From the NCBI RefSeq assembly GCF_016597785.1, contig NZ_JAENJG010000001.1, positions 558,001-622,000 of the forward strand: a stretch of 64,000 nt of DNA. Direction: 5' to 3'. Positions 1 through 64,000 of this stretch are shown here, one piece after another (the first letter of the stretch is position 1; every line of letters begins with the position of its first letter). The translations under genes were made by a program, and so were the position numbers. The notes beneath the pieces are model-generated. The model was not told the DNA's origin. It was given only the letters and a program-made list of their open reading frames with translations, and made no database searches. The stretch is from Leucobacter sp. L43 (GTDB taxonomy: Bacteria; Actinomycetota; Actinomycetes; Actinomycetales; Microbacteriaceae).

Positions 1-1363
1 CAGCCGCTTCGGAAGCGGCATCCGCCGAACCGTCGGCGGTCCCGTCGGCCGCAGCATCGGCATCGGTCTTGCCGGACGACGACGCCACGGTGACGAACGC
101 GGTTCTCGGCCAGGACTCCGTGCTCTGCACCAGCGCGTAGTCGAGTTCTTCATCGGTGATCCTGGGCGGAACCACCGCATAATCGGGCACCGACGCGCGA
201 ATCGTGTAGTTCGCCGTGCGCTGTGCGAGGGCGTCGTCGACGAACCGCTCGTCGAGCGCGGCCGCGTCGAGGTCGTCGTCGCCCTCGTTCGCCGCCGCGG
301 AGACCTGCTCGACGATGCGATGCAGTTGCGCTTCCGTGACGGGCACCGGCGCGATGGACGACGGCTGCGCCGTCGGAGTTTCTTCCACCGGCTTCGGGCC
401 CATCTGCGGCCAGTACTCGGCGGAGCAACCCGACAGCCCGAGCACCGCGGCGATTCCCAGCACGGGGAGCAGGCGGCGCCCGTATCGTCGGTTCTGCCTC
501 GTTCGGGCGATCATGCCGTCCCGACCCGCTCGGTTCCGAATGTTCAGCGTCATGCGCTCTCCTCTCGGCGGAGCGTCTGCACGGGCATCGGCTCGCGGCG
601 CAGCACTCCGACCGCGGCGCTCCGGTCGTGCGAACGCATTCCTCAACCCTTGCAGCGGTCCTCGGCGTCCACGGCGAGGACCGAGGCCCCGACGATCATG
701 GTCGACGGCGAGCAGGTACAGCACCGCGCCGACGATCGCGAGCACGCCTCCCGCTGCCAGCAACGGCCCGGCCCACGGCGTGCTGCGATCCTGCGCCCAC
801 ACGAGGGACACCTCGCTCGGGATCGGGTCCGTCCCGTTGGTCGCGATCAGCACCGACTGGTCGACGGCGATGGACACCGGAACGCGGAGCGTCTCGGTCT
901 CGGTCTCGGTCGATCCTCCGTTGCCGTCGATGAATCGGGAGTCGAGCCACAGGTCGCTCCCCCGAGGGTCGAGCCCGTCGCCCGCTTCGTCGGCCTCCGT
1001 CGTCGCGGCTCCGGAACCGGTCTCCGGCGCTTCCGCAGGGGCCCCGGGGATCAACGCCGTGAGGAGTCGCTGCTTCCGCTGGTCCACGGTGAGTTCGGCG
1101 TGCGGGAACGGGGCCAGCCAGGCATCGACGTCGCGTGTCATCGCGGTGGCGACGAACGCGTCGGCGCCCTGCACCACGACGTTCGCCTGGCCGGGGAGCT
1201 TCGAGAACTCGGTGCCGTCGACCACGGCGAAGGCCGCTTCCGACTGGGTGTCGACGGGCAAACTGATCTCTGCCGGACCGGCGAGGAATGTGCGCTGCCC
1301 GAGCCCGAGCAGCAGAAGCACTCCAGACAGCACGAGCACTGCGATCGCAAGCGCATGTCGCAC
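1..1363 (-). CDS. Partial membrane protein continuing in frame into a lipoprotein-like half
   Basis: The reading frame is open from a GTG at 1363 to the left edge (at least 454 codons); a GAGGAG ribosome site precedes the GTG. The N-terminal half has a membrane segment (residues about 5-22), an extracellular stretch of about 170 residues rich in Thr and Glu, and a second membrane segment near residue 215. A basic tail follows. At the internal ATG (553), which has its own GAGGAG site, a new arginine-rich signal segment begins with a lipobox-like LSGC, then a Pro/Thr linker and a small domain. This looks like two neighbouring genes, a bitopic protein and a lipoprotein, running in one frame with no stop between them. 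It may be a real fusion, a frameshift, or two overlapping initiations. I do not recognise a function. Confidence 0.6.
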   Translation of the reverse strand, partial: MRHALAIAVLVLSGVLLLLGLGQRTFLAGPAEISLPVDTQSEAAFAVVDGTEFSKLPGQANVVVQGADAFVATAMTRDVDAWLAPFPHAELTVDQRKQRLLTALIPGAPAEAPETGSGAATTEADEAGDGLDPRGSDLWLDSRFIDGNGGSTETETETLRVPVSIAVDQSVLIATNGTDPIPSEVSLVWAQDRSTPWAGPLLAAGGVLAIVGAVLYLLAVDHDRRGLGPRRGRRGPLQGLRNAFARPERRGRSAAPRADARADAPPRGERMTLNIRNRAGRDGMIARTRQNRRYGRRLLPVLGIAAVLGLSGCSAEYWPQMGPKPVEETPTAQPSSIAPVPVTEAQLHRIVEQVSAAANEGDDDLDAAALDERFVDDALAQRTANYTIRASVPDYAVVPPRITDEELDYALVQSTESWPRTAFVTVASSSGKTDADAAADGTADGSADAASEAA

Positions 1364-1622
1364 GGGATCTCCTCTACTTTCGCGTCGGTCCGGGAGCGAG
1401 CGATGGAAGCCGCGGGGCCCGAACACGGATCTTCAGCCTCCAACGCTACCGGAGCTTCCCGGGTGTGACATGAGGACTTCGTTTCTGAGGCCTTCGCCAC
1501 GACCGCCCGGAGGGGCTCTGCTCCCCTGCCGTCCGCCGTCGGTTACGCTATCGTTGGGGGGCAATTGTGTTCTCGTCGCGACCCGGTCGGGCACGCGACG
1601 ACATTCAGATTCCGGAGGGCCC

Positions 1623-4600
1623 GTGTCCGAACCAGCCCAGCAGTTCTCCCCCGCGTTCCGCGGTTACAACCGTGATGAGGTCGACGAACGCGTCGGCGCG
1701 CTGACCGGTCACATCGCGACCCTGCAATCGCACCTCGAATCCCTGCAGCAGGCGCACCGGCAGGCATCGCAGGCCGGGGACGAGCAGCGGCAGCTGATCG
1801 CCGATCTGCAGGAGCAGGTAGCCGAACTCGGCGCCTCCGGGTACTCCGGGCTCGGGCTTCGAGTGGAGAAGAGCCTGCAGGTTGCCGAGGATCACGCCCA
1901 GCGACTGATGGCGCAGGCGGACCTCGACGCTGAGAAGCTGCGTCGCTCCTCCGAGGAGGAGAGCCGCCGGGTGCTCACCCAGGCGCAGCGACGCGCCGAC
2001 GAACTGCTGACGTCGGCTTCGGAGCAGGCGGAGATCATTCTGACGGGTGCGCGCAACGACGTTGCGACGCAGAGCGCCGCTGCGAATTCCGAGCGCGAGC
2101 GGCTCCTCGATGAAGCGCGCAGGGAAGCCGAGCTGACCCGGAGCAGCGCCGAGCGAGAGGCGCTCTCGGAGCGCGAGACCGCGCATCGAGAGGCCCAAGC
2201 CGCGATCGCCGCGGCCGAAGCGCAGGCCGAGCGGATCACGACGGAATCCCGTGCCGCGGCCAATGAGCTCCGCGCCCAGACCGAGATCCAGGCCGAGGCG
2301 TTCGAGCGCCAGAAGGCGGAGAACGAGCGCGAGGCGGAACTCGAGCGTGCGCGCCTCGTGCAGGAGGGCGAGCGGGCCCGCGCGGAGTTCGAAGCGAGAC
2401 GACAGCGCGAAGAAGCTGAGCTGGAGGAGCGCTACACCGAGCAGCAGCGCACCCTCGAGGCGGACATCGAAGCTCAGCGACGCGCGCTCACCACCGAGGT
2501 CGAAACGCTCCGCGGACGCATCGCGCAAGAGCGGGCCGAGCACGATGCAGCACTCAGCCAGGAGCGGGAGGTGCACGACCGTCGCCTGCGCGCCGAGGCT
2601 CAGACGCACGTCGACCGCATCGCTCAGGAGCGAGCGGAGCACGAGGCCGGCATCGTCCGAGAGCGCGAAGCGCTCGAGCAGGAGTTGACGAGCCGGGCCG
2701 CGCAGTCAGAACGAGAACGAGAGCGAGCCGACGCCTCGGCGGCCGAGGATCGCGCCGCGGCCGCTGCGAGCCTGGAGACGCGACTCGCAGCGCAGCGCGA
2801 GGATCACGACCGGCTCCTCAAGCGTGAAGCTGCAGCGCACCGAGCGGAGCTGTCGAACGAGCGCGATGCTCACGACGCAGCACTGGCGGCCGAAATCGCC
2901 GAGCATCGCGAACTGATCTCGCGCGAGCGAAACGAGCACGAGACCAGCATCAGCGCCGAGCGCTCGGAGCACGAGGCCGCCATTCGCGAGGAGCGCGCCG
3001 CGCACGATGCCGCCCTCAGCGACGAGCGAGCGGCGCACGATGCCGCCCTCAGCGACGAGCGAGCGGCGCACGAGGCCCGCATCGCCGACGAGCAGCAGCG
3101 GCAGGAAGTGCGACTCTCGGATGAACTCGCCGCTCACGTATCGCGGCTCGCGCAGGAGCGGGACGCCCACGAGGCCGCCATCGCCGAGGAGCGGACCGCT
3201 CACGACCGTGCCATCACGGAGGAGCGCTCCCAGCACGACGCGGATCTTCGATCCGAACGGGAGTCGCACGATACGGCGATCGCTTCGGAGCGAGCTGCCC
3301 ACGAGCGGCGCATCGCTGAGGAATGGGATGCGCATCGCGCGACGATCGCGCATGAGCGCGAGGACCACGACGCATCTCTCGCGGCAGAACTGAGTGAGCA
3401 CGAGACGCGGATCCAGGCGGAGCGCGCAGAGCACGAGGCTGCGCTGGCTGCCGGTCGTGCCGAGCTCGCGAGCGAGCAGGAGGCTGCGCGGACAGCGCTC
3501 GAACGGGAACTCACCGCGAAGCAGGAAGAACACGATGCCCGCCTGACAGCCGAGGTCGCGGCGCACGAAGACCGACTCGGCGCCGAGCTGGCAGCCCATC
3601 AGGATCGCGTGATCTCCGAATGGGACGAGCATCGCCAGCGCATTGCCGCGGAGCTCACCGCTCACGAGCGCGAAATGCTGGAGACGCGAGAAACCATCGC
3701 ACGTCAGCAGGAGCGGGATCAGCAGGAGCACGCAGCGAGGATCGCCGACGAGACGACCATTCACGAAGAGCGCCTGGCATCGCAGTCCCGAGAGCACGAG
3801 CAGCGACTGGCCGATGAGCGCGCCGCCGAGGCGGAGCGGCTCCGGATCCAGCGTGACGAGGCGGCCGAGGCGCTCGGCCTCGAGCGGGAGAGCCTCGAAC
3901 TCCAGATCGAGCGCGAGCGAGCACGCCTCGCCGATGATGTGTCGCGGGAGCGCGAGGAGCACGAGCGCACGATCGCGGCGGCGGTCGCGCAGCACGAGGC
4001 GGACCTCGCGCGCGAGCGCGAGGAGCAGGCAGCCGCTATCGAACGCGAGGTCGCCGCGAAACGCGCAGCGGTCATCGAAGAGACCGATCTGTTGCGCGCA
4101 GACACTGTGGCAGAACTGGCCGAGCATCGCGCCGAAGAAGAAGCGCGCCTGGCGCGTGCGCGCGAAGAGACCGAGGACGCGGTGCGCCAGATGACGGAAC
4201 GCATCGAGCGGGAGAGCGCGACCTTCAGCACCGGCATCGCGCAGCAGCGAGAGGACTTCGAGCGCGATCTCGCGGAGCGTCAGCGTCTCGCATCTGAGAC
4301 GTCGCAACGGGAACTCGAAGCCACGCGATCCGAACTCTCCGAGCTCAAGTCCCAGTTGGAAGCCGCGCGCGAGGAATACGAGCGCCTGAGCACGGAAGCG
4401 ACTCAGGATGCACGAAACGTGCGTGCAGCAGCGGAGCGCCATGCCGCCGAGATCGTCATGGAGGCGGAGCAGCGCGCCCAGACGACGTTCGCCGCTGCTG
4501 AAGAGCGCGCGACCAAGGTGCTCGCGGCCGCTGAGGATCGGATGACGCAGTTGAAGGTCGAACGCGGTGCCGTAGCGCGCTACTTCGAGAGTCTCGGCGA

Positions 4601-4805
4601 GGTCATCACCAATGCGCAGAAGATGAGCACGGTCGCGGGCCGACTTGTGGCGCAGCCCATCGCTGAGGCGCTGCCAGCCGACGAGGCCGAGTCGACCGCA
4701 GCGGCTCGCTCCACCCCGGAAGACGCCCGTGCCGCCTCGGCAGACTCGTCGGAGCCGGGCGCCTCTGAAGCGCCAGGGACCGACACGTCTTCGACGACGC
4801 AGTGA
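1623..4805 (+). CDS. DivIVA-like very long coiled-coil protein (1060 aa)
   Basis: The chosen start is the GTG at 1623, with GGAGG about six bases upstream; the frame stays open further upstream only because it is antisense to the neighbouring gene. The N-terminus carries a DivIVA-type lipid-binding signature (RGYNRDEVDERV, about residues 14-25). After about residue 90 nearly everything is charged coiled coil rich in Glu, Arg, Ala and His, with a recurring ER-x-x-HD-x-x-L pattern in 11-residue steps. The C-terminus (after about 1010) is an acidic Ala/Ser/Thr tail. Long DivIVA-headed coiled coils in actinobacteria (Wag31, Scy and FilP relatives) scaffold polar growth or the cytoskeleton; that role here is inferred. 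No membrane segment is present. It converges on the hydrolase gene with a four-base gap. Confidence 0.85.
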   Translation: MSEPAQQFSPAFRGYNRDEVDERVGALTGHIATLQSHLESLQQAHRQASQAGDEQRQLIADLQEQVAELGASGYSGLGLRVEKSLQVAEDHAQRLMAQADLDAEKLRRSSEEESRRVLTQAQRRADELLTSASEQAEIILTGARNDVATQSAAANSERERLLDEARREAELTRSSAEREALSERETAHREAQAAIAAAEAQAERITTESRAAANELRAQTEIQAEAFERQKAENEREAELERARLVQEGERARAEFEARRQREEAELEERYTEQQRTLEADIEAQRRALTTEVETLRGRIAQERAEHDAALSQEREVHDRRLRAEAQTHVDRIAQERAEHEAGIVREREALEQELTSRAAQSERERERADASAAEDRAAAAASLETRLAAQREDHDRLLKREAAAHRAELSNERDAHDAALAAEIAEHRELISRERNEHETSISAERSEHEAAIREERAAHDAALSDERAAHDAALSDERAAHEARIADEQQRQEVRLSDELAAHVSRLAQERDAHEAAIAEERTAHDRAITEERSQHDADLRSERESHDTAIASERAAHERRIAEEWDAHRATIAHEREDHDASLAAELSEHETRIQAERAEHEAALAAGRAELASEQEAARTALERELTAKQEEHDARLTAEVAAHEDRLGAELAAHQDRVISEWDEHRQRIAAELTAHEREMLETRETIARQQERDQQEHAARIADETTIHEERLASQSREHEQRLADERAAEAERLRIQRDEAAEALGLERESLELQIERERARLADDVSREREEHERTIAAAVAQHEADLAREREEQAAAIEREVAAKRAAVIEETDLLRADTVAELAEHRAEEEARLARAREETEDAVRQMTERIERESATFSTGIAQQREDFERDLAERQRLASETSQRELEATRSELSELKSQLEAAREEYERLSTEATQDARNVRAAAERHAAEIVMEAEQRAQTTFAAAEERATKVLAAAEDRMTQLKVERGAVARYFESLGEVITNAQKMSTVAGRLVAQPIAEALPADEAESTAAARSTPEDARAASADSSEPGASEAPGTDTSSTTQ
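3001..3066 (+). repeat. Perfect 33-bp tandem duplication (two copies)
   Basis: Bases 3001-3033 and 3034-3066 are identical, giving two exact copies of one 11-residue coiled-coil unit (AHDAALSDERA). Flanking units on both sides are diverged versions of the same pattern. Exact nucleotide identity between adjacent copies points to a recent slippage or unequal-crossover event that keeps the hendecad register. Confidence 0.9.
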
Positions 4806-4809
4806 CGCG

Positions 4810-5538
4810 TTAGCGCTGCAGCCGATCCTCTTCGACGACGGTCGGAAGCGGAGCGGCTGCAGTGCCGACTGCTGAGACCACCTCGTCGAGCACCCGGCGC
4901 GTCTGCTTCTCCCCCACCCACAGGTGCCGACCGCCCTCGACCGGTATGAGCGTCATCCGCGGCACGCTCGCGAAGCGCTGCTCGGCCTCCGCCGGGCGCA
5001 GGTAGTCGTCGAACTCCGGGATCAGCGCGACGAGTTCTGGTGCGGCCTGCTGCCATGACGCGACGTCATCCGCTGTCGCACGGTGGAGCGGCGGAGACAG
5101 GAGGATCGCCCCCGCTATCGGATGCGCAAGGCCGTACTTCAAGGCGAGCTCCGTTCCGAACGACCACCCGAGCAGCCAGGGATTCGGCAGCCCTCGTTCC
5201 GCGACGAAGGCCATCGCCGCCGCTACGTCGTGCTCCTCGGACACCCCGTCGCCGAATTCTCCCTCGCTGGTGCCGCGGGGAGATGAGGTGCCGCGCGTAT
5301 TGAATCGCAGCACCGCGAGGTCGGCCAGCTCGGGAAGCCGATTCGCGGCCTTCCGAATGATGTGGGATTCCATGAACCCGCCGGCCGTCGGGAGCGGGTG
5401 CAGGGTGACGAGCGTGGCTCGAGGCTCGCGGTCCGCAGGAAGCGCGAGCTCTCCGTAGAGTGTGAGCCCGTCGGCAGTATGCAGCTCCACATCCTCGCGA
5501 CGCGCTCGCAAGACGGTATTGCTCGTAATCTCCACCAT
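4810..5538 (-). CDS. Alpha/beta hydrolase
   Basis: The product is 242 residues from the ATG at 5538, which has AAGGG eight bases upstream; an in-frame GTG at 5547 lies too close to that site. The serine-hydrolase nucleophile elbow GWSFGT is present, preceded by the HPLPTAGG oxyanion-type turn and followed by an acid region and a C-terminal GRHLW histidine. It resembles small cytosolic alpha/beta hydrolases that lack the lid domain (dienelactone-hydrolase or UPF0227 style). The substrate is unknown. There is no signal peptide. It is divergent from rnhA. Confidence 0.8.
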   Translation of the reverse strand: MVEITSNTVLRARREDVELHTADGLTLYGELALPADREPRATLVTLHPLPTAGGFMESHIIRKAANRLPELADLAVLRFNTRGTSSPRGTSEGEFGDGVSEEHDVAAAMAFVAERGLPNPWLLGWSFGTELALKYGLAHPIAGAILLSPPLHRATADDVASWQQAAPELVALIPEFDDYLRPAEAEQRFASVPRMTLIPVEGGRHLWVGEKQTRRVLDEVVSAVGTAAAPLPTVVEEDRLQR

Positions 5539-5614
5539 GCCGTTCACCCTTCACTCCAAGCTGATGCCACCAGCCTATCCAGGTCGGCGCCTACGCTCTG
5601 GCAGGATAGAAGCC

Positions 5615-6142
5615 ATGGCACTTACGGCAGCGGCAGACGGCTCGGCACTCGGAAACCCAGGCCCCGCCGGTTGGGCCTGGTACGTCGATGACGAGCAGTG
5701 GCGGGCAGGCGGCTGGCCGCGCGCCACGAACAACCAGGGCGAACTGATGGCGGTGCTCGACCTCCTCACTGCGACATCGGACCGCGCAGAAGAGCCCCTG
5801 CGCATCCTGTGCGACAGCCAGTACGTGATCAATTCCGTGACGCAGTGGATGGCCGGATGGAAGCGACGGGGCTGGCGGAAGGCAGACGGAAAACCCGTTC
5901 TCAATCGCGAGTTGCTGGAACGCCTCGACGCTGCGATGTCAGGACGTGACGTTTCGTTCGAGTGGGTCAAGGGTCATGCCGGGCACCCGCTCAACGAGGC
6001 CGCGGATCTCCGCGCCCGTGCCGCCGCGACGGCGTTCCAGGCGGGCCGCCAGCCGGATCATGGCCCGGGCCTTGCCTCACGGACTCCCGCGTCGCCCGTG
6101 GTCGATGCGCCGCAGACCGTCGCACCCCCGACCTTGTTCTAG
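5615..6142 (+). CDS. rnhA: Ribonuclease HI
   Basis: This enzyme cleaves the RNA strand of RNA:DNA hybrids, removing Okazaki primers and R-loops. All carboxylates expected in the active site are visible: Asp in ADGS near the N-terminus, Glu in NNQGEL, Asp in CDSQYV, and Asp in the NEAAD segment after the GHAGHPLN loop. The TNNQGE and WKRRGW segments match the family. At 175 residues from the ATG at 5615 it is slightly longer than E. coli RNase HI because of a Pro/Ala-rich tail. No hybrid-binding domain precedes the catalytic domain. Confidence 0.93.
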   Translation: MALTAAADGSALGNPGPAGWAWYVDDEQWRAGGWPRATNNQGELMAVLDLLTATSDRAEEPLRILCDSQYVINSVTQWMAGWKRRGWRKADGKPVLNRELLERLDAAMSGRDVSFEWVKGHAGHPLNEAADLRARAAATAFQAGRQPDHGPGLASRTPASPVVDAPQTVAPPTLF

Positions 6143-6184
6143 TTCACTGAGATCGGCGAGGGCCGATGCTCGGTGTGCTCGGTC

Positions 6185-6481
6185 TCAAGTCAGTCGCCAG
6201 CAGTGCGCGTGATAATGGCGGCGATCCCGGACCGCGGCCTCGTCGCCGAAGAAATCGTCGGCCCGCCAGGCTACGACGTGGGATTGCCCCGGAGGGATCT
6301 CGATGCGGCATGACGGGCATACGTAAGCCTTCTCAGCGCGCTGGGACGGGATGTCGCGAACGAACCACTCGGTTCCGGCTCGGGATTCGGTCCTGGCACC
6401 TCCGTGAGCGAGACGCGTCACGTCAACCTGCGGGGCGAGCGCCGCGCGCTGGTACTTGTTCGGGCCCCGGCGCTTCGCCAT
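6185..6481 (-). CDS. Small actinobacterial zinc-ribbon-like protein
   Basis: This is a 98-residue basic protein starting MAKRRGPNK. The C-terminal half has a CPSC knuckle (about residue 55) and a closing H-x-x-x-HAHC cluster, consistent with one bound zinc. Similar short proteins are widespread in actinobacteria and are sometimes labelled ATP/GTP-binding; I see no P-loop here. It starts nine bases after the transglycosylase stop and is probably co-transcribed with it. Function unknown. Confidence 0.75.
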   Translation of the reverse strand: MAKRRGPNKYQRAALAPQVDVTRLAHGGARTESRAGTEWFVRDIPSQRAEKAYVCPSCRIEIPPGQSHVVAWRADDFFGDEAAVRDRRHYHAHCWRLT

Positions 6482-6490
6482 GACGCCCGG

Positions 6491-7159
6491 TCACCACCAG
6501 TGGTTGGCGGTCCAGAACGCGTACGCCTGAGCCCATCCCCCGTAGCGATCAGCAGCGTAGCCCGAAGCCCACCGGAGATTGTCGACTGGATCGTATCCGT
6601 TGCCGGGAACCTTGCTGCACGGAAGGGCCTGAATCAGCCCGCATGCTCCGGAGCTCGCGTTCGTGGCATTCGGATTCCACGTGCTCTCACGTGAGGCGAT
6701 GTAATCGACGTAGCCCCAGTCCGACTCCGGAATTCCCGCAGCCGCCATCCACTCCGCCGGTGAGCCGCCGCCCGTGTACTTCGGCGGAGCTCCGGGGGCA
6801 TCCGAAGCTGGGGCGCCCCCTGCCTCAGCTTCGTCTTTCGCGGCTTCCTCCGCTTCCTTCGCGGCCTTCGCCGCGTCGGCAGCCCGCTTCGCCTCTTGCT
6901 TCTTCCGAACCTCCTCGGGATCCGGCAGCTCTACGACGCCGACCTCGGTGTAGACGAGATCCGCTTCAGCCGTGGTCGCCGGGATGAACTCCTGATGGAT
7001 GCGCTCCTGGAACGCCAGCGTCTCCGCGTCAGCCGGCTCGCTCGGCATCGCGAACGGAGCGACGATCGCTGCACCCAAGAACCCGGATACCGCGAGCACC
7101 GCGACCGGAGCTCGAAGCTTCGACCAACGGGAGACGGGAGCAAACTTCACGATAGCCAC
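6491..7159 (-). CDS. Secreted lytic-transglycosylase-like (SLT fold) protein
   Basis: The product is 222 residues from the GTG at 7159. A basic N-terminus and hydrophobic segment (residues about 15-38) form a signal or anchor, followed by an Ala/Glu/Lys coiled linker and a C-terminal lysozyme-like domain. The domain has the catalytic-type Glu in IASRESTWNP and the SGACGLIQALP and NLRWASGYAADRYGGW motifs typical of actinobacterial SLT/resuscitation-factor-like proteins. It should act on peptidoglycan outside the membrane. It ends close to the last domain residue, so there is no LysM or other binding module. Confidence 0.87.
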   Translation of the reverse strand: MAIVKFAPVSRWSKLRAPVAVLAVSGFLGAAIVAPFAMPSEPADAETLAFQERIHQEFIPATTAEADLVYTEVGVVELPDPEEVRKKQEAKRAADAAKAAKEAEEAAKDEAEAGGAPASDAPGAPPKYTGGGSPAEWMAAAGIPESDWGYVDYIASRESTWNPNATNASSGACGLIQALPCSKVPGNGYDPVDNLRWASGYAADRYGGWAQAYAFWTANHWW

Positions 7160-7168
7160 AATGTAACG

Positions 7169-7197
7169 ATTCTATCTCGGCAGCCTCGAATCGACAA
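7169..7197 (-). promoter_or_regulatory. Promoter of the transglycosylase gene
   Basis: On the minus strand a -35 TTGTCG (7197-7192) is separated by 17 bases from a -10 TAGAAT (7174-7169). Transcription would begin within a few bases of the GTG at 7159, giving almost no leader. Confidence 0.55.
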
Positions 7198-7237
7198 CCG
7201 GGAGGAGCGGATCGTCCCGAAACCTGTTGCCCGAGCG

Positions 7238-7840
7238 CTAGCGGGTGGCAAGGATCAACTCGACGACGGCGTCGAGCAGCGCGTCCACCTGTTCTTCGTC
7301 GTACCCGCGCCACTGCGAATGGAATACGACGTCGCGCACCTCTGCGGGCTGCAGGGCGAGCTCACGGCGCTCGAACATCTCCGACACGCGATCGAGGAAC
7401 GCATCGACCTGAGACCGGCGGTACCCCGTCGCGAACATCCCACGACGCCGAAACCGCTTGCCTCGCGGACGATTGATGCGTCCGCGCACTTCCGAGAGCA
7501 GTTGGCGGGTCTCATCCCACCAGGCGTCCTCGCCCGCCGCGCGTACCCGCGCACGCCGCTCCCGCTCGTAGAACACCTCTTCCAGGCGATCCATCGCCGC
7601 ATCAACGTATCGCGCCGAATACCCGCCGCGCTTCACCGCGAACGCGCGGCTCCGCACCGCGGCGGAGGTCATCGCCTCGCCTTCCGTCGCACCTTCGTAC
7701 GCGGAGCGGGCATCGTTCAGGAAGCGGTCGACCTGCTCCGGCTGATAGCCGAGCTGCGAGCCCGTCGCGAGCGGGAATGAGGTGTGCACCCGACCATTCT
7801 GCACGGAAGCCGTGTCCGCCGGCTGAGAGCGCCGCGCCAT
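7238..7840 (-). CDS. DivIVA-domain repeat protein (four repeats)
   Basis: The product is 200 residues from the ATG at 7840, which shares one base with the cdsA stop, so translation is probably coupled. The sequence holds four copies of a short DivIVA-head-like motif, G-Y then (Q)VD then a hydrophobic helix: GYQPEQVDRFL, GYSARYVDAAM, GYRRSQVDAFL and GYDEEQVDALL, at roughly 45-residue spacing. The long coiled coil of true DivIVA is missing. It matches what I know as the actinobacterial DivIVA-domain-repeat family. Coupling to the CDP-diacylglycerol synthase gene suggests a membrane-associated job, but the function is not known to me. Confidence 0.8.
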   Translation of the reverse strand: MARRSQPADTASVQNGRVHTSFPLATGSQLGYQPEQVDRFLNDARSAYEGATEGEAMTSAAVRSRAFAVKRGGYSARYVDAAMDRLEEVFYERERRARVRAAGEDAWWDETRQLLSEVRGRINRPRGKRFRRRGMFATGYRRSQVDAFLDRVSEMFERRELALQPAEVRDVVFHSQWRGYDEEQVDALLDAVVELILATR

Positions 7841-8757
7841 CACACGACACCCAGCGCGAGCGCGACGCCGTAGACGCCCACCGCGGACGGCAGCAGAGAA
7901 TCGAGGCGATCGAGAAAACCGCCGTGACCAGGAATCCAGGAACTCATGTCTTTCACACCCAAATTGCGTTTGATGAGGGACTCGGTGAGGTCGCCGCCCG
8001 TCGCGGTGAAGAGCACCACGACGCCGATGATGATGCCGACCCACCAGGGCTGTCCGAGGGCGAGCACCGATACCAGGACGCCCGCTCCTGCCGCAACGAT
8101 CGCAGCCCCTGCGAAGCCCTCCCAGGTCTTGTTCGGACTGATCCGGGGGGTCATCTTGCGCCTGCCGAACGTCACGCCCGCTGCATAAGCGCCCACGTCG
8201 ACCGAGACGACGACCAGAACGAGCGCGAACACCCACCACTCGCCGTGCTCCGCGAGCACCAGCAGCACGGTGAACGATGCCAGGAATGCGACGTACACGA
8301 GCGTGAACCAGCCGGAGAAGACGTCACGCACGAGTGTCCGCGCCGGCGCCTCCCAACGCGGCACGAGGCCTTCGACCAGCCTCCAGAGAATGAGCAGCAG
8401 CGATCCGGCGAAGAGGCCCATGAGCATGCCCTCGGCGCCCCAGAACGCCGCACCGGCGACCACGACGAGGCCTGCGAGAACGACGCCCACCCGGGGCACG
8501 CGCCGGCCGGCCACCCGGAAAGCCGAAGCGAGTTCCACGAGCGCGATCCCGACCAGGATCGCCACGAGCACGATGAAGATCTGCTTCACCAGCAGCAGAC
8601 TCGCGAGGAACACACCGCCGAGAATGACTCCCGAGGCGATGGCGAATGCGAGATTGCGGCCGGCTCGAGCCTCGATGCGAGCATTCGTCGCTTCGAGCTG
8701 CGCGCGAGTCGATTCGAGCGCGCTTCGAATCTCGTCGCGTTTCTCCGAGCCGGCCAT
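7840..8757 (-). CDS. cdsA: Phosphatidate cytidylyltransferase (CDP-diacylglycerol synthase)
   Basis: The enzyme converts phosphatidic acid and CTP to CDP-diacylglycerol, the precursor of membrane phospholipids. It has 305 residues, an N-terminal charged helix of about 35 residues, then about eight membrane segments. The family signature near the C-terminus is intact (SLIKRNLGVKD, then PGHGGFLDRLDS, about residues 258-285). It starts five bases downstream of the frr stop, in a pyrH-frr-cdsA order also found in mycobacteria. Confidence 0.95.
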   Translation of the reverse strand: MAGSEKRDEIRSALESTRAQLEATNARIEARAGRNLAFAIASGVILGGVFLASLLLVKQIFIVLVAILVGIALVELASAFRVAGRRVPRVGVVLAGLVVVAGAAFWGAEGMLMGLFAGSLLLILWRLVEGLVPRWEAPARTLVRDVFSGWFTLVYVAFLASFTVLLVLAEHGEWWVFALVLVVVSVDVGAYAAGVTFGRRKMTPRISPNKTWEGFAGAAIVAAGAGVLVSVLALGQPWWVGIIIGVVVLFTATGGDLTESLIKRNLGVKDMSSWIPGHGGFLDRLDSLLPSAVGVYGVALALGVV

Positions 8758-8762
8758 CCGGA

Positions 8763-9317
8763 TCAGACCTCCAGCAGCTCGGCTTCTTTGCGCTTGGACG
8801 CCTCGTCGATCTGCTCGATGAACTGCTTGGTGACCGCCTCGAGCTCCTTCTCAGCGCGAGCGATCTCGTCCTCGCCGACCTCGCCCTTGAGGGCGTCCAG
8901 GTCGTCCTTGCCGGAGCGACGCACGTTGCGCACCGCCACGCGAGCATCCTCGGCCTTGCCCTTGACGATCTTGACGAACTCCTTGCGGCGCTCAGTCGTC
9001 AGCTCGGGAAGCGACAAGCGGATGACCGTGCCGTCGTTGGACGGGTTCGCACCGAGGTTCGGCATATCGCGAATCGCCTGCTCGATGCCCTTCATCGCGC
9101 CCTTGTCGTAGGGGGTCACGAGCAGACTCCGAGCATCCTGGTTCTGCACCGAAGCGAGCTGCGACAGGGGCGTGGGGGTTCCGTAATAGTCGACCTGCAC
9201 GTTCTGCAGCAGCGACGGGTTCGCACGCCCCGTGCGAACCGTGGCGAAGCTCTCCTTCGCGGATTCGACCACACGGCTCATGCGGTCCTTGACGTCGGCG
9301 AAGACTTCTTCGATCAC
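8763..9317 (-). CDS. frr: Ribosome recycling factor
   Basis: With EF-G this factor splits post-termination ribosomes. It has 184 residues, the standard family length, and starts at a GTG with TAAGGAG upstream. The family motifs [25 protein letters not shown] and the C-terminal DDLDALKG helix are all present. It lies between pyrH and cdsA. Confidence 0.97.
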
Positions 9318-9361
9318 GGTGTACTCCTTAGTGAAAACGCTCGGATTTCCAGCTTAGCGGG

Positions 9362-9380
9362 CACCGCCCGCAAGGCGGTG
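9362..9380 (-). terminator. Hairpin directly after the pyrH stop
   Basis: A 7-bp perfect stem (CACCGCC/GGCGGTG) with a five-base loop abuts the pyrH stop codon. No T-run follows on the minus strand, so it may be an attenuator or mRNA-end stabiliser between pyrH and frr rather than a full terminator. Confidence 0.45.
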
Positions 9381-10100
9381 TCAGGCGTGGACGAGTGTGC
9401 CGAGTTCTGCGCCTCGCAGCGCAGCTGTCACGTTTCCGGCCGGCTCCATGCCGAAGACGCGCATCGGCATGCCGTTGTCCATGCAGAGGCTGAAGGATGT
9501 GGAGTCAACGACCTTGAGGCCGCGCACGAGAGCGTCGTTGTAGGTGATCTTCTCGATGAGGGTCGCATTCGGCTCCTGCCGCGGGTCGGCCGTGTAGACG
9601 CCGTCGACGCCGTTCTTCGCGACCAGCACCTCATCGGCCTGGATCTCGAGCGCGCGCTGCGCGGCAACGGTGTCGGTCGAGAAGTACGGAAGGCCGGCTC
9701 CCGCCCCGAAGATCACCACGCGCCCCTTCTCGAGATGTCGGATTGCGCGCAGCGGGATGTACGTCTCAGCGACCTGCGTCATCGTGATCGCCGACTGCAC
9801 GCGCGTCTCGATCCCTGCTTGTTCGAGGAAGTCCTGCAGGGCGAGCGCGTTCATGACGGTTCCCAGCATGCCCATGTAATCGGCGCGCGCGCGATCCATG
9901 CCGCGCTGCGAGAGCTCAGCGCCGCGGAAGAAGTTCCCTCCCCCGACGACGACGGCGACCTCGGCCTCTTCCATCGCCGCGGCGATCTCGCGCGCGATCT
10001 GGCTCACCACGTCTGGGTTCACTCCCAGCGTTCCCCCTCCGAAGGCCTCCCCCGAGAGCTTCAGCAGTACGCGACGCTTACGATCGGCGGTCTTCGTCAT
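9381..10100 (-). CDS. pyrH: UMP kinase
   Basis: This enzyme phosphorylates UMP to UDP in pyrimidine nucleotide synthesis; it belongs to the amino-acid-kinase fold. It has 239 residues from the ATG at 10100, which has AAGGAG upstream; an extension of this frame to 10160 lacks a ribosome site. Motifs seen are the [10 protein letters not shown] phosphate loop, [10 protein letters not shown], the [14 protein letters not shown] uridine-binding segment and [11 protein letters not shown]. Confidence 0.96.
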
Positions 10101-10190
10101 GTGGGGTGTCTCCTTGTTTCGAACGTGGACGCTGGAAGCGTCGTCGGGCCCGGATCGCATCCGGAGCCCATATTAGTGCGGACACAGCAC

Positions 10191-10218
10191 GGGACCCGAG
10201 CCGTCTGGCCCGGGTCCC
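10191..10218 (-). terminator. GC-rich hairpin between tsf and pyrH
   Basis: An 8-bp stem GGGACCCG/CGGGTCCC continues through an internal GCC/GGC pair around a four-base loop. It begins 12 bases after the tsf stop and has no T-run. It probably reduces read-through from rpsB-tsf into pyrH. A TAATAT hexamer on the minus strand (10175-10170) just beyond it could be a -10 for pyrH, but I find no good -35. Confidence 0.5.
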
Positions 10219-10229
10219 GGTGTGTGTGG

Positions 10230-11060
10230 TTAGGCGCCGACCTTGCAGCGCGCGAAGCCGGTGACGGTGATGCCTGCGGCTTCAGCGACCTTCTTCACCT
10301 CGCGCTTGTCTGCGTCGAGCGCGTGAACCTGCTCGTTGAGTGCGACCTGCTTGAAGAACGCGGTCAGACGACCTTCCACGATCTTCGGCAGTGCGGCCTC
10401 GGGCTTGCCCTCGTTCTTGGAGATCTCCGTGACGAGTGCGCGCTCCTTCTCCACATCGGCCTCGGGCACATCCTCGCGGCTCAGGTAGAGCGGATCCGCG
10501 AATGAGATGTGACGCGCGATGCTGAGCGCAGCCTCGGCGTCGTCGCCCTCGTACCCCACGACCACGCCGATCTGCGGCGGCAGATCCTTCGAGGTCTGGT
10601 GCAGGTACACCGAGGTAGCTGGTGCTTCGACGCGCGACAGCTTGCGCACCTCGATGCGCTCGCCGATGATGGCGGCTTCCTCGGTGATGACGTCGGCGAC
10701 GGTCTTGCCCTCGGCGGGGGCCGCGAGGGCCTCCTCGACGGTCGAGGCCTGCGCCGCGACGATCGCGTCGAGCACGCGCTCCGCCAGAGCGATGAACTTC
10801 TCGTTCTTCGCGACGAAGTCGGTCTCGCAGACGAGCTCGATCATCGTTGCGGCGCCCTCGGTCTGCCGAACGGCGACGAGGCCTTCGCTCGCCTCGCGGT
10901 CGCCGCGCTTGGCGACGCCCTTGAGGCCCTTGAGACGCAGGATCTCGATGGCCTTCTCGACGTCTCCGTCAGCCTCGATGAGTGCGTTCTTGCTGTCGAG
11001 CATGCCGGCGCCGAGGCGATCGCGCAGCTCCTTCACAGCGGCCATGCTTACTGCAGCCAT
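10230..11060 (-). CDS. tsf: Elongation factor Ts
   Basis: This is the guanine-nucleotide exchange factor for EF-Tu. It has 276 residues from an ATG preceded by GAAGGAG. The N-terminal UBA-like segment contains KELRDRLGAGM, and the ETDFVAKNE motif that contacts EF-Tu is present near residue 80. The tail ends RCKVGA. It follows rpsB with a 40-base gap, the standard rpsB-tsf operon. Confidence 0.97.
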   Translation of the reverse strand: MAAVSMAAVKELRDRLGAGMLDSKNALIEADGDVEKAIEILRLKGLKGVAKRGDREASEGLVAVRQTEGAATMIELVCETDFVAKNEKFIALAERVLDAIVAAQASTVEEALAAPAEGKTVADVITEEAAIIGERIEVRKLSRVEAPATSVYLHQTSKDLPPQIGVVVGYEGDDAEAALSIARHISFADPLYLSREDVPEADVEKERALVTEISKNEGKPEAALPKIVEGRLTAFFKQVALNEQVHALDADKREVKKVAEAAGITVTGFARCKVGA

Positions 11061-11100
11061 GTGTGACTCCTTCAGTGGTCGTTCGGTGAACGGTCAGAGA

Positions 11101-12006
11101 TTATTCTGCGGCCGGGGTCTCGGCAGCGGCCTCGGCCGGTGCCTCTTCCGCTGCGGGTGCCTCTGCAGCGGCAGGTGCCTCCTCGGCAGCAGGTGCCTCC
11201 TCGGCAGCGGCAGCGTCGGCGGCCGGCGCCTCTGCGGCGGGAGCGTCGGTGCCGAGCAGCTCGACCTCCCACTCGGCGAGCGGCTCAGCGGCCTGCTCGG
11301 AACCCTCCGACGGCTTCTGGTGGCGCTCCATGAGGCCCTCAGCAGCAGCATCGGCGATGACGCGGGTGAGCAGCGCGACCGAGCGGATCGCGTCGTCGTT
11401 GCCCGGAATCGGGTAGGTGACCTCGTCGGGATCGCAGTTGGTGTCGAGGATCGCGATCACGGGGATCCCGAGCTTCTTCGCCTCGTCGATCGCGAGGTGC
11501 TCCTTCTTGGTGTCGACCACCCAGAGAGCCGAGGGGGTCTTGCCCATGTGGCGGATTCCGCCGAGCGACTTCTGCAGCTTCTCGAGTTCGCGCTTCTTGA
11601 GGAGGAGCTCCTTCTTCGTGAAGCCGCTCGTCGTGCCCTCGAAGTCGAGCTGCTCGAGCTCCTTCATGCGCTCCAGTCGACCGGTGACCGTCTGGAAGTT
11701 GGTGAGGAGTCCACCCAGCCAACGCTGGTTCACGTAGGGCTGGTTGACACGGGTCGCCTGCTCGGCGATGGCCTCCTGCGCCTGCTTCTTGGTGCCGACG
11801 AAGAGGATGTTGCCGCCACGGGCAACGGTCTGCTTCACGAACTCGTACGCAGCATCGATGTATCCGAGCGACTGCTGCAGATCGATGATGTAGATGCCCG
11901 AGCGCTCGGTGAAGATGAAGCGCTTCATCTTCGGGTTCCAACGGCGGGTCTGGTGTCCGAAGTGAACGCCGCTGTCGAGCAGCTGGCGCATGGTAACGAC
12001 GGCCAT
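11101..12006 (-). CDS. rpsB: 30S ribosomal protein S2 with Ala/Pro/Glu tail
   Basis: This small-subunit protein binds S1 in other bacteria and is needed for a functional 30S head. It has 301 residues from an ATG with AGGAGG upstream. Typical S2 motifs are the [19 protein letters not shown] start, [24 protein letters not shown] and [14 protein letters not shown]. After about residue 250 comes a low-complexity tail of Ala, Pro and Glu in EEAPAA-like units, about 50 residues that E. coli S2 lacks. Such tails occur in other actinobacterial S2 proteins. Confidence 0.97.
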
Positions 12007-12310
12007 TGCCGTCCTCCTGTCCTGCGCACCCTCGCGGGCGCGCCTATTACGGTTGACATCGGTCGCGATTGCGACCAGATCCTGGTGCCCTCGGGATCAG
12101 CCGCCGCGCTCGATACGAGCACGGACCGTTGGCGTCACTCCGATGCGTGGGCACGCGAAGTCACCTCTTGCAAGGTGCTGGTCCAGTGTACACCAGCGCA
12201 GTCACCGTTTGATTCGCTCACACCACTCAATTCTCGGACGACCCGCGCGACTTCCTCACAGCCGCGCTGGTACCGACCATCCAAAGCACGTGTTGGTCCA
12301 CGATGTCTGC
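12007..12310. other. Divergent intergenic region rpsB / M23 peptidase
   Basis: This is 304 bases without a gene. On the minus strand TACACT (12190-12185) is a plausible -10 for rpsB-tsf, leaving a leader of about 170 bases with room for S2 autoregulation, but I cannot identify a defined structure. The -35 is not clear. No convincing promoter or ribosome site is visible for the rightward peptidase gene. Confidence 0.4.
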
Positions 12311-12820
12311 ATGAACGCACGAATCGCACTGATGCCGCGGGGGCGCTGGCTCATGGTCGGTGCATCTCTCTGGCTCGCTCTGACCCACTCCACGGCAATG
12401 ACGGGTGCTTCTGGCGAAGCGCGCTGGCTGCCACCACTGGAACTGCCCGGCTTTGTGATCCTCGAGACATTCCGCGCGCCGCCGCACGAGTACGGGCCCG
12501 GCCACCGGGGCATCGACATCGCTGCACCGACGGGCGCGGTGGTGCGGGCGCCCGCGGGCGGGACGGTCAGCTTCGCTGGCTCCGTCGTGGACCGACCCGT
12601 GATCTCTGTGCGCGTCGACGACCAGACGGTGTACTCGATGGAACCCGTGTCCAGCGATGTGCGGCAGGGAGACACCGTGGGCATCGGCTCCCCCATCGGC
12701 ACCGTCGGCGAGGGCGGTCATTGCGGCGCGCGGTGCGTGCATCTCGGAGTGCGCATCGACGGATCGTATGTGCATCCGATGCGGTACTTCGTCAGCCGAC
12801 CCGTGCTGCTGCCGTGGTGA
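12311..12820 (+). CDS. Secreted M23-family (LytM-like) peptidase domain protein
   Basis: The product is 169 residues with an N-terminal hydrophobic segment (about 12-30), then an M23 fold: GHRGIDIAAPTG supplies the first zinc ligands (H-x-x-x-D) and the closing motif is CVHLGVRIDG, where the usual H-x-H is reduced to VHLG. One general-base or zinc histidine may therefore be absent, as in the non-catalytic LytM domains that regulate other hydrolases. A member of this family lies beside rpsB in mycobacteria (Rv2891). The start at 12311 has no clear ribosome site. Confidence 0.78.
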   Translation: MNARIALMPRGRWLMVGASLWLALTHSTAMTGASGEARWLPPLELPGFVILETFRAPPHEYGPGHRGIDIAAPTGAVVRAPAGGTVSFAGSVVDRPVISVRVDDQTVYSMEPVSSDVRQGDTVGIGSPIGTVGEGGHCGARCVHLGVRIDGSYVHPMRYFVSRPVLLPW

Positions 12821-12838
12821 GCGCTGGCGGTGCGGTTC

Positions 12839-13777
12839 TCACGCGCGGGGGTGCGCCTGCCGATAGCTCTGCGCCAGCCTCTCGGTCGAAACGTGCGTGT
12901 ACACCTGCGTGCTCGCCAGACTCGAATGCCCCAGCATCTCCTGCACCACCCGCAAGTCAGCCCCACCGTTCAGCAGATGGGTCGCCGCCGTGTGGCGGAA
13001 GGTGTGCGGCCCCCTCGGGCCTCCTCCCGTCTCCTCCCCGAGCTCCCGTGCCACCATGCGGTACACCGCGTTCGGAGTCAGTCGCCCCCCGCGGCTCCCC
13101 ACGAACAGGGCTCCGTGATCGCTCGGGGGCGGAGCAGCGCGGGGCGACTGCGCAGCGCGGGCGAGCAGCGCGGGGCGAGCGAGCGTCGCGTACGAATCCA
13201 CCACGCGTGCGGCGGGGCCGCCGTACGGCACGACTCGCTCCTTCCCTCCTTTTCCCAGCACTCGGACGGTGCGGGCTTCCGTGTCGACGCCGCTCAGCGG
13301 CAGCGTGCACAGCTCGGAAACGCGCAGCGCGGCGGCGTACAGCAGCTCGAACACGGCATGGTCGCGGAGCGATTCGGGATGCTCGACGGTCGCACGTGCC
13401 TCGACGCGCGCGAGCAGTCGGCGCATCTGCTCATCGGCGAGGACTCGAGGAAGATCCCGCCCTGCTTTCGGCGCGCGCAGTCGGGATGCGGGGTTCCCAG
13501 GCACGAGTCGGGAACGCTCGAGCCAGACTCCGAACGACTTCAGTGTGGCGACGTTACGGGCGATGGTCGTCGCCGCGAGCCCTTGCTGCTGCCGCTGCCA
13601 CAGCCACTCGCGCATGAGCTCGATGTCGCAGGAGGCGAGATCGTCGCGATCGGAAGCCGCAGCGAATGAGACGAACCAGGCGAGGTCCCGCTGGTAGGCG
13701 CGCACGGTGTGCTCCGAGTAGCCGTACTCCAGTTGCACCGCCGCGAGGAACCGCTCGACGGCTGTAGACAATCGCAT
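12839..13777 (-). CDS. xerC: Tyrosine recombinase XerC
   Basis: XerC, with XerD, resolves chromosome dimers at dif. The protein is 312 residues from the ATG at 13777, where the SAM-like N-terminal domain begins; the frame extends to an ATG at 13849 but without a ribosome site. The catalytic set is complete: Arg in ALRVSEL, Lys in [16 protein letters not shown] (His and Arg), His in LGHSS and the nucleophile Tyr in TQVYTH. Its position next to rpsB and the dprA block, and its Xer length, argue against a phage integrase. Confidence 0.93.
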
Positions 13778-13845
13778 GGTCTCATTCTCGTCGTTCGCGC
13801 ACTCCGGGCCCCCCGCATCGGCGGAGTGTCCCCTCGCCTGCGGCG

Positions 13846-15762
13846 TCATGGGCGCGGGAGCAGGATCTGTCCCGTTTCGAGTCCCGTGTCACGACCGGCT
13901 CCCTGAGCACCGGGCGCATCCGCGTCTTCGCTCTGCGAGGGGTCCGACGGCCCGGCACCTGGTCGGCCGGTGAGGAATCCCTGGATCTCGTCGAAGCCTT
14001 CGAGCTTGAGGATCTCGCGCTGCTGTTCGGTTTCCACGCCTTCCACCAGCACTGTGGCCGTCAGGGCGTGGCCGAGGGCAAGAATCGCCCGAAGCACATC
14101 GCGGGTGCGAGACGGCTGCAGACTCTCGTACAGCACGGAGCGGTCGATCTTCACCCGGTCGAAACCGAACGAGAGCAGCGTGTCCAACGATGAGAAACCG
14201 GTCCCGAAGTCGTCGAGCGCGATGAGCACGCCGAGCCTCTGCAATTCCTCGAAGGTCGAGACGACCTCTTTCCGGTGCGAGATCAGCGTTGATTCGGTGA
14301 TCTCCAGTTCGAGCCTGCCGGGTTCGAGCCCGCTCTCCTCGAGGGCGCGCGTCACCGACCCCAGAAACTGATCGTCTGTGAGTTGCGCCGCTGAAACGTT
14401 GACCGCCACGCGGGAGCTGTTGCCCCAGCCCGCTGCATCTCGGCACGCGCGTCGCAGCACCCACTCTCCCAGCTGCACGATGGTGCCGTTGGCCTCGGCG
14501 ATGGAGATGAACTCCCCCGGATGCAGCAGACCGAGAATGGGGTGCCTCCACCGGACGAGGGCCTCCCATCCCACGACGGCTGCATCCTTCAGCGACGACT
14601 GCGGCTGATAGAGCACGGTGAACTCGTCGCGTGCGATGGCGCCCACAATCTGCCGTCCGAGGAATCGACGTGAGGCTGAATGCTCGAGCAGGCCCTCGCG
14701 GTAGCGCATCGCGTCGTCGGCTCCGCGCTCCTTCGCGTCGTACATGGCGGCGTCAGCGCGCACGAGCAGCTCGGAGATGTCGCTCGCATCGGCCGGGAAC
14801 CGAGCGATCCCGATACTGGCCGGCACTGTTCTCGTCTTCTCGTGGAAGCGCACCGGTGCGCGCATGGCATCGGTGACGCCGTCGACGAAGTCTTCGACCG
14901 ATTGCGGGTCGGGCGTCAACGCGGCTGCGGCGAATTCGTCCCCGCCCAGTCTGGCGGTCACGATGCCGAGTTCTTCCCTGCGATGCAGGTTCTCGGCGGT
15001 GGCGCGCAGCAGCTCGTCGCCCGCCGCATGCCCGAGCGTGTCGTTGATTCGTTTGAAATCGTTGAGGTCGATGATCGCGACCGCGAACGGAGCCGCATCG
15101 GCGGACCACTGGGCGAGTTCCGAGAGGAACGCAGATCGATTCCACATCCCGGTGAGCGGGTCCGTGGAGGCTGCGCGGCGGAGCGCATTCGAAGCCTCGC
15201 GGGCAACGGTGACGTCTCGCGTGATCTTCGCGAAACCGATCACGACGTCGCGATCGTTCCGCACTGCGTTCACCGTGACGTGGGCCCAGAACTGCGACCC
15301 GTCCTTGCGCACCCGCCAGCCCTCCGTCTCGATCCGGCCGTCACGGTTCGCAGATGCGAGGATGCGGGCGGGTAAGCCATCGGCCCGGTCTTCCCCGGTG
15401 AAGAACGTCTCGAAGGACTTTCCAACGATCTCGTCTCTCCGGTACCCCTTGATGCGCTCTGCGCCGGAATTCCAGGTCGTCACGAGCCCGCCAGGCGAGA
15501 GGAGATAGATCGAGTAGTCCTGCACCGCGTCCACGAGGTAGCGGAACATCTCGGCTTCGCCATCCATTGCGGCCTCTCCATCGATCATGCGGTCGCTCTC
15601 GCGACCGTTCAACTTCATTTCGACCACGCGCGACGGCGACCGATGAATCTCCAGCGATTGTATGGCCTCTCCATATGCGGATTCTCGCCGATGATGCTTC
15701 GCGGTCGGAACCGGGTTGCGGCGCCAGTTCCCGACGGGCTGTACGCGCCCAACCTCACTCAT
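13846..15762 (-). CDS. PAS-GGDEF-EAL cyclic-di-GMP enzyme
   Basis: The product is 638 residues from the ATG at 15762 (an in-frame TTG lies two codons upstream; neither has a good ribosome site). Domains in order are a poorly conserved N-terminus, a PAS domain (about 70-185, with [11 protein letters not shown] and the RKDGS core), a GGDEF diguanylate cyclase (about 195-355) with intact GGDEF and the [11 protein letters not shown] metal-binding segment, and an EAL phosphodiesterase (about 370-610) with [22 protein letters not shown] and EGVET. Both catalytic centres look intact; the usual RxxD inhibitory site before GGDEF is not evident. There is no membrane segment, so it is a soluble sensor. 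It separates xerC from dprA, which sit closer together in mycobacteria. Confidence 0.9.
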
Positions 15763-15807
15763 TCTCAAACGCTCAAATAGTTACTTTCTCAGTTGCTTAA
15801 ATTATGT

Positions 15808-15813
15808 CATACT
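15808..15813 (+). promoter_or_regulatory. -10 hexamer for a leaderless start
   Basis: CATACT lies exactly six bases before the ATG at 15820, in a strikingly AT-rich stretch (about 15762-15825) within otherwise GC-rich DNA. No strong -35 is visible at 17 bases. The same AT-rich stretch must also serve the divergent PAS-GGDEF-EAL gene. Confidence 0.45.
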
Positions 15814-15819
15814 TCTTGT

Positions 15820-16152
15820 ATGGGATACATACTGCACGGTGGCCGGGAATACGAGTTCGAAGACCGCACGCTCGCTCACCTGAAAACGGTGATCGGGATG
15901 AAGCTCGCGAAACGGGAGGGATTCTTCCTCAGCTGGGCGGTTGATGCGAGCCGGGGAAGCGGGCGACACGAGGTGTGGATCTCGGAGCACTCCCCGATCG
16001 CCTTCCGCTTCAGCGGGGGCAAGACGCCCCAGCTGAATCCCGCTTGGATCAAGGCACTCATGGCGATCTCGTACACCCCGCGCGGCCTCGTCGCCCTTCA
16101 GGAGAACGATGCCACCAAGTGGGCGCAACGCAACCCGCTCCTCGCCGCCTGA
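15820..16152 (+). CDS. Small conserved Microbacteriaceae protein (DUF7882-like)
   Basis: The product is 110 residues, starting MGYILHGGREYEFEDRTLAHL. It has no signal peptide, membrane segment or cysteine. The pattern of a short beta start, a DRTLAHLKTVI helix, a FFLSW strand, a WISEHSPIAFRFSGG strand pair and an LNPAWIKALM helix matches a family I know from Microbacteriaceae as DUF7882, some members of which carry a doubtful 'DNA ligase' label. I see no ligase motif. Function unknown. Confidence 0.7.
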   Translation: MGYILHGGREYEFEDRTLAHLKTVIGMKLAKREGFFLSWAVDASRGSGRHEVWISEHSPIAFRFSGGKTPQLNPAWIKALMAISYTPRGLVALQENDATKWAQRNPLLAA

Positions 16153-16180
16153 GCCCGCTGCGAACGCACGGCGCGGGCTC
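16151..16180. terminator. Bidirectional hairpin between convergent genes
   Basis: An 8-bp perfect stem GAGCCCGC/GCGGGCTC with a 14-base loop starts inside the TGA of the small plus-strand gene and sits between it and the dprA stop at 16220. It could end transcripts from both sides. Confidence 0.5.
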
Positions 16181-16219
16181 CACTACCGTCGCGGGTGGCC
16201 AGGTGAGGTCCCCTCGACG

Positions 16220-17497
16220 TCATTCACGACGCAGCAGGCGCCAGCGCTGCCCGCCTGGAGCATCCTCAGCGCGAGCAACGCATTCGAGCATCTCGAGCTC
16301 GGCGATGACTCCGCGGACTTCCTCGACGGTCAGCCCGGCGGCGAGCGCCACGTCTTCCGCGCTCCGGCTTCCGCGTAGCGGCAGCGCGTCGAGCACTCGG
16401 CGATGCACTGCCGATTGACGACCGGCGAGGGCGCTGAGAAGTTCACTCGCCGCGTCACCGAGACCGAGGAACTCTCGGAGCTCATGCGCGTTCGACACGA
16501 GTGTCGCGCCGTATTCGCGAATGAGCCGGTGACAGCCGGCTGACGTCGCACTGGTGACCGGCCCGGGCACCGCCCCGAGGCTCCGACCGAGTTCGGCCGC
16601 GTGCCCGGCCGTGTTGAGCGACCCTGAGCGCATGCCCGCCTCCGTCACGAGCGTGGCCCCGGCGAGTGCGGCGATCGATCGGTTGCGCTGGAGAAAGCGC
16701 CATCGCGTGGGGGCGGCGCCCGGCACCATCTCAGAGCACACCGCTCCGCCATCCGCGATGCGGTCGAGCAGCGACGCGTGCGCCGCGGGGTAGGCTCGAT
16801 CGGCACCGCCCGCGAGGATCGCAATGGTGGCAGAGCCCGTTGCGAGCGCGGCGCGATGAGCGACGGCATCGATCCCGTACGCCGCACCGGACACGATCGC
16901 CAGGCCGGCCGTTCCTGCCGCATCAGCGAGCTCAGCGGTCACGCTCGTCCCGTACCCGGTGCATGCGCGTGCCCCGACGACGGCGAGCGAGGGGTGGGCG
17001 AGCACTGTCGCGTCGCCGCGCATCCAGAGCAGCTGCGGCGCATGCGCTCCCAGATCGTTCAGAGCGGAGGGCCACAGCGGCGACTCGGGAGCGACAAGAC
17101 GCAATCCCGCGGCCAGCGCCCGGTCGAGGTCGGTGAGCGTCGCGCCGCGGTCGAGTCGCGGACGCCAGCGCGCGACAGCCGCCGAGAGCGTTCGGGGAGG
17201 CAGGACGACCCCTGACTCGCGCATCGCCCGTCCGAGCTGTTGCTGCGCATCCGTCGCAGCGAGCATGTCCAGGGCCGACGGCGCTCCCAGCGCCCCGATG
17301 AGTGCGCCGGCTACCGCGTCACCGGGTTCGATGAGCCTGGACCACACGACCCGTGCGAACAGCACATCGGAGATCGCTACCGTTCCTCCGTCGGTCTCGG
17401 ACGGTCGGTCACCGTTCAGGTCCTGATCCGGAGCGAGCCCGGCGAGCGCCGAGCGCTCCTCCACCCCGGCACGTACGCACGACTTCGACGCGTTCAC
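16220..17497 (-). CDS. dprA: DNA-processing protein DprA
   Basis: DprA loads RecA on incoming single-stranded DNA during transformation; in non-competent bacteria its role is unclear. It has 425 residues. The Rossmann-like core has VVGARACTGYG, SGAAYGIDAVAH, ILAGGADRAYP and the FLQRNRSIAALAG to TEAGMRSGSL segment. The C-terminal part (about 350-425) resembles the DprA winged helix. The ATG overlaps the comM stop by four bases, so comM and dprA are translationally coupled. Confidence 0.93.
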   Translation of the reverse strand: MNASKSCVRAGVEERSALAGLAPDQDLNGDRPSETDGGTVAISDVLFARVVWSRLIEPGDAVAGALIGALGAPSALDMLAATDAQQQLGRAMRESGVVLPPRTLSAAVARWRPRLDRGATLTDLDRALAAGLRLVAPESPLWPSALNDLGAHAPQLLWMRGDATVLAHPSLAVVGARACTGYGTSVTAELADAAGTAGLAIVSGAAYGIDAVAHRAALATGSATIAILAGGADRAYPAAHASLLDRIADGGAVCSEMVPGAAPTRWRFLQRNRSIAALAGATLVTEAGMRSGSLNTAGHAAELGRSLGAVPGPVTSATSAGCHRLIREYGATLVSNAHELREFLGLGDAASELLSALAGRQSAVHRRVLDALPLRGSRSAEDVALAAGLTVEEVRGVIAELEMLECVARAEDAPGGQRWRLLRRE

Positions 17498-19050
17498 GCG
17501 AGGTCACCTCCGCGCAGCACGAGCGCCTGAGCGACTTCCATTCGACGCGGCCGATCAGCACCGGCAAGATCACTCACGGTCCATGCGACGCGCAGCACTC
17601 GGTCGTAGCCTCGCAGCGTCAACGCTCCGCGCGCCAGCGCGTGATCCAGCACCGCGGTGTCAGCCCGAGGGAGTCGCAGCCGCTGGCTCCGCAGCCAGCT
17701 TCCCGGCACCTCGGCGTTCACCGTCCACCCGGTACCCGACCAGCGCTCCGCGGCGATCGCCCGAGCTCTGACGACGCGCTCCCGCAGCTGCGAACTCGTC
17801 ACCCGCTGCTCATGTGGGTCGTCGAGGAGCACCTTCGACACGCGGTGCAGCGTCAGGCGCAGGTCGATCCGATCTGCCAACGGCCCTGAAATGCGCTGCC
17901 GGTAGCTCATACGAGTCCGTGGCGTGCATGCACAGCTCACCGCGGTGTCCGGCGATCCGGCATTGCCGCAGGGACACGGGTTCGCGGCCAGCACGAGTTG
18001 CACGCGCGCGGGGAGCACCGTCCGGATGCGGGAGCGGTGGATCTCGATCCGCCCGGTCTCGAGGGGCTGCCGCAATGCGTCGAGCACCGTGCGAGGAAAC
18101 TCGGGAGCCTCGTCGAGGAACAGGACGCCATGGCATGCGCGAGTGATCGCCCCGGGGCGTATCTCGATGCCCTGCCCGCCTCCGATGATCGACGCAGCCG
18201 ACGCCGTATGGTGCGGGCTCTCGAACGGCGGTCGGCGCACGAGTTGGAGCAACGGCGAGCCTCCGAGTGACGCGATGCTGCTGGCTTCGAGCGCCGCATC
18301 ATCGCCGAGTTCGGGGAGCAGCGTCGGCAGACGGGTGGCGAGCAGCGTCTTCCCCGCTCCCGGCGGCCCGAGCAGTGACACGTGATGCCGTCCGGCCGCG
18401 GCGATCACCATCGCTTCGACCGCTTCCGGCTGCCCAACGACGTCGGCGATATCCGCGCGGGCGTCATGAGTCCCGGCCTCCGCTGATGCCGTCGTCGGCG
18501 TTTCCGGGCGCACGGCACGCCCGCGGCCTCGCTCCCCGCGATACCACGCGACGGCACTGGCGAGGTCAGGCACCGCAATGACTTCGATGCCGGGCACGAG
18601 TGCGGCCTCAGCGGCGCACGACTCGGGAACCATGGCTCGGAGGAATCCGAGATTCCGAGCAGCGGCCACCGAGGAGAGCAGCCCGGCCGGCCTGCGGAGT
18701 GCACCGTCGAGCGCCAGTTCGCCCAGATGGGCGACGTCGGCGAGACCGGTCGCCGGGAGGTGGCGTGATGCGGCGAGCGCGGCGAGCGCGATTGCGAGGT
18801 CGAATCCGGAGCCGTGCTTGGGGAGCGATGCCGGGGCGAGATTCACCGTGATGAACCGATCGGAAAGCGGCATACCCGCCTGCGAGGTCGCGGTGCGCAC
18901 GCGCAGTTTCGCTTCCGCCAGCGATGCGTCGGGGAGCCCGATGATGGCGATCCCAGGGAGCTGCTGCGAGATGGCGGATTCGACCATCACGGTGGTGCCC
19001 TGGAGCCCAGTGAGTGCGATGGACGCTGCTCGGCACACGATCCCGCTCAT
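17494..19050 (-). CDS. comM: YifB/ComM-family AAA+ ATPase (Mg-chelatase-like)
   Basis: ComM is a hexameric helicase that promotes branch migration during natural transformation in Vibrio. This product has 518 residues from the ATG at 19050, which overlaps the yraN stop by four bases. The N-terminal Lon-like fold (SGIVCRAASIALTG, then IIGLPDASLAEAKLRVRTA) is followed by an AAA+ core with Walker A GPPGAGKT, Walker B-type LFLDEAPEF, and a four-cysteine-type segment (NPCPCGN, then CACT). The C-terminal Mg-chelatase domain is complete. Confidence 0.93.
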   Translation of the reverse strand: MSGIVCRAASIALTGLQGTTVMVESAISQQLPGIAIIGLPDASLAEAKLRVRTATSQAGMPLSDRFITVNLAPASLPKHGSGFDLAIALAALAASRHLPATGLADVAHLGELALDGALRRPAGLLSSVAAARNLGFLRAMVPESCAAEAALVPGIEVIAVPDLASAVAWYRGERGRGRAVRPETPTTASAEAGTHDARADIADVVGQPEAVEAMVIAAAGRHHVSLLGPPGAGKTLLATRLPTLLPELGDDAALEASSIASLGGSPLLQLVRRPPFESPHHTASAASIIGGGQGIEIRPGAITRACHGVLFLDEAPEFPRTVLDALRQPLETGRIEIHRSRIRTVLPARVQLVLAANPCPCGNAGSPDTAVSCACTPRTRMSYRQRISGPLADRIDLRLTLHRVSKVLLDDPHEQRVTSSQLRERVVRARAIAAERWSGTGWTVNAEVPGSWLRSQRLRLPRADTAVLDHALARGALTLRGYDRVLRVAWTVSDLAGADRPRRMEVAQALVLRGGDLA

Positions 19051-19463
19051 GAGATCCCGCGCAGATGGTCGATGTGGGGTGCGGTGCCGGCGCGCAGAAT
19101 GATGCCGACCGCGTCGATGCGAAGTCCGGAGGCGGGTTGCTGATGCACCCGAACCCAATCCAGGAGCAACCGGCGCAACCGCGCCGCCTTGCGCGCGGTG
19201 ATGGCCTCCAGCGGGGTGCCGTAGCCGTCGCCGCTGCGGGTCTTCACCTCCACCGCGACGACGACGCCGTGATCAGTGACGACGAGGTCGAGCTCCCCGT
19301 GGCGGTTTCGCCAGTTGCGGTCGACGATCCGGCAGCCGAGCCCTTCGAGGTACTCGCCGGCGATCGCCTCGCCGCGAGCACCGAGCGTGCGGTTTCGGAG
19401 AGGCGTCTCCCCTCCGGGAACACCTCTCTGCGTGCCGTGCGTGCGTGCTGTTGTGCGCTCCAT
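19047..19463 (-). CDS. yraN: UPF0102 (YraN) nuclease-like protein
   Basis: The product is 138 residues from an ATG with AGGAGGTG upstream. After a variable basic N-terminus comes the restriction-endonuclease-like fold: LGARGEAIAGEYL, then HGELDLVV and VAVEVKTRSGDGYG, giving the Glu, Asp and E-x-K set typical of the family. Its biochemical role is unsettled. It is the first gene of the coupled yraN-comM-dprA operon, an arrangement shared with mycobacteria (Rv2898c-Rv2896c). Confidence 0.92.
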   Translation of the reverse strand: MERTTARTHGTQRGVPGGETPLRNRTLGARGEAIAGEYLEGLGCRIVDRNWRNRHGELDLVVTDHGVVVAVEVKTRSGDGYGTPLEAITARKAARLRRLLLDWVRVHQQPASGLRIDAVGIILRAGTAPHIDHLRGIS

Positions 19464-19593
19464 GATGCACCTCCTGGCATCTCAGCATGGGCGCGATGAG
19501 GAGGGCGCGGAGCGAGTGCGCCACGGCTTGTGGAGAAGTGAGAGGTTCGCACGCAATCAGTGCGATGTGAGCGGAGACCGCCGGCAGACGAGG

Positions 19594-19917
19594 CTATTCG
19601 TCGAGCGCGAGCTCCTGCGGCAAGGAGAACTCGCGAGCAGACAGCTCTTCGACATTGACGTCTTTGAACGTGAGCACGCGCACCGACTTCACGAAACGAT
19701 CGGCGCGGTACACATCCCACACCCAGACATCGGTCATGGAGAGCTCGAAGTAGAAGTCGCTTCCCGCATCCTGTCGCTTCAGGTCGACATCGTTCGCAAG
19801 ATAGAACCGCCGTTCGGTCTCGACGACGTAGCGAAACTGGCTCGCGATGTCGCGGTACTCGCGAAACAGCGACAGTTCGGCTTCGCGCTCGTAATCGTCT
19901 AGCTCGTCCTCGTTCAT
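19594..19917 (-). CDS. DUF2469 family protein
   Basis: The product is 107 residues from the ATG at 19917 (MNEDELDDYEREAELSL). It is an acidic, soluble, single-domain protein with the family's YRDIASQFRYVVETERRFYL and VWVWDVYRADRFV segments. Members occur throughout actinobacteria near rnhB and lepB (for example Rv2901c); function unknown. A TAGGAT hexamer (19930-19925) lies seven bases before the ATG, suggesting a leaderless transcript. The 130 bases between it and yraN hold nothing I can identify. Confidence 0.9.
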   Translation of the reverse strand: MNEDELDDYEREAELSLFREYRDIASQFRYVVETERRFYLANDVDLKRQDAGSDFYFELSMTDVWVWDVYRADRFVKSVRVLTFKDVNVEELSAREFSLPQELALDE

Positions 19918-19991
19918 CCCGTCCATCCTACGCCGTCCGCAACGCAGGATTCGAGCCGTCGTTTCAGCGCGACGCGCCAGCGGTCACGAGA

Positions 19992-20020
19992 TTGACTTAT
20001 TCGAACATATGTTCGAATAT
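19992..20020 (+). promoter_or_regulatory. Promoter of the imuA-imuB-dnaE2 cassette
   Basis: A -35 TTGACT (19992-19997) is followed after 17 bases by GAATAT (20015-20020), which ends six bases before the ATG at 20027. The LexA box lies between and overlaps the -10, so bound repressor would block RNA polymerase. The geometry predicts a leaderless transcript. Confidence 0.6.
20001..20016 (+). promoter_or_regulatory. LexA (SOS) box
   Basis: TCGAACATATGTTCGA is a perfect 16-base palindrome matching the actinobacterial LexA consensus TCGAAC-N4-GTTCGA; with one more base on each side it stays symmetric (20000-20017). It sits directly upstream of imuA. Confidence 0.93.
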
Positions 20021-20026
20021 ACCTCC

Positions 20027-20677
20027 ATGAACTCCCCCGCGACCGTCCGCTCGTTGCAGCAGCGCATCTCCGAGATGCAGCCGGTGCGACTCGACGCGCG
20101 CGTACTCCCCACACTGGAGGGCTTGCGTCCGCTGCTTCCAGGTGGATCATTGCGGATGGGGGCGAGCTACGCCGTGCGGGGGTCACGGCAACTGGCGCTC
20201 GCGATGCTCGCAGAGGCGTCGGCTTCTGGGGCATGGTGCGGCGTGATCGGCGACGCATCGTTCGGAGCGGAAGCCGCCGCTGCACTCGGCATCGCACTCG
20301 ATCGGTGCGTCGTCATCCCGCATCCCGGCGAGGATGCGCTGGGACTCACCGGCGCGCTCGCCGAAGTGCTCACCGTCTTGCTCCTGACCCCGCCCTCCCG
20401 GCCGAGTCCCGGCGAAGCCGAGCGCATCTCAGCACGGTTGCGCGAGCACGATGCGGCACTGGTGGTCTCGGGCGAGTGGCCGCGCCCGGAATCCACGCTG
20501 CACGTCACCGCTTCGCGATGGAACGGACTGGGTCACGGTCACGGGATGCTCGCGAATCGCGAGCTGGTGGTGCAATCGCAGGATCGCCTCGGTGCGCGGC
20601 GGCACACCGTCCGATTCCAGCACGGGGCCGTCGTTGCTCCCGGCACCGCTCCCGTCAGGCGTCTGGGCGCACCATGA
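20027..20677 (+). CDS. imuA: ImuA-like mutasome accessory protein
   Basis: The product is 216 residues from the ATG at 20027. An ATG at 20009 would lie inside the LexA box and is therefore unlikely. It is a RecA-fold-like but degenerate protein: GGSLRMGASYAVRG replaces a Walker A loop, followed by LALAMLAEASASGAWCGVIG. Actinobacterial ImuA' proteins of this kind interact with RecA and ImuB in damage-induced mutagenesis. It is coupled to imuB by an ATGA overlap. Assignment rests mainly on context plus the RecA-like hydrophobic pattern. Confidence 0.82.
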   Translation: MNSPATVRSLQQRISEMQPVRLDARVLPTLEGLRPLLPGGSLRMGASYAVRGSRQLALAMLAEASASGAWCGVIGDASFGAEAAAALGIALDRCVVIPHPGEDALGLTGALAEVLTVLLLTPPSRPSPGEAERISARLREHDAALVVSGEWPRPESTLHVTASRWNGLGHGHGMLANRELVVQSQDRLGARRHTVRFQHGAVVAPGTAPVRRLGAP

Positions 20678-22266
20678 TCGCGGATCGCACCCTCGTCTTC
20701 TGGGTTCCCGACTGGCCCGTGCACGCTCTCCTCCGCGACGACGGGGCCGATGGGCTGTCCCTGGATGCTCCGCTCGCACTCATCGCCAACCGCCTCGTGG
20801 TCGCCTGCTCCGCAGCCGCCCGCAGGGACGGCGTCCGCACCGGTCTCCGAGAACGCGAAGCGCAGACGCGCTGCCCCGAACTCGCCGTGTATCCGCACGA
20901 CCCCGAGACCGATGAGCGACGGTTCGCCCCCATCGCAGCGGCGCTCGAACAGCTCGTACCGGGCGTCGAGGTGGTGCGGCCCGGTCTCTGCGCCATGCGG
21001 TCACGAGGGCCGTCTCGCTATTACGGCGGGGAGACCCCCGCCGGAGTCGCAGTGCTGCGGCTCGCCGAACAGCTGGGGCTTCCCGATGCTCGCGTCGGGA
21101 TCGCGGACGGTCGATTCACCGCCGAGCAGGTCGCGCGCTCGGCGTCGACCGACCCGGGCATCTCTGCCCCGGCCGCGGGACTCCGCATCGTCGCGCCGGG
21201 CGCCTCACCCGCATTCCTCTCCCCGCTCCCGGTCTCCAGAGCTGCGGAGGCCGGTCTTGCCGAGACGCTGCAGGGGCTCGGCATCCGCACGCTCGGCGCG
21301 TTGGCCGCACTCCCCGAGGATGCGGTCCGCCAGCGCTTCGGGCCGCAGGGTCTGGCTGCGCACCGGCGCGCGTCGGCCTCCGGCGCCGGCCACGGCGCCG
21401 AGGTGCGCCCGCGGCAACCGGTTCGCGAGCTCTCGGTGGAGCTGTCGTTCGACACTCCGATCGACGCTGCCGATCAACTGGCATTCGCGTGCAGCGCTCT
21501 GGCAGAACGGTTCATCGGCGGGCTGACGGAGGATCGTCTGGTGTGCACTGCGCTGCGCGTCGAGCTCACCGATGATGTCGGGGCGCAGCACGAGCGCGAA
21601 TGGGCTCACCCCAGGCATTTCACGCCGGCCGATACCATCGGCCGCATCCGTTGGCAGGCTGCGTCAGCGGCCAAGCAGACTGAGCGCGGTGGTGCCGGAG
21701 TGACCAGGGTGCGCATCACACCGGTGCACACCGATCACGTCGCCGCCCACGAACCCGGTCTGTGGAGCACGGAGCCCGACGAGCGGGTGCATCACCATCT
21801 CAGTCGCGCACAGAGCCGTCTCGGGCACACCGGCGTCGGAACGATCGCGCTCGCGGGCGGGCGCCTCCTGGCGGATCGGCAGCGCTTCGTCCCCTGGAGC
21901 ACCACGCGCGTCGAACGCCCTCATGCACGAGCCTCGGCATCCGGGCCCTGGCCCGGAGCACTCACCGGCCCCGCGCCCAGCCGCGTGTTTCCCGAATTGG
22001 TGCCGGCAGCACTCCTCGATTCGTCAGGCACGGCGGTCGGGATCGATGCGGACGATCTGCTGACGGCGGACCCCGTCCACCTGCGGGTTGCCGCAACCGA
22101 GTTCGACGCTCCCGTAGCGGCCTGGTCGCCGCCCTGGGCTGTACGGGAGCGGTGGTGGGAGGGGGCTCCCGCGCGCTTCCGCGTGCAAGTGCAGCTCGCC
22201 GATGGCGACGCCTGGTTGCTGGTCTTCAGCACTGGAACGTGGGCGGCCGAGGGCCGCTACGACTGA
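20674..22266 (+). CDS. imuB: ImuB, non-catalytic Y-family polymerase homologue
   Basis: ImuB is the adaptor that links DnaE2 to the beta clamp during mutagenic translesion synthesis. It has 530 residues from the ATG at 20674. The Y-family palm is recognisable, but the metal-binding acids are gone: the first motif reads VPDWPVHALL (instead of D-x-D-x-F-F) and the segment around residue 110 reads RSRGPSRYYGG where active polymerases have the S-x-D-E pair. The helix-hairpin-helix-like GLGIRTLGALAALP and the little-finger region follow. The C-terminus (after about 350) is the ImuB-specific extension. Confidence 0.9.
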   Translation: MIADRTLVFWVPDWPVHALLRDDGADGLSLDAPLALIANRLVVACSAAARRDGVRTGLREREAQTRCPELAVYPHDPETDERRFAPIAAALEQLVPGVEVVRPGLCAMRSRGPSRYYGGETPAGVAVLRLAEQLGLPDARVGIADGRFTAEQVARSASTDPGISAPAAGLRIVAPGASPAFLSPLPVSRAAEAGLAETLQGLGIRTLGALAALPEDAVRQRFGPQGLAAHRRASASGAGHGAEVRPRQPVRELSVELSFDTPIDAADQLAFACSALAERFIGGLTEDRLVCTALRVELTDDVGAQHEREWAHPRHFTPADTIGRIRWQAASAAKQTERGGAGVTRVRITPVHTDHVAAHEPGLWSTEPDERVHHHLSRAQSRLGHTGVGTIALAGGRLLADRQRFVPWSTTRVERPHARASASGPWPGALTGPAPSRVFPELVPAALLDSSGTAVGIDADDLLTADPVHLRVAATEFDAPVAAWSPPWAVRERWWEGAPARFRVQVQLADGDAWLLVFSTGTWAAEGRYD

Positions 22267-22325
22267 TCCGCCGATGAGTGCGGCATCCCGAAACACTGTC
22301 CGATCCATCCGCGTCCGGAGGTCTC

Positions 22326-25300
22326 ATGCGCTGGAGCAATTCCTCGCTCTCATGGAACGAGTTCGAGCGGCGGCTCTCGGGCCGCGCCCCTGACTCGGTC
22401 GGAGGCGACGAGGATGCGGGAGCGGACTCCGCCGAACCGACTGCCCCTGCTGCGCCGAGCACTGATTCGGTCGTGCCCTACGCCGAACTCCACGCTCACT
22501 CCCATTTCAGCTTTCTCGATGGAGCGTCCTCCCCCGAGCAGCTCATCGCCGAGGCAGCGCGCCTGCGGTTATCGGGCATCGCGCTCACCGACCATGACGG
22601 CTTCTACGGTGCCGCGTCGTTCGCCGACGCCGCCGACGCCGCCGACGCTCGTGCTCGGCAGTCCGGGGAGACGGCCCCGCTCACGGTCTACGGCGCCGAG
22701 CTCTCGCTCGGCCTCGACACCCCCCAGCTCGGGGTCGCCGATCCCATGGGCTCTCATCTGCTCGTGCTCGCCCGCGGCGCGAGCGGCTATCACCGGCTCG
22801 CCGCCGCCATCACCGAGGCCCAGCTCGGCGGCGGCGAGAAGGGGCGACCGGTCTACGATCTCGAGGCCCTCGCTGCTGCGGGCGGGAACGAATGGGCGAT
22901 CCTGACGGGGTGCCGCAAGGGATCGGTGCGCCGCGCGCTCGACGGCGCAGCCACCCGCGCCGCTGGCGATGCCCAAGCGCTCATCGAGCTCGACCGGCTG
23001 ACCTCGCTCTTCGGGCACGACAATGTGCACGTCGAACTCAGCCACCACGGGCATCCGGATGACGATTCACGAAACGACCGTCTCGCCGAACTCGCAGCCG
23101 CTCGCGGCCTTCCCACTCTCGTGACCGGAAACGTGCACTACGCCACCGCTGCCGATGCGCCGCTCGCCGAGTCGATGGCTGCGGTGCGCGCACGGCGGAG
23201 CCTCGCAGAACTCGACCCGCACCTCCCCGCCTCCGGTGCCGCCCATCTGCGCAGCGGCGCCGCGATGCTGCGACGCTTCGCCAGGCACCCCGATGCCATC
23301 GCGCGCACGGTCCCGCTCGCCGAGGAACTCGCCTTTCCGCTGCGCGCGGCTCGACCGCGCCTCCCGAAGCTCGACGTGCCGGACGGTCACACGCAGATGA
23401 GCTGGTTGCGATCCCTCGTCTGGGCCGGCGCCGAACGACGCTACGGCATCGCACTGCCCGAGAGCCATCGGTCTCGCATCGAGCGGGAGCTCGAAGTCAT
23501 CGAGCAGAAGGACTTTCCCGGCTATTTCCTGATCGTGCACGATCTCGTTCGCGAAGCACGCAGCAGGGAAATTCTGTGCCAGGGGCGCGGATCGGCGGCG
23601 AACTCCGCAGTCTGCTTCGTGCTCGGCATCACGTCGGTCGATTCGATCTTCTACGGACTCCCGTTCGAGCGCTTCCTCTCGAGTCTGCGCGACGAGGAAC
23701 CCGATATCGATGTGGACTTCGATTCAGAACGACGCGAGGAGATCATCCAGTACGTCTACGAGCGCTACGGGCGGCGCAATGCTGCGCAGGTCGCGAACGT
23801 GATCACCTATCAGCCGAAGGCGGCGATCCGCGACGCCGCGAAAGCCCTCGGATACAGCGCTGGCCAGCAACGCGCGTGGACGCGCGGTCTCGACCGCCAT
23901 CGCACCATCGAGGAGGATCCGGAGAGCCCGATCCCGCTCTCCGTGCAACGACTCGCCCAGGCGTTCCAGAAAGCGCCGCGGCATCTCGGCATTCACTCAG
24001 GAGGCATGGTCCTCACGGAACGGCCGGTCGGTGAGGTGTGCCCCATCGAGCACGCACGCATGGAGCACCGCACCGTGCTGCAGTGGGACAAAGAGGGGTG
24101 CGAAACCATGGGTCTCGTGAAGTTCGACATGCTCGGACTCGGCATCCTCAGCGCACTGCGGCACACCTTCGACATCATCGCGCAGTCGACCGGCGAGCAG
24201 TGGACCTTCGACACCGTGCCGAAAGAGGAGGCCGGGGTGTACGACATGCTCTGCCGGGCCGACGCTATCGGCGTCTTCCAAGTCGAGAGCCGTGCGCAGC
24301 TGAACACGCTCCCCCGGCTGCTTCCGCGCAAGTTCTACGACCTCGTCATCGAAATCGCTCTGATCAGGCCCGGCCCCATTCAGGGCGGCGCAGTGCATCC
24401 GTATCTCCGACGCAAGAACGGCCAGGAGGATGTCGTCTACCCGCACCCGAAACTGGTGCCGGTACTCGAACGCACGCTCGGCGTGCCGCTCTTCCAGGAG
24501 CAGCTCATGCAGATGGCGATGACCGTGGGCGGGTGCAGCGGCGAAGACGCGGATCTGCTGCGCCGATCCATGGGCTCGAAACGCGGCCAGGAACGCATCG
24601 ACAGCCTCAAAGCCAAGCTCTTCGACGGCATGGCCGACAACGGCATTACGGGCGACGAGGCGACGCGGATGTACGAGCAGATCGAGGCGTTCGCCGGATT
24701 CGGATTCGCCGAAAGTCACTCGATCAGCTTCGCACTGATCGTCTACGTCAGCTCCTGGTGCAAGCTGCACTACCCGGCCGCGTTCCTCGCAGGTCTGCTG
24801 CGCGCGCAGCCCATGGGTTTCTACAATGCGCGCTCCCTCACCGAGGACGCCCGCAGGCACGGCGTCGAGGTGCGCCCACCTGACGTGCAGCGTTCCGAAG
24901 CGCTCTCGAGCCTCGAGCCGCTCGACCCAGGCCGATCACCCGAACCGTCCGCATCGGAGGCCGACGCCGCACATGATCGTCGCCCGCCGACCGGCTCCGA
25001 CGACTGCCTGGCGCCGCATCACCCGGAACCTGGCCCGTTCGTCCGCGACGCTCCAGACACGAGCGCCCTGCACCGCAGGGACGGCGCGTTCGCGGTACGG
25101 CTCGGGCTCACCGAGATCCGCGGCATCGAGCGCGAGACCGCGGAGCGCATCGCGCGCGCCCGCGCCGAAGCGCCGTTCCAGGACCTCGCCGATCTCGCCC
25201 GCCGGGCGGACCTCGATCGCACCCGGCTGGAGGCGCTCGCAGCATCCGGGGCGTGCGAGAGCCTCGGCCTCGACCGCCGCGAGGCGCTGTGGGCGGCAGC

Positions 25301-25790
25301 TCCCGCCTCAGACAACCGCGAACGATTTCTTCCGGGCATCGCGGTGCACGTGCAACCCCCACTGCTGCCCGTGCTCAACACCGCCGAGCAGACTGCGCTC
25401 GACCTGTGGACGACCGGTGTCGCCACCGGAACGCATCCGCTCGCCCTGCTGCGCGACGGGCTCGATGCGCGCGGAATCATCCGGTCGGATCGCACCAGGC
25501 ACACCCCGCCCGGGTCCGTCATCGAGGTCGCGGGCCTCGTCACGCACCGGCAGCGACCTGGCACCGCGAGCGGCATCACCTTCCTGACGCTCGAAGACGA
25601 GTCGGGTACGGTCAACATCGTCACCTGGGCGCAGGTCTGGGCGCGCAATCGGCTCGTCGCCCGCGCGTCACCCGCGCTCATCATCCGCGGGGTGCTCGAA
25701 CGGTCACCCGAGGGCGTGGTCAATGTGATCGCGCAGACATTCGAACCGCTCGCCGCTCCGATCGGCGTGAACTCCCGCGACTTCCGGTGA
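22326..25790 (+). CDS. dnaE2: Error-prone DNA polymerase DnaE2 (ImuC)
   Basis: This C-family polymerase performs SOS-induced mutagenic repair. It has 1154 residues from the ATG at 22326, which has GGAGG upstream. Domains are an N-terminal PHP domain (from about 55, ELHAHSHFSFLDGA and LTDHDGFYG), the palm with the PDIDVDF catalytic acids near residue 460, the LRRSMGSKRG segment near 745, a tandem helix-hairpin-helix region and a C-terminal OB fold (about 1060-1150). It lacks the extra C-terminal tail and clamp-binding region of replicative DnaE. A variable Pro/Ser insert sits around 850-910. It is the third gene of the SOS cassette. Confidence 0.95.
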   Translation: MRWSNSSLSWNEFERRLSGRAPDSVGGDEDAGADSAEPTAPAAPSTDSVVPYAELHAHSHFSFLDGASSPEQLIAEAARLRLSGIALTDHDGFYGAASFADAADAADARARQSGETAPLTVYGAELSLGLDTPQLGVADPMGSHLLVLARGASGYHRLAAAITEAQLGGGEKGRPVYDLEALAAAGGNEWAILTGCRKGSVRRALDGAATRAAGDAQALIELDRLTSLFGHDNVHVELSHHGHPDDDSRNDRLAELAAARGLPTLVTGNVHYATAADAPLAESMAAVRARRSLAELDPHLPASGAAHLRSGAAMLRRFARHPDAIARTVPLAEELAFPLRAARPRLPKLDVPDGHTQMSWLRSLVWAGAERRYGIALPESHRSRIERELEVIEQKDFPGYFLIVHDLVREARSREILCQGRGSAANSAVCFVLGITSVDSIFYGLPFERFLSSLRDEEPDIDVDFDSERREEIIQYVYERYGRRNAAQVANVITYQPKAAIRDAAKALGYSAGQQRAWTRGLDRHRTIEEDPESPIPLSVQRLAQAFQKAPRHLGIHSGGMVLTERPVGEVCPIEHARMEHRTVLQWDKEGCETMGLVKFDMLGLGILSALRHTFDIIAQSTGEQWTFDTVPKEEAGVYDMLCRADAIGVFQVESRAQLNTLPRLLPRKFYDLVIEIALIRPGPIQGGAVHPYLRRKNGQEDVVYPHPKLVPVLERTLGVPLFQEQLMQMAMTVGGCSGEDADLLRRSMGSKRGQERIDSLKAKLFDGMADNGITGDEATRMYEQIEAFAGFGFAESHSISFALIVYVSSWCKLHYPAAFLAGLLRAQPMGFYNARSLTEDARRHGVEVRPPDVQRSEALSSLEPLDPGRSPEPSASEADAAHDRRPPTGSDDCLAPHHPEPGPFVRDAPDTSALHRRDGAFAVRLGLTEIRGIERETAERIARARAEAPFQDLADLARRADLDRTRLEALAASGACESLGLDRREALWAAAPASDNRERFLPGIAVHVQPPLLPVLNTAEQTALDLWTTGVATGTHPLALLRDGLDARGIIRSDRTRHTPPGSVIEVAGLVTHRQRPGTASGITFLTLEDESGTVNIVTWAQVWARNRLVARASPALIIRGVLERSPEGVVNVIAQTFEPLAAPIGVNSRDFR

Positions 25791-25825
25791 TCCACGATCG
25801 CCCGCGTCGCCGATGGCCGACCGGC

Positions 25826-25831
25826 TAAGCT
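25826..25831 (+). promoter_or_regulatory. -10 hexamer for leaderless pncB
   Basis: TAAGCT lies exactly six bases before the GTG at 25838, and no ribosome-binding site precedes that codon. Both observations fit a leaderless transcript. Confidence 0.5.
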
Positions 25832-25837
25832 GACTGC

Positions 25838-27154
25838 GTGCATACCTCGACGGCGCTGCTCACCGATCACTACGAGCTGACCATGGTCGATGCGGCGCTG
25901 CAAGCCGGCACCGCTCACCGGCGCAGCGTGTTCGAACTCTTCGCGAGACGGCTCTCCGGAGCGCGACGCTACGGAGTCGTCGCCGGCACCGGGCGCCTCC
26001 TCGAAGCCATCGAGCGCTTCCGATTCACCGACCAGGAGCTCTCGTTCCTGAACGAGCAGCAGGTCGTCAGCGCACGAACGCTCGACTGGCTCGCCGATTT
26101 CCGGTTCACCGGCAACATCTGGGGGTATCCCGAGGGGGAGGTCTTCTTCCCCGGCTCCCCGCTGCTCACCGTCGAGTCCAGCTTCGCCGAGGGCGTGCTC
26201 CTCGAGACGCTCTCGCTGAGCATCCTGAACGCTGACTCCGCCGTGGCGACCGCCGCCTCCCGCATGGTGCACGCCGCTGCCGGAAAACCGCTTGCCGAGA
26301 TGGGGTCGCGACGAACCGGCGAGTACAGCGCCATCGCCGCTGCGCGCGCCGCCTACATCGCCGGGTTCACGGCGACGTCGAATCTCGAAGCCGGACGCAG
26401 CTACGGCATTCCCACGATGGGCACCGCGGCTCACAGCTTCACTCTGCTGCACGAGACCGAGCGCGACGCATTCGCTGCCCAGATCGCGGCGCTCGGCACC
26501 GGGACGACACTGCTGGTCGATACGTACGACATCGAACAGGGCGTCCGCACGGCGATCGAGGTCGCGGGTACCGAGCTCGGCGCCGTGCGCATCGATTCCG
26601 GAGACCTTCCCGTCGTCGTCCGGCGCGTGCGACACCTCCTCGACGAACTCGGCGCCACTCGCACGCGCATCACCGTGACGAACGACCTCGACGAGCACAC
26701 CGTCGCAGCCCTCGCTGCCGCCCCGGTCGACAGCTTCGGCGTCGGCACCTCGGTCGTCGTGGGCTCCGGCACCCCGACGATGGGCATGGTCTACAAGCTG
26801 GTCGCCCACGAGGATGCATCGGGTGCGTGGGTGTCGGTTGCGAAGAAGTCGGCGGAGAAGGCGTCAGTCGGCGGCCGCAAGAGCGTGCGCCGTGCACGTA
26901 CGGCTGCAGGCGTTGCCACGAAGGAGCTCATTCTGCTCGGCGACGGGCCCGGAGGAACGAGCGAGGGGCAGGAATCGGACGGGCGAACCGTGCTCGAACC
27001 ACTCATCGTCGGCGGAACCGTCCAGCCGGGATTCACGGGGCGAGACGGCATCGCTGCGGCGCGCGAACGGCATCGCACCAGCGTGGCGGAGCTCCCCCCG
27101 GTCGCGATGAGCCTGACGCGGGGCGACCCCGCGATCCCCACCGAGTACCGCTGA
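25838..27154 (+). CDS. pncB: Nicotinate phosphoribosyltransferase
   Basis: The enzyme joins nicotinate to PRPP with ATP hydrolysis, the first committed step of NAD salvage. It has 438 residues from the GTG at 25838. Motifs are LLTDHYELTMVDAAL at the N-terminus, TSNLEAGRSYGIPTMGTAAHS in the middle (PRPP and nicotinate site) and DSFGVGTSVV near residue 300. The C-terminal third contains the Lys/Arg-rich KKSAEKASVGG loop. Two of its neighbours also carry leaderless-type promoters. Confidence 0.93.
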   Translation: MHTSTALLTDHYELTMVDAALQAGTAHRRSVFELFARRLSGARRYGVVAGTGRLLEAIERFRFTDQELSFLNEQQVVSARTLDWLADFRFTGNIWGYPEGEVFFPGSPLLTVESSFAEGVLLETLSLSILNADSAVATAASRMVHAAAGKPLAEMGSRRTGEYSAIAAARAAYIAGFTATSNLEAGRSYGIPTMGTAAHSFTLLHETERDAFAAQIAALGTGTTLLVDTYDIEQGVRTAIEVAGTELGAVRIDSGDLPVVVRRVRHLLDELGATRTRITVTNDLDEHTVAALAAAPVDSFGVGTSVVVGSGTPTMGMVYKLVAHEDASGAWVSVAKKSAEKASVGGRKSVRRARTAAGVATKELILLGDGPGGTSEGQESDGRTVLEPLIVGGTVQPGFTGRDGIAAARERHRTSVAELPPVAMSLTRGDPAIPTEYR

Positions 27155-27183
27155 GCGGAGACGCGCTACTTGCGCATCCGCTC
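27153..27183. terminator. Hairpin across the pncB and DUF3039 stop region
   Basis: GAGCGGA/TCCGCTC form a 7-bp outer stem, with GCGC pairs inside around a short loop. It spans the convergent ends of pncB (27154) and the DUF3039 gene (27166) and could end transcription from both sides. There is no clear T-run. Confidence 0.5.
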
Positions 27184-27438
27184 GTAGACCCGCTTGCAGT
27201 CGGGGCAGACCGGAAACTTCTCCGGATCGCGCGACGGCGTCCACTTCTTACCGCAGAGCGCGCGGACCGGCTTCCCGGTCACCGCCGACTCCATGATCTT
27301 CTCTTTCGGGACGTAGTGCGAGAAGCGCTCGTGGTCTCCGTCCTCGATCTGCGAATCCTCGAGCAGCTTCTCGAGTTCGCGGTCGAGCACATCTGTGCCA
27401 CCGCCGGTGTCGGAATCGTCGCGTGTGAAGATACCCAT
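27166..27438 (-). CDS. DUF3039 family protein
   Basis: The product is a 90-residue soluble protein with acidic N-terminus and a zinc-ribbon-like centre: RALCGKKW, then FPVCPDCKRVYE, giving three Cys plus a possible fourth ligand. This is the actinobacterial DUF3039 family, function unknown. TAGACT (27450-27445) stands six bases before the ATG, indicating a leaderless mRNA. Confidence 0.9.
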   Translation of the reverse strand: MGIFTRDDSDTGGGTDVLDRELEKLLEDSQIEDGDHERFSHYVPKEKIMESAVTGKPVRALCGKKWTPSRDPEKFPVCPDCKRVYERMRK

Positions 27439-27467
27439 GCGCTCAGTCTACTCCGCCGTGGGCGAGC

Positions 27468-29039
27468 TCAATCGAAGATCTGGGTGACGGCGATCAGCTC
27501 TGGTCCGCTGCGATCGAACAGCCATCCGCCGATCAGAACGCCGAGCACCAGCACCACGAGGCCGTACCCGATTCCGAAGGCGAGTGCCCACATGTTCTCC
27601 GTGAACTCGACGTCGACCAGCGCGTTGACGGCGAACCAGACCGGAGGCACCGCGAGTACCAGCGCGAGGATCATCGCGATCGTCTGAGCCAGGCCCGAAC
27701 CGGTACCAGCCCCTTGCGGCTGCACGAAGGGGCTGTCGCCGGGACGCGTCGCCGGGTAGGGCGTCAGCACGGAGAACACGCACGAGACGGCGCACGCGAC
27801 GAGCAGCACCCCGATGTTCATTCCGACGACGGCCGGAAGGATGCGCCAATCGCCGACGATCGTCACGGTGATGCTCGAGCCGATGACCGCGAGCGGTAGG
27901 CCGATCATCAGCACGGGTGCGAGGCGGCCGGCACGATCCGCTCGTCCGCGCGTGCCGCTTGCGACGTGCTCCCAGATCGCCGTCGAGTCCATGGCGATGT
28001 CATTGTGCTGCGACCACCCGAGCAGAAGCAGCATGACCGGAAGCGGCACGAGCGCGAGCGTCGTGAGCGGGGCTCCCGCCACCCAGAACGCGAGCATCAT
28101 GAACACAGGCGCCAGAGGGATCGCGAACAGTGCGACTCGATAGCGCGGATCACGCGCCCAGTAGGTCAGCTGACGGGCAGCGATCACCTGTGCCGGCCGT
28201 GCCGAGAACCGTTCGAACCAGCCGAGACCACTGCGGGCGACACCGGGTGAGAGCGGGCGTTCAACGCGCCGGTTCGAGGCGGCGACGAGCGCGAACCAGA
28301 GGGTAAGCAGCACGACGATCGCTGCAGCGACGATCGCCAGATACATGCCTGCAGCGTCGAGATCGCCGGCACCAGCCGCTTCGACGGCAGCGAAGGGTGC
28401 GCCGAACGGGGTCCAGGCGAGCTTCTCCGCGACCTGGTCGACGGCGTCGAACCCGCCGGGAGCGAACACGGTCGCACCCGCGAAGACCGCGAGCGGCAGG
28501 AGCGCGACGATGAGCACGACACCTGTCGTGCGCAGCGCCCCGGCGAACCGCTGCCCGGCGATCAGACGGGACAGGAGCGACATGACCCGTGCGCTCGCCA
28601 CCGCGAAGAGCGCGGCAAGAATGAAGGCCACGGGAGCCGCCCAGGCTGGCTCCTGCCAGGCGGGACGCGTGGCAGTGAGCGCCACGAGCCAGACGACCAG
28701 CAGGAAGAACGGCCAGGTGATCACCGACGAGAGGAGCAGTCCGCCAGCGATCGCGCCTGGTCCGGCCGGATACTGGACGAACTGTCTCGGTTCCAGCATT
28801 CTGCGGTTCTCGAAGAACGGCACGAGGAACACGCCGAGCAGCACCGCGCCGCCGATGAGAAGATCGACCGCGGATCGTTGCTGAGCGTCGTCGATGAGCA
28901 CCGTCGGTGCGATCGCCAGGAGTACCGCGGCTGCGGCGAGTATCGCGTAGAGCAGCGTGGTGCGCAGTGCCTTTCCGAACGAACCGCGGAAGCCGCCGCC
29001 GAGCAGCGCTACTCGGAGTCGGAAGAACCGGAAAGCCAC
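27468..29039 (-). CDS. ABC-2-type transporter permease
   Basis: The product is 523 residues with about a dozen predicted membrane segments, arranged as two similar halves, and no nucleotide-binding motif. It starts at a GTG inside the upstream ATPase gene (31-base overlap), so both are expressed together. Large permeases of this sort pair with a single ATPase in multidrug or peptide exporters of actinobacteria. The substrate cannot be inferred. Confidence 0.78.
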   Translation of the reverse strand: MAFRFFRLRVALLGGGFRGSFGKALRTTLLYAILAAAAVLLAIAPTVLIDDAQQRSAVDLLIGGAVLLGVFLVPFFENRRMLEPRQFVQYPAGPGAIAGGLLLSSVITWPFFLLVVWLVALTATRPAWQEPAWAAPVAFILAALFAVASARVMSLLSRLIAGQRFAGALRTTGVVLIVALLPLAVFAGATVFAPGGFDAVDQVAEKLAWTPFGAPFAAVEAAGAGDLDAAGMYLAIVAAAIVVLLTLWFALVAASNRRVERPLSPGVARSGLGWFERFSARPAQVIAARQLTYWARDPRYRVALFAIPLAPVFMMLAFWVAGAPLTTLALVPLPVMLLLLGWSQHNDIAMDSTAIWEHVASGTRGRADRAGRLAPVLMIGLPLAVIGSSITVTIVGDWRILPAVVGMNIGVLLVACAVSCVFSVLTPYPATRPGDSPFVQPQGAGTGSGLAQTIAMILALVLAVPPVWFAVNALVDVEFTENMWALAFGIGYGLVVLVLGVLIGGWLFDRSGPELIAVTQIFD

Positions 29040-30127
29040 TCGAGCCCCTTCCTCGCGTCGCTCGCTCCGGTGAGCTGCACGAAGCGTTCTTCGAGGCTCA
29101 GTCCATCGCGTACGGCGTCGACGGTTCCCTGAGCGATGACGCTGCCGTCGACGATGATCGAGACATGATCGCAGACGCGCTGAATGAGATCGAGGCTGTG
29201 GCTCGACATCACCACGCTGCCGCCGCCCGCGACGTACTTCTCGAGGATGTCCGTCACATTCGCCGCTGACACGGGATCGATGGCCTCGAAGGGCTCGTCG
29301 AGCACCAGCACCTCCGGCGCGTGAATCATGGAGCAGGCCAGAGCGATCTTCTTCTGCATCCCGGCGGAGTAGTCCGAGACCAGGCGACCGAGCGCCGACT
29401 CGAGCCCGAACGCCTCGGCGAGCTCCGCCGAGCGCGTCGCAACGGCCGCCTCCGGAACGCCGTGCAGCACCCCGCTGTAGTAGAGCAGCTGCGCGCCGGT
29501 CAACCGGTCGAACAACCGCAAGCGGTCGGGCAGGGTGCCGATAAGGCGTTTTGCTGCGGGCCCGTCCGTCCAGACGTCGACTCCGCTCACGGTGACGCGA
29601 CCCGAGGTGGGACGGAGCAGACCGCTGATCATCGACAACGTGGTCGTCTTGCCGGCGCCGTTCGGCCCGACGAACCCGGTGAAGGATCCGGCGTGCACAT
29701 CGATCGATACGTCGCCAGCTGCGACCAGCGACCCATAGGTCTTCGTCAGCATTTCGGTGCGCAGAACGACGGGATTCTGCTCGGCGATGCGGCCGCGCTC
29801 CCGTGCGCGCACGACCGAGGGAACCGGCACCTCGATGCGGCCGGTCCGGGGAGCCCTGGCCGAGGAACGCGGTGCCGTCTCAGCGGCGGGCTCGTTCTCC
29901 GGCGCTTGCGCATCGGCGGAGGACGGTTCCGGAGTCGGTTCGGGTGCGGATTCGCCGGCCCCCTCCAACGGTGCGGACGCCGGTGCGCCACCGGCCGTTC
30001 GACTGGGGCGCAATCGCGATCCCCCGCTCGTCCCACTCGACATCTCGCCGATCACCGTCTCTTCACTTGGCATCGACCCCCTCTGGGGTTCGGGCTCGGG
30101 CAGGGCAGACGGGGTTACGGGCGGCAC
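29009..30127 (-). CDS. ABC transporter ATP-binding protein with disordered N-terminus
   Basis: The product is 372 residues from the GTG at 30127. The nucleotide-binding domain starts near residue 122: Walker A GPNGAGKTT, signature YSAGMQKKIALA (a variant of LSGGQ), Walker B VLVLDEPFEAID and a switch His in MSSHSLD. The first 120 residues are Pro, Ala, Glu and Ser-rich with no predicted fold. An ATG at 30073 with GAGGGGG upstream is an alternative start; a TAAATT hexamer seven bases before the GTG favours a leaderless long form. The partner is the permease downstream. Confidence 0.87.
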   Translation of the reverse strand: MPPVTPSALPEPEPQRGSMPSEETVIGEMSSGTSGGSRLRPSRTAGGAPASAPLEGAGESAPEPTPEPSSADAQAPENEPAAETAPRSSARAPRTGRIEVPVPSVVRARERGRIAEQNPVVLRTEMLTKTYGSLVAAGDVSIDVHAGSFTGFVGPNGAGKTTTLSMISGLLRPTSGRVTVSGVDVWTDGPAAKRLIGTLPDRLRLFDRLTGAQLLYYSGVLHGVPEAAVATRSAELAEAFGLESALGRLVSDYSAGMQKKIALACSMIHAPEVLVLDEPFEAIDPVSAANVTDILEKYVAGGGSVVMSSHSLDLIQRVCDHVSIIVDGSVIAQGTVDAVRDGLSLEERFVQLTGASDARKGLEWLSGSSDSE

Positions 30128-30202
30128 GGGTTCTAATTTAGCAAAGGTTCGGGGTCGGTTCGTGTGGCCTCGCCGACCGCCGGAAGACGGCAGAATAGCA
30201 AT

Positions 30203-30991
30203 GTGACTCTTTCACCTCGTTCTCGGACCCGGCGCACCAGCGCGTGGTCGTCGCTGTGGCTGCTGACGCGGCGCGATCTCAAGGTCCGCTACGCGACGTC
30301 ACTGCTCGGGTATCTCTGGTCCATCCTCGATCCGCTGCTGATGAGCCTCATCTACTGGTTCGTCTTCACCCAGGTCTTCCAGCGAACGGTCGGTGAGCAG
30401 CCGTACATCGTCTTCCTTCTCACCGCGCTGCTGCCGTGGGTCTGGGTCAACGGCGCGATCTCAGACTCCACCCGGGCATTCCTGCGCGATGTGAAGCTCG
30501 TGCGCTCAGTCGCATTGCCGCATTGGATCTGGGTCGGCCGAATCGTCTGCTCGAAGGGCATCGAGTTCCTGTTGAGCCTGCCGGTGCTCATCGCGTTCGC
30601 GATCCTCAGCGGAGCGCCGGTCGGCTGGGGCATCCTGCTGATGCCGGTGGCCGTGCTCCTGCTCGCAGCGCTCACGCTCGGCGTCGGTTTGATCGTGGCG
30701 CCCCTCGTCGTCTTCTTCCGCGACCTGGAGCGAGCCACGAAACTCATCCTCCGAGTCCTGTTCTACGCTTCGCCCATCATCTACGGTGCCGCTGATCTGC
30801 CCGAGTTCGCCCGGCCGCTGGCTTGGCTCAACCCGCTCTCCGGCATCTTCGCGCTGTTCCGTGCCGGATTCTTCCCCGATCAGCTCGACTGGCCGCTCAT
30901 CGCCGCATCCACCGCCATGACGGTTCTCTTCCTGGGAATCGGGATCCTCGTTTTCCGCCGCGCCATCGGCGGCGTGTTGAAGGAGCTGTAA
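30203..30991 (+). CDS. TagG/Wzm-type polysaccharide ABC permease
   Basis: This is the membrane half of an exporter for lipid-linked wall glycopolymer. It has 262 residues from the GTG at 30203, chosen because CAGAAT (30191-30196) lies six bases upstream; the frame opens earlier at 30164. Six membrane segments are predicted. Family segments include LTRRDLKVRYATSLLGYLW at the N-terminus and FYASPIIYGAADLPE near residue 190. It is followed one base later by its ATPase. Neighbouring glycerophosphotransferases suggest a teichoic-acid-like substrate. Confidence 0.88.
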   Translation: MTLSPRSRTRRTSAWSSLWLLTRRDLKVRYATSLLGYLWSILDPLLMSLIYWFVFTQVFQRTVGEQPYIVFLLTALLPWVWVNGAISDSTRAFLRDVKLVRSVALPHWIWVGRIVCSKGIEFLLSLPVLIAFAILSGAPVGWGILLMPVAVLLLAALTLGVGLIVAPLVVFFRDLERATKLILRVLFYASPIIYGAADLPEFARPLAWLNPLSGIFALFRAGFFPDQLDWPLIAASTAMTVLFLGIGILVFRRAIGGVLKEL

Positions 30992-30992
30992 C

Positions 30993-31769
30993 GTGACCGC
31001 ATCGCATCTGGGCGCCCCGGCAGCCGCTCCGGCGGCCGATCGAATCATCGCCGTCGACGATCTGGGAGTGCGGTTCCGCCGCAATCGCGGCTCGCGACGA
31101 AGCTTCAAAGATCTGTTCTCCGGTCGTGCGCGGCGCGGGCGGCCGGGTGACTTCTGGGCGCTGCGCAATGTCTCGTTCGACGTGCGCGCGGGCGAAGCCA
31201 TCGGCGTGGTCGGGCGCAACGGTCAAGGTAAGTCGACGCTTCTGAAGCTGGTCGCCGGCGTGCTCTTCCCGGATGAGGGCCGCGTCGACGTGAGTGCCGG
31301 CGTCGCGCCGCTCATCGAGATCACCGGCGGCTTCGTCGGCGATCTGACCGTGCGCGACAACGTCTGGCTCACGGCCGGTCTGCACGGCCTGAGCAAGCGC
31401 ACCATCTCCGAGCGCTTCGACTCCATCATCGAGTTCGCCGGTGCGGAGGATGTGATCGACACGCCCTTCAAGCACCTGTCGAGCGGCATGAAGGTGCGCG
31501 TGGCGTTCTCGGTCATCTCGCAGCTCGATGAACCAGTGCTCCTCGTCGACGAGGTGCTCGCCGTCGGCGATAAGTCATTCCGGGCGAAGTGCTATGCCCG
31601 CATCGAGCAGATCCTCGCCGAGGGGAAGACGCTCTTCCTCGTCTCGCACAATGAGCGCGACCTCAGGCGCTTCTGCTCGCGCGGGTTGTACCTCGATCGC
31701 GGTCGGCTCGTGCTCGACGGCGACATCGAAGCCGTGCTCGACCGCTACAACGCCGACCACCCGGTCTGA
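30993..31769 (+). CDS. TagH/Wzt-type polysaccharide ABC ATPase
   Basis: This is the ATP-binding subunit pairing with the preceding permease. It has 258 residues from a GTG. Walker A GRNGQGKS, signature HLSSGMKVRVAF, Walker B LLVDEVLAVGD and the switch His in VSHNERD are all present. The FWALRNVSFDVRAGEAIGVVG start and the DLTVRDNVWLTAGLHGL segment are typical of polysaccharide exporters. The protein ends right after the nucleotide-binding domain, so it lacks the carbohydrate-binding C-terminal domain found in some Wzt and TagH proteins. Confidence 0.92.
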   Translation: MTASHLGAPAAAPAADRIIAVDDLGVRFRRNRGSRRSFKDLFSGRARRGRPGDFWALRNVSFDVRAGEAIGVVGRNGQGKSTLLKLVAGVLFPDEGRVDVSAGVAPLIEITGGFVGDLTVRDNVWLTAGLHGLSKRTISERFDSIIEFAGAEDVIDTPFKHLSSGMKVRVAFSVISQLDEPVLLVDEVLAVGDKSFRAKCYARIEQILAEGKTLFLVSHNERDLRRFCSRGLYLDRGRLVLDGDIEAVLDRYNADHPV

Positions 31770-31801
31770 TCCCGCTCCGCGCCCCGTGGTCCCCTCCGCG
31801 C

Positions 31802-31818
31802 CCCGTGCCGAGCACGGG
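31802..31818. terminator. Hairpin between convergent exporter and transferase genes
   Basis: CCCGTGC/GCACGGG form a 7-bp stem with a three-base loop in the 60 bases between the ATPase stop (31769) and the glycerophosphotransferase stop (31830). It could terminate from either side; there is no T-run. Confidence 0.45.
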
Positions 31819-31829
31819 CGGGAAACCGC

Positions 31830-33062
31830 TCAGCCGAGTCCGCGCTGCGCCCGTTCGGCATCGGCGCGCGTGAGCAGCTCGGCGATCGCGGCGTGGAACC
31901 TCTGCGTGGGGGCGCCCGGCGTCGTATCGCCGAAGTAATGCGCTGACCAGGTTCCCAGCCGCTCACGCGCGGCCTCGTCGCCGATCACCCGGTCGAGCAC
32001 CGCAGCGATATCAGGCGTATCAGCGGCCGAGAGCCACTCGCACACGCTCAGATACCCGGTTGCGTCGACTGCCGCCTCCGGAGAGACCGGCCGCGTCACC
32101 ATGAGCGGCCGCCCGGTCGCGAGGCGGTCGTAGACCATGGCCGAGATGTCGCAGATCGCGACATCGGGCAGGCTGAGCTGCCATCCGAGACGCGAGCTCG
32201 TGTCGTAGACGTGGTGAGCGGTGGGGTCTGCGCGGTTCGCAGCATCGATCATGGCGATGATCCGCGCATTCGCGGCGCCGAATTCGCTGTCGACGACCCC
32301 GCTCCTCGGATGAGGGCGGTACACGACGCGGTGCCGTCCTGTCGCGATCAGGGCCCGGACGAGTGCTTCGCCGTGCGAGGCCACCGATCCGTAGCTCGCG
32401 GCCGGCCTGTCGCCCTCCCACGTCGGCGCGTACAGCACGACGGTTCGCTCGTCTGGAGTGAAGGGCGGGGCCCCCTCCAGGTGATCCGTCTGCGGCCGCC
32501 CGATCGACATCGTTCGCGCCTCGACATCGTAATTCCAGAGCGCCCGGCTGAGTCGTTCGCGCGCGGCGTCTCCGGCTACGAACGCGAAATCGTAGGTCTG
32601 GTACTGGTTGCTCGTCATGTACATCTTGTCGCTCTCACCGTGATTGACGAAGACATGCCAGCGCTGCCCGTACCGCATCATCTGGAAATTGCGCGTGTTC
32701 TGGTTGACGTACAGGATCACGTCGAGGCGCTGCTCCTCGAGCACTCGCTCGATCTCGGTCACGCGCTGCACGAACTCGACCGCGAGTCCGCTCTCGCGCA
32801 TCAGTTGACGCGCGCCCGACGCGTTCCGCGCGAGCACGAGCACCGGCCAACGCTCCGACAGTTTCTGGAGCGGCGCATACCACTGCCGCATCTGGTAGAT
32901 GTTCACATCGCTATCGGCGAAGTACACGCCGATGGTGAAGTGCTGCTCGGGTATGGGCCCTCGCTCCTCGATCAGCTGACGCAACTGAAAGTACGCCTGA
33001 CGCCCTTTGAGCACGCGCTTGCCGAGCCGAAGCGCGCGCTTCACATCTTTCGCCAACTGCAT
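31830..33062 (-). CDS. CDP-glycerol glycerophosphotransferase-type protein
   Basis: The product is 410 residues from an ATG with TAGGCT six bases upstream (leaderless). The C-terminal two thirds have the GT-B-like fold of TagB/TagF enzymes: VNHGESDKMYMTSNQ in place of the usual W-H-G block, YAPTWEGD near residue 215, YRPHPRSG near 250, and a CDISAMVYDRLATGRP segment corresponding to the usual TDYSS. These enzymes add glycerol- or ribitol-phosphate to wall teichoic acid. The substitution of CDISA for TDYSS suggests a different donor or acceptor. There is no membrane segment. Confidence 0.82.
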   Translation of the reverse strand: MQLAKDVKRALRLGKRVLKGRQAYFQLRQLIEERGPIPEQHFTIGVYFADSDVNIYQMRQWYAPLQKLSERWPVLVLARNASGARQLMRESGLAVEFVQRVTEIERVLEEQRLDVILYVNQNTRNFQMMRYGQRWHVFVNHGESDKMYMTSNQYQTYDFAFVAGDAARERLSRALWNYDVEARTMSIGRPQTDHLEGAPPFTPDERTVVLYAPTWEGDRPAASYGSVASHGEALVRALIATGRHRVVYRPHPRSGVVDSEFGAANARIIAMIDAANRADPTAHHVYDTSSRLGWQLSLPDVAICDISAMVYDRLATGRPLMVTRPVSPEAAVDATGYLSVCEWLSAADTPDIAAVLDRVIGDEAARERLGTWSAHYFGDTTPGAPTQRFHAAIAELLTRADAERAQRGLG

Positions 33063-33068
33063 CCTGCA

Positions 33069-33074
33069 AGCCTA
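33069..33074 (-). promoter_or_regulatory. -10 hexamer, leaderless start
   Basis: TAGGCT on the minus strand (33074-33069) stands exactly six bases before the ATG at 33062. The identical hexamer and spacing recur before adnA. Confidence 0.5.
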
Positions 33075-33139
33075 ACCGGGTGCGGCGCCGAAGCGCCTGA
33101 ACCAGTGGGCGCAGGCGTGGAATATGGGAGGATCGACGG

Positions 33140-34198
33140 GTGCATCTCCCCGCCCTCCCCCCTCTCCCGGCCGTGAGCTACGTCATGCCCGTGCTGAACG
33201 AGGAGGGATTCCTGGAACGGGCGGTCCGCACGATCCTCGATCAGGACTACGCGGGCGAGAAGGAGATCGTGCTCGCGCTGGGCCCGTCGACCGACCGGAG
33301 CAACGCGATCGCGCTGTCGCTCGCGGCGGAGGACGGGCGAGTCCGCCTGGTGGAGAATCCGGAGCGCGACATTCCAGCGGGGCTCAATCGTGCGATCGCG
33401 GCGAGCCGGTACCCGATCATCGTCCGCGTCGACGCCCACTCGGAACTCACCCCCGATTACACGCGCCTCGGGGTCGAGATACTCGGCAGCCGGCACGCCG
33501 CGAATGTGGGCGGCATCATGCGCGCGGCCGGCGCGAGCGACGTGCAGCGCGCCATTGCTCGCGGCTACAACAGCCCCTACGGGCTCGGAGGCGGCGCGTA
33601 CCACGGCGATGGGGCGGCCGGGGAGGCGGAGTCGGCGTATCTCGGAATCTTCCGCCGCGAGGCCATCGATGCAGTGGGCGGGTATGACCGCGAGATACTG
33701 AGAGGAGAGGACTGGGAGCTGAATCTCAGGATCCGCAGGGCCGGCGGTCTGGTCTGGTTCTCCCCCGCGCTCGGTGTGACCTACTGGCCGCGCGCGAGCT
33801 TCGCCGACCTGGCGAGGCAGTTCTTCGCCACTGGAACATGGCGCGCGGTGCTCGTGCGCAAGTACGGTCGCGCGAACCCGTGGCGATTCTTCGCCCCGGG
33901 CGCTCTCGTACTCGGACTGACTGCAAGTACGGGCGCCCTCGTCCTGCTGACCATCGGCGTCCTGCCGTGGGCATCCGCCTGGACGGTGCTGCTGGTGCCC
34001 ATGGCCGCCTACCTGGCCGGGATCGGCGTCGCCGTCTTCCGCATCCCCGATCAGCGCGGCATCCGCGATCGGCTGCTCACCGCGACGACGCTCGTCACGA
34101 TGCATCTCAGCTGGGGCGCGGGCTTCCTGCGCGGCATCGTCTTCGGCGGCGGACGCATCTTCGGTCGTGGCCGCGTCGTGGACCGGTCGCGCGTCTAG
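33140..34198 (+). CDS. Family 2 glycosyltransferase with C-terminal membrane segments
   Basis: The product is 352 residues from a GTG with GGGAGG upstream. The N-terminal 230 residues form a GT2 domain: YVMPVLNEEGFL start, RVDAHSELTPDY metal-binding D-x-D-like motif near 97, and GEDWELNLRIRRAG near 195. Three hydrophobic segments follow (about 250-330), as in ExoA-like enzymes that elongate glycans on lipid carriers at the membrane. Its stop codon TAG shares CTAG with the stop of the convergent gene. Confidence 0.88.
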   Translation: MHLPALPPLPAVSYVMPVLNEEGFLERAVRTILDQDYAGEKEIVLALGPSTDRSNAIALSLAAEDGRVRLVENPERDIPAGLNRAIAASRYPIIVRVDAHSELTPDYTRLGVEILGSRHAANVGGIMRAAGASDVQRAIARGYNSPYGLGGGAYHGDGAAGEAESAYLGIFRREAIDAVGGYDREILRGEDWELNLRIRRAGGLVWFSPALGVTYWPRASFADLARQFFATGTWRAVLVRKYGRANPWRFFAPGALVLGLTASTGALVLLTIGVLPWASAWTVLLVPMAAYLAGIGVAVFRIPDQRGIRDRLLTATTLVTMHLSWGAGFLRGIVFGGGRIFGRGRVVDRSRV

Positions 34199-36558
34199 AG
34201 CGAGGATCGCGCGACGAGAGCGTCCACCACTCGAGATGCGGCTCGGCCGTCGTCGTACGGAGTGAAGCGCTCCCGCCATGCTGCGGCAGCCGGCTCGTAC
34301 TGCCGCAGCCATTCGGCGTCCGGTCCGTCTTCCGCGAGGGCGCGCGCATGCGAGACGATCTCTTCGCGGGCGGCGAGGAGCGGCCCCGGAGCATCGCGCT
34401 CGAAGTCGAAGGTGAAGCCTCGCTCGCGGTCGCGGTACGCGGCGAGATCGGGCACGAAGAAGAGCATCGGCGTTCGCGACACGGCGGCATCGAACATGAT
34501 GGACGAGTAATCGGTGACGAGCACGTCGGCAGCGAGGATGACGGTGGCGGCGTCGGGATGCCGGGAGGCATCGATCACGCGCGCGTCCGCTCCCCCGTAC
34601 CTCCCGAAGTCGTGGGTTCGCGTGTGCCCTCTGGCAATGACCACCCACTCATCGCCGAGTTCTTCGGCGAGGCTTCGTACGTCGAGTTCATCGACGAGGG
34701 TGACGCCTCGGTCGCGCCAGGTGGGCGCGTACACGAGCACGCGAGCGTCGGGCGGTACGCCGAGCTCGGCACGGGCGAGACGAACCGCCACCGGATTCAC
34801 CGTGTGGCCGGCGAGCGCCTGCGCGAGACTGTCGTCCCGCGGGTACCCGGTCTCGAGAATGTCGCCCCGGAAGGCGTAGCTCGTGCGGAACTGCTCGGTG
34901 GAGTGCGGGTTCTGGGAGAGCATCAGACTCCATCTGCGGCTCTCACGGAGCACGGCGATGCGTGTGCGCAGTCCCACGTCCGGACGCCCGAGCGCCAGAT
35001 GCTTGAGCATGGTGCCGTGCCAGGTCTGCAGCACGGTCTGCCCGCGCCGGCGGCGGAAGCCGTAGCGCAACCAGTCGTTGACGATCAGGAGCCGCGCGTA
35101 CCGGCGAGCCGCGAACCATTCCCTGCCGCCGACCAGCACGGGCACCGCACCCTCCGGCACATGCTGACGCTCGCTGACCACGCTCCAGTAGCGAGGCCGA
35201 TCCGGAAACCGTCGAGCGATCTCGCGATCGAGCGCGAGCGGGTTGCAACCGATCTGGCGTCCGTAGAAGCTCTCGAAGAACACGCCCTCGGGATCGATGA
35301 GTTCCACCGCCGGAGCGCGAAGTCGGGTGATCTCGCCGAGCACCCGCTGTGCCGAGCATCCATCGCGGTACGTGTGGAAGCGTTCGGCGAGCGCACGCGC
35401 TTCGCCGATGAGCGCTCGGCGCTCTCCTGGGGCCGCGAGGGCGTCCCAGGTGCGCAGCACCTCCGCCCAATCCCGCGCGACGCGTCCCGACGCGGTCACC
35501 TCGAGCGGTTCATACAGGCCACGGGTGCTGCCGTAGCGCTCAAGATCCGGAGCGAACCAGATGATGGGGCGCTCGAGCAGGGCGAAATCCAGCGCGAGCG
35601 ACGAGTAGTCGGTGATCACGGCATCGAACGCTCCGAGCATCGGCGTGATGTCGCGCAGCAGTTCTGCACCGAGGGCGTGCACGCGGTCGCCGAGGAGCGC
35701 GTCGTACGCTCCTCCGCCGAGCGGGTGCGAGCGCACGACGAGATGCGCCCCGGTGCGCGCGCACGCCTCGCGGATGGCCCGCGCCTCCGCGTCATTCGGA
35801 ATAGCGGGGTCAGGATCGCCGTCCCGCCAGGTCGGCGCGTAGAGCACCAGCGCATCCGACTCGGCGATGCGAGCGCCCGCCTGTTCAAGAATCGACCGCA
35901 CGGCTGCGCGAGCCTGGGCCCCGCCATCGGTCTCTGAGGCTTGCCGTGCGAGCGCGTCGTCGCGCGGATCCCCCAGCACGCGCACCTTGCCGGGAGCCAC
36001 TCGAAAGGCCGAGCGAAGGCGTTCGGCCGCGAGGGGCGATCCCGCGACGTAGAGGTCCACCTGCCGGGATCCGGCGCGGTACATCCGTCGCAGCAGCGCG
36101 CGGATCAGCGGCGGACCTGCCACCTTCGTGGTGACGGGCGAATCGAAGTGGAGGCGCTTGAGCGGGGCGCCGTGCCACAGCTGCACGATGAAGCCTCCGG
36201 CGACACCGAAGCGGTTCACATCGCCCAACCCGTGGGTGACGACGATGTGACCGGCCCGCAGCGTCGTCCAGAAGCCAGCCCGGCCGCGCCGCTCCACCGC
36301 CGTGAACCCCTCGGCGCGCGCACGGTCCGCTTCATCCGCGTCGGCGACGAGCCAGGCGATCTCGGCTTCCGGCTGCTCGATGCGCAGCCGACGCGCGACG
36401 GCGAGCGCACCCTCCCCGACTCCCGCTCCGCTGCCGAATGCCCAGCGGGAACGGACGCGAGGGACGAACCACGAGAGGACCAACGACAGCAGGTACTTCG
36501 GGAGGGCGAGGAGCTTCGAGAGGTTGCCGCTCGCGAAGTCGAATCCGGCGGTACTCAT
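34195..36558 (-). CDS. Two-domain glycerophosphotransferase (TagF-like, duplicated)
   Basis: The product is 787 residues from the ATG at 36558; TACAGT seven bases upstream suggests a leaderless mRNA. It contains two consecutive copies of the CDP-glycerol glycerophosphotransferase fold. Copy 1 (about 15-390) has LWHGAPLKRLHFD, YAPTWRDGD, RSHPLGG and ITDYSSLALDFA. Copy 2 (about 415-787) has TWHGTMLKHLALG, YAPTWRDRG, ARGHTRTHD and VTDYSSIMFDAA. Single-domain TagB and TagF proteins prime or polymerise teichoic acid. A fused pair could combine two transfer steps. The copies are diverged, so the duplication is old. Confidence 0.9.
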   Translation of the reverse strand: MSTAGFDFASGNLSKLLALPKYLLSLVLSWFVPRVRSRWAFGSGAGVGEGALAVARRLRIEQPEAEIAWLVADADEADRARAEGFTAVERRGRAGFWTTLRAGHIVVTHGLGDVNRFGVAGGFIVQLWHGAPLKRLHFDSPVTTKVAGPPLIRALLRRMYRAGSRQVDLYVAGSPLAAERLRSAFRVAPGKVRVLGDPRDDALARQASETDGGAQARAAVRSILEQAGARIAESDALVLYAPTWRDGDPDPAIPNDAEARAIREACARTGAHLVVRSHPLGGGAYDALLGDRVHALGAELLRDITPMLGAFDAVITDYSSLALDFALLERPIIWFAPDLERYGSTRGLYEPLEVTASGRVARDWAEVLRTWDALAAPGERRALIGEARALAERFHTYRDGCSAQRVLGEITRLRAPAVELIDPEGVFFESFYGRQIGCNPLALDREIARRFPDRPRYWSVVSERQHVPEGAVPVLVGGREWFAARRYARLLIVNDWLRYGFRRRRGQTVLQTWHGTMLKHLALGRPDVGLRTRIAVLRESRRWSLMLSQNPHSTEQFRTSYAFRGDILETGYPRDDSLAQALAGHTVNPVAVRLARAELGVPPDARVLVYAPTWRDRGVTLVDELDVRSLAEELGDEWVVIARGHTRTHDFGRYGGADARVIDASRHPDAATVILAADVLVTDYSSIMFDAAVSRTPMLFFVPDLAAYRDRERGFTFDFERDAPGPLLAAREEIVSHARALAEDGPDAEWLRQYEPAAAAWRERFTPYDDGRAASRVVDALVARSSL

Positions 36559-36625
36559 CGGTATTACTGTAGGGCATTCCCGCTGGGCGAACCGGCATCT
36601 GCAGCGGCTCCGCATGCACGTCGAA

Positions 36626-36661
36626 GTGCCGCGAACGTTCTGCGGGGAACGTTCGCGGCAC
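36626..36661 (-). terminator. 15-bp perfect inverted repeat after the HtrA gene
   Basis: GTGCCGCGAACGTTC (36626-36640) and its exact complement (36647-36661) are separated by six bases, one of the longest perfect stems in the window. It lies 32 bases past the HtrA stop and 67 bases before the glycerophosphotransferase start on the same strand. There is no T-run, so it is either a strong hairpin terminator or a protein-binding palindrome. Confidence 0.6.
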
Positions 36662-36693
36662 TCATCGTGCGACGCAGGTCGGGTGTCGGACGA

Positions 36694-38295
36694 TCACCAT
36701 TCGAGGGTGCCGAGCGTCACCTCGGTCTCGGCTGCCTTGCCATTGCGCATGTACTCGATCCGCACCGAGCTGTCGCCGGCGTGCATCCGGATCAGCGCGG
36801 AGACCGAGGTCCCGTCGACCGCTGAGACGCCGTCGACTGCGGTGATCACATCGCCGGGCTTGAGACCCGCTTTCGCTGCCGCCCCGTCCGGAACGACCTC
36901 GACGAGCAGTCCGCCCGCGAAGTCCGCGTCCGCATCGGTGTCCTGCGATGAATCGGCGACTGACGCTCCGAGGAGTCCGTGCGACGGCTGCTCCCCCGCG
37001 ATGATCGAGTCGGCGACGCGGGAGGCGAGATTCGACGGGATCGCGAATCCGAGACCCACGCTTCCTGCGGTGCCTCCGGTCGTCGACGTCGACGCGATCG
37101 CGACGTTGATGCCGATGAGCTCGCCCTTGCCGTTCAGCAGCGCGCCGCCCGAGTTCCCCGGGTTGATCGACGCATCGGTCTGAATCACGGGGAGCGTCAC
37201 GCTTCCCGAAGACGTCGACGGCTGCTGCTCCTGTTGCTGGCCCTCCTCGTCGGGGAGGCCGAAGCGGAAGTCCCAGGGCAGTCCTCCGCCGCCGGAGCCA
37301 TCGTCGCCGCTGCCGTCATCCGGCGTCGGCTGCTCCTCGATCAAGGGGCTTCCCACTGAGATCCCGCGATTCAGGGCGCTCACGACGCCGCTCGTGACCG
37401 TGTTCGCCAGATTCAAGGGTGCGCCGATCGCGACGGTGAGATCCCCCACATCGAGCTTGTCGGAGTCTGCGACTGCTACGGCGGGAAGATCGGTGGCATC
37501 GACCTTGACCACTGCGAGATCCGCATACGGGTCCACGCCGACGAGGCTTCCATCGAAGATGCGCCCATCGCTCAGCTTCACGCGAATCGCGGCGTCGCTC
37601 ATGGCCGCGCCGTCGAGCGTCACCACATGCGCGTTGGTGATGATGTAGCCGTCATCGGAGTAGATCACACCGGAGCCCGAACCGCTCGAGTTGCCTCCCG
37701 CGACCTCGAGTGTGACGACGCTGGGAGTGGCGACCGCTGCGACTCCGGAGATCGCGGTCGCGTTCTCCGCGTTGTTCAACGTGATCGCGCTGCTCCCCGA
37801 CGCACCGGTCGTAGCCGACTGCGGCGCGTTCGCCGACACGACCGCAGCGACGCCGCCCCCCACGACGCCGCCGAGGAGTGCGCCGACCGCGAGTCCGGCG
37901 AGGAGCATGCCCGAGCGGTTCTTCGCGTCCTTCGACTTTCCCGAATCGTCAGCACCGCGGTGGTCGTTCGGCCCGCCGGGTGCGCCTCCGCCGAGGTCGC
38001 CCGGAGCGTGGGATCCGACCGGCATCGCCCCGTATCCGAACGCGCTCGCGTGCTGATCTGCCGGAGCCGTCGGATGCGTCGGTGCGTGCGCGGTCGGTGC
38101 GCCGAGGTTCGGCGATCCGTGCGGAGCGTGCGGCTGCGAAGCGGCGCTCTCGGGCAGGAACCGGTCGCCCGGGAGCTGCTGCGTCGGGGCATCCGACTGG
38201 GGCACTGGAGTCGACGATGGCTCGCCGGTGCTCGCGTTCTGCGCGGAGGAGGAGATGAGGCGACCGTCTGGGCCGTACTCGGGTGTGGTGCTCAT
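36694..38295 (-). CDS. HtrA/DegP-type membrane-anchored serine protease with PDZ domain
   Basis: This envelope protease degrades or regulates misfolded surface proteins. It has 533 residues: a Pro/Ala/Gly-rich cytoplasmic region (1-128), one membrane segment (about 130-154), a trypsin-like domain (about 180-430) and a C-terminal PDZ domain (about 440-530). The catalytic triad is complete: His223 (TNAHVV), Asp259 (YADLAVV) and Ser382 (GNSGG). A Gln/Asp/Gly-rich loop of about 40 residues (around 320-360) is inserted between Asp and Ser. It lies directly downstream of a secreted surface protein on the same strand. Confidence 0.94.
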   Translation of the reverse strand: MSTTPEYGPDGRLISSSAQNASTGEPSSTPVPQSDAPTQQLPGDRFLPESAASQPHAPHGSPNLGAPTAHAPTHPTAPADQHASAFGYGAMPVGSHAPGDLGGGAPGGPNDHRGADDSGKSKDAKNRSGMLLAGLAVGALLGGVVGGGVAAVVSANAPQSATTGASGSSAITLNNAENATAISGVAAVATPSVVTLEVAGGNSSGSGSGVIYSDDGYIITNAHVVTLDGAAMSDAAIRVKLSDGRIFDGSLVGVDPYADLAVVKVDATDLPAVAVADSDKLDVGDLTVAIGAPLNLANTVTSGVVSALNRGISVGSPLIEEQPTPDDGSGDDGSGGGGLPWDFRFGLPDEEGQQQEQQPSTSSGSVTLPVIQTDASINPGNSGGALLNGKGELIGINVAIASTSTTGGTAGSVGLGFAIPSNLASRVADSIIAGEQPSHGLLGASVADSSQDTDADADFAGGLLVEVVPDGAAAKAGLKPGDVITAVDGVSAVDGTSVSALIRMHAGDSSVRIEYMRNGKAAETEVTLGTLEW

Positions 38296-38429
38296 GGGGG
38301 CTCCCTTCGTGTAGGTCTAGCTTGACCTCCCTTCCTATGAATTTCGCTTGGAGTACCTGCAGAGCATCTGCACGCCGCGGTCCCGCGTGCACTTCGTACG
38401 CTCCGGTTGGCACGAGTCGTGCCGACGCC

Positions 38430-38486
38430 CGGCCCTTCCGAGCATTCACCTCGCTGGAAGGGCCGACCGCCGGCACGATTGCCGGC
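38430..38486 (-). terminator. Hairpin pair downstream of the surface-protein gene
   Basis: GCCGGCA/TGCCGGC (38469-38475 and 38480-38486) begins seven bases past the surface-protein stop, and a 10-bp repeat CGGCCCTTCC/GGAAGGGCCG (38430-38439 and 38456-38465) follows it. Further short palindromes continue to about 38383. The region also has to contain the HtrA promoter, whose ribosome site (AAGGGAG) is next to 38295. Confidence 0.55.
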
Positions 38487-38492
38487 CTTCCC

Positions 38493-41400
38493 TCACTCTC
38501 CCGAGGACGCCATATCGCGGCACTCTCGGAAGACGATCGGGCCGCGCCGGTGTCGGCGTACGCCCCAGGCCAGCGCGGCCCCGCCGAGGAGCAGGAGCGC
38601 GCCTCCCCCGGCGATCCACGCGGCCGCGGCTCCCTCTCCCGTCGTAGCGAGAGCGGGCGCCGCACCCACCGGGCGGACCTCGAAGTCCTCGCTCGGAGCA
38701 CCGCAGGCGCCCTTCGCCACCACGTGCTCCTTCCCGGCCTCGATCATGACGAGGGTCTCGACGTAGCCGCCGAGTCCGACATGCTCGGGACGGGTGAGCA
38801 CACTCCTCGATCGGTACGTTCCCGGGCCGTCGACCACGACGCCCGCAGCGTCGCCGAGTTCGGCGAGTTCGTGCTCCGGCGAGCATACGAGCGCGCCGTG
38901 CGCATCTCGCCCGTACGCGCTGAAACGCACCCGTAATTCGATGCCATCGCGCTGCACGATGGGGCCGCCGACGAACGCCCGGTCGAACATCGGCTGCCCG
39001 ACCTCCACCGAGCCGGCCGAAACCGTGCGCACGGTCGGCGCCTGCACCGTGGTCGTCTCCTCTGGCATCCCGCATGCTCCGCGGTGCAGCTCTCGCTCCG
39101 CCCCGTTCTCCCACTGCGACAGCGTCTCCACCCACCAGATGGTGTCGCCATATTCGGGGAGCGCCGTGATCTCCGGCGAACGAACCGTGCCGGGCTCGGT
39201 GACGCTGACTGGATCGAGCGTGAAGAGGAGGTTGTCGTCCGTGCAGTGCGCCGCGTCCGTTCCCGTGGCCGACGCCTCGCCCCGATACCCGCGGAAGACG
39301 ACGCGGTGCTCCAAGCCTGCACGCTCTGCGAGGACACCGGTGATCGTCGCCTCATCGCTGATGAGGTCGCCGATCGCGGAGAACGCCGCCGCGTTCGTGG
39401 TCACCTCCGGTGTCGTGATGTTCGTCGTCTCGCTGGCGATGCCGCACTCGCCCGTGTGCATTGCCACTCGAGCGTCGCCCTGGATGAGCCACAGCGTTTC
39501 GACCCACCAGACCGCGCCGACCCAGTCCGACTGTGCGACGACGCTCGGGGAGACGATCTCGCCCGGGCCCGTCACCGGCACGGCCGATGTCTCGAACAGG
39601 AGATTCTCTCGTGTGCACACGGCTCGCCCGCCCCCTTCGTCCGGAGCCGGCTCCTTCGCTACCCCGTCACCCGCGTCTCGCGGTGCGGTCCCCGCGCCGT
39701 ATCCGGCGAACGTCAGTTCCCACCGAGCGCCGGCGTTCTCCGCGAGCGCCCCCGATACCACCGCGGTGTCGGAGATCTCGGCGCCGACGGGAGCGGTTTC
39801 CGTCGCCAGGGTCTCGACCGACGGGCGCCCGATCGTCGTGGTCTCATTGGCAAGACCGCATTCGCCGCGGTGCAGCGTGCGGGGCCCATCCGGGGTCTCG
39901 AGGTACAGCGTCTCGATCCACCAGACCGTCGTGCCATGCTCAGGTCGCGCGGTGAAGCCGGGCGAACGCAGGTCGCCGGTCCCGGTGACGGGAATCTTCT
40001 CGGAACGAAAGATGATGTTCTCGGCGCTGCAGCTCGGTTCGACTGCCGTGCGCACCTCCGGGGTGTCCTCGATCGCGCCTTCCGGAGCGCGGTAGGCCTC
40101 GAAGCGCATCGAGTACGTCGCGCGTTCCGCAAGAGCGCCGGACACCGTGGCCACGTCGTAGAGCTCGTCGCCGAGCGCCGCTTCCGAGAGCGCCTGCGTG
40201 ACGACGGCCGGCTGATCGATCCTGGTCGTCTCGTTGCTCAGCCCGCACTCGCCCTCGTGCACGGTCTTGCCGTGCGACACGACGCGCTCGACCCAGTGGA
40301 TCGTGCCTCCGGATCGCACCTGCGTCTCGGGCGACGCGTACGCTCCCGGCCCCGGAACGTCAATGCCGGATGCGCGGTGGACGGGTTGTGCGAGACAGCG
40401 TTCCTCCGCGGAGAGCGATTCGAGTTCGGCTTCGCTCCAGGTCTGCGGATCGCGCCGTTGCTCCAGCACGGGGTCGCGACCGCGCAGAGGCACGGGCGCC
40501 CCCGAGCTGTCGAGCACCGGAGTGCCGTCCTCCGCCAGCTCGAGCACGGGGTATGGAGTGCCGTCTGCGGCAACACCCGCCGTCGGCGCACCATTCTCGT
40601 CGGCCACGGGAATGCGGTTCCCCGCTTCATCGAGCAGCGGTTCTCCTGCGGCATCCGCCCACCACTCCTCCCAGAGCAGCGCTCCGGTTGCAAGGTCTTC
40701 CGCTTGCGCCTCATACGGATCGCCCAGTACCGGCTCCCAGTGCTCGTCGAACTTCTGCGCCCCGGCGCTCGGCTCCAGGTACGCCGTGAAGTCGGCGACC
40801 GCGTCCGGCCACATCTCCAGGGTGCTGTCCGGCGTCTCTCGAACGATCAGTCGATCCAGCATGGTGCCCCCTACCGTGGCGTCCGGCTGCGCCTGAGAGG
40901 ACGCGATCGGTGGGGCCGGGGGCGCAGGAACGTCCTGATGCACGCTGGGAAAGCGACCTCCCAAGTCCGCCGATTTCGAACTGCCCGTGGCGACTGCGAT
41001 TCGCTGCCCACTGGCTCCCGAGGCGGTCGCGGTGTCGTGGACGTCGAGCACCGCATCCCACCCGGCCGTGCCTCTGGCCTCCCAGGAGCCCCCGAGCGTG
41101 ATGCGACGCGCACCAGGGTCTGCCTGGACGTAGCGAGCCGAAGCCTCGGTACTCGGAACTTGGAGCGTCGCAGCATCATTGCGCACGAACGTGCCGCCAG
41201 TGACGCTGAGCGTCGTGGTGCCCTTCGGGTACGCGACCCGGTAGCGGCCCTGCTTTCCGCCGGGGTCAGGAGTCACCTGCAACTCCCCCGTGACGGGCTT
41301 CGCAGCCACCGGCGGTTTCGCATTCGCCTTCGCGTCGGCATAGAGCCGGTCGGATTCCGCGATGAGGTCCCGGCCACGGGCTGAGCTCAGCAGCACACCG

Positions 41401-41912
41401 ATCTTCTGGTCGAGGGCCGGATTGCCCGCGGCGAAGTTCTCGCGCATGCGCCAGATCGTCAGCTGCACCGCAGCAGCGGTCCACGCATCCCCAGTCTGAC
41501 CGTGACGGTCCATGAGGTAGTTCATCTGCCTCATGCCGTGTTCGTCATCCCACGCCGGGAACATCCCGGCGATACCCGGCAGATACGGGAGTCGCCCGAG
41601 TGAGGCGATGTACCCCGACGGTTCGTGGCGACCGACCTCGATGCAGTACGCGCGAGTACCGTTCGGCATGACGAAGTTCGAGATCGTCAATCCACCGGCG
41701 AACGAGACTTCTTCTCCTCGTGATAGCGCCTGAGCGGGAGTCGGCGGCGCGAAAAGGGCGGCGCTGAGCGCGAGGGCGGCGACGACGAGACCTGCGAGCG
41801 CCATCCCGGGCACCGATCGCGCCACTCGTACCGTCTGCATCTTTCGCACGGTGTGCGAATCCCGAGCGCGTCTCCTTCGCCACCCTCCGTTCAGCCAGTT
41901 CACCTTGGTCAT
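38493..41912 (-). CDS. Surface protein with thioester-domain signature, five Cys modules and LATTG anchor
   Basis: The product is 1139 residues from the ATG at 41912, which has AAAGGAG upstream; an in-frame TTG two codons earlier is too close to that site. A signal peptide ends near residue 62 (PAQA). The next domain has YCIEV (Cys90) and AVQLTIW (Gln150), matching the Cys and Q-x-x-hydrophobic-W motifs of Gram-positive thioester domains, in which Cys and Gln form a covalent internal bond used for adhesion. Residues about 505-1080 hold five related modules, each with two cysteines (C-x-x-E/D-N-hydrophobic start and a G-E/A-C-G-x-x-x-E-T-T end, W-V/I-E-T-L between). LATTG (1088-1092), a membrane segment and RRHRR form a sortase-E-type signal. 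No sortase gene lies in this window. Confidence 0.85.
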   Translation of the reverse strand: MTKVNWLNGGWRRRRARDSHTVRKMQTVRVARSVPGMALAGLVVAALALSAALFAPPTPAQALSRGEEVSFAGGLTISNFVMPNGTRAYCIEVGRHEPSGYIASLGRLPYLPGIAGMFPAWDDEHGMRQMNYLMDRHGQTGDAWTAAAVQLTIWRMRENFAAGNPALDQKIGVLLSSARGRDLIAESDRLYADAKANAKPPVAAKPVTGELQVTPDPGGKQGRYRVAYPKGTTTLSVTGGTFVRNDAATLQVPSTEASARYVQADPGARRITLGGSWEARGTAGWDAVLDVHDTATASGASGQRIAVATGSSKSADLGGRFPSVHQDVPAPPAPPIASSQAQPDATVGGTMLDRLIVRETPDSTLEMWPDAVADFTAYLEPSAGAQKFDEHWEPVLGDPYEAQAEDLATGALLWEEWWADAAGEPLLDEAGNRIPVADENGAPTAGVAADGTPYPVLELAEDGTPVLDSSGAPVPLRGRDPVLEQRRDPQTWSEAELESLSAEERCLAQPVHRASGIDVPGPGAYASPETQVRSGGTIHWVERVVSHGKTVHEGECGLSNETTRIDQPAVVTQALSEAALGDELYDVATVSGALAERATYSMRFEAYRAPEGAIEDTPEVRTAVEPSCSAENIIFRSEKIPVTGTGDLRSPGFTARPEHGTTVWWIETLYLETPDGPRTLHRGECGLANETTTIGRPSVETLATETAPVGAEISDTAVVSGALAENAGARWELTFAGYGAGTAPRDAGDGVAKEPAPDEGGGRAVCTRENLLFETSAVPVTGPGEIVSPSVVAQSDWVGAVWWVETLWLIQGDARVAMHTGECGIASETTNITTPEVTTNAAAFSAIGDLISDEATITGVLAERAGLEHRVVFRGYRGEASATGTDAAHCTDDNLLFTLDPVSVTEPGTVRSPEITALPEYGDTIWWVETLSQWENGAERELHRGACGMPEETTTVQAPTVRTVSAGSVEVGQPMFDRAFVGGPIVQRDGIELRVRFSAYGRDAHGALVCSPEHELAELGDAAGVVVDGPGTYRSRSVLTRPEHVGLGGYVETLVMIEAGKEHVVAKGACGAPSEDFEVRPVGAAPALATTGEGAAAAWIAGGGALLLLGGAALAWGVRRHRRGPIVFRECRDMASSGE

Positions 41913-42037
41913 GCCCAACTCCTTTCGACACCGCGATCACGTGCGGACGACTCGTGAAACGGAGCGTCCTGCAGCGATCGTGGCCTGGAGAGCAGGTACG
42001 GCTCGGGAGCTCTCCACACCCACCGGGCTCGCGAGAA

Positions 42038-42066
42038 TTGCGCCTGATTCCGCGACGTGCTAGAGT
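42038..42066 (+). promoter_or_regulatory. Promoter of the initiator tRNA gene
   Basis: TTGCGC (42038-42043), 17 bases, TAGAGT (42061-42066). Transcription should start around 42073, a few bases before the tRNA 5' end. Confidence 0.6.
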
Positions 42067-42078
42067 TGGGTCTCGTGC

Positions 42079-42152
42079 CGCGGGGTGGAGCAGTTCGGTA
42101 GCTCGCCGGGCTCATAACCCGGAGGTCGTGGGTTCAAATCCCGCCCCCGCAA
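42079..42152 (+). tRNA. Initiator tRNA-fMet (CAT)
   Basis: A full cloverleaf can be folded: acceptor stem GCGGGG/CCCCGC with an unpaired C1-A72, D arm with GGTAGCTC, anticodon arm CCGGG-CTCATAA-CCCGG and T arm GTGGG-TTCAAAT-CCCGC. The anticodon is CAT. The C1-A72 mismatch together with three consecutive G:C pairs next to the anticodon loop mark the initiator rather than the elongator. CCA is not encoded. Confidence 0.97.
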
Positions 42153-42157
42153 CGAAG

Positions 42158-42200
42158 AAAAGCCCTTGATCTGGAGTTCTCTCCCGATCAAGGGCTTTTT
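42158..42200 (+). terminator. Intrinsic terminator after tRNA-fMet
   Basis: A 14-bp perfect stem (AAAAGCCCTTGATC paired with GATCAAGGGCTTTT) with a 14-base loop ends in a run of five Ts. It starts six bases after the tRNA. This is the clearest intrinsic terminator in the window, and the A-run on the left makes it symmetrical. Confidence 0.95.
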
Positions 42201-42388
42201 GCTGTGCTTCAGGAGTGCACTGCTGGAGTGCGCACCGCCTCACTTCCGCGCATGTGAGCGAACGCTGCGCCCGAGATCGACTGTTCGGTCGCGCGCGCCT
42301 CAGCCATGTGAGCGACGACAATGAACCGAAACGCGCACGCGTTGTGGGCGATCGAGGTGCGCGCGGCGGCCCGCACGCTGAAACGCAG

Positions 42389-42424
42389 ACCGGACCAGAT
42401 CGACTCGCGTCGTCCCGGTCCGGT
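42389..42424 (-). terminator. Inverted repeat after the UPF0182 gene
   Basis: ACCGGACC (42389-42396) and GGTCCGGT (42417-42424) form an 8-bp stem with a 20-base loop, starting 20 bases beyond the minus-strand stop at 42444. There is no T-run. Between it and the tRNA terminator (42201-42388) I see nothing that looks coding or regulatory. Confidence 0.4.
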
Positions 42425-42443
42425 CGGCCCCTGAGGCTGAGCG

Positions 42444-45400
42444 CTACTCCGCTTCGAGCGCCGCCTCGATCGCCTGCTGCAGACGCTCGTCGGCTTCGCC
42501 GTAGGCGGCCCAATCGCCCTTCTGCATGGCAGCATCGCGTGCCTCGAGAGCGTCCTGCATTTCCGTCAGGGTCTCTCGGAGGGTGCCGGTCGCACCCGAA
42601 CCCGCGTCACCGGCACCGGTGTCACCCGAGTCGGGATCCTCCGCCGCCGGGTCCCCCGTCGTGGGGGTCGTGCCCGTATCACCGGCATCGGCGCCGGAGT
42701 TGCCTCCGAAGAGTGCATCCAGTGCCTCGTCCAGCGTGTCCTCGAAGGCGATCTGGTCGCCGAAGGCGACGAGCACCTTCTGCAGGATCGGGAAGCTCGT
42801 GCCGGACTTCGCCTGCACGTAGACGGGCTGCACGTAGAGCAATCCGCCGCCGACCGGCAGCGTCAGCAGGTTGCCGCTGATGACCTGGCTCTCGCCCTGG
42901 CGGAGGATGTTGAGCAGGTTGGAGACGTTCGAGTCGGTGGTGAAGCTGTTCTGCACCTGCCCCGGCCCGGGAATCGGGTCGCCCTTCGGCAGCGTCAGCA
43001 ACTTCAGCTTTCCGTAGTCCTCCGAGACCGTCCCGTCTTCAGAGCCGGCGTTCGAATTCGCTGCGAGATACCCGGTGAGGATGTCTCGGGAGCCCTCACC
43101 CGATTGATCCGGAATGTACGTCGAATAGATCGAGTAGTTGGGATCGGCATCGGCTCCGGCCGCGAGCGTCAGATAATACGGAGGCTGAGCGAGCTTCGCC
43201 GCACCCGCGGTCGCGGTCGACACCGGATCATCGGGCGTGCGCCACTTGTCCTCTGCCGAGTAGAAGGCGTCCGCGTTCGTGACGTGGTACTCGCCGAGCA
43301 TCGCGCGCTGCACCTTGAACAGGTCGCTGGGGTAGCGAACGTGGCTGAGCAGGTCGCCGCTCATCTCCGAGACGTCTTTCAGCGTGCCGGGGAAGATCTT
43401 GCCCCACGACTTCAGCAGCGGATCCTCGGTATCCCACGCGTAGAGGGACACGGAGCCGTCATACGCATCCACGGTCGCCTTCACGGAGTTGCGGATGTAG
43501 TTGATCGGCTTGCCGAGCGGATCGCGCTCGGCGGCGTCAGCGTCCACTGTGAGCTCGTTCATGTCCGAGGATTCGGAGTAGGGGTAATCGTCGGAGGTGG
43601 TGTAGCCGTCGACGATCCAGACGACGCGCCCGTCGACCACCGAGGCGTAGGGCGCCTTGTCGACGGTCAGGTACGGGGCCACCTTCTGCACGCGGTCGAC
43701 CGGGTTGCGATCGTACAGGATCTGCGAGCCGTCGACGACCGCGCCGGAGAGGAGCACCTCCATATCCTGGAACTTGAGGGCGTAGATGAGCTTCGTGAAG
43801 ATGTTGTCGAGCACGGGGCCGCCGTCACCCGAGAAGGTCGTCATGTTCTGACGTCCACCGTCTTCACCGGCCTCCTCCGCTTCGACGTTCTGCTCGGTCG
43901 CAGGATCTTCAGCGCCCGGCTCGGCCGGCTCGGCGTCTGCGGCCTCCTCGGCGGAGGCTTCGGCGTTGCTCTCGGCATCGGCGGGGAAGTCGAGCTCGAT
44001 CGCCTTCGAGCGCTCTCCGCCCACGATGGAGTACTCCGGGGAATCCATGCCGAAGTAGATGCGCGGTTCGAAGGTGCCCAGCTTGCCGCTCGTCGGAATA
44101 CCGTTCTCCAGGAAGACCGGCTCGCCCCCGGGCGATCGCTGGTTGCCGAATGCCGCCACGAGCCCGTACCCGTGGGTGTAGACGAGCGTCCGGTTGTACC
44201 AACCGGTCTGCTCTTCGATGTTGATGTCGCGTACCGCCGATACGGTGTCCTCCACCTGGCCGTCGATCTCGTAGCGATCGACGTTCAGCGATCCGGGGAA
44301 CTGGTAGTACTGACGGATCTGCTCGAGCTGAGCGAAGGTGGGAGAGACGATCTCGGGGTCGATGATGCGAATGTTCGCGGTCGTCGTCGCGTCGTTGCGC
44401 AGCGCGCCAGGCTCGGCGTCGGTGACCGCGTCGTACCGTTCCTTCTCGACGTCCTCGATGCCGTACGCGGCACGGGTGGCCGCGATATTGCGCTCGATGT
44501 ACTCGGACTCGAGGCTCTTCTCGTCGGGCCCGACCTGGAACTGCTGCACGGCCCAGGGGTAGCCGACGCCCAGCACGAGGCTGGACGCGATGAGCAGCGC
44601 CGTGCCGATGACCGGCAGACGCCACTTGCCGGTGAAGGCCGTCACGATGAACAGGATCGCGACGATGATGGCGATTCCCGCGAGGATCTGCTTCCCCGGG
44701 ATCACCGCGTTGACGTCCGAGAACATCGCACCCGTGCGGATGCCGGAGCTCCCCGTCAGCGTGCGGTACTGATCGAGCCAGAGGCTCGCGGCCTGCAGCA
44801 CGAGGTACAGCGTCGCGAGCACCGCGGCCTGAATGCGCGTCGACTTCGAGACGCGAACGTCACGACCGGAGAACGCGATGCCGCCGTAGAGGTAACTGGT
44901 GGCGACGCCGGCGATCAGCGCCAGCAGCGTTGCGGCCGAGGCGAACGCGACGATCCCCTGCAGCATGGGCAGATCGAAGAGGAAGAACGAGATGTCGAGA
45001 CCGAACTGAGCATCGGTCTCCCCCGTGTTCTCGCCGTTGAACCAGAGCAGCACGCTCTGCCACTGCGCGGCGGTGCTGAATCCCCCGAACAGGCCGACGA
45101 CGGCGGGCAGACCCCACTTGACGAGGCGACGGAGCGGTTCGAAGAGCTCCTGGTACCGGTCGAGCTGTGCAGTCAGTCGCGCGTAGACGGGGCGCTTGCG
45201 GTACGCGATGTCGATCGCGAAGAACACGGGCACCGCGATGCCGAGGAACCCGATCAGGAACATCGCTCCGGCGGCGAGCCATTGCGTGGTGAGCACCGGC
45301 AGGTAGCCGGTCTGTCGATACCACATCACTTCAGCGAGCACCGCGGCCACCGCGAGGAAGCCGAGAATCAGGATCACCACCAGCACGACGGTGATCGCAA

Positions 45401-45467
45401 GCGGCGAGAGCCGGCGCTGACGGGTGGCCTGAGCCGGGGGGTTCGGGTCGGTCACGTCTTCGTTCAC
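42444..45467 (-). CDS. UPF0182 family large membrane protein
   Basis: The product is 1007 residues from a GTG at 45467 with AGGA very close upstream. The first 330 residues contain seven membrane segments. The remainder is a large extracellular domain with family motifs VGPDEKSLESEYIERNI, SLNVDRY and NPVDRVQKVAPYL. An acidic Glu/Ala-rich loop (about 490-530) and an Asp/Thr/Gly-rich C-terminal stretch with a closing helix are present. The family is widespread in actinobacteria (Rv3193c); its biochemical function is unknown. It is followed upstream by a Lon-like protease, as in mycobacteria. Confidence 0.93.
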   Translation of the reverse strand: MNEDVTDPNPPAQATRQRRLSPLAITVVLVVILILGFLAVAAVLAEVMWYRQTGYLPVLTTQWLAAGAMFLIGFLGIAVPVFFAIDIAYRKRPVYARLTAQLDRYQELFEPLRRLVKWGLPAVVGLFGGFSTAAQWQSVLLWFNGENTGETDAQFGLDISFFLFDLPMLQGIVAFASAATLLALIAGVATSYLYGGIAFSGRDVRVSKSTRIQAAVLATLYLVLQAASLWLDQYRTLTGSSGIRTGAMFSDVNAVIPGKQILAGIAIIVAILFIVTAFTGKWRLPVIGTALLIASSLVLGVGYPWAVQQFQVGPDEKSLESEYIERNIAATRAAYGIEDVEKERYDAVTDAEPGALRNDATTTANIRIIDPEIVSPTFAQLEQIRQYYQFPGSLNVDRYEIDGQVEDTVSAVRDINIEEQTGWYNRTLVYTHGYGLVAAFGNQRSPGGEPVFLENGIPTSGKLGTFEPRIYFGMDSPEYSIVGGERSKAIELDFPADAESNAEASAEEAADAEPAEPGAEDPATEQNVEAEEAGEDGGRQNMTTFSGDGGPVLDNIFTKLIYALKFQDMEVLLSGAVVDGSQILYDRNPVDRVQKVAPYLTVDKAPYASVVDGRVVWIVDGYTTSDDYPYSESSDMNELTVDADAAERDPLGKPINYIRNSVKATVDAYDGSVSLYAWDTEDPLLKSWGKIFPGTLKDVSEMSGDLLSHVRYPSDLFKVQRAMLGEYHVTNADAFYSAEDKWRTPDDPVSTATAGAAKLAQPPYYLTLAAGADADPNYSIYSTYIPDQSGEGSRDILTGYLAANSNAGSEDGTVSEDYGKLKLLTLPKGDPIPGPGQVQNSFTTDSNVSNLLNILRQGESQVISGNLLTLPVGGGLLYVQPVYVQAKSGTSFPILQKVLVAFGDQIAFEDTLDEALDALFGGNSGADAGDTGTTPTTGDPAAEDPDSGDTGAGDAGSGATGTLRETLTEMQDALEARDAAMQKGDWAAYGEADERLQQAIEAALEAE

Positions 45468-45561
45468 TTTCCTGTCCAGTGCGCACGCGATGGTGCTGGG
45501 CGGGGTGGGTCACTTCACCCTACCGGGCTGCGCTGGTAAAACCCGGGGGCGGTATCGGCAT

Positions 45562-46704
45562 CTACGACGATTGAGACCGAGCTGAAATCTCGGCTCCGCA
45601 GCGCTCCAACCCGGCGGGGGTGTCGCCTGAAGCGGCGGTTTCGATTGCGTCGATCGCCTCGGTGAGGGTTGCGACCGGCGCGACCCGCAATCCGTCGGGT
45701 ATCCGCTCGGGAACATCGGCGCAGTTGCCGAGGGGCATGAGAAAGAGGTCGCTCTCCGCTCGAGCCGCCGCCCACATCTTCTGCTCGAGCCCGCCGATGG
45801 GCCCGACCTCTCCGGTATCGGCCATCGTCCCCGTGCCGCTGACGGTCATCCCGTCGAGCATCTCCCCCGGAGTCAGCCGATCGTACATGGCGAGCGAGAA
45901 GGCCATGCCGGCGCTCGGGCCGCCGATGTCCTCGAGCTTGATCTCCACCTCGCTCGGGAGGTCGAAATCCGTCGCGACGGTGGCCCCGATCAGCGGTTCC
46001 GTCGCCCCGTCCGGGATGGTCGGGGTGAGCTCGACATCGACCGGTTCCCCGTCGCGCTCGATGCCGACCCGCAGCGGCTCGTCGCCTCCGGTTGCGATGG
46101 TTCGTTCCCGAAGCATCGCGAAACTCTCGATGGGCTCGCCGTCGAGCGCGACGAGACGGTCTCCCGGCTCGAGCACGCCGTCCGCCGCGCTGCCGCCCGC
46201 GACCTCTGCGACGCTGAGCACGACATCGACGTCGTCGCCGGCCTCGCGGAAAGCCGCCGCGGCGGCGAGCGTCTGCGAGCTCGCCATGAGCGCCGTGTTC
46301 TGCGCATCGCGATCATCGGAGGTCTCTCCGTCGCGGAAGAAGTCGCTGAGCGGCGCGATGCGCTGCGACGGGTCGACGACCGCGGGCAGGAGCGAGAGCC
46401 AGCTGCGTCGCCGGTCAGGGTCTCCGAGGATCTGCACGGTGAGCAGGTTCAGCGTGCCGCTCGTCGGATACGTCTGAGCGTCGGGGAACGAGACGACGGG
46501 CTCCGTGGCATCGTCCACGGTGACATCGCCGAGCGTGTCGACCACGGGGCCGGGTCGCTCGATGACGTACGGCGAGGGGATCGCTCCTGCGAGCAGCACC
46601 GGGATCGCGAGTGCGCCGACGATCCAGAGGCCGCGACGCCGCCCTCGGCCCGTGTCCGCCTCGTACTCGACGTCCGAACGTGTCCTGCCGATGTGCTGAC
46701 CCAA
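45562..46704 (-). CDS. PDZ/Lon-like membrane serine protease (YlbL type)
   Basis: The product is 380 residues from a TTG at 46704, chosen because GAGGAG lies four bases upstream and the membrane anchor (about 27-46) then has a normal basic lead; the frame remains open to 46836. A PDZ-like domain (about 160-230) precedes an S16 Lon-type catalytic domain with the Ser264 (GGPSAG)/Lys309 (GGLEQK) dyad. There is no ATPase domain. The orthologue in M. tuberculosis (Rv3194c) also lies beside UPF0182. Confidence 0.9.
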   Translation of the reverse strand: MGQHIGRTRSDVEYEADTGRGRRRGLWIVGALAIPVLLAGAIPSPYVIERPGPVVDTLGDVTVDDATEPVVSFPDAQTYPTSGTLNLLTVQILGDPDRRRSWLSLLPAVVDPSQRIAPLSDFFRDGETSDDRDAQNTALMASSQTLAAAAAFREAGDDVDVVLSVAEVAGGSAADGVLEPGDRLVALDGEPIESFAMLRERTIATGGDEPLRVGIERDGEPVDVELTPTIPDGATEPLIGATVATDFDLPSEVEIKLEDIGGPSAGMAFSLAMYDRLTPGEMLDGMTVSGTGTMADTGEVGPIGGLEQKMWAAARAESDLFLMPLGNCADVPERIPDGLRVAPVATLTEAIDAIETAASGDTPAGLERCGAEISARSQSS

Positions 46705-46835
46705 TGCTCTCCTCGTGCACCCCGCGCCTGTTCGCAGTCGGCGCAATGGGAATCGCCGAGCGTCGGTCAATCTAGCAGGCGCATCTGAGCACCGTGCCGT
46801 AGCGTTATTCGTGAAGCAACGACGAAGGAGCGGCA

Positions 46836-48236
46836 ATGAGCGCGAACGACCACGACGGCGCTGAGCGCCCCGATTCCGGTGGCGATTTCGAAGAGCTGCA
46901 ACGCATTCTGCGCGACATGCTGTCGGGCACCGGCGGTGCGCCAGCGAACGGGTTCGATCCCGAGCAGTTCGCGAAGGCGGCGGGCATCAACGTCGACCCC
47001 CAGGCCCTCCAGGGCCTGTTCGGCACGCTTCAGGGCGCCATGCAGAATCCCTCGGCCGAGATCGACTGGTCGGTCGCGCGGAAGACCGCGATCGAGGTCG
47101 CCTCTGGCGACAGCGGTTCGGCTGATCCTGCAGCTGCCCTCAGGGCGTTTCCCGTCGCGGCACTCTGGCTGGACGAGGCGACCGAGCTGGGGCCGACTCC
47201 CGACGCGCCGAAGACGTTGTCTCGCATCGAGTGGGTGCAGCAGTCGATCGACACCTGGGTCGGGCTGGCCGAGCCGGTGGCCGAGTCGATCACGCGCGCC
47301 CTGATGAGCGCGCTCGAGAGCCAGATGCCGGAAGAGCTCGGGACGGCACTGCAGGGAGCCACCCCGATGCTGCGCAGCGTGGGCGGCGCGCTCTTCGCCG
47401 TGCAGCTCGGAACGATCGTCGGTCGTCTCTCCGGCGAGGTCGTGTCGGCTGGAGACATCGGGATCCCGCTGCTGTCCGGTGCGGGGCGCGAGGGCGGGGC
47501 GCTGCTCCCGGCAGGGGTTGCTGCGTTCGCCGAGGGCCTCGATCAGGATCCCGAGACGGTGACGCTCTACCTCGCGATCAGGGAGCTCGCCCACGCCCGG
47601 CTCTTCCGCCACTCGAAGTGGCTGAGGCTGCATCTCCTCACCGCGATCGGCGATTACGCTCGCGGCATCAGCATCGATACCGGACGCATCGAGGAGCTCG
47701 CCCGGGATATCGACCCGCAGCACCCCGAGCAGATCCAGGAGATCATCTCGAACGGCGCGCTGATACCGCCGAAGACGGAGGCGCAGGAGGCCGCGCACGC
47801 ACGGCTCGAGACGATGCTCGCGTTGATCGAGGGCTGGGTGGACGTGGTGACGGCGGACGCCGCCAAGCGGATCCCAGGGGCCGACGCGGTGGCGGAGATG
47901 GTGCGCCGCCGCCGCGCCACGGGCGGACCGGCGGAGCACGCGTTCGCTGCGCTCGCCGGGCTCGAGCTCCGCCCGCGTCGGTTGCGCGAGGCAGCGGCGC
48001 TGTGGCGGCTCGTCGGCGAGCGGAGCGATGTCGCGACCCGCGACGGGCTCTGGGCGCATCCCGATCTGCTGCCCTCGTCAGAAGAACTGGACCATCCCGC
48101 TCGGCTGCTCGAACGCCTCGGCCTGGCCGGTGCGACGCCCGACGCCGAAGCCGATGAATTCGACGCAGCGCTCGCTCAGCTGCTCGACGGCGAGTTGCCC
48201 CCGCACGAGGGCGACGCGGGAGATCGTCAGGACTGA
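46836..48236 (+). CDS. DUF2342-type zinc-dependent metalloprotease-like protein
   Basis: The product is 466 residues from an ATG with GAAGGAG upstream. It is soluble and mostly helical. The core has the IRELAHARLFRHSKWL helix (around residue 250), corresponding to the metal-binding helix of this actinobacterial zincin-like family, where the usual HExxH is not present in standard form. Some members are annotated as coenzyme F420 biosynthesis-associated without proof. Divergent from the Lon-like protease with a 131-base promoter region; Rv3195 is the corresponding mycobacterial gene. Confidence 0.85.
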   Translation: MSANDHDGAERPDSGGDFEELQRILRDMLSGTGGAPANGFDPEQFAKAAGINVDPQALQGLFGTLQGAMQNPSAEIDWSVARKTAIEVASGDSGSADPAAALRAFPVAALWLDEATELGPTPDAPKTLSRIEWVQQSIDTWVGLAEPVAESITRALMSALESQMPEELGTALQGATPMLRSVGGALFAVQLGTIVGRLSGEVVSAGDIGIPLLSGAGREGGALLPAGVAAFAEGLDQDPETVTLYLAIRELAHARLFRHSKWLRLHLLTAIGDYARGISIDTGRIEELARDIDPQHPEQIQEIISNGALIPPKTEAQEAAHARLETMLALIEGWVDVVTADAAKRIPGADAVAEMVRRRRATGGPAEHAFAALAGLELRPRRLREAAALWRLVGERSDVATRDGLWAHPDLLPSSEELDHPARLLERLGLAGATPDAEADEFDAALAQLLDGELPPHEGDAGDRQD

Positions 48237-48353
48237 ACGGGCAACCACGATGCAACGCCGCTCACAGGTGTGAGTGAAACGGCATCGGCGCGCTCGAGCG
48301 GATGAGCCTGTGGATAACGCACGAACGGGGATTCGAGCGCGCACACTGCTCCC

Positions 48354-49235
48354 ATGGATCCCCTGCTGACACGACTCGACCCCTCGCTCCCGGTCTGCTG
48401 GGAGGACCCGGACACCCTCAGGGTGGGTTTCGAGCACGCCATCGCACGCGTGCGACGCCCGACGGCTGGAGTGCAGCGCTTCATCGGCGTACTGCGTCGT
48501 GGAGTGGATGCGGACCGCCTGCCAGACGAGGCGCGCCGAGCCGGAGTGACACTCGGTGAGGCGCGAGCCGCCGTCGCACAGCTCGGGCCCGCATTGCTCG
48601 CGCAGCGCGCCGCGAATGCGACTGAGGCCGCGGTGCCGTTGACCGCGCAGATGTGCGACGGCGGACGCCCGGTGGCGGCGCTGCGCGAAGCCCTCCTCGA
48701 GAGCGGGGTGTGTCGGTTCCCAGCTCGCGATGAGTCGTCTGCATCCGGAGACATCGATCTCGTCGTGTTCGTGGAGCGCTACTGGGAGCCGCTCGAGCGC
48801 GCGCAGCGCTGGCTGATGGAGGGGGTTCCGCACCTGCTCATCAGGTTCACCGATGGGGCGGTGCACGTCGGACCGATCATCGATGCCGACGGCCGGCCCT
48901 GCCACACCTGCATATCGCTCGCGCGAGTCGAACGCGATGCCGCGACCGCGGCCCTGGCGGCACAGCTCGCCGGAGCAGCAGTCGCAAGCGAACGACGCGA
49001 CGCCGCCGTGCTCGCCGGAGCGTACGCCGCCGGCCTCATCCGCGCCTGGAGCGCCGGCGACGCGGCCGCGCATCGCACCCGCATCGTCCTGCCGGTTTCA
49101 CGAGCGCTCTCGATCCCCGTGCCGCGAGTGGAGCAGGTCGAACCGCACCTCGACTGCGCCTGCGGGCCGCCGTCACTCGATGACGACGGCTCACGTGCCG
49201 GCGGCGATCATCCCCGCCTCGCTGATGAAGCGTGA
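48354..49235 (+). CDS. Orphan TOMM leader-binding/cyclodehydratase-docking-like protein
   Basis: The product is 293 residues from an ATG at 48354. The N-terminal 80 residues resemble a winged-helix peptide-recognition element, and the C-terminal half has a zinc-type cysteine set: GRPCHTCISL (Cys183, Cys186) and HLDCACG (near 268-270), separated by an ERDAAT helix. This matches the non-catalytic partner of YcaO cyclodehydratases in thiazole/oxazole-modified peptide pathways. Neither a YcaO enzyme nor a precursor peptide is visible in the window. Its 3' end overlaps the convergent helicase gene by 45 bases. The family name is my inference from the motif pattern. Confidence 0.6.
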   Translation: MDPLLTRLDPSLPVCWEDPDTLRVGFEHAIARVRRPTAGVQRFIGVLRRGVDADRLPDEARRAGVTLGEARAAVAQLGPALLAQRAANATEAAVPLTAQMCDGGRPVAALREALLESGVCRFPARDESSASGDIDLVVFVERYWEPLERAQRWLMEGVPHLLIRFTDGAVHVGPIIDADGRPCHTCISLARVERDAATAALAAQLAGAAVASERRDAAVLAGAYAAGLIRAWSAGDAAAHRTRIVLPVSRALSIPVPRVEQVEPHLDCACGPPSLDDDGSRAGGDHPRLADEA

Positions 49236-50891
49236 GGGCTGCCGCGCGGTACGCCCCCCGCCCGCGACCCCGGAGAGCCGGAGCGTGTCTCTCGCGCGGG
49301 TGAACGCCACGTAGCAGAGCCGGCGCTCCTCGTCGATCGCAGCCTCGTCGGTGGCGTGCGTGATCGGCAGCAGCCCCTCACTGAGCCCGACGACGTGCAC
49401 CATCGACCATTCGAGCCCCTTCGCGGCGTGGATCGCGCTGAGGGTCACCGCGTCGAGGGTCGGCTCGTGCTGCGTGCGCTGCCGCGCGAGCAGCTCCTCG
49501 CTGAACTCACGGATGCCGGTTCCGGGCGGCATCTCGTCGACGAGGCCGAGGAGCGCGCCGAGCGCTTCCCACTTCTCGCGCTGCGCCGCGCCCTCCGGCG
49601 CCTTCGCCGACCATCCCCCGGCACGCAGCACGTCGCTGACGATCTGAAACAGGGGGCGCGTGTCCGCGACCTTCGCCTCGCCGCGGATGAGCATCACGGC
49701 TTGCCGCACATCGGCGCGCTCGAAGAACCGCTGCGCGCCGTGCACGCGAGCGCTCAGCCCGCGCTGCCTGAGCGCTTCCTCGAAGCGCGCCGACTGCGCG
49801 TTGGTGCGGTACAGGATCGCGACCTCGGACGCCGGGGTTCCCGCGCGCACCGCCGCCGCGATGGAGTCCGCAACGGCCGCGGCTTCGTCGTGATCCGAGG
49901 CGAACCACTCGAACGTGGGCGCTGCCGCCGAGGCGGCAGTCGCGTCCGCGCGTGCTGCCCGGAGCGTGAGGGCGCCGGGCCGATCCCGCATCAGCCTGTT
50001 GGAGATGCGGACGACGGGTTCGGTGGAGCGGTAGTTGCGCTCGAGTCGGATCTCGCGCGCCCGCGGATACTCCGCACCGAATCGCAGCAGGTACGAGCTC
50101 GAGGCCCCCGCGAAGGAGTAGATGGTCTGGCTCGCATCACCGACGACGCAGAGATCGTCGCGATCCCCGAGCCACATGCGCAACAGCGAGTGCTGCAGCG
50201 GCGAGACATCCTGGTACTCGTCGACGGTGAAGAACCGATAGCGTTCCCGCACTTGGAGGGCCGCGAGGGGCTCGGTCTCGAGCATGCCGGTCATCAGCAC
50301 GAGGACGTCTTCGAAGTCGATCTGCCTCCGCTCCTCGAGCAGCGCGGTGTACGCCCGCTGCAGGTCCACGAGGCGCTCCGGCGTGAGCCCCTGCGGGATG
50401 GGTCGACGCTCGACCTGATCCGCGTAGGCGTCGATGCTCAGCATGCGGGTCTTGCGCCATTCGATCTCCGCTGCGGCGTCGCGCAGCGCCTCGCCTCCGA
50501 GCCTGAGCCCGAGCGACTCGACCGCCTGCGAGATCGCCGCCACCTTGCCAGGGAGCATCTTCGGCGCGGCACCGCCGACGAGCTGCGGCCAGAAGTGGTT
50601 CAACTGCGCGAGCGCGGCCCCGTGGAACGTCTGCGCGCGCACGCCGTCAGCACCCAGCGCCCGCAGGCGACCCTGCAGTTCTCCCGCGGCCTTCCGCGTG
50701 AACGTCACGGCGAGTACCCGTTCCGGGTCGTACACCCCGGTGCGCACCCCGTACGCGATGCGGTGGGTGATGGCGCGCGTCTTCCCCGTTCCCGCACCGG
50801 CGAGCACGGCCACGGGACCGCGCAGGCTCTCCGCGATCTCGCGCTGCTCGGGATCGAGAGCCGACAGAATCGCCTCGGCGTCTGAGCTCAC
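49191..50891 (-). CDS. UvrD/Rep-family SF1 DNA helicase (UvrD2-like)
   Basis: The product is 566 residues from the GTG at 50891, which overlaps the nudC stop by four bases. All SF1A helicase motifs are visible: Walker A GAGTGKT, motif II TVDEYQDVS, motif III GDASQTIYSFAGAS, motif IV LERNYRST, motif V AIHAAKGLEW and motif VI YVAFTRARD. Mycobacterial UvrD2 carries an added HRDC domain and four-cysteine module; this protein ends about 30 residues after motif VI and lacks both. Likely functions are DNA unwinding in repair or replication. Confidence 0.92.
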   Translation of the reverse strand: MSSDAEAILSALDPEQREIAESLRGPVAVLAGAGTGKTRAITHRIAYGVRTGVYDPERVLAVTFTRKAAGELQGRLRALGADGVRAQTFHGAALAQLNHFWPQLVGGAAPKMLPGKVAAISQAVESLGLRLGGEALRDAAAEIEWRKTRMLSIDAYADQVERRPIPQGLTPERLVDLQRAYTALLEERRQIDFEDVLVLMTGMLETEPLAALQVRERYRFFTVDEYQDVSPLQHSLLRMWLGDRDDLCVVGDASQTIYSFAGASSSYLLRFGAEYPRAREIRLERNYRSTEPVVRISNRLMRDRPGALTLRAARADATAASAAAPTFEWFASDHDEAAAVADSIAAAVRAGTPASEVAILYRTNAQSARFEEALRQRGLSARVHGAQRFFERADVRQAVMLIRGEAKVADTRPLFQIVSDVLRAGGWSAKAPEGAAQREKWEALGALLGLVDEMPPGTGIREFSEELLARQRTQHEPTLDAVTLSAIHAAKGLEWSMVHVVGLSEGLLPITHATDEAAIDEERRLCYVAFTRARDTLRLSGVAGGGRTARQPSRFISEAGMIAAGT

Positions 50892-51949
50892 GATGCCGTG
50901 GCTGAATCGACCGGTTCGACCGCGCCCTCGGCGGCGTCCTCCGCGACCCATCGGTCGATCATCCACCGTGCGATCGAAAGCGGCATCGGCAGCGTGAGAT
51001 CCTCGGCGGGCTCGCGGAGCTCGTCGCGCGTGAACCACCGCAGTTCCGATATCTCCGTCGGATCGGGAACCAGCGCTTCCGGATCGACCCCCGCCGCCAG
51101 CCGCGCCCGGAACCCGAGCATCAGCGAACGCGGGAACGGCCACGGCTGAGACGTCACGTACGCGATGTCGCCCAGCCGCACGCCGGACTCCTCGAAGACC
51201 TCGCGCTGGACGGCCTGCTCGAGCGATTCACCGGCTTCGACGAAACCCGCGAGCAGCGAGAAGCGACCCGGTTCCCAGAGCGCATTCGAACCGAGGAGCA
51301 CGCGGTTCTCGTGCTCGATCAGCACGATCACCGCCGGATCGGTTCGAGGGAAGTGCTCTCCGCCTCGCGCGTCGAGACGGGCCCACCCGCCCTGAGTCGC
51401 TGCAGTGCGATCGCCGTCTCGCGGCGAGTAGCTTGCGCTCTCGTGCCACCTCAGCAGTGCCGAGGCGACGCCGACCGCTTCTCGTTCGGCCTCGGTGAGG
51501 CGAGCACCGACTTGGAAGGGGTGGACCCAGAGCTCATCGCCCGGCTCGGCCTCTGCGCCGGCTCCCTCGTTCTCCACGGTGCGCGCATCGGTGCCGGGAT
51601 CCGCGCCTGCGACTGGTATCGCCCTCGCGAACACGGGGGCGCCGTCGATGCGCCCCAGGAACACGTCCGTCACCCCGCGCGCATCGAGGCTCGACTGCGA
51701 CGGATCTGCGGCGCTCGCGCCTTCCGGATCTTCGACCACCGCCGCGCGCGGCTCGCCGGTCGTCGGCTGCCACGCGAGCCGGGTCGCACCGCCCTCGACG
51801 CGCACGGGGATCTCCACGCCACGGATGCGGAGCATCTTGGCCGAGGGGTCTCGCCACGCTTCGCCCAGGAGTTCCTGGCTCATGCGGGTCGCCGCGTCGC
51901 GATCGAGCGCGCCGCCCGCGAGTGGTGGCCTGGCCGGGTTCGAGGTCAT
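50888..51949 (-). CDS. nudC: NAD(+) diphosphatase (NudC), zinc ribbon lost
   Basis: NudC hydrolyses NAD(H) to NMN(H) and AMP and can decap NAD-capped RNA. It has 353 residues. The Nudix box is perfect (GFVEAG-ESLEQA-VQREVFEESGV, 235-257) and the NADH-type SQPWPFP motif follows (267-273). Where other NudC proteins have a four-cysteine zinc ribbon before the HFPRTDP motif, this one reads YSPRDGD and GGWARLDARGGEHF; the whole protein contains no cysteine at all. The GTGA overlap couples it to the helicase downstream. Confidence 0.93.
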   Translation of the reverse strand: MTSNPARPPLAGGALDRDAATRMSQELLGEAWRDPSAKMLRIRGVEIPVRVEGGATRLAWQPTTGEPRAAVVEDPEGASAADPSQSSLDARGVTDVFLGRIDGAPVFARAIPVAGADPGTDARTVENEGAGAEAEPGDELWVHPFQVGARLTEAEREAVGVASALLRWHESASYSPRDGDRTAATQGGWARLDARGGEHFPRTDPAVIVLIEHENRVLLGSNALWEPGRFSLLAGFVEAGESLEQAVQREVFEESGVRLGDIAYVTSQPWPFPRSLMLGFRARLAAGVDPEALVPDPTEISELRWFTRDELREPAEDLTLPMPLSIARWMIDRWVAEDAAEGAVEPVDSATAS

Positions 51950-52040
51950 GTGTTCCCCTGTTCAATCGCACCGAGGCTGACGCCCGGACGCGTCGCTGCT
52001 TGGAGTTGCCGGCGGGCTGTCGCTCAGTGCGCGTGGCGAA

Positions 52041-52069
52041 TCGACCGAGTCGACGCGCATGCATACCCT
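52041..52069 (+). promoter_or_regulatory. Promoter of the APH-like gene (leaderless)
   Basis: TCGACC (52041-52046), 17 bases, TACCCT (52064-52069), then six bases to the ATG at 52076. Confidence 0.6.
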
Positions 52070-52075
52070 GAGTAC

Positions 52076-53368
52076 ATGGCCAGCATCCCTTTCACCTTAG
52101 CCGCGCTCTCGACCTCCGCGGTGCCGGGCCTCGTCGTGTTCGGAGTGCGCGAACACGAGAGCGACGATGCATTCGTCTCCGCGATCATCGCCACGGAGGA
52201 TGACGAACTGCTCGTGCGCGTGCCGCGCACCCATCAGGCCGAGGTGCAGCAATCAGCGGAACTGCTGGGGCTCGCCGCGCTCACGGAGGGTCCGAGGAGC
52301 CGTCTCCCCTTCGCCGTGCCGACGGCTCTCGGGATGACTCGCGCCGGAGAGACTCGCGCGGTCGTGACGTCGTTCCTGGACGGGGCGCGTTTCGAGGCGG
52401 ACGATCTGACGCACGACGCGATCCTGCTCCAGCCGCTGGCCGAGGCGATCGCCGCCATCCACGAACTCCCGCTCACCGTCGCACAGCACGGCGGCCTCCC
52501 GGTTCGTTCTGCGCAGGATCTGCGCGTGCTGGCGACTCGTCTCGTCGACCGGGCAGATGCGACCCGCCTCCTCCCCGAGACGGTGCGGCGGCGGTGGACG
52601 CACGTGCTCGAGACGTCGGACCTGTGGGATTTCTCCCCCACGATGGTGCACGGCTCGCTCGACGCCGAGCTGATCAGAGTCGACGAGGGCGCGATCACCG
52701 CCATTCTGGGGTGGTCGGAATGCTCGGTCGGTGACCCGGCAGCAGATCTCGCCTGGCTCCTCGCCGCGGGCCCTGACGTGCTGGACGGGATGATCGCTCG
52801 TTACGCTCGGGCGCGCAACAGCGAGTCGCTCTCGCATCTGCGGGCTCGTGCCGCTCTCTATCACGAGCTGGAGGTGGCGCGGTGGCTGCTCCACGGCACC
52901 GAGACGCACGACCAGACCATCATCGACGACGCGGTCACGATGCTCGATCGCATGGTCGGCAGCGGCGGCGCGCTCGGCGCAGCCTTCACGGCCGCAGTCG
53001 CTGCGGCCCCGCTCAGCTCGGAGGAAGTGATCGCGCTGCTCGATCAGACTCCGGAGATCACCGACGCCCAGTCGGACACCGCCGCGTTCGAGGGGCTCGA
53101 CGAGGATCGCATGTTCGGCGTCGACACCGATTTCATCGAGCCGCTCGACGCGGATTCGGATGGAGCCCAGGACGGTTCGTCGGAGGCGGACGCGTCGGAG
53201 ACCCCCGATGCGGAGGAAACCGATGTGATCGATCCGCTCGATGTCTCAGGCGATGCTCCTCGGCCGGATTTGGCAGACCGGCCGAGTGCGCGACCGGCGT
53301 CGGACGGAGGAGAGCAGCTCACGGAGCCCCTCTCGGACGACGATCTGCCTCGCGGCTCTGCCCGCTGA
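52076..53368 (+). CDS. APH-fold pseudokinase-like protein with acidic tail
   Basis: The product is 430 residues from the ATG at 52076. Residues 1-300 follow the aminoglycoside-phosphotransferase pattern: a small N-lobe, LAEAIAAIHELP, then the catalytic loop and a C-terminal helical half. The catalytic loop reads VHGSLDAEL (192-199) where active enzymes have HGD-x-x-x-x-N, and the metal-binding segment reads ILGWSE instead of I-D-W-x-x. Both key Asp residues and the Asn are absent. Residues about 330-430 are an Asp/Glu/Ser tail. Often labelled 'macrolide phosphotransferase', which I doubt here. Its 3' end overlaps adnB by 50 bases. Confidence 0.8.
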   Translation: MASIPFTLAALSTSAVPGLVVFGVREHESDDAFVSAIIATEDDELLVRVPRTHQAEVQQSAELLGLAALTEGPRSRLPFAVPTALGMTRAGETRAVVTSFLDGARFEADDLTHDAILLQPLAEAIAAIHELPLTVAQHGGLPVRSAQDLRVLATRLVDRADATRLLPETVRRRWTHVLETSDLWDFSPTMVHGSLDAELIRVDEGAITAILGWSECSVGDPAADLAWLLAAGPDVLDGMIARYARARNSESLSHLRARAALYHELEVARWLLHGTETHDQTIIDDAVTMLDRMVGSGGALGAAFTAAVAAAPLSSEEVIALLDQTPEITDAQSDTAAFEGLDEDRMFGVDTDFIEPLDADSDGAQDGSSEADASETPDAEETDVIDPLDVSGDAPRPDLADRPSARPASDGGEQLTEPLSDDDLPRGSAR

Positions 53369-56300
53369 GTCTCCCTGCCGCCTCCTGCCAGATCTCCTCG
53401 AGTGCACGCAGGCTTCGCGGCTCGCGTCCGGTGAGTTCCACTCCCTCCGCCACGTAGAACAGCGATACGTCGACGCGATCGGCATCGATGCCCGCCCACT
53501 GCGCGTATGCATGCCGGTACAGGTCGAGTTGGAAGAAGCGCGATTCGCGTTCCGCATCGTTCTTCGGCGCTCGCCCCGATTTCCAGTCGACGATCTCGAA
53601 TCGGTCGTCATCGAGTCGGTATACGGCGTCGAGTTTGCACACCAGCGTTCGTCCGGCGAACGGGAGCGTCACCTCCTGCTCGACGGCGATCGGCTGCAGA
53701 TCCGCCCACCGCGACCGCTCGAAGCGCTCGATCAGCGGCGCCAATTCGGCCGCCTCCGCGGTCGGCTCGGCTTCGTACCCGGCTTCAGCCGGTGCTGGAT
53801 CTCCCACCCAGTCGATGTCGGCAAGCCCTGCGAGCGGCAGCTCGGTACCGCGAGCGGTGGTCGCGCGCCGTTCCACCCATTCGTGGAACCGGTTGCCGAC
53901 GCGCGTGCGGCGGTACGGGCGCTGCGGCACGGGCCGGAGCCGAGACCGTTCGGCGGCGACGGGATCTTCGACGAACTCATGAAACGTCGACGCGGTGAGC
54001 CGTTCGGGCAGGTCAGCGTCTGACGCGATCACCGCATCCGTTCCCGCCGTGCCGTTCGCGAGCGCGCTGCGCTCTGCGAGCAGCAGGCGCACGGCTTCGT
54101 CCAGCGGCTCCTCAGCGTCTCCCTCGGCCACGCCGCGATCGGCCGCATCGGTGACCGCCCTCCGCACGACCTCTGCCGCGTGCAGCACGGTGCTCGATCG
54201 CGCCCCCAGCGGGTCGAGGGGCCAGTCGAGCGTCAGTTCGTCCCGCTCCGATGGGTCGGCGTCGAAGGCGCTCGCTTCGGGGAGCCCCCCGATGACGCCC
54301 GCATCCTGCAGCTCCACGAGATAGGCCGAAGGTGAGCGGGGACGACGCTGACCGCCCCAGAACGAGCCGCTCAGCAGTACGCGACCGGCCGCTCGCGTGA
54401 CGGCCACGTACGCCAGGCGCCGTTCCTCCTCCTGATGGCGGGCTTGCAGTGCTGAGCGATACTCGGCGATGCGGCCGCGGAGCTCCTGCTGCGTGGCCGC
54501 GATCCGCCAGTTCAGGGCTGGACGCGACGCCGCATCGCCGCGGAGCTCGTCCGGCAGCTGGCCCGTGCGCAACCATCCGGCTCCCGCCCGCGCCTGCCCC
54601 GGGAATTCTCCTGCCACGAGACGTGGGACGACCACCAGGTCCCACTCGAGACCCTTCGAACCATGGGCCGTGATCAGCTGCACGGTCCCCGGCGCGGGCT
54701 CGGCGACGTGCTCTGCGGCTTCATCGGCCTCGAGAGCACGCTCGATCCATTCGAGGAGCGATGGCAGCGACCCCTCTGTATCCACGGCGAGATAGCCTTC
54801 GACGAGATCGGTGAAGGCGTCGAGGTTCGCGTGGGCGGCTGAGCTTCCGGCGAGGTCCCTCGCCTCGTTGGCGTCGAGTTCGATATCGATGCGCAGCGAC
54901 TGCACGACGGCGCCGATGAGCTCGGGAATGCTCCCGCCCACCCCTTGTCGCAGGCCGGCCAGCATGCGCCCGGCCTCGCGAAGTCGTTCCCGGCCGACAT
55001 CTGAGATGTTCGCCAGCGCACGATGCTGGAGGTCGCGCATTCCGGCGATCTGATCGAGCGCATCGATCAACGTGTACTGCCGGTCTGGATCAGGCAGCAC
55101 CCGGTCGGGCGCCCGGTCCTCCGGCGAGAGCGGGCGCTGGGCGATGTCGCGCTCGCCGAACCATCGCGCGGCATCTCGCAGACCCGAGACATCGGCGACG
55201 CCGATGCGAAACCGCGGTCCGGTGAGCAGCCGGATCAGGTCTCCGCCGGCATCCGCGTACCAGAGGCACCGGAGCGCGCTGACGACGTCGGTCACCTCAG
55301 GAGTGGTGAGGAGCCCGCCCAGACCGATGATGCGGGCCGGAACCCCAGCGTCGGCGAGGGCGGCCCCGAACGCGGCCATCTGGCTTCGCGTGCGGAAGAT
55401 CACCGCTGCTGTCGGCAGCTCGCCGTGCTCCTCGAGATGCTGCTCTCGGGCGGATCGCACCCACGCTGCGACAGCGAGGCGTTCTTCATGCACGGTCTCC
55501 GGGTAACACCACTCGACGCTTCCGGTGCGGGCGCCTGGCCGGGGGGCGAGCCGCGGTACATCGACGGCCGACTCGGCGGCGAGGGGTGCGGCGATGGCAT
55601 TCGCCGCGCCCAGCACGCTGACCGGATTGCGCCAGCTCGTCGAGAGCGTCAGTGTGGCTGGCTGCGTCCAGGCTGCGCCTGCATCGGCGGCGGCCGGGTC
55701 TGGCGCCGCGGACCCGTCCGAGGGTTCGCGCCGACCCGAGAAATCCGAGTGGAACGACTGCAGGCCCTCGGCCGAAGCACCCCTCCAGCCGTAGATCGAT
55801 TGATGCGGGTCGCCCACGGCCATCACCGAACCGCCCGCGAAGATGCGGGAGAGGAATCGGGTTTGCCCCACCGAGGTGTCTTGGACCTCGTCGAGCAGCA
55901 CGACTCGGTGGCGTTGGCGGAGCACCCGGCGCGCTGCGGGCGACGCGTCGAGCGCGGCTGTTGCGAGCGCAAGCTGGTCGGGGAACTCGATCACCCCGCG
56001 CCGCTGCTTCTCCTGCGCGTATTCGCGCGCGAGTCGGGTGATGAGCGGCGTCTCGGCGAGACTCGCCACGGCGTCGCGCACCGGCGCGTACTGCTTGCCG
56101 CTCGGCGCTCGGCCGATCTCCTTCTCGTTGTAGGGCAGATGCTGGACCCGCGAGAATTCCTCCACGATGCGATCGACGCGGTCGAGTGAGGTCAGGTTGT
56201 CGGAAACGGCGTGGTCGAGTGCGAGCATATGCCGGATCAGCTCGGGAACGCGCAGTTCGCTCTCGACAAGACCGGGGTCGCTGCTCGACAGGAGGACCTC

Positions 56301-56840
56301 TCGGGCGATGCGCCAGGCGGTCGCCGTGTCAATCACGGCGGCTCCGGGAGCGACCCCGGCGGCGATGCCGAATTCCTGCAGCACGCCGGCGGCGAACGCG
56401 TTGTAGGTGCTGACGTCGGGGATCTCGAGACCGTCGGCGAGCAGCTCGTGGAGCTCTCGTGAGCGCTCGCGCTCCTCCGCAGTGAGCACGCCGCGCTCTG
56501 CGGCGTCGCCGAGCCGCTCGGCGAAAGTGAACAGGCGCCCGGAGATGCGCTCTCGCAGCTCACCGGCCGCTTTCCGGGTGAAGGTGAGTCCCAGCACCTC
56601 ATCGGGCGCCGCGAGTCCGTTGGCGACGAGCCACACCACTCGGTTCGCCATCGTCTCGGTCTTCCCGCTTCCGGCGCCGGCGACGACGAGCGTCGTGCCC
56701 CCGAGCGGGTGCTCGATCACCGAACGCTGCTCCGGCGTGGGAGTGAGCGGCACCGCCGGTGGGACGGCGAGAATCTCCGCGATGCGAGCGGCTGAGAAGA
56801 GCGCGCGCGTCATCCGCGGATCGCGGTTCGACTCGCTCAT
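53319..56840 (-). CDS. adnB: AdnB-type helicase-nuclease subunit
   Basis: AdnAB resects double-strand breaks in actinobacteria in place of RecBCD. This product is 1173 residues from the ATG at 56840, which overlaps the adnA stop by four bases. The UvrD-type motor is complete: GAGSGKT, TFTRKAAGEL, LLDEVQDTS, VGDPHQSIYGWRG, TAHGSKGLEWD and YVAVTRAAG. The C-terminal 200 residues form a RecB-family nuclease: GNRFHEWVERR then EIVDWKSGR (catalytic Asp and Lys) and the following Q-L-x-x-Y. Both activities look intact. Order and length match Rv3201c. Confidence 0.92.
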   Translation of the reverse strand: MSESNRDPRMTRALFSAARIAEILAVPPAVPLTPTPEQRSVIEHPLGGTTLVVAGAGSGKTETMANRVVWLVANGLAAPDEVLGLTFTRKAAGELRERISGRLFTFAERLGDAAERGVLTAEERERSRELHELLADGLEIPDVSTYNAFAAGVLQEFGIAAGVAPGAAVIDTATAWRIAREVLLSSSDPGLVESELRVPELIRHMLALDHAVSDNLTSLDRVDRIVEEFSRVQHLPYNEKEIGRAPSGKQYAPVRDAVASLAETPLITRLAREYAQEKQRRGVIEFPDQLALATAALDASPAARRVLRQRHRVVLLDEVQDTSVGQTRFLSRIFAGGSVMAVGDPHQSIYGWRGASAEGLQSFHSDFSGRREPSDGSAAPDPAAADAGAAWTQPATLTLSTSWRNPVSVLGAANAIAAPLAAESAVDVPRLAPRPGARTGSVEWCYPETVHEERLAVAAWVRSAREQHLEEHGELPTAAVIFRTRSQMAAFGAALADAGVPARIIGLGGLLTTPEVTDVVSALRCLWYADAGGDLIRLLTGPRFRIGVADVSGLRDAARWFGERDIAQRPLSPEDRAPDRVLPDPDRQYTLIDALDQIAGMRDLQHRALANISDVGRERLREAGRMLAGLRQGVGGSIPELIGAVVQSLRIDIELDANEARDLAGSSAAHANLDAFTDLVEGYLAVDTEGSLPSLLEWIERALEADEAAEHVAEPAPGTVQLITAHGSKGLEWDLVVVPRLVAGEFPGQARAGAGWLRTGQLPDELRGDAASRPALNWRIAATQQELRGRIAEYRSALQARHQEEERRLAYVAVTRAAGRVLLSGSFWGGQRRPRSPSAYLVELQDAGVIGGLPEASAFDADPSERDELTLDWPLDPLGARSSTVLHAAEVVRRAVTDAADRGVAEGDAEEPLDEAVRLLLAERSALANGTAGTDAVIASDADLPERLTASTFHEFVEDPVAAERSRLRPVPQRPYRRTRVGNRFHEWVERRATTARGTELPLAGLADIDWVGDPAPAEAGYEAEPTAEAAELAPLIERFERSRWADLQPIAVEQEVTLPFAGRTLVCKLDAVYRLDDDRFEIVDWKSGRAPKNDAERESRFFQLDLYRHAYAQWAGIDADRVDVSLFYVAEGVELTGREPRSLRALEEIWQEAAGRLSGQSREADRRPRGAP

Positions 56841-59800
56841 GCGCGGCTCACCGCAGGAATCACGTGCAACCGGCAATTGCCCGGCTGATGCGGGTCGGAG
56901 CAGTGGTGCTCCACCCGAGCGGTAAATGCTCCGGCCGCCATGACGCGGGCCACGTCCGAGACTCGTTGGGCGAATGCTTCGCGCGCTTCGTCTGACAGGG
57001 GCTGCTGCACTCGTTCGATGAATCCCGCTCCTTTCACGGCGTCGGGATGCACGTAGAGCAGGCGCGCACCTCCGCTGATCTGCCCGGGCGCGGACGCCTC
57101 CGACTCCTGATCGCTCGAAGCCGGCGCGTCAGCGTTGAGGGCCGGACCCTCGAATGCGCCGAGCGCGACGCCCACCTGATACGCCTGCAGCTGCGCGTGC
57201 TCTTCGGCGGCGGCCTGGCTCGGGGGGACACGCCCTGTCTTCAAATCGAGCACGGTGATCTCACGGTCGCCGTCGCGATTCGTTCGCTGTTCGAGCCGAT
57301 CGGCGACGCCTCGAAGAACAGCGCGGTCGATCGTCGCTGTGAACATCGCTTCCCGGCCGATGAGCGTCCGGTCAGAACCTTCGAACTCTCGCAGGTACTC
57401 GGCGAGGCCTGCGCTCATCGCGCGCGCGAGCTTCCGGGTCCGCTCCGCTTCCCACTCTGCGGCGAAGGGCAACTTGCTCCATTCTTCGCTCACGATCGCG
57501 AAGAGCTGCTCGGGATCGGAGTCGGTCGCCGTTTCGAACGCGTGGTGCAGCAGGGTCCCGAGACTCGCCTGGACGCTGCCCGAGCCGCCTCCGAGGCTCG
57601 ACACCACCCAGTCGAGCGGGCAGTTCTCAGCGCGCTCGAGTTGCGATGGGCTCACGCTGACCCGGGCCTCTGGGTCAGCGTCGAGATCGACGAGCGGATC
57701 CGACGTGCTCGGCGGCAAGACCCCGTACCAGTCGTCGGGGTCGGCCCCGGGCACCTGCGCGCCAGCGAGTGCGACGAGTGCCCGCACCGCCTCGGTGTCA
57801 TCGGGGTCGCGAACCACCCGGCGGCGCATCGCGGCGACTTGACCGCGCAGCGTCAGTCTGGCACTCGGCAACGAGTCGACGGCGTATTCTCGGCCGAGGC
57901 CGAAGAAGGCGCTGGGGTGCTGATGCTCATCGGCGACCGCGACGACCAGCAACTCCCGACGAACGCGCGCGCAGCTGTGGGCGAAGAGCCGCAGTTCGTC
58001 GTGCATCGTGTCGCGCCGCGCCGGCGGCTCCGGCGCACCGCCGCGCAGCCAGCGTTCGAGCGCCGTCGCACCGACCAGCGAGCCGCGCGAACGCAGATTG
58101 GGCCATGCACCGTCTTGCACGCCGATCACAGCGACCAGGTCGAACTCCCGGCCGATCGCGCCCTGCGGCGTCGTCACCGTCACCGTCGATCGTTGGCTCC
58201 TGCGGGCCAGCGAGTCCTCGGGCACGGCGCTTTCGAGGAGATCTTCGAGCAGCTCCGCGATCGGCTGCGCGCTGTCCTGCTCTTCATGGCGCTGCAGCGC
58301 GAAGAACAGTCCCATCACCGCGTCGAGCGAGCGACTCGCCTCGTCGGCCCGCGCGCCGCGCCCCGACAGTGCCTCGTCCTGCCAGCTCGAGGCGAGCCGC
58401 GCGCCGTCCCAGATCGCCCAGAGCGTCTCGCGCGGCGTGCCGCCTCCCTCGCGCACCCGCTGCGCCGCCTGCAGCATCAGGCCGATCTTGCGGAGCGCCC
58501 GTCCACCTGCGCTGTCGATCATCGGAGAGGTTCCAGGGAACGCGACCGCCTCGACCACGAGCTCGTCGATGCTCACCGGGTCGCGCCCGGCAGCTGCGGC
58601 TTCTCGCCGCTCGTGCAGGACGAGGGCTCCGCGCAGTCGGCGAACGGCCACCGGGTCGAGGCCGCCGACAGCGCCGCCGACGAGGTGCAGGAGCTCTTGC
58701 GCGGATAGGGGCTCGATGCCGAGGGCATGCTGGAGCAGCCGCACCAGTTCACGCACGATCCGGTGCTCGCGCAGCACGATTCCCCCGGCTGCGACGCCCG
58801 TGGGAACCTGATGGACGGCGAGTGCGCGGGCCACGCGCGTGGCTTCACCGCGACTGCGGCAGATCACGGCCATCTGACTCCAGGCCGCCGGCTCGCGGCC
58901 GCCCAGGCCCAGATGCCGCGCGCGGAAGCGATGCGCGATGACGCCGAGCTGCTCCGCCGCTGACTCGACGCGGGCGAACTGCACGGCGTCGTCGTCTGCA
59001 CCGCCCCCTCGCGTTCCCGGCGCTGCCGCTGCCTCCCGTTGCGCACCCGCCGCCGACGCACCGATGCGCCGCGTCAGCCCCTGCACGAGCTGACGCACCC
59101 GAGCGCCGTGCCGGTGCACGGTCTCCAGAGTCACGAGCGTCTCACGTGCTCCGCCGAATCGACCGGCGCCGCCGACGGCAGCGGAGGGCTCGCGGCGGGC
59201 CAGTTCTCGGACGATTCCGGCGAGTATGCCCGTGCGTTCACCGTGAAAGGCCCCCGTCGCGATGTCGGGATCGCCGAACGCGCGGATGCGGCTGCCTCGT
59301 GCGGCGCACGCCGCGAGCAGCGCGAGAGCCCCCTCGCCGAGCTCTTGCGCGTCGTCCACCAGGATGAGTCGCGGCACGGAGAACCCGTCGCCTGGCTCCG
59401 CGTCCGACCGCACCCCGTGATCGCGCACCGCTGCACTTGCCGCGCGAAGGATCGCACTCGGGCTGAGCTCCCCCGGCCGCTCTGCCGCTGCTCGCCGCAT
59501 GGCCGCGCCGAGCAGCGCGAGCGCCGCCCGCCAAAGCCCGGCGAGATCGTCGCCCGGCCCCTCGGACACGGCGCGCGACGCCGCAGCTGCACGAGCCGCG
59601 TCGACCTCGGCGGCGAGCGCGGTCGGCGAGCGGTCGAAGTCGTCCAGCACGCGCCACAGGTCACGCAGCTCGGCGCGGAAGGCCGGTGTCCCGAGCACGT
59701 CAGCGCTGATGCCAACCGAACGCGCGAGAGCCGCGGCACTCCCCTCGGAGATGACATCTGCGAGGAGCTCGTCTTGCACCGTACCTGTGAGCAGACGCGG

Positions 59801-60112
59801 GGCGTCGGCACCCGCGAGCGCGTGTTCCCGCGAGAGCACAGCGAAGCCGAGCGACGCCGCCGTGCGCACGGGAGTTCCGCCGATCGCGCGTCCGACGGCG
59901 CGCTCGATGTGCCCGCGGAGGTCGGTGGCGGCGAGGCGATTGGGTGCGAGTGCGATCACATCCTGCTCCCCCCAGCCGGGCAGGTCGAGTGCGCGCCGAT
60001 ACGTCTCGACCAGCACCAGCGTTTTCCCACTGCCCGGAGCACCGATCACCCGAGCGTGCGCGTCGACGTCGAGCGCGAGCGCACGCAGCTGCGACGAGTC
60101 GAATGAGGTCAT
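56837..60112 (-). CDS. adnA: AdnA-type helicase-nuclease subunit
   Basis: This is the second subunit of the AdnAB break-resection machine. It has 1091 residues from an ATG with TAGGCT six bases upstream (leaderless). The N-terminal P-loop GAPGSGKT is intact; motif II reads LVDDAQE, weaker than in AdnB. The C-terminal nuclease has TLLHHAFE, TVLDLKTGR (Asp, Lys) and QLQAYQ, so it looks active. No iron-sulfur-type cysteine set is seen around the nuclease domain. Order and length match Rv3202c. Confidence 0.9.
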   Translation of the reverse strand: MTSFDSSQLRALALDVDAHARVIGAPGSGKTLVLVETYRRALDLPGWGEQDVIALAPNRLAATDLRGHIERAVGRAIGGTPVRTAASLGFAVLSREHALAGADAPRLLTGTVQDELLADVISEGSAAALARSVGISADVLGTPAFRAELRDLWRVLDDFDRSPTALAAEVDAARAAAASRAVSEGPGDDLAGLWRAALALLGAAMRRAAAERPGELSPSAILRAASAAVRDHGVRSDAEPGDGFSVPRLILVDDAQELGEGALALLAACAARGSRIRAFGDPDIATGAFHGERTGILAGIVRELARREPSAAVGGAGRFGGARETLVTLETVHRHGARVRQLVQGLTRRIGASAAGAQREAAAAPGTRGGGADDDAVQFARVESAAEQLGVIAHRFRARHLGLGGREPAAWSQMAVICRSRGEATRVARALAVHQVPTGVAAGGIVLREHRIVRELVRLLQHALGIEPLSAQELLHLVGGAVGGLDPVAVRRLRGALVLHERREAAAAGRDPVSIDELVVEAVAFPGTSPMIDSAGGRALRKIGLMLQAAQRVREGGGTPRETLWAIWDGARLASSWQDEALSGRGARADEASRSLDAVMGLFFALQRHEEQDSAQPIAELLEDLLESAVPEDSLARRSQRSTVTVTTPQGAIGREFDLVAVIGVQDGAWPNLRSRGSLVGATALERWLRGGAPEPPARRDTMHDELRLFAHSCARVRRELLVVAVADEHQHPSAFFGLGREYAVDSLPSARLTLRGQVAAMRRRVVRDPDDTEAVRALVALAGAQVPGADPDDWYGVLPPSTSDPLVDLDADPEARVSVSPSQLERAENCPLDWVVSSLGGGSGSVQASLGTLLHHAFETATDSDPEQLFAIVSEEWSKLPFAAEWEAERTRKLARAMSAGLAEYLREFEGSDRTLIGREAMFTATIDRAVLRGVADRLEQRTNRDGDREITVLDLKTGRVPPSQAAAEEHAQLQAYQVGVALGAFEGPALNADAPASSDQESEASAPGQISGGARLLYVHPDAVKGAGFIERVQQPLSDEAREAFAQRVSDVARVMAAGAFTARVEHHCSDPHQPGNCRLHVIPAVSRA

Positions 60113-60118
60113 ATCGTC

Positions 60119-60124
60119 AGCCTA
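60119..60124 (-). promoter_or_regulatory. -10 hexamer for leaderless adnA-adnB
   Basis: TAGGCT (60124-60119) stands exactly six bases before the adnA ATG at 60112. No -35 is convincing at 16-18 bases. Confidence 0.5.
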
Positions 60125-60283
60125 CTGACGGCCGCAGACACTGCGGGCCTCGCGCGCCCCCTCCCCGCCCCGCGTGCGCTGCTGGCGAACGCGACGGCTC
60201 CGCACGACCCCGGGCCCCGCGGCGGCCGTAGACTCGACAGCGATTCGACCCGTGGCCGTGCGCCACTGAACTCAGGAGGCCCC

Positions 60284-60508
60284 GTGGAAATCCGCATCGG
60301 TATCAAGCATTCGCCCCGCGAACTCGCGTTCGACACGGACTCGAGCGCGGCAGACGTGCGCGGCGTGATCGAGGAAGCGATCGCGAACGACGCCGCCCTC
60401 GTCACCCTCTCCGACGTGAAGGGTCATCAGTACCTCGTCAACACCGAGTCCATCACGTACATCGAACTCGGCGGCGAAGGCGGTCGGAAGGTCGGCTTCA
60501 TCAGCTGA
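60284..60508 (+). CDS. DUF3107 family small protein
   Basis: The product is 74 residues from a GTG with CAGGAGG upstream. It is an acidic single-domain protein: MEIRIGIKHSPRELAF, a helix with VRGVIEEAI, a beta strand GHQYLVNTESITYIE, and an RKVGFIS end. It belongs to the actinobacterial family that includes TB9.4 (Rv3208A), function unknown. In mycobacteria it also lies near a ferritin-like gene and a DEAD-box helicase, so its position here is conserved. Confidence 0.92.
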   Translation: MEIRIGIKHSPRELAFDTDSSAADVRGVIEEAIANDAALVTLSDVKGHQYLVNTESITYIELGGEGGRKVGFIS

Positions 60509-60523
60509 TCCACCGCTCCTCCA

Positions 60524-60560
60524 CGCAGCCCCGCGATCCGATCAGGATCTCGGGGCTGCG
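60524..60560 (+). terminator. Hairpin after the DUF3107 gene
   Basis: CGCAGCCCCG/CGGGGCTGCG form a 10-bp stem that continues, after a single mismatch, with GATCC/GGATC around a five-base loop; a T-rich TCGTTCT follows. It begins 16 bases after the stop and faces the convergent coaBC gene, so it may serve both. Confidence 0.75.
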
Positions 60561-60592
60561 TCGTTCTCGGGCAGCACGAACCTGAGAACGGC

Positions 60593-61969
60593 TCAGGAGT
60601 CCAAGGTCTCGCGCACCACGTCGAGCAGCGCATCCGCGACGACCCGCTTCGTGCCGCTCGCCACCGTCGCCGGGCGACCGTCGCTCGAGAGCACGTGCAA
60701 CGTGTTCTCCCCCGCTTCGAAGCCCTCCGACCAGCTCACCGCGTTCACCGCGAGCAGGTCCGCGCCCTTGCGCGCGAGCTTTCGCCGCCCGCGTTCGACC
60801 AGCTCGTCCTCGTGCTCCACCGTCTCAGCCGCGAATCCAACGATCACCTGGCCCGGCCGTCGCTGGTGCACCAGCCCGACCAGGATGTCGGGATTCTCGA
60901 CGAGTTGCAGTACCGGCGCCGCTCCGGCCGAGTCCTCCTTGCGAATCTTCTGCTCCGCCACGTCCTCCACGCGGTAGTCGGCGACGGCTGCAGCCATGAT
61001 GATGACCTCGGCTCCGGCGGCGGCAGCTCGTGCGGCGCGTTCGAGTTCGGCCGCCGTGCCGACGGGTACCACGCGCACGGCGGCGCGATCCTGCACCTCG
61101 GAGAGCACCGCGGAGTCGATGTTCGCCGCGAAGAGCACCACTTTCGCCCCGCGGTCGGCCGCCGCAGCTGCGATCGCCACCCCCTGTCGCCCGCTCGATC
61201 GATTGCCGAGATAGCGCACCGGATCGATCGGTTCGCGTGTGCCGCCTGCCGTCACGAGGATGCGAAGCCCGGCGAGATCGGGCTCGCGCGCTGCGCCTCC
61301 CGTGTCCGCGCGAACGGAGTCGAGAGCCTCAGCAGCAGCGGTCTCCAACGGCACGTCGCCGGCTGCAGCGTCCTCAGCCTGCCGTGTCTCGTCGACAGGC
61401 CGCACCTCCTGGCCCGGGTGGCCTTGCGCGGTCTCCGGTTCCTCGCTCTCGAGCAGCGCGCGCACCCGTTCGGCAATGGTCTCCGGCTCGCTCATGCGCC
61501 CCGGACCGGTGTCGGCGCCGGTGAGCCGCCCCGATTCGGGGCCGACGAAATGCACGCCGCGCGATCGCAGGATCGCCACGTTGTCCTGGGTCGCTGGGTG
61601 CTGCCACATCTCGGTGTGCATCGCCGGGGCGACCAGCACCGGCGCACGGGTGGCGAGCAGGGTGGTGCCCAGCAGGTCGTCGGCGAGGCCGGCGCTCATC
61701 CGCGCGAGAGTATTGGCCGTCGCCGGAGCCACGACGATCAGGTCGGCTCGCTGACCGAGCCCGACGTGGCGCACCTCCGGCACGTCGTCGTGCACCGACG
61801 TGGTGACGGGGTTCCGGCTGATCGCCTCCCAAGTCGGCTTGCCGACGAAGCGCAGCGCCTCTGCAGTCGGAACGACATGCACGTCGTGCCCGTCCTCGAC
61901 CAGGGTGCGAGCGAGCTGCACGACTTTGTATGCGGCGATGCCGCCGGTCACTCCGAGCACGATATTCAT
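60593..61969 (-). CDS. coaBC: Bifunctional phosphopantothenoylcysteine decarboxylase / ligase
   Basis: CoaBC makes 4'-phosphopantetheine, the coenzyme A precursor. It has 458 residues. The N-terminal CoaC flavoprotein half (1-180) has GVTGGIAAYK, PATANTLARM and APAMHTEMW with the substrate-loop motif GRMSEPE. The CoaB half (from about 235) starts ILVTAGGTREPIDPVRYLGNRSSG and includes AAAVADYR and KIRKE. Between them lies an unusually long Glu/Ala/Asp-rich linker (about 182-232) that is likely disordered. Confidence 0.95.
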   Translation of the reverse strand: MNIVLGVTGGIAAYKVVQLARTLVEDGHDVHVVPTAEALRFVGKPTWEAISRNPVTTSVHDDVPEVRHVGLGQRADLIVVAPATANTLARMSAGLADDLLGTTLLATRAPVLVAPAMHTEMWQHPATQDNVAILRSRGVHFVGPESGRLTGADTGPGRMSEPETIAERVRALLESEEPETAQGHPGQEVRPVDETRQAEDAAAGDVPLETAAAEALDSVRADTGGAAREPDLAGLRILVTAGGTREPIDPVRYLGNRSSGRQGVAIAAAAADRGAKVVLFAANIDSAVLSEVQDRAAVRVVPVGTAAELERAARAAAAGAEVIIMAAAVADYRVEDVAEQKIRKEDSAGAAPVLQLVENPDILVGLVHQRRPGQVIVGFAAETVEHEDELVERGRRKLARKGADLLAVNAVSWSEGFEAGENTLHVLSSDGRPATVASGTKRVVADALLDVVRETLDS

Positions 61970-62022
61970 GGGGACATCTTCCCATCACCGCGGCGAATGC
62001 GCGCGCCGCTCCGCGACCTCGA

Positions 62023-63183
62023 TCAGACTCGGCGCTCCAGCAGCACCATGACCTCCAGATGGCGGGTGTGCGGGAACATGTCGAACACCCGAGCGCCGCG
62101 CACGCGCCAGGACGGCATCGCCGCGAGGTCGGCGGCGAGACTCTCCGGGTTGCAGCTCGAGTAGATGACGCGGTGCGCCGGTGCGCGCTCGATCCAGGCA
62201 GCCAGCTCGGCACCGATGCCGCGTCGCGGCGGGTTGACGATGACGGTGTGCGGCGTCTCCTCCGCGGGAGCCCCGAGCGCGTAGGCCGTCGCGTCGGCGG
62301 CGACGAACTCCGCCGCGATCCCGGCGTCTGCCGCGCTGCGCCTGGCCGATTCGACCGCGCTTTCGCTGATCTCCACCCCGAGCACGCGCGGCATCGCGGC
62401 CGCTCCAGTGCGCGCGGCGGCGGCGCAGTGCAGTGCGAACCCCCCGACTCCGCAGTACAGGTCCCAGATCGAATCGGGGCCTTCCGAGGCGACCCAGTCG
62501 GCGGCCTGCGCGTACAGCGCCCGCGCGACGGCGGTGTTCGTCTGGAAGAAGCTCTGCGGTCGCAGGTGCAGCGAGACGTCTCCCAGCCCCATCTCGAGAG
62601 ATGACCCGAGCAGCAGCTCCTCTCGTTCCCCTTCCAGCACCGCCTTGTGCTCTGGCAGGAGGTTCACCGATACGACGGCGGCGCGCGGCACGCGTTCCAG
62701 CAGGTCGGGGAGCGCCTTCCGCAGCACGTGCAGCGCTTGCTCGGTGCGCGTCACGAACCGCAGCATCAGGTCGCCCGAGGGCGCGAGGGTCAGGTGCACG
62801 AATTTCAGCTCACCGCGACGGCGCGGCACATCGTACGGCGCCAGCCCCGTCGCCTCGATGAACGCGGCGAGCTGCGGGATGGCGTGTCGAATGCCCGGCT
62901 CCTGTATCAGGCAGTCGCGCAGGTCGATCCCATCGCCGTCCCGTCCGAGGATGCCGAGCGTCACCGAACCGGGTCGCCCGCCGACCACGAGCTTCGCCTT
63001 GTTCCGGAAGTCGGCGGTGCCGCCGCGCACACTCGGCAACCACAGCGCCTCCGGCACCTGGGGCAGCAGCTGCCGGCAGCGCCGCTCCTTGTCGGTGAGC
63101 TGCGCGGGATACGGGGTCTCGATGAGCACGCACGACCGGCAGCGCCCCGCCTCGAAGTACGCGCAGTGCGGAAGAGTCGACAT
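62023..63183 (-). CDS. rlmC: 23S rRNA (uracil-5)-methyltransferase, RlmC type
   Basis: The enzyme uses S-adenosylmethionine to make m5U in 23S rRNA (U747 in E. coli). It has 386 residues with no TRAM domain. The N-terminal cysteine set (C-x6-C-x-x-C, about residues 7-18, with the fourth at about 91) fits an iron-sulfur cluster. The methyltransferase core has DLYCGVGGFALH (SAM binding), VVNPPRRG and SSCNPESLAADL with the catalytic Cys. It starts eight bases after the ferritin-like stop and may be co-transcribed with it. Confidence 0.85.
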   Translation of the reverse strand: MSTLPHCAYFEAGRCRSCVLIETPYPAQLTDKERRCRQLLPQVPEALWLPSVRGGTADFRNKAKLVVGGRPGSVTLGILGRDGDGIDLRDCLIQEPGIRHAIPQLAAFIEATGLAPYDVPRRRGELKFVHLTLAPSGDLMLRFVTRTEQALHVLRKALPDLLERVPRAAVVSVNLLPEHKAVLEGEREELLLGSSLEMGLGDVSLHLRPQSFFQTNTAVARALYAQAADWVASEGPDSIWDLYCGVGGFALHCAAAARTGAAAMPRVLGVEISESAVESARRSAADAGIAAEFVAADATAYALGAPAEETPHTVIVNPPRRGIGAELAAWIERAPAHRVIYSSCNPESLAADLAAMPSWRVRGARVFDMFPHTRHLEVMVLLERRV

Positions 63184-63191
63184 CGGCGGCC

Positions 63192-63911
63192 TCAGGCGGT
63201 CAGCCCCAACCCGTCCATGCGGCGGATGTGGTCGGCGATCAGCTCGGTGAACACCGGTTCGACCTCGCTCGCGTCGAACTCGCGATGCTCGCTCAGCGAG
63301 AGGACGGCGCGGGAGACGAGCAGGGTGTCTCCGACCAGGCGTCTGCCCCAGACGGCGAGCCAGCTCGAGAGGAGTTCGTCGGCTGCGAGCGCATCCTCGA
63401 GCAGCGTCTTGAGCTCGGGTCGGCCCGTATCGTTGCGCAGGATCGCCGTCGCCTCACTGCGGTAGCCGTCCTTCAGCCCGCCGGCGAGGCTGGCGAAGAA
63501 GTCGTCGAAGAGCCCGCCCACCAGGTACAGGGAGAGCACGTGCTGATGCCAGTCGCCCGTGTCGATGCGTTCGACGTAGGAATCGATGACGGGCGAGAAG
63601 GGCTCCATGACGATGTGCGGCTCGTGCCCGCGTGAGCGGATCTCGCCGGTGAGCTGCTGGTGCTTCGCGAGCGTCTGCCCGGCCACGCGAGCCAGCACGT
63701 CTTTCGCCTCGAGCGACGGCGCTCCCGAGACCGCGCGCGTTGCGGCTTCGTACAGCTCGAGCTGCAGGTAGGCGGTCAAGCCGAGGAACGGCATGATCCC
63801 CGGAGCGAATTCGGCGAGCTCGACCCGCTCGGCCTCAGCGGCGTCTCCGCGCGAGCGCATCTTGCGCGCGGGCGCGTTCTTCCGGCGCAGGCCCTTGATC
63901 CACTCGAACAC
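63192..63911 (-). CDS. Ferritin-like-fold protein
   Basis: The product is 239 residues from a GTG with TAAGCT exactly six bases upstream (leaderless). It is a helical, soluble protein with carboxylate/histidine-bearing helices: LGLTAYLQLELYEAATRA, AGQTLAKHQQLTGEI and FDDFFASLAGGLKDGY, consistent with a four-helix diiron or MiaE-like fold. It corresponds to Rv3210c by position and size. No partner redox gene is visible; the substrate is unknown. Confidence 0.82.
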   Translation of the reverse strand: MFEWIKGLRRKNAPARKMRSRGDAAEAERVELAEFAPGIMPFLGLTAYLQLELYEAATRAVSGAPSLEAKDVLARVAGQTLAKHQQLTGEIRSRGHEPHIVMEPFSPVIDSYVERIDTGDWHQHVLSLYLVGGLFDDFFASLAGGLKDGYRSEATAILRNDTGRPELKTLLEDALAADELLSSWLAVWGRRLVGDTLLVSRAVLSLSEHREFDASEVEPVFTELIADHIRRMDGLGLTA

Positions 63912-63917
63912 CCTGCC

Positions 63918-63923
63918 AGCTTA
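63918..63923 (-). promoter_or_regulatory. -10 hexamer of the ferritin-like gene
   Basis: TAAGCT (63923-63918) with six bases to the GTG at 63911, the same hexamer and spacing as pncB. Confidence 0.5.
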
Positions 63924-63948
63924 CCGTCGTCGCGCGTCCGCCTTGGAA

Positions 63949-63954
63949 TAGACT
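63949..63954 (+). promoter_or_regulatory. Possible -10 of a rightward gene beyond the window
   Basis: TAGACT on the plus strand faces away from the ferritin-like gene. No start codon follows before the right edge. Synteny with mycobacteria predicts a DEAD-box RNA helicase next (Rv3211), but nothing in the last 46 bases proves it. Confidence 0.35.
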
Positions 63955-64000
63955 GGCGCCGAACGTACATCACCGCCGGAGCCATCGGAGCGCCGGCCGC

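Follow-up and report, generated by a model that had tools for sequence, protein, structure and literature searches.

The closest described systems are PF04464 (Glyphos_transf) enzymes of teichoic acid and capsule synthesis. According to the available portion of PMC11666461, H444 is the likely base of TagF and H584 binds the pyrophosphate; the same portion describes PF04464 enzymes that act in sequence (TagB with TagF, and TarF). The accessible part of PMC10299916 reports that transferases of glycerol phosphate have Pro, and those of ribitol phosphate Gly, at the position of TagF residue 447. In the open-access literature, no paper was found that links a wall polymer of Microbacteriaceae to its genes, and among the matches listed, no title or beginning of an abstract describes a tandem PF04464 fusion protein of the kind encoded by Leucobacter sp. 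L43. On balance, we lean towards reading this protein as a polyol-phosphate transferase with two active sites that would contribute to a teichoic-acid-like wall polymer, using CDP-glycerol at both sites, with the N half acting first and the C half extending the chain.

Domains and active sites

The window, a stretch of 64,000 nucleotides of the L43 genome, contains the following features of the fused gene.

34195..36558, minus strand: fused two-domain PF04464 glycerophosphotransferase gene, 787 aa (ORF, Pfam and model)
35326..36558, minus strand: N half, residues 1–411, with PF04464 at residues 45–410 (162.6 bits, E 1.7e-47 for the half alone; TarL structural alignment)
34198..35325, minus strand: C half, residues 412–787, with a TagF-type PF04464 domain at 420–781 (268.9 bits, E 8.3e-80 for the half alone, residues 9–370 of that half; TagF structural alignment)
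36172..36174, minus strand: H129 of the N half (WHG), equivalent of TagF H444, the proposed base (85/85 rows; invariant in alignment A1)
35725..35727, minus strand: H278 of the N half (RSHP), equivalent of TagF H584 (85/85 rows; invariant in alignment A1)
35017..35019, minus strand: H514 of the C half (WHG), equivalent of TagF H444 (79/79 rows; invariant in alignment A1)
34624..34626, minus strand: H645 of the C half (RGHT), equivalent of TagF H584 (79/79 rows; invariant in alignment A1)

The fused protein is real and well conserved, with 79% identity to a protein of L. chromiiresistens. Its frame starts with an ATG at 36558 and stops at 34195–34197. An alternative in-frame ATG at 36615 would yield a form of 806 aa; the 787-aa start is preferred because most Leucobacter homologues align from its residue 1 or 2. 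The separate Pfam scores of the halves are far beyond chance (gathering cut-off 22.1 bits) and bear out the preliminary description, which had proposed two TagF-like domains in one chain. Searches of PDB sequences return TagF as the best match of the whole chain, located over the C half (E 1.6e-45); the N half alone matches TagF (62.5 bits, E 3.4e-16) better than TarL (51.6 bits, E 6.7e-13), followed by Cps3D (E 3.2e-8).

An AlphaFold2 model of the whole chain, based on 27 aligned sequences (pLDDT 89.9, pTM 0.88), comprises two GT-B folds, and structural alignments to TagF and TarL agree with this assignment. In VIA-align, the C half aligns with TagF (3l7k_D) over 349 residues (Z 38.0, rmsd 2.7 Å) and the N half with residues 188–561 of TarL (8va1_A) over 351 residues (Z 31.5, rmsd 3.4 Å). 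Among the rows aligned to the N half alone, the top Z belongs to the ribitol enzyme TarL; the TagF rows in this list are aligned mainly to the C half and give no comparison of the N half with TagF.

Each half possesses its own WHG, YAPTWRD, second-His and TDYSS motifs, exactly as previously described. Residue conservation was assessed with 102 N and 97 C matches that score above 150 bits and cover most of a half; after identical strings were collapsed, alignment to TagF left 85 N rows and 79 C rows, which include the protein of the window twice in each set and many close relatives. Apart from the two catalytic His, all rows of both sets retain R582, T621, D622, S624, S625, D629 and the Arg of the YPR motif (TagF numbering), so the claim that both motif sets are intact holds. 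Loss of a catalytic His in one half, which had been named in advance as an observation that would refute it, was looked for by alignment and occurs in no row. Because both sites are intact in every aligned row, it is likely, as judged from sequence, that one chain harbors two activities.

A degenerate second half is excluded by the conservation of residues across the aligned rows. Non-catalytic domains are known among fused enzymes in general, and the halves do differ at secondary positions, such as T446, whose place is taken by Ala, Ile or Val in 83 of the 85 N rows. That one half is a non-catalytic scaffold or acceptor-binding domain is nevertheless very unlikely, given that no row of either half has lost one of the two His or any of the residues from R582 to D629 listed above.

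Origin and distribution of the fusion

The domains had been called duplicated, but this term is incorrect: the halves are paralogues of ancient origin that were brought together. They share only 95 of 366 aligned residues (26%), whereas each is closer to a separate gene of Microbacterium: the N half to one gene (180/401 identical residues; 45%) and the C half to the adjacent next gene (177/345; 51%). The tree has 63 rows, drawn from 27 picked loci, from reference sequences and from the window. Once nine ungrouped rows are set aside, its 28 N rows form one group and its 26 C rows another (100/100; the N fork itself has a support of 93/97). TagF shares a branch (99/94) with the C rows and further TagF-like domains. 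One row with a very long branch (own912) was left out of the interpretation. A recent internal duplication is excluded by the tree and the identities. In Microbacterium and other relatives, the halves are encoded by neighbouring genes, and it looks as if the gene arose by fusion of two adjacent, anciently diverged PF04464 genes; the tree requires at least two (C rows) or at least three (N rows) changes by fusion or fission.

A survey of 150 genomes of the family, with up to six candidates scored per genome, yielded 78 genomes with any match. The pair is present as a short-link fusion in 8 genomes, as one frame with a longer insert in 22, and as two adjacent frames in 12; a genome with both halves in broken frames (G009) was left out of this count of 42. 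Among single-frame loci, two reference points in the halves lie either 14–27 residues apart (Leucobacter, near genera and one Brevibacterium) or 153–225 residues apart, with no values in between; in Leucobacter, the spacing is 14–15 residues. The longer insert, which seems to be beta-rich (judged by eye), is also found before the C half where the latter is a separate gene.

Within the genus Leucobacter, 53 of 54 genomes have a match. Both halves are located in one frame in 45 of them, and the matches in the other eight are partial, at contig ends or in broken frames; G199 is the sole genome of the genus without the fused protein. A sample of the phylum (296 genomes, up to three candidates scored per genome, E up to 1e-20) contains 16 matching genomes. 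Outside the family, a full-length match (46%; frame of 786 aa) is present in one member of the same order (G285), and the remaining matches comprise the C half alone. Relatives are also found in 55 plasmid records, every one with less than 60% identity.

Neighbouring genes and donor supply

The fused gene is flanked by several genes with a possible role in polymer synthesis or export.

33140..34198, plus strand: GT2 glycosyltransferase (PF00535, 71.8 bits), convergent with the fused gene, the 3' ends overlapping by 4 bases
31830..33062, minus strand: 410-aa single-domain PF04464 homologue with an xDISA motif (25.4 bits, weak, above the cut-off; model pLDDT 85.2)
30993..31769, plus strand: ABC ATPase, TagH-like (best NCBIfam models two ATPases for export of teichoic acid, with 179.5 and 148.4 bits, under the respective cut-offs of 538 and 320)
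30164..30991, plus strand: ABC-2 permease, possible TagG-like subunit of a polymer exporter (PF01061, 64.3 bits; best NCBIfam a galactan exporter permease, 66.8 bits, under its cut-off)

In a tblastn scan (E 1e-15) of 51 loci, several of which end early at contig ends, relatives of the GT2 gene and of an HtrA gene are present in 42 loci each, those of the 410-aa protein in 29, and those of the TagG-like permease in 14. At five Leucobacter loci (L011, L012, L015, L019 and L036), the scan detected neither GT2 nor the 410-aa protein nor TagGH.

The presence of GT2 near the pair in 42 of 51 loci would fit an alternating polymerase, whose two sites act in turn in each repeat of a heteropolymer and add glycerol phosphate to two different acceptor ends (e.g., a sugar and glycerol), like the domain dyads of Cps3D and Bcs3 and not by one-time priming. 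The strict conservation of both sites and the similar branching of N and C rows (by eye) point in the same direction, and multi-domain polymerases with alternating sites are described in the available portions of PMC11666461 and PMC10299916. However, the glycosyltransferase is encoded by a gene of its own in this case, and the C half shares a branch with the homopolymer enzyme TagF, which leaves this reading possible but rather unlikely.

The CDISA reported for the 410-aa neighbour in place of TDYSS is real; the motif xDISA extends across 24 aligned homologues, with C, V or T as the first residue and V instead of I in one row. In this family alignment of its own, which is separate from the counts for the N and C halves, H141, H251, D305, S307 and A308 are invariant. 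The best Foldseek matches of the model are UDP-GlcNAc 2-epimerases and TagF (TM about 0.5). The third specificity proposed for this protein, which may concern a different donor or acceptor, is plausible because Ala stands in the place of the second TDYSS Ser in 24/24 rows.

The choice of donor can be addressed at the position of TagF P447. It is occupied by Pro in 85/85 N rows and by Met (61/79) or Pro (18/79) in the C rows, and the Gly of the ribitol type (CroT type) occurs in none of the 85 N and 79 C rows. The C half of the protein in the window has Met, which counts against the preferred reading. The genome encodes a single TagD above the cut-off (TIGR01518, 176 bits vs. 165.4; C1:1913124); two further matches (40.9 and 36.1 bits), located in what by eye are HldE-like frames, were set aside. 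Only one full-length match (197 bits) and one partial match (42 bits) to the IspD/TarI family were found. CDP-ribitol, which the preliminary description had named among the donors to be assayed, is disfavoured by the lack of the ribitol-type Gly in both halves, the presence of TagD and the small number of IspD/TarI-family matches. Because TagD is present and the P447 position is Pro or Met but never Gly, we infer that both sites use CDP-glycerol produced by the single TagD.

It is doubtful that the halves use different donors, with CDP-glycerol in one and another CDP-alditol, such as CDP-ribitol, in the other. Although the donor-pocket position differs between the C half (Met) and the N half (Pro), and the N half aligns well with TarL (Z 31.5), Gly is absent from this position in every row, related C halves show both Pro and Met, and the genome has one TagD above the cut-off and, besides the partial 42-bit match, a single full-length IspD-family match.

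Several observations run counter to the preferred reading. The tagD gene and the fused gene are 1.3 Mb apart, and TagD could serve two further PF04464 proteins of the genome, which are joined to glycosyltransferase domains. In favour of the reading, TagD is above the cut-off in 50 of the 54 Leucobacter genomes and is absent from G199, which also lacks the fused protein. Three genomes with all or part of the fused protein (G156, G182 and G193) have no TagD match, which counts against the link; their completeness is 100, 92 and 80%, with about 90, 450 and 430 contigs, and the whole protein is present only in G182. A search for the TagA/WecG family (PF03808, E 0.001) found no match in the L43 genome but was positive in B. 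subtilis and six other controls; the usual linkage unit would therefore be absent, which also speaks against the preferred reading.

Searched with TIGR01518 (E up to 1e-30), the family sample of 150 genomes yields TagD in nine, namely the eight with short fusions and G062. A MobA-like protein encoded near the pair in a Microbacterium (L041:14324-15022, minus strand; PF12804, 232 aa, 57.8 bits) has relatives in 109 of the 150 genomes, including 34/34 with longer-insert or split pairs and 0/8 with short fusions. Among the 42 genomes with pairs in clean frames, all eight short fusions are accompanied by TagD and lack the MobA-like gene, whereas the other 34 have the MobA-like gene and lack TagD. 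In 31 of these 34, the MobA-like gene and the pair share a contig and are less than 20 kb apart; the gene is 27 kb away in G118, on another contig in G066, and more than 1 Mb away in G106. In three small genomes (G067, G010 and G092), a lone C-like domain is located within about 50 bases of the MobA-like gene. The gene was found in none of the 54 Leucobacter genomes with a query that matches other genomes of the family.

If kinship is ignored, the probability by chance of the 8/34 split is 8.5e-9, and that of a supplier in all 42 pair genomes is 5.8e-6. The short fusions included in the tree form one clade, so kinship explains much of the split, and the number of independent events is apparently small. 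Independent support is thin and comes from G199, which lacks both pair and TagD, and from G005, which also lacks both and whose congener G088 has both. The MobA-like gene is present in 75 further genomes (among them G009 and genomes with a single half) and is thus not specific for the pair. A precedent is CpgD, described in the accessible part of PMC12275187 as a COG1213-type cytidylyltransferase without homology to TagD that makes CDP-glycerate. We see an even chance that two unrelated nucleotidyltransferases serve the pair in Microbacteriaceae, one or the other in a given genome. In most genomes with the pair, this would be the clustered MobA-like protein (PF12804), as an unrecognised CDP-alditol synthase; the Leucobacter lineage would have swapped in TagD at about the time when the pair was fused without the insert, either keeping CDP-glycerol or switching the donor.

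Proposed function and comparison with known systems

The fused protein joins two enzymes of known kind and probably has a two-step function. In the preferred reading of a transferase with two active sites, the single TagD would supply CDP-glycerol to both. The N half would catalyse the first (priming) transfer of glycerol phosphate, or a chemically different one, onto a putative lipid-linked acceptor and hand its product to the C half within the same chain. The C half, a TagF-type domain, would extend the chain, and the ABC pair would then export the polymer. This division of labour, with N priming and C polymerising, is plausible from sequence.

The scores of NCBIfam models are all below the respective cut-offs: TarF (NF041712; N 68.1, C 186.3, whole chain 249.9 bits; cut-off 550), TarB primase (NF041711; N 28.8, C 50.8 bits; cut-off 500), and TarL ribitol polymerase (NF041713; N 48.4, C 40.5 bits; cut-off 1000). 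Family scores do not assign the N half to TagB; primase and polymerase are inseparable at this level because both halves score best with TarF.

Through the two-site synthase, matched in 53 of 54 Leucobacter genomes, a pathway without the textbook TagA step becomes accessible at a single point. Two questions become testable: whether one chain can couple primer and polymerase, and whether, in a large group of actinobacteria, a nucleotidyltransferase of the MobA-like type is an alternative synthase of CDP-glycerol or another CDP-alditol.

The poly(glycerol phosphate) polymerase TagF of S. epidermidis (PDB 3l7i-m) shares with the fused protein the PF04464 domain, the GT-B fold, and the WHG and second-His motifs (30% identity of the C half, at the Z of 38.0 given above). 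It has one catalytic domain in a chain of 729 residues, matched at residues 350–712; in the fused protein, the corresponding domain follows another PF04464 domain. TagB with TagF or TarF likewise represent PF04464 enzymes that act in sequence on one polymer (available portion of PMC11666461), but they are separate proteins; here they would be fused, and neither half reaches the TarB cut-off. The capsule polymerases Cps3D and Bcs3, as far as the excerpted sources describe them, also have a TagF-like domain fused to other catalytic domains, but these partners are glycosyltransferase, phosphatase or ribosyltransferase domains instead of a second PF04464 domain. TarL (PDB 8va1) can be aligned with the N half over 351 residues but is a ribitol-phosphate polymerase, whereas the donor pocket here lacks the ribitol-type Gly and the score of 48.4 bits is far from the cut-off of 1000. 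With the canonical wall teichoic acid pathway, Leucobacter sp. L43 shares the CDP-glycerol synthase TagD but not the linkage-unit transferase TagA/WecG.

Copies in other lineages and a split copy

In the tree, both the N half and the C half from a contig labelled as an 'Acidobacteria' MAG (L040) were placed among the rows of Microbacteriaceae; the contig is possibly misbinned. Brevibacterium sp. 68QC2CO (L032) encodes a fused copy with a short link between the halves and 54% identity over the best segment. Its neighbourhood is unlike that of Leucobacter, and horizontal gene transfer is a possible origin of this copy. At the locus of Leucobacter coleopterorum (L039), the fused gene is made up of four frames and the single-domain 410-aa neighbour is broken into two, which represents either pseudogenes or sequencing errors.

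MobA-like nucleotidyltransferase and TagD in Microbacteriaceae

L041 (Microbacterium), 14324-15022, minus strand: gene of a MobA-like nucleotidyltransferase

Among the 150 genomes of the family sample, the MobA-like nucleotidyltransferase is present in 109 and TagD in 9, but the two never occur together. One of the genomes with TagD (G062) lacks both the MobA-like gene and the pair of halves; its sole pair-related match in the search of the sample is a weak one (30% identity) to a frame of 394 aa.

Other candidate surface-related genes of Leucobacter sp. L43

Window 38493-41918, minus strand: repeat protein of 1141 aa with a LATTG-like C-terminus and a hydrophobic tail
Contig C3, 400-440 kb (L118 and L119): second surface-polymer region
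Contig C2, about 251-255 kb (L088 and L089): two HldE-like frames, assigned by eye

The repeat protein had no match in Pfam or NCBIfam searches; we take its LATTG-like C-terminus to be a candidate sortase-type motif. The second surface-polymer region encodes proteins of 1252 and 881 aa in which PF04464 is fused to GT domains; polysaccharide pyruvyl transferase domains are present in two proteins there. The HldE-like frames on contig C2 are adjoined by a frame judged by eye to be heptosyltransferase-like, and together they are a possible sign that this Gram-positive bacterium has a heptose pathway.
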